Positions 1-10,601 of a stretch of 10,601 nt of DNA are shown in pieces. Numbering within the stretch: position 1 is the first letter of the stretch; each line of letters opens with the position of its first letter. The notes below the pieces were generated by a model. It saw only the letters and a list, made by a program, of their open reading frames with translations. It searched no databases and was not told the origin of the DNA. The position numbers and the translations under genes were made by a program. The stretch is from the NCBI GenBank assembly GCA_025399215.1, contig MU621550.1:1-10601 (forward strand), given 5' to 3'. The stretch is from Globomyces pollinis-pini. Lineage: Eukaryota > Chytridiomycota > Chytridiomycetes > Rhizophydiales > Globomycetaceae.

Positions 1-20
1 AATACATAATAGTCATTCCT

Positions 21-1609
21 ATGCAAAATGCAAAGCAATACTTTTATTTAAAGCAACCAAAACGATTAACCAAAGGTATTGTCTATTGGGATTATCAAAA
101 TTGTCCATTACCAAAAAGTACATGTATCATCATCAATTAACAAAAAGATCAAACTTTGAATCAATTTCAAAAAGCAATTCAACAATATGAATATACAAAA
201 AGTATGATGATTGAAGATACTTTTATTTTTGGAGATATTCCAAATAAATTACAAACAAGCAAAATAACGATTGTGAATGGGAGAGATAGTGTATTACTTT
301 TTGCATATAATGTTAGAGATTTCAGATTATGACCAATGTGTTGAAAAAGATTCATGAACCAAAGGTAAAATATGAATATTATAAAATGTTGATTAGGAAA
401 AAATACCTACTTTTATCATCATAACTGGAGATGATAGTTTTTCAAATACATTCAAGTTTTTAAAGAATGTTAAACTACCTGCTCGATTGATTTATCCAAA
501 GAATTCATGTACACTCTGATCAAACTTATGATTAGCTTCATGTAGAATTATTTTTACTAATAGTAAAAGTATTGACTCAAAGTGTGGTTCATACAGACGA
601 ATGGTCAAATTTTCTAAAATCTCCCATTACCTTTTGGCAGAATCCAGACAAAAAATCTATGAAAGATTTACGAAATTGGGATAGTAATGAATTGAGAAAA
701 TTATTGCCATATATATTTTTCTTGAATACAAAGACAAGAGAATATATAGACCTCAGTGTATTGGAAACAAATTTGGTTTATCTATTCAGTAACTAACATA
801 ATTATAGATCAATTTTAATTCCAAATTGTTAGAAATGGGTATAAAAGCGCATATTTTCAATCGAAAGAAGAATCAAATCAGATTATGTCTTAGTACACTC
901 CCATAGTCATTTAACTCAATAGCAAATGAAAACATTGAATATTTAATGAAAAAATATCAAATAGATTTACCAATCACTGTGGATAATTATGATGATATGA
1001 GACGATTTAAAGAACTCATTGGCTTTTTGAATACAGATCAGAGTGAGTTTATCGAAACACGTTTTCTTCAGAGAGTCTTTGTAACAATAACTTACTAAAT
1101 CATATACTAGTCAAACAGATTTAAAGGGAAATTATTACGAGATGGGGTTAAAATGGGTATCTTTGATACTCAACATAAATATTCGGAATTCAAGTTACTC
1201 CTAAGTAATTTCTATATATATATTTTAACATTAGATTCATCAACAATCAATCTTTGGGCAGATTATTTCGAATTTCCTACAGTGGTTAATGTTGGTAACT
1301 ATGAAACTTGGAAAACACTTATTCCAATCATTACCAAACTTTGTCAAGGCAACCAAAAATCTATTCCAACTTCAGCCATTCAGGTAATAGAAACTTTTGT
1401 TGATATCTAGGGTAAAACAAAATTGGCTTTGGAGGTTGGAATTCAAAAAGGAGTCTTTCTCTCAAATGATGTGGATGAAGTTAAACTCAATATTTGTAAA
1501 TACTTTTTGTTTGGTTTAATATTTAGCGGACAGCGAAGTAAAGGAATTGATGGAGTTATTTCAGTTACCATATCCAAGTGAATCGATTCCAGATACGGCT
1601 GAGAACTAA
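21..1609 (+). CDS. NYN-domain (PIN-like RNase) protein with three winged-helix-like repeats, 11 exons
   Basis: Spliced model: 21-117, 148-290, 317-364, 397-508, 564-775, 808-892, 923-1080, 1111-1204, 1235-1383, 1411-1495, 1527-1609, with stop TAA at 1607. It gives about 421 aa and all phases agree. Residues 19-120 look like an NYN/LabA/MARF1-type nuclease fold: GIVYWDYQNCPLP (Asp24) near the start, then FIIITGDDSF (Asp108, Asp109), the usual acidic metal-binding positions. The remainder holds three ~80-residue repeats ending in LLEMGIKAHIF (Gly215), LLRDGVKMGIF (Gly297) and LALEVGIQKGVF (Gly376). Their helix-plus-wing pattern recalls OST-HTH/LOTUS domains, which often accompany NYN domains in RNA-regulating proteins. 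An RNA-binding or RNA-cleaving role is inference. The frame is open from ATG 21 back to the window edge, so the true start may lie outside. The fourth intron is ambiguous: one of 55 nt, or 27 and 22 nt around a 6-nt exon. Confidence 0.78.
509..563 (+). other. Intron of NYN gene: 55 nt, or two introns around a 6-nt microexon
   Basis: The interval starts GT and ends AG and can be removed whole. It also splits into GT-AG units of 27 nt (509-535) and 22 nt (542-563) flanking six bases, CTTCAT, at 536-541. Both readings restore the same downstream frame; the microexon adds two serines (NSSSLKV instead of NSLKV). The 22- and 27-nt sizes each match other introns in the window, while 55 nt does not. 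Confidence 0.55.
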
Positions 1610-1702
1610 ATCTACACAACCCCCATCTATTTTGTATATATATATATTTATGATTATCCATTTTGACACAATGATTGATTTAGAAGTTTTGTTTATTATA
1701 AA
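1610..1702. other. Convergent intergenic spacer with a short TA tract
   Basis: This 93-bp gap separates the stop of the NYN gene (plus) from the stop of PUS3 (minus). Both transcripts must end here or overlap. It contains six TA dinucleotides in a row at 1635-1646 within a T/A-rich stretch. No clear polyadenylation hexamer was recognised. Confidence 0.6.
1635..1646. repeat. (TA)6 microsatellite
   Basis: Six TA units in the convergent spacer between the NYN gene and PUS3. It is short and probably only reflects AT-rich non-coding sequence. Confidence 0.8.
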
Positions 1703-3015
1703 CTAGACTGTACTATTATTGCTTTCCTTTTGACGTTTCCTTTCCAGTAATGCTTCGAATGACACACCTCTTTTCCGTTTCATAAGCTTTATATGGGATT
1801 TTTGTTTAAGATCATCTGGGTCTTGAATCGGTGCCCCAAGACTTAGATATTCTTGTTTGAGTATCTGGAGTTGTAATACTTTTAATGACTGGTCTGTTAA
1901 TTGTTCATCTATTTCACTAAGTATTTTTTGACTGTTATTTGTTTGAGTTTCATCCATTATACGCCAATTTAAGTTCTCATAACCACATTCAATTAGAATT
2001 AATGGCGCATCTGGTGCCATGTCATACTGTGGCCTCCCGGATTCTGGTGGGTGCTTTGACACATCCAGCATAGTTGAAATGATGGTTGGTTCTTCCAACC
2101 CTTTTCCCACCATAAACAAAAGTGACATCATATTGCGAACTTGGTGCCATAAGAATGCTCGACCCTAGAAATAATGAGTGTTTCGATACTATACCCTGAC
2201 TATAAAGACACTGAAATCATCATTTACTTTTTCAATTTCTGCTTCATAAATCGTTCGCGTATAAAAGTCGGGATAATCAACCTTGTCTGGATCTAGTTTG
2301 CAAATAAATCTACAATCAAAAGTCCCAATAAATAGAGCAGCTGCTTGTTTCATTTTTTCAATATCCAGTTGTTTTGATGGAAACAGGTACTTGTATTTCC
2401 TCCATTTACAAGAATATCTAGCATCAAATGTTTTGGAAACTGGTGACCATGCAAGTATTCGAATCTCTTTCGGTAATAGTCTATTCAAAGTTGAAATATA
2501 AGATAATTCCTTGACATCCTCATCCATATTAACATCAATTGTTTCTGGTATTTCTTCCTTAGATGGCTTTAATGCTTTCACTTCATCCCATGGTAAGACT
2601 AATGGACTATCTTTGGGCAAATTTGAACGCACCCAAAGACTGATGACTTGACCAAATCCCGATACACCTTTATCAGTTCTACCTGAATATCATTAAATTA
2701 GATAAAATCACCAGCTCTTGCAAATCCACATGCATCCGGGGCAGGAATCAATTTACATTTGATCAAAGCTGTAAATAATTCCTTTTCTATTGTTGCAATT
2801 GGATCATCAATCGTTCCAGTGAATCCAAAATATTTTTCACCTTGATAAGCAACCTTTAAAGCTACATGTCTTGCTCTTGTATTACTAAAATCAAATGGTT
2901 TTTGAATCTTTTTTGAACGTTTTGAAGTCTTTTTTTCAACTTGCTTTTGATCGTTTTCTAATTTATAAAGTTTTTCAATCAATTCTTCTTTGGTTAACTT
3001 TTCATATTCCTCCAT
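1703..3015 (-). CDS. PUS3: tRNA pseudouridine(38/39) synthase, PUS3/DEG1 family
   Basis: Three exons on the minus strand: 3015-2712, 2682-2195 and 2164-1703, giving about 417 aa. Introns are 29 nt (2711-2683, phase 1) and 30 nt (2194-2165, phase 0). The enzyme isomerises uridine to pseudouridine at positions 38/39 in the tRNA anticodon arm. Splicing rebuilds the family signature GRTDKGVSGFGQV, with catalytic Asp at about residue 105. Also present are RYSCKWRKYKYLF (the substrate-contacting Arg/Tyr region), FIGTFDCRFICK and GRAFLWHQVRNMM, all hallmarks of the TruA/Pus3 fold. The N-terminal TKEELIEKLYKLE helix is typical of Pus3/Deg1. The C-terminal KRKRG...ERKRQK segment is basic and nuclear-signal-like. 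Human PUS3 is about 480 aa and yeast Deg1 about 440, so this is compact but complete. No missing residues or frame breaks remain after splicing. Confidence 0.95.
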
Positions 3016-3612
3016 TCTTCAATTGATTTCGAATAGGTCAAAAACTTTGAATTTTTTTTTTAAAATGAAATGAATTCAACACAAATGATGAATGAATGTA
3101 AAAGGTTTGACCACCCAAGCAACTCTAGACCCATCGATCTGGAAACTCAGTTTGAAATCTTGGATTTTATCAAAAGATAGATGGAATCCGTAAGGCCAAA
3201 CTCATAGCAAAACAGTGGACTCTAGAACTCTTTCCCAAGTAGATCGAGTTAAAGGCGTACACGTACATTAAACACTTTGTATCTGAACCGCTTACCGGAA
3301 GTTGGATAGTGGTGGAAATACAAAGTAAGATCAATTGCCATCGCATCAAAGATGCTGTTTACCAACTATCCAAGTATTAGTTGGTGAGGATGATAGCATA
3401 TATGTTACAGCAATCGATACAAATAGCCTGGGTGGGCATGATACCATTTTAATTTCTGATGTGTCCCTGTAGATATATTAATAGTAGGTGTATTATAACC
3501 GCCATACTAATGGACTTGCAAGCGTTACTAATACAACCAGAAAAGAAATTAAACAAGCAATTTGCAATAAAAGAACTTATATTTACATTCAAAATAGAAT
3601 TTAAAAGACTAA
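3016..3612. other. Gap between PUS3 start and ODAD2 stop, without a sound gene
   Basis: About 597 bp between the PUS3 start codon and the ODAD2 stop codon. The left part (3016-3065) is T-rich on the plus strand and should be the PUS3 promoter/5' leader. The middle holds the degenerate plus-strand frames listed separately. The right part (3473-3612) is AT-rich, presumably ODAD2 3' untranslated sequence. The antisense open frame over 3459-3815 overlaps conserved ODAD2 coding sequence and is a shadow. Confidence 0.6.
3070..3472 (+). pseudogene. Degenerate plus-strand coding-like stretch, unknown family
   Basis: Three consecutive stretches read like protein but do not join into one open frame. 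Frame a runs from ATG 3070 to TAG 3178 (MNSTQMM...ILDFIKR). Frame b runs 3174-3380 (KIDGIRKAKLIAKQW..., then IKHFVSEPLTGSWIVVEIQ) with an internal TAG at 3240. Frame c runs 3383-3472 (GEDDSIYVTAIDTNSLGGHD...). An A-run at 3172-3175 could explain the a/b shift. Intron removal in the 22-38 nt range did not give a clean model. It could be a decayed gene or element remnant, or chance. I do not recognise a family. Confidence 0.3.
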
Positions 3613-7441
<3,829 letters not shown>

Positions 7442-8136
7442 TGCTTTTCTTTATTTAGCTTGACTGTAGGTTTAGTTAGGGGGAGTTTTTTTTTGTAAAG
7501 GTTTGTATGTGTGATGAGGTGTCTTATTGTTCACGTCATCCATCTCGGAACTTTTTTCTATTCTCATACTTGCGATTACTAACTACTACTTGCCTATCAT
7601 TTACATGATTAGTTCAAAGAATGAATGCGAAGGGATATTTCCAAGTGAACTGAATTTGTTTAGTTGAAATACGTGGGTGTCTTTACTATACACTTTTTTT
7701 GAACTACTATCAATGGCATTTGATGCATTTCAACTATAAAAAAACCAAAATATTCAATTCTATTCTATTGTATAAAAAGATTTTCTTAAATCTTGTCTTT
7801 TATACACACATGAGCAACGCGTTTTTAAACTTCAATGATACGGATAAAGCTGATATGAAAAAGAATCTGTGCATGAGTACAAAAGAGAATGTAATTGACT
7901 AACATTCAAATGCTGCATTCACTTGTATAATGATTGAGTCATAAACAATAGTTTATGATCACACCGAAAACATATAGAGCAAGAATTGGTCATGAATTAT
8001 AATGTTTATAATCATAACGTTTCATCATAACTTTCCATTCATAAGATTATTGACATTACTTCAACCATAAATTCTAACCCAATTACTCTTATTATGTATC
8101 TCAAAACATACCAAAAAAAGGTAAAAATCACAAATG
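7442..8136. other. Intergenic region between ODAD2 start and oxidase stop
   Basis: About 695 bp with no supported gene. The left part should hold the ODAD2 promoter (its start codon is at 7441, minus strand). The right part should be the 3' untranslated region of the oxidase. A 67-codon plus-strand frame at 7699-7902 is rich in Asn, Lys, Tyr and Phe codons, as expected from AT-rich non-coding DNA, and shows no domain. Poly-T and poly-A runs occur near 7487 and 7690. Confidence 0.6.
7531..7538 (-). promoter_or_regulatory. CRE-like TGACGTGA motif upstream of ODAD2
   Basis: TCACGTCA on the plus strand reads TGACGTGA on the minus strand, about 90 bp upstream of the ODAD2 start codon. It resembles a bZIP (CREB/ATF) site with one mismatch from the palindrome. 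One eight-base match in AT-rich DNA is weak evidence; no RFX X-box, the usual ciliary-gene element, was seen nearby. Confidence 0.25.
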
Positions 8137-9909
8137 TTAAAGATGACATAAAGCATTAGATTTCAAATCAGCATCAGTTGCTAAAATAACGGTATTCAAA
8201 CAATCTGGATTTCCAAAATGTCCTCGACATTCTTCCTTGGTTTCACCCATCGGTTGTCGCCATTGAAATCGTCGAGTGGCTTCAGTGTCCACTCCATTGA
8301 TGACATCCACAACAATATCACCAATGACGGGCATGAATTTGAACCCATGGCCGGATCCGCCTGTAGCTACGATCAAGTTAGGATGTCCAGGTACTCGTGT
8401 GATGTAGAAGTGGCCATCCCAACCTACGGTTAATGTGAGTGGTTACTGTCGGTGTACCAACACATACGGGTGTGTGTGATATCCAGCTGCGCGAGGTGTG
8501 GGAAATGACCGTTGAGGAAGGTGCGGAAGGCATGGACGGCTTTGAGTGGGATGCGCGAGCCGGTGGTTGGGTCGCTGATAACTGTTTTGGGCATGTAGTT
8601 ATTGTTTTGTTGGTATGTGTAGCCGTTACCATGATGTGCTATTTTGACGATATTTTCACCTGGATTTTTAAGATTATGTTGTAATACCTACAATGAATGA
8701 ACTATATATCTAACATACCTATACTGAGACATATACAAACAAACCTTGAATTATTAGTTAGAATACAGTACCTATAATCAACGAAAATTATACACAATAC
8801 CTAGAGTTAACGAATCAAAGTCAAACCTTTAACCAAAGGAAAGCCATAAAACCCTAAATTGGCCAGATCAGCAGCCCATACTGGACAATTTTCAGTAGCA
8901 AACATATCTTGTAATGATGGTGGTACTTGTAGATGAATTACCGGCTGTCCAATTGGTTTAATCATATCCTTCATTTCTGGAAATATCGAGGTAGTCCAAG
9001 CACCTGTTGCTAGGATGATCAATCCCCGATGAATGGTTGAATCCATTGTCTCAACTCCTACGGATTAGACATTGAATTTGTGGTTAATAATGAAAGTGTG
9101 GTCTGATTGAAAAGCAAATAAATTAAGAATAATTCTGTTGTGCATACCTACGACTTGAGAATTTTCGCGCACTAGCTGTTTGACATGACCCTCTTTTCCA
9201 GTTTTAAAATGAACACCTATCATTAGCAATACATAGTATAGATTTATCATCAATAGATTTTAATTCGACTGATTTTGGGAATAGTTAAGAGGTTAAAAGA
9301 AGCATCATGAATCTCTTCTGAACCCATGTATGGATGGTGATGATTCGATACGTATCAGAATGAATAAAGATTGTAATTTTTTTACCTTTCTGTCGTAGAG
9401 TATTGTAAAGAAATTCAATTGCATGTTCACTATGTGCCCAACCACCTAAACCCATCAGAGATTTTGACCATACCCAAAGGATTAAAATAACCAAAAGGTA
9501 AACGAGAACGTAAATGATTTAGACCAGGAAACCTTAATAAAGGGATAGAATGATTTTTGTATAATGATAGACCGATTGAAGATAAAGAATGGTAAGAATT
9601 TGATTCATAAGTACCAAAAGTGTCTGCAATAGTCGACATGAATACACCAGATTGATAGAATAGTTTCTTATGGGATAATGAATTCCAATGGGACCATTTT
9701 TTGATAGAATTTAAGGCTAGTGATTGATATAGAGAATCTAGACCATAATCAGCACGAATAATTTTGTTTATATCAGTAGAAGCAGCATCAATGGTAGGTA
9801 TACTAAGTTTATCTATAACTGTAATATTTGAATGAGTATCAGATAGAGATAAAGCAGTAGATAAACCAAAACAACCACCACCCACAATGATTATTGGATC
9901 GTTCAACAT
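8137..9909 (-). CDS. Peroxisomal FAD-dependent amine oxidase, sarcosine/pipecolate oxidase-like
   Basis: Six minus-strand exons: 9909-9474, 9445-9386, 9216-9148, 9057-8827, 8659-8447 and 8423-8137, about 431 aa, all introns in phase 1. The family (monomeric sarcosine oxidase, PIPOX, fungal saccharopine and fructosyl-amino-acid oxidases) oxidises N-substituted amino acids with FAD and O2, releasing H2O2. The N-terminal IIIVGGGCFGLSTA is the Rossmann FAD-binding motif (Gly10-Gly15). NPLGGWAHSEHA, IILATGAWTTSIFPEMKD, QPVIHLQVP and CPVWAADLANLGFYGFPL follow in family order. Cys332 in RMCWYTDSWDGHF sits where sarcosine oxidase attaches FAD covalently. ATGGSGHGFKFMPVIGD is the conserved C-terminal FAD-contact motif. 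The protein ends CHL, a PTS1-like tripeptide. The exact substrate cannot be told from sequence. Introns are 28, 169, 90, 167 and 23 nt; the 167-nt one is the tandem array. Exon 5 is unusually GC-rich. Confidence 0.92.
8660..8826 (-). repeat. Head-to-tail array of six GT-AG mini-intron units (intron 4 of the oxidase)
   Basis: On the minus strand the 167-nt intron divides exactly into six units with no bases left over: 8826-8801 (26 nt), 8800-8772 (29), 8771-8745 (27), 8744-8719 (26), 8718-8688 (31) and 8687-8660 (28). Each begins GT (GTTTGA, GTATTG, GTACTG, GTTTGT, GTATGT, GTATTA) and ends AG, so each inner border reads AG|GT. On the plus strand this appears as ACCT every 26-31 bases. Unit lengths fall inside the range of ordinary introns here. 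Several have branch-like motifs (TTAAC in unit 1, CTAAC in unit 3). Apart from their ends the units show little similarity, so this is not a simple satellite. Removing all 167 nt restores GFYGFPLVK-GENIVKIAHHG. Stepwise recursive splicing through zero-length exons is inference. Confidence 0.85.
9058..9147 (-). other. 90-nt intron 3 of the oxidase
   Basis: GT-AG interval whose removal gives SQVVG-VETMDSTIHRGLIILATGAW, matching the family. It is about three times the usual size here, with no internal AGGT and no further GT donor except very near its 3' end. It therefore cannot be tiled into standard units. Confidence 0.75.
9217..9385 (-). other. Unusually long (169 nt) intron 2 of the oxidase
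   Basis: It starts GT and ends AG, and removing it joins RQK-GVHFKTGKEG as the family requires. It has no internal AGGT, so it is not a tandem array like intron 4. It holds a possible in-frame cassette exon of 48 nt at 9317-9270, flanked by an AG and a GT. That cassette would encode EEIHDASFNLLTIPKIS in place of one Gly, but no family member is known to me with such an insert. Confidence 0.7.
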
Positions 9910-10189
9910 GATTTAGCAATGAGTTTCCTTAAGTTGATAGTTATTCGGTTATAGTTGGGAGATTTCCACTGGACTGGCAACCAAAACAGGAATTTAAAAT
10001 CAAAAACTTTATCCCTTGGTTTTGAGGATGAACTATGATCAATTTGTAATTTTAAAATGGAACAAGACGACAACGAGAAGAAAAGAGAGCTGATTCAATA
10101 GCTGATGATACCTCAAGTCACCCGCAACAATAACGCATTTCCACTATCGAAGAAACTGACAACACTTGGACTGCAATTATAATGTATAC

Positions 10190-10426
10190 ATGAGAAGATT
10201 GGAACATTTGGTTCCTTTTTGGAATGTGAGTTCAAATATACGACAACTTGCTACTAGTAACATGTAATAGATTTCTGATTCCTCTTTAGAACGATCATAT
10301 CCTCTCGTTAAAACCAATATGTATATATCCCTGAATACATTGAGCAACTTCGAAGAGAATATAGATACTTGCCAAGACTTCGTAAGAAGAGGAGGTTCGT
10401 TGCGATCAGCAATAGAAACTCATTAA
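10190..10426 (+). CDS. Possible small mitochondrial-type protein, doubtful model
   Basis: ATG 10190 opens MRRLEHLVPFWNV...NIRQLAT, which resembles a mitochondrial presequence (Arg-rich, no acidic run, RQLAT cleavage-like end). A 33-nt GT-AG intron at 10257-10289 leads in frame to KRSYPLVKTNMY. Beyond this, the same frame gives a bland tail ending at a stop near 10424. A frame two bases off gives the more convincing basic stretch IEQLRREYRYLPRLRKKRR, ending in SLK and a stop near 10426. A two-base change in the TATATA run at 10323-10328 would join them. A minus-strand frame is also open across this interval, so the call is weak. Confidence 0.25.
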
Positions 10427-10526
10427 AATAATTAAAGACTTTTGATATTATTTTAAAGGAATTCCTATTTTAAAACGACCTTTATTAAATTAACTAAGCG
10501 TGTACTTGGGTTTGAACCAAAAACTG

Positions 10527-10601
10527 TCACAGCAGCTTATGTGCGTGTGCTACCGGCTCTACGGTCACTTTGGATGGATTTTCACCTTCCGTGAAATCAA
10601 T
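10527..10601 (-). CDS. Possible 3' end of a minus-strand gene entering from the right
   Basis: Reading from the window edge on the minus strand gives IDFTEGENPSKVTVEPVAHAHKLL and then TGA at 10529-10527. Composition is protein-like and richer in G+C than the flanking DNA. However, the plus strand is also open here (LTKRVLGFEPKTVTAAYVR...), so the strand is uncertain. With only 24 codons visible no family can be named. Confidence 0.25.
   Translation of the reverse strand: MDFTEGENPSKVTVEPVAHAHKLL

Follow-up and report, generated by a model that had tools for sequence, protein, structure and literature searches.

The question raised by this locus is whether an intron of 167 nt in an oxidase gene of the chytrid Globomyces pollinis-pini (Chytridiomycota, Rhizophydiales) is one intron or, as an earlier note on this DNA had read it, six mini-introns joined head to tail with exons of zero length between them. 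The window, by which we mean the whole stretch of 10,601 nt that was analysed, is contig C446 of a genome of 18.55 Mb in 459 contigs, and the intron in question is the fourth of the five introns in a gene on its minus strand (Table 1).

The intron and its six units

The oxidase model matches fructosyl amine oxidase 4wct over its residues 5–411 (E 1.1e-40) and carries the Pfam domain DAO (PF01266). A public protein of 239 residues from this 10,601-base contig, P0121, is the same as residues 193–431 of the model, letter for letter, and it crosses the junction of intron 4 (GFYGFPLVK-GENIVKIAHHG). In the alignment of the model with fructosyl amine oxidases there is one single-residue gap near this junction, with no residues missing there, and since P0121 agrees, a hidden exon within intron 4 was ruled out. 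A paralogue or a second allele of the oxidase was also sought for comparison, and the search gave this gene alone.

Table 1. The oxidase gene, its introns in order of transcription and the six units of intron 4, in positions of the window
Feature	Position	Strand	Length	Description	Basis or internal splice score
Host gene	8137..9909	minus	431 aa	FAD-dependent fructosyl amine/sarcosine oxidase-like protein, six exons	gene model, 4wct match, Pfam, P0121
Intron 1	9446..9473	minus	28 nt	ordinary single mini-intron	gene model
Intron 2	9217..9385	minus	169 nt	undivided long intron, internal comparison	no AGGT; protein continuous across
Intron 3	9058..9147	minus	90 nt	undivided long intron, internal comparison	free of AGGT and of internal GT..AG segments of 22–38 nt
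Intron 4	8660..8826	minus	167 nt	six abutting mini-introns, phase 1, between ...GTTAAAG and GTGAAAAT...	exact tiling, gene model, alignment, P0121
Unit 1	8801..8826	minus	26 nt	GTTTGA...TTAACTCTAG	score 5.3
Unit 2	8772..8800	minus	29 nt	GTATTG...TTGATTATAG	score 6.1
Unit 3	8745..8771	minus	27 nt	GTACTG...CTAATAATTCAAG	score 2.9, 5th percentile of 295 ordinary introns
Unit 4	8719..8744	minus	26 nt	GTTTGT...CTCAGTATAG, weak branch site	score 1.7, 1st percentile among 295 ordinary introns
Unit 5	8688..8718	minus	31 nt	GTATGT...TTCATTGTAG	score 6.85
Unit 6	8660..8687	minus	28 nt	GTATTA...CTTAAAAATCCAG	score 3.9
Intron 5	8424..8446	minus	23 nt	ordinary single mini-intron	gene model; P0121 has same junction

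The exact division of intron 4 into six GT..AG units, with the same six lengths that the earlier note had given, is borne out, and when the intron was shuffled 20,000 times with its dinucleotides preserved, no shuffle tiled into at least six units of 20–40 nt. The claim that AGGT marks the inner junctions and is found nowhere else in the intron also agrees with a direct count, because its five occurrences are exactly the five inner junctions; at least five AGGT anywhere were found in 5 of the 20,000 shuffles. AGGT also occurs at each of the two exon borders, given that the upstream exon ends in AAAG and the downstream exon starts with GTGA, and on both strands of the window this intron holds the sole series of at least three AGGT at a spacing of 20–40 nt. 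In the two other long introns of the oxidase gene (169 and 90 nt), AGGT does not occur, just as had been claimed, and GT..AG segments of 22–38 nt number two, both poor, and none, respectively, compared with 20 such segments in intron 4.

The ordinary introns of the genome were characterised on C1, the largest contig, whose first 200 kb, chosen regardless of their content, served to train a gene finder from scratch. Of 301 introns of at most 45 nt there, all but one measured 23–38 nt, with a mode of 28 nt, and just 11 of 481 single introns exceeded 38 nt. Their donors are GTA or GTT, the final AG mostly follows a T, and the branch motif, YTNAY, mostly ends 4–9 nt upstream of the end of the intron. 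Apart from the units, 23 short introns were modelled in the window, and these too have lengths of 23–38 nt; the units had been described as matching them in size, and this comparison stands, with the range corrected from 22–38 to 23–38 nt. The six units of intron 4 fit the mini-intron class of this genome by their GT..AG ends, their size within 22–38 nt and their YTNAY branch, with a clear branch match in five units and a weak one in unit 4. When 984 random GT..AG segments were scored, as the units had been, on donor, branch and acceptor, 2.8, 1.7, 8.1, 13.7, 0.9 and 5.2% of them did as well as units 1 to 6, respectively; that is, the units outscore 86–99% of such segments, with unit 4 being the lowest. 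The gene finder, trained outside the window and without any chain bonus, called intron 4 as a six-unit chain with its exon-flank terms on, and missed the chain with these terms off.

Chains of abutting introns across the genome

In the same 200 kb of a single contig, the gene finder without any chain bonus called 502 introns at 488 positions, and seven of these positions (about 1.4%) were chains of two to five abutting units, namely three chains of two units, two of three, one of four and one of five. Internal exons of zero length numbered 14 of 445, and lengths of 1–10 nt combined gave only four; with the exon-flank terms omitted, zero-length internal exons were 12 of 457. The rate of false calls was measured on synthetic long introns, 1000 in all, whose bodies had been shuffled: no chain was called in 977, a double in 20, a triple in one and a four-unit chain in two. 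A smaller control (n = 300) gave six full doubles and three partial chains; true concatenations were recovered in full in 93 of 100 cases. At this low synthetic rate, and with no more than 11 called single introns longer than 38 nt, the 200 kb should contain about 0.03 false chains of at least three units; four were seen. A simple extrapolation of seven chains per 200 kb, with one contig as its base, leads to about 650 chains in 18.5 Mb, so that intron 4 is perhaps one of several hundred chains in this genome.

Cruder counts over the 200 kb were less telling. The spacing of AGGT pairs was raised only mildly, to 1.29 times the expectation, which places AGGT 31st among the 256 four-letter words. 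A scan by score alone found 15 two-unit chains vs. 33 in the reversed control, and two four-unit chains vs. none. Since the scan fell below its control for doublets, doublets outside a gene context are not evidence. Doublets make up three of the seven chains called in the 200 kb.

The earlier note had also proposed a look at the spacing of AGGT in introns throughout the genome, and there an excess was found. The pattern TAGGTAT-AGGTAT-AGGTAT at a spacing of 22–38 nt had 31 matches in the whole genome vs. two in the reversed control. At a spacing of 40–56 nt, it had four matches (control one), three of which span runs of regular units, and with GT changed to GA it had two (control none). The form TAGGTTT-AGGTAT-AGGTAT gave two matches vs. 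one in the control, and the GTAA form was less clear with 12 vs. five, including arrays on contigs C194 and C225. The 31 matches of the main pattern were cut out as 30 loci, which come down to 25 distinct places, and at all 25 the gene finder called a chain at the match inside a gene. These chains contain two to nine units, with at least three in 21 of them: four chains have two units, six have three, ten have four, one has five, two have six, one has seven and one has nine. Both units defined by the pattern were called at 22 of the 25 loci, one of them at two loci (L023 and L024) and neither at one (L038). The genome pattern, the 200-kb survey and these 25 loci support the original reading of intron 4 as six mini-introns with zero-length exons. 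Regarding individual loci, at L023, one pattern unit of the pair reads as coding sequence; at L038, the finder without bonus calls a chain that uses neither pattern unit; and at L042, the called chain ends short of the third AGGT unit.

Several of these chains are located inside intact conserved genes. The protein alignment is gapless at the chain site in Ran (KLVL|VGDGG; units of 32, 32 and 28 nt), in UBE2H (VMK|LLMS; seven units), in a pantothenate kinase (RIG|GTSLGGG; nine units) and in a CLK-type kinase of C1 (FLHDL|GLIHTDLKPEN; five units), with the first comparison limited to the Ran part of a model that continues beyond it into other sequence. With its three-unit chain removed, the model of a Rab GDI on contig C152 equals the public G. 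pollinis-pini protein over all 441 residues. The UBE2H model also has an insertion of nine residues away from the chain site, perhaps an unrecognised 27-nt intron.

Origin of the chains and route of their removal

We consider, at a probability of roughly 0.7, that intron 4 is a head-to-tail chain of six spliceosomal mini-introns, which would be removed unit by unit and would have arisen by in-register duplication followed by divergence. Each unit contains a donor, a branch site, which is weak in unit 4, and an acceptor, at the normal length of about 28 nt. An intron would be duplicated in register through slippage or unequal exchange between AGGT-containing junctions, which are direct repeats, and the duplicated units would then diverge in sequence. 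Given that all pairings of a donor with a later acceptor should yield the same mRNA, an extra in-register unit would cost the gene little and could thus persist.

The visible ancestry of the chains points in this direction. Units are alike beyond chance in 10 of 33 chains, as by local tandem duplication, and neighbouring units are identical in L037 and L048. In L039, the similarity is 0.93 between units 2 and 4, 0.79 between 1 and 3 and also between 1 and 4, vs. 0.57 and 0.64 for the neighbours 2/3 and 3/4, and the pattern of L048 resembles that of L039; the tables of both chains suggest that blocks of two units may have been copied or exchanged. Judging from such units, local in-register duplication evidently does happen in this genome. 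The other 23 chains, with that of the window among them, are diverged and stem from insertions or else from duplications of old date; their neighbouring units have a mean likeness of 0.021, barely above the −0.004 of shuffled units (sd 0.015) and reached by 15 of 300 shuffles. In intron 4 itself, the best pair of units has a similarity of 0.22 (corrected P 0.42), so neighbouring units are not significantly similar and show no trace of common descent, and the earlier view that they are not recent duplicates of one another was right.

Repeated insertion at an AG|GT site had been suggested as an origin of the chain, and we regard it as rather doubtful. In this case, unrelated introns copied from elsewhere, by reverse splicing or as introners, would enter such sites, with each insertion creating new AG|GT targets. 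It would suit the lack of detectable similarity among the units of the window chain and of 22 others. It would also suit the ends of the chains, which are richer than single introns in exon AG before them (21/33 vs. 157/470) and in GT after them (12/33 vs. 50/470), an excess that is inflated by the AGGT-based choice of loci and by missed end units, and which is also compatible with AGGT repeats serving as slipping points. Against such insertion, both the AG and the GT flank are absent from 8 of the 33 chains, and ancestry, wherever it can be seen, is that of local duplication. In addition, the genome showed no further copy of intron 4 when the whole 167 nt were the query in a search that skips very common words; as this query matched itself alone, intron 4 as a copy of a dispersed element was rejected.

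As for the route of removal, duplicated units such as we propose would most likely be excised like ordinary short introns, singly in the majority of cases. In 55 distinct units defined by the genome pattern, which says nothing about the branch site, the mean branch score is 4.04, practically that of ordinary introns (4.06), vs. 1.92 for shuffled cores (highest of 500, 2.50). In the 23 chains without detectable similarity of units, the window chain included, the 56 non-last units have a mean branch score of 4.14 vs. 1.87 in their shuffled counterpart (maximum 2.47 in 500), and 51 of the 56 have a good branch (score of at least 3); these chains were chosen by a finder that scores branches, which favours this second result and leaves the 55-unit test unaffected. 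The retention of branch sites in non-last units argues that the units are used one by one, because exclusive use of the first donor and the last acceptor would let these sites decay.

It is, therefore, unlikely in our view that the chain is always excised whole, from the first donor to the last acceptor, with the inner units as relics of duplication that have no role in splicing. The undivided 90-nt and 169-nt introns of the oxidase gene do show that longer introns can be removed, tandem copies would inherit their splice signals by descent, and P0121 is compatible with either route, the predicted protein being identical for a single 167-nt excision and for unit-by-unit removal. However, relics should decay, whereas the non-last branch sites of diverged chains are at the level of ordinary introns, the inner units (median score 5.47) resemble the first (5.57) and last (4.51) ones, and called unit lengths remain at 22–38 nt in a genome with so few single introns above 38 nt.

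With unit-by-unit removal, the order of the units should not matter, as we infer from the junctions: each of them is AG|GT, so any donor with any later acceptor gives the same mRNA, and as all donors are intact from the start, the units are independent of each other. The proposal that the removal of one unit rebuilds a donor for the next was correct as to the AG|GT junctions and loose in its wording, since the donors need no rebuilding.

A further suggestion had been the subdivision of a long intron in favour of a spliceosome adapted to tiny introns; in this case, an ancestral intron would have acquired evenly spaced recursive AG|GT sites because only short introns can be handled. The narrow distribution of intron sizes would be expected from it, and so would the way in which long intervals divide exactly into units of normal size. 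Nevertheless, the oxidase gene retains its undivided 169-nt and 90-nt introns, so subdivision is not supported as a necessity, and the near-identical units in L027, L037, L039 and L048 indicate chains that were built up and not cut up, which makes this origin very improbable. Finally, the idea that AT-rich sequence, a repeat or a mis-modelled gene merely mimics a chain can practically be set aside, with strong contrary evidence from the controls for chains of at least three units: one AGGT series, at 106304 on the minus strand of C1, does look like a GC-rich tandem repeat and not like introns, and synthetic long introns yielded 20 doubles and three longer chains per 1000, but this rate and the controls of the genome pattern are low, no shuffle of intron 4 tiled, and four conserved proteins are gapless at their chain sites.

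Relation to known intron systems

No account of chains of abutting short introns was found in a literature search by title or opening abstract, a coverage that takes in few subscription papers. The closest likeness is to the zero-nucleotide recursive splice sites, or ratchet points, of Drosophila and vertebrates, in which, as in the chains, an AG abuts a GT with an exon of zero length, and which also belong to introns that could be removed in steps. According to section 5.2 of PMC13149111, these sites are typically found in introns above 10 kb and are apparently rare, and recursive splicing is regarded as a device of very long animal introns. In contrast, intron 4 has only 167 nt, and the chains in general total about 50–250 nt and consist of up to nine ordinary 28-nt units in series. 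They occur in a fungal genome that is compact, housekeeping genes being among their hosts, and they show signs of tandem duplication. A chain is, in other words, the AG|GT abutment of the known recursive sites, here with tiny introns and in a compact fungal genome.

The stwintrons of Pezizomycotina and Lipomyces are, like the chains, complex intervening sequences of fungi that hold more than one intron, and PMC7138796 describes more than one U2 intron excised stepwise, with local duplication proposed in their origin. In a stwintron so described, an essential element of the outer intron (donor, branch or acceptor) is split by the inner one and the order of excision is forced, whereas the units of a chain abut and require no order; in intron 4, all six units start with GT, end with AG and adjoin exactly. 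Tandem genomic duplication bounded by AGGT is an established route of intron gain, in which the AGGT direct repeats act as donor and acceptor (PMC3443670). In that model, a duplicated segment of exon gives rise to one intron, while in the chains, an existing intron has apparently been multiplied in register, repeatedly, at one position. Introners, in turn, also bring many new introns into one genome (PMC9860276); they are dispersed copies of one element. Unlike these, intron 4, searched as a whole with very common words skipped, matched no other place in the genome, and the similarity among chain units was seen in comparisons within single chains.

More broadly, introns of this genome may behave as a satellite-like repeat inside genes, a reading that we hold to be somewhat better than an even chance. 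Copies would be added in register, blocks of them would perhaps be exchanged, the units of about 28 nt would be spliced singly in any order, and selection would keep them spliceable after their likeness is lost. If this is true, it would amount to a working route for the multiplication of introns at one site and to path-independent splicing at hundreds of positions, essential genes included. The chains form a natural series of one to nine units, from identical to fully diverged, in which intron gain, the loss of likeness and the size limits of the spliceosome can be followed, and they offer a natural test of how the splicing machinery chooses its cuts. To an annotator, such a chain looks like one odd long intron.

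Chains with similar or identical units

Near-identical or identical units, that is, GT..AG mini-introns laid end to end with zero-length exons between them, were found in the chains L048 (contig C451), L039/L040 (C191), L027/L028 (C68), and L037 (C168), and these chains are likely of recent origin and favourable sites for finding polymorphism between isolates. In the case of L039 and L048, the similarity tables of their units suggest that duplication proceeded in two-unit blocks. At C194:3408-3560 and C225:6629-6726, pattern matches show more arrays whose units resemble one another, here with donors of the form GTAA.

Start of the Ran chain and the UBE2H model

In the Ran gene, which carries the L037 chain, TATTAGGTAT is repeated at three junctions of the chain, and the upstream exon ends in TATTAG, the same letters that end both identical units; it is as if the duplicated stretch had also taken in the end of the upstream exon. 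At another chain locus, L031 (C88), the UBE2H model has 9 residues more than its yeast homologue, a surplus that may be an in-frame intron of 27 nt.

Introns and exons of the window

No chain was found in the armadillo-repeat gene, all of its introns being single. Among the single introns called by the gene finder in the 200-kb sample (the first 200 kb of the largest contig), 470 of 481 measure 38 nt or less. In the oxidase gene that hosts the six-unit chain, the public protein P0121 begins only downstream of both undivided long introns, and the exon following the chain (window 8447-8659) has a GC content of 50% vs. 32-44% in three other oxidase exons, with most of it being miscalled as intron by the gene finder.

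Neighbouring genes and undivided oxidase introns in the window
Feature	Window position	Strand	Details
Armadillo-repeat protein, 1085 aa	7441-3613	minus	19 single mini-introns, 26-38 nt
tRNA pseudouridine synthase gene, PF01416	3015-1703	minus	two mini-introns
Undivided long intron, 169 nt	9217-9385	minus	oxidase gene model
Undivided long intron, 90 nt	9058-9147	minus	oxidase gene model
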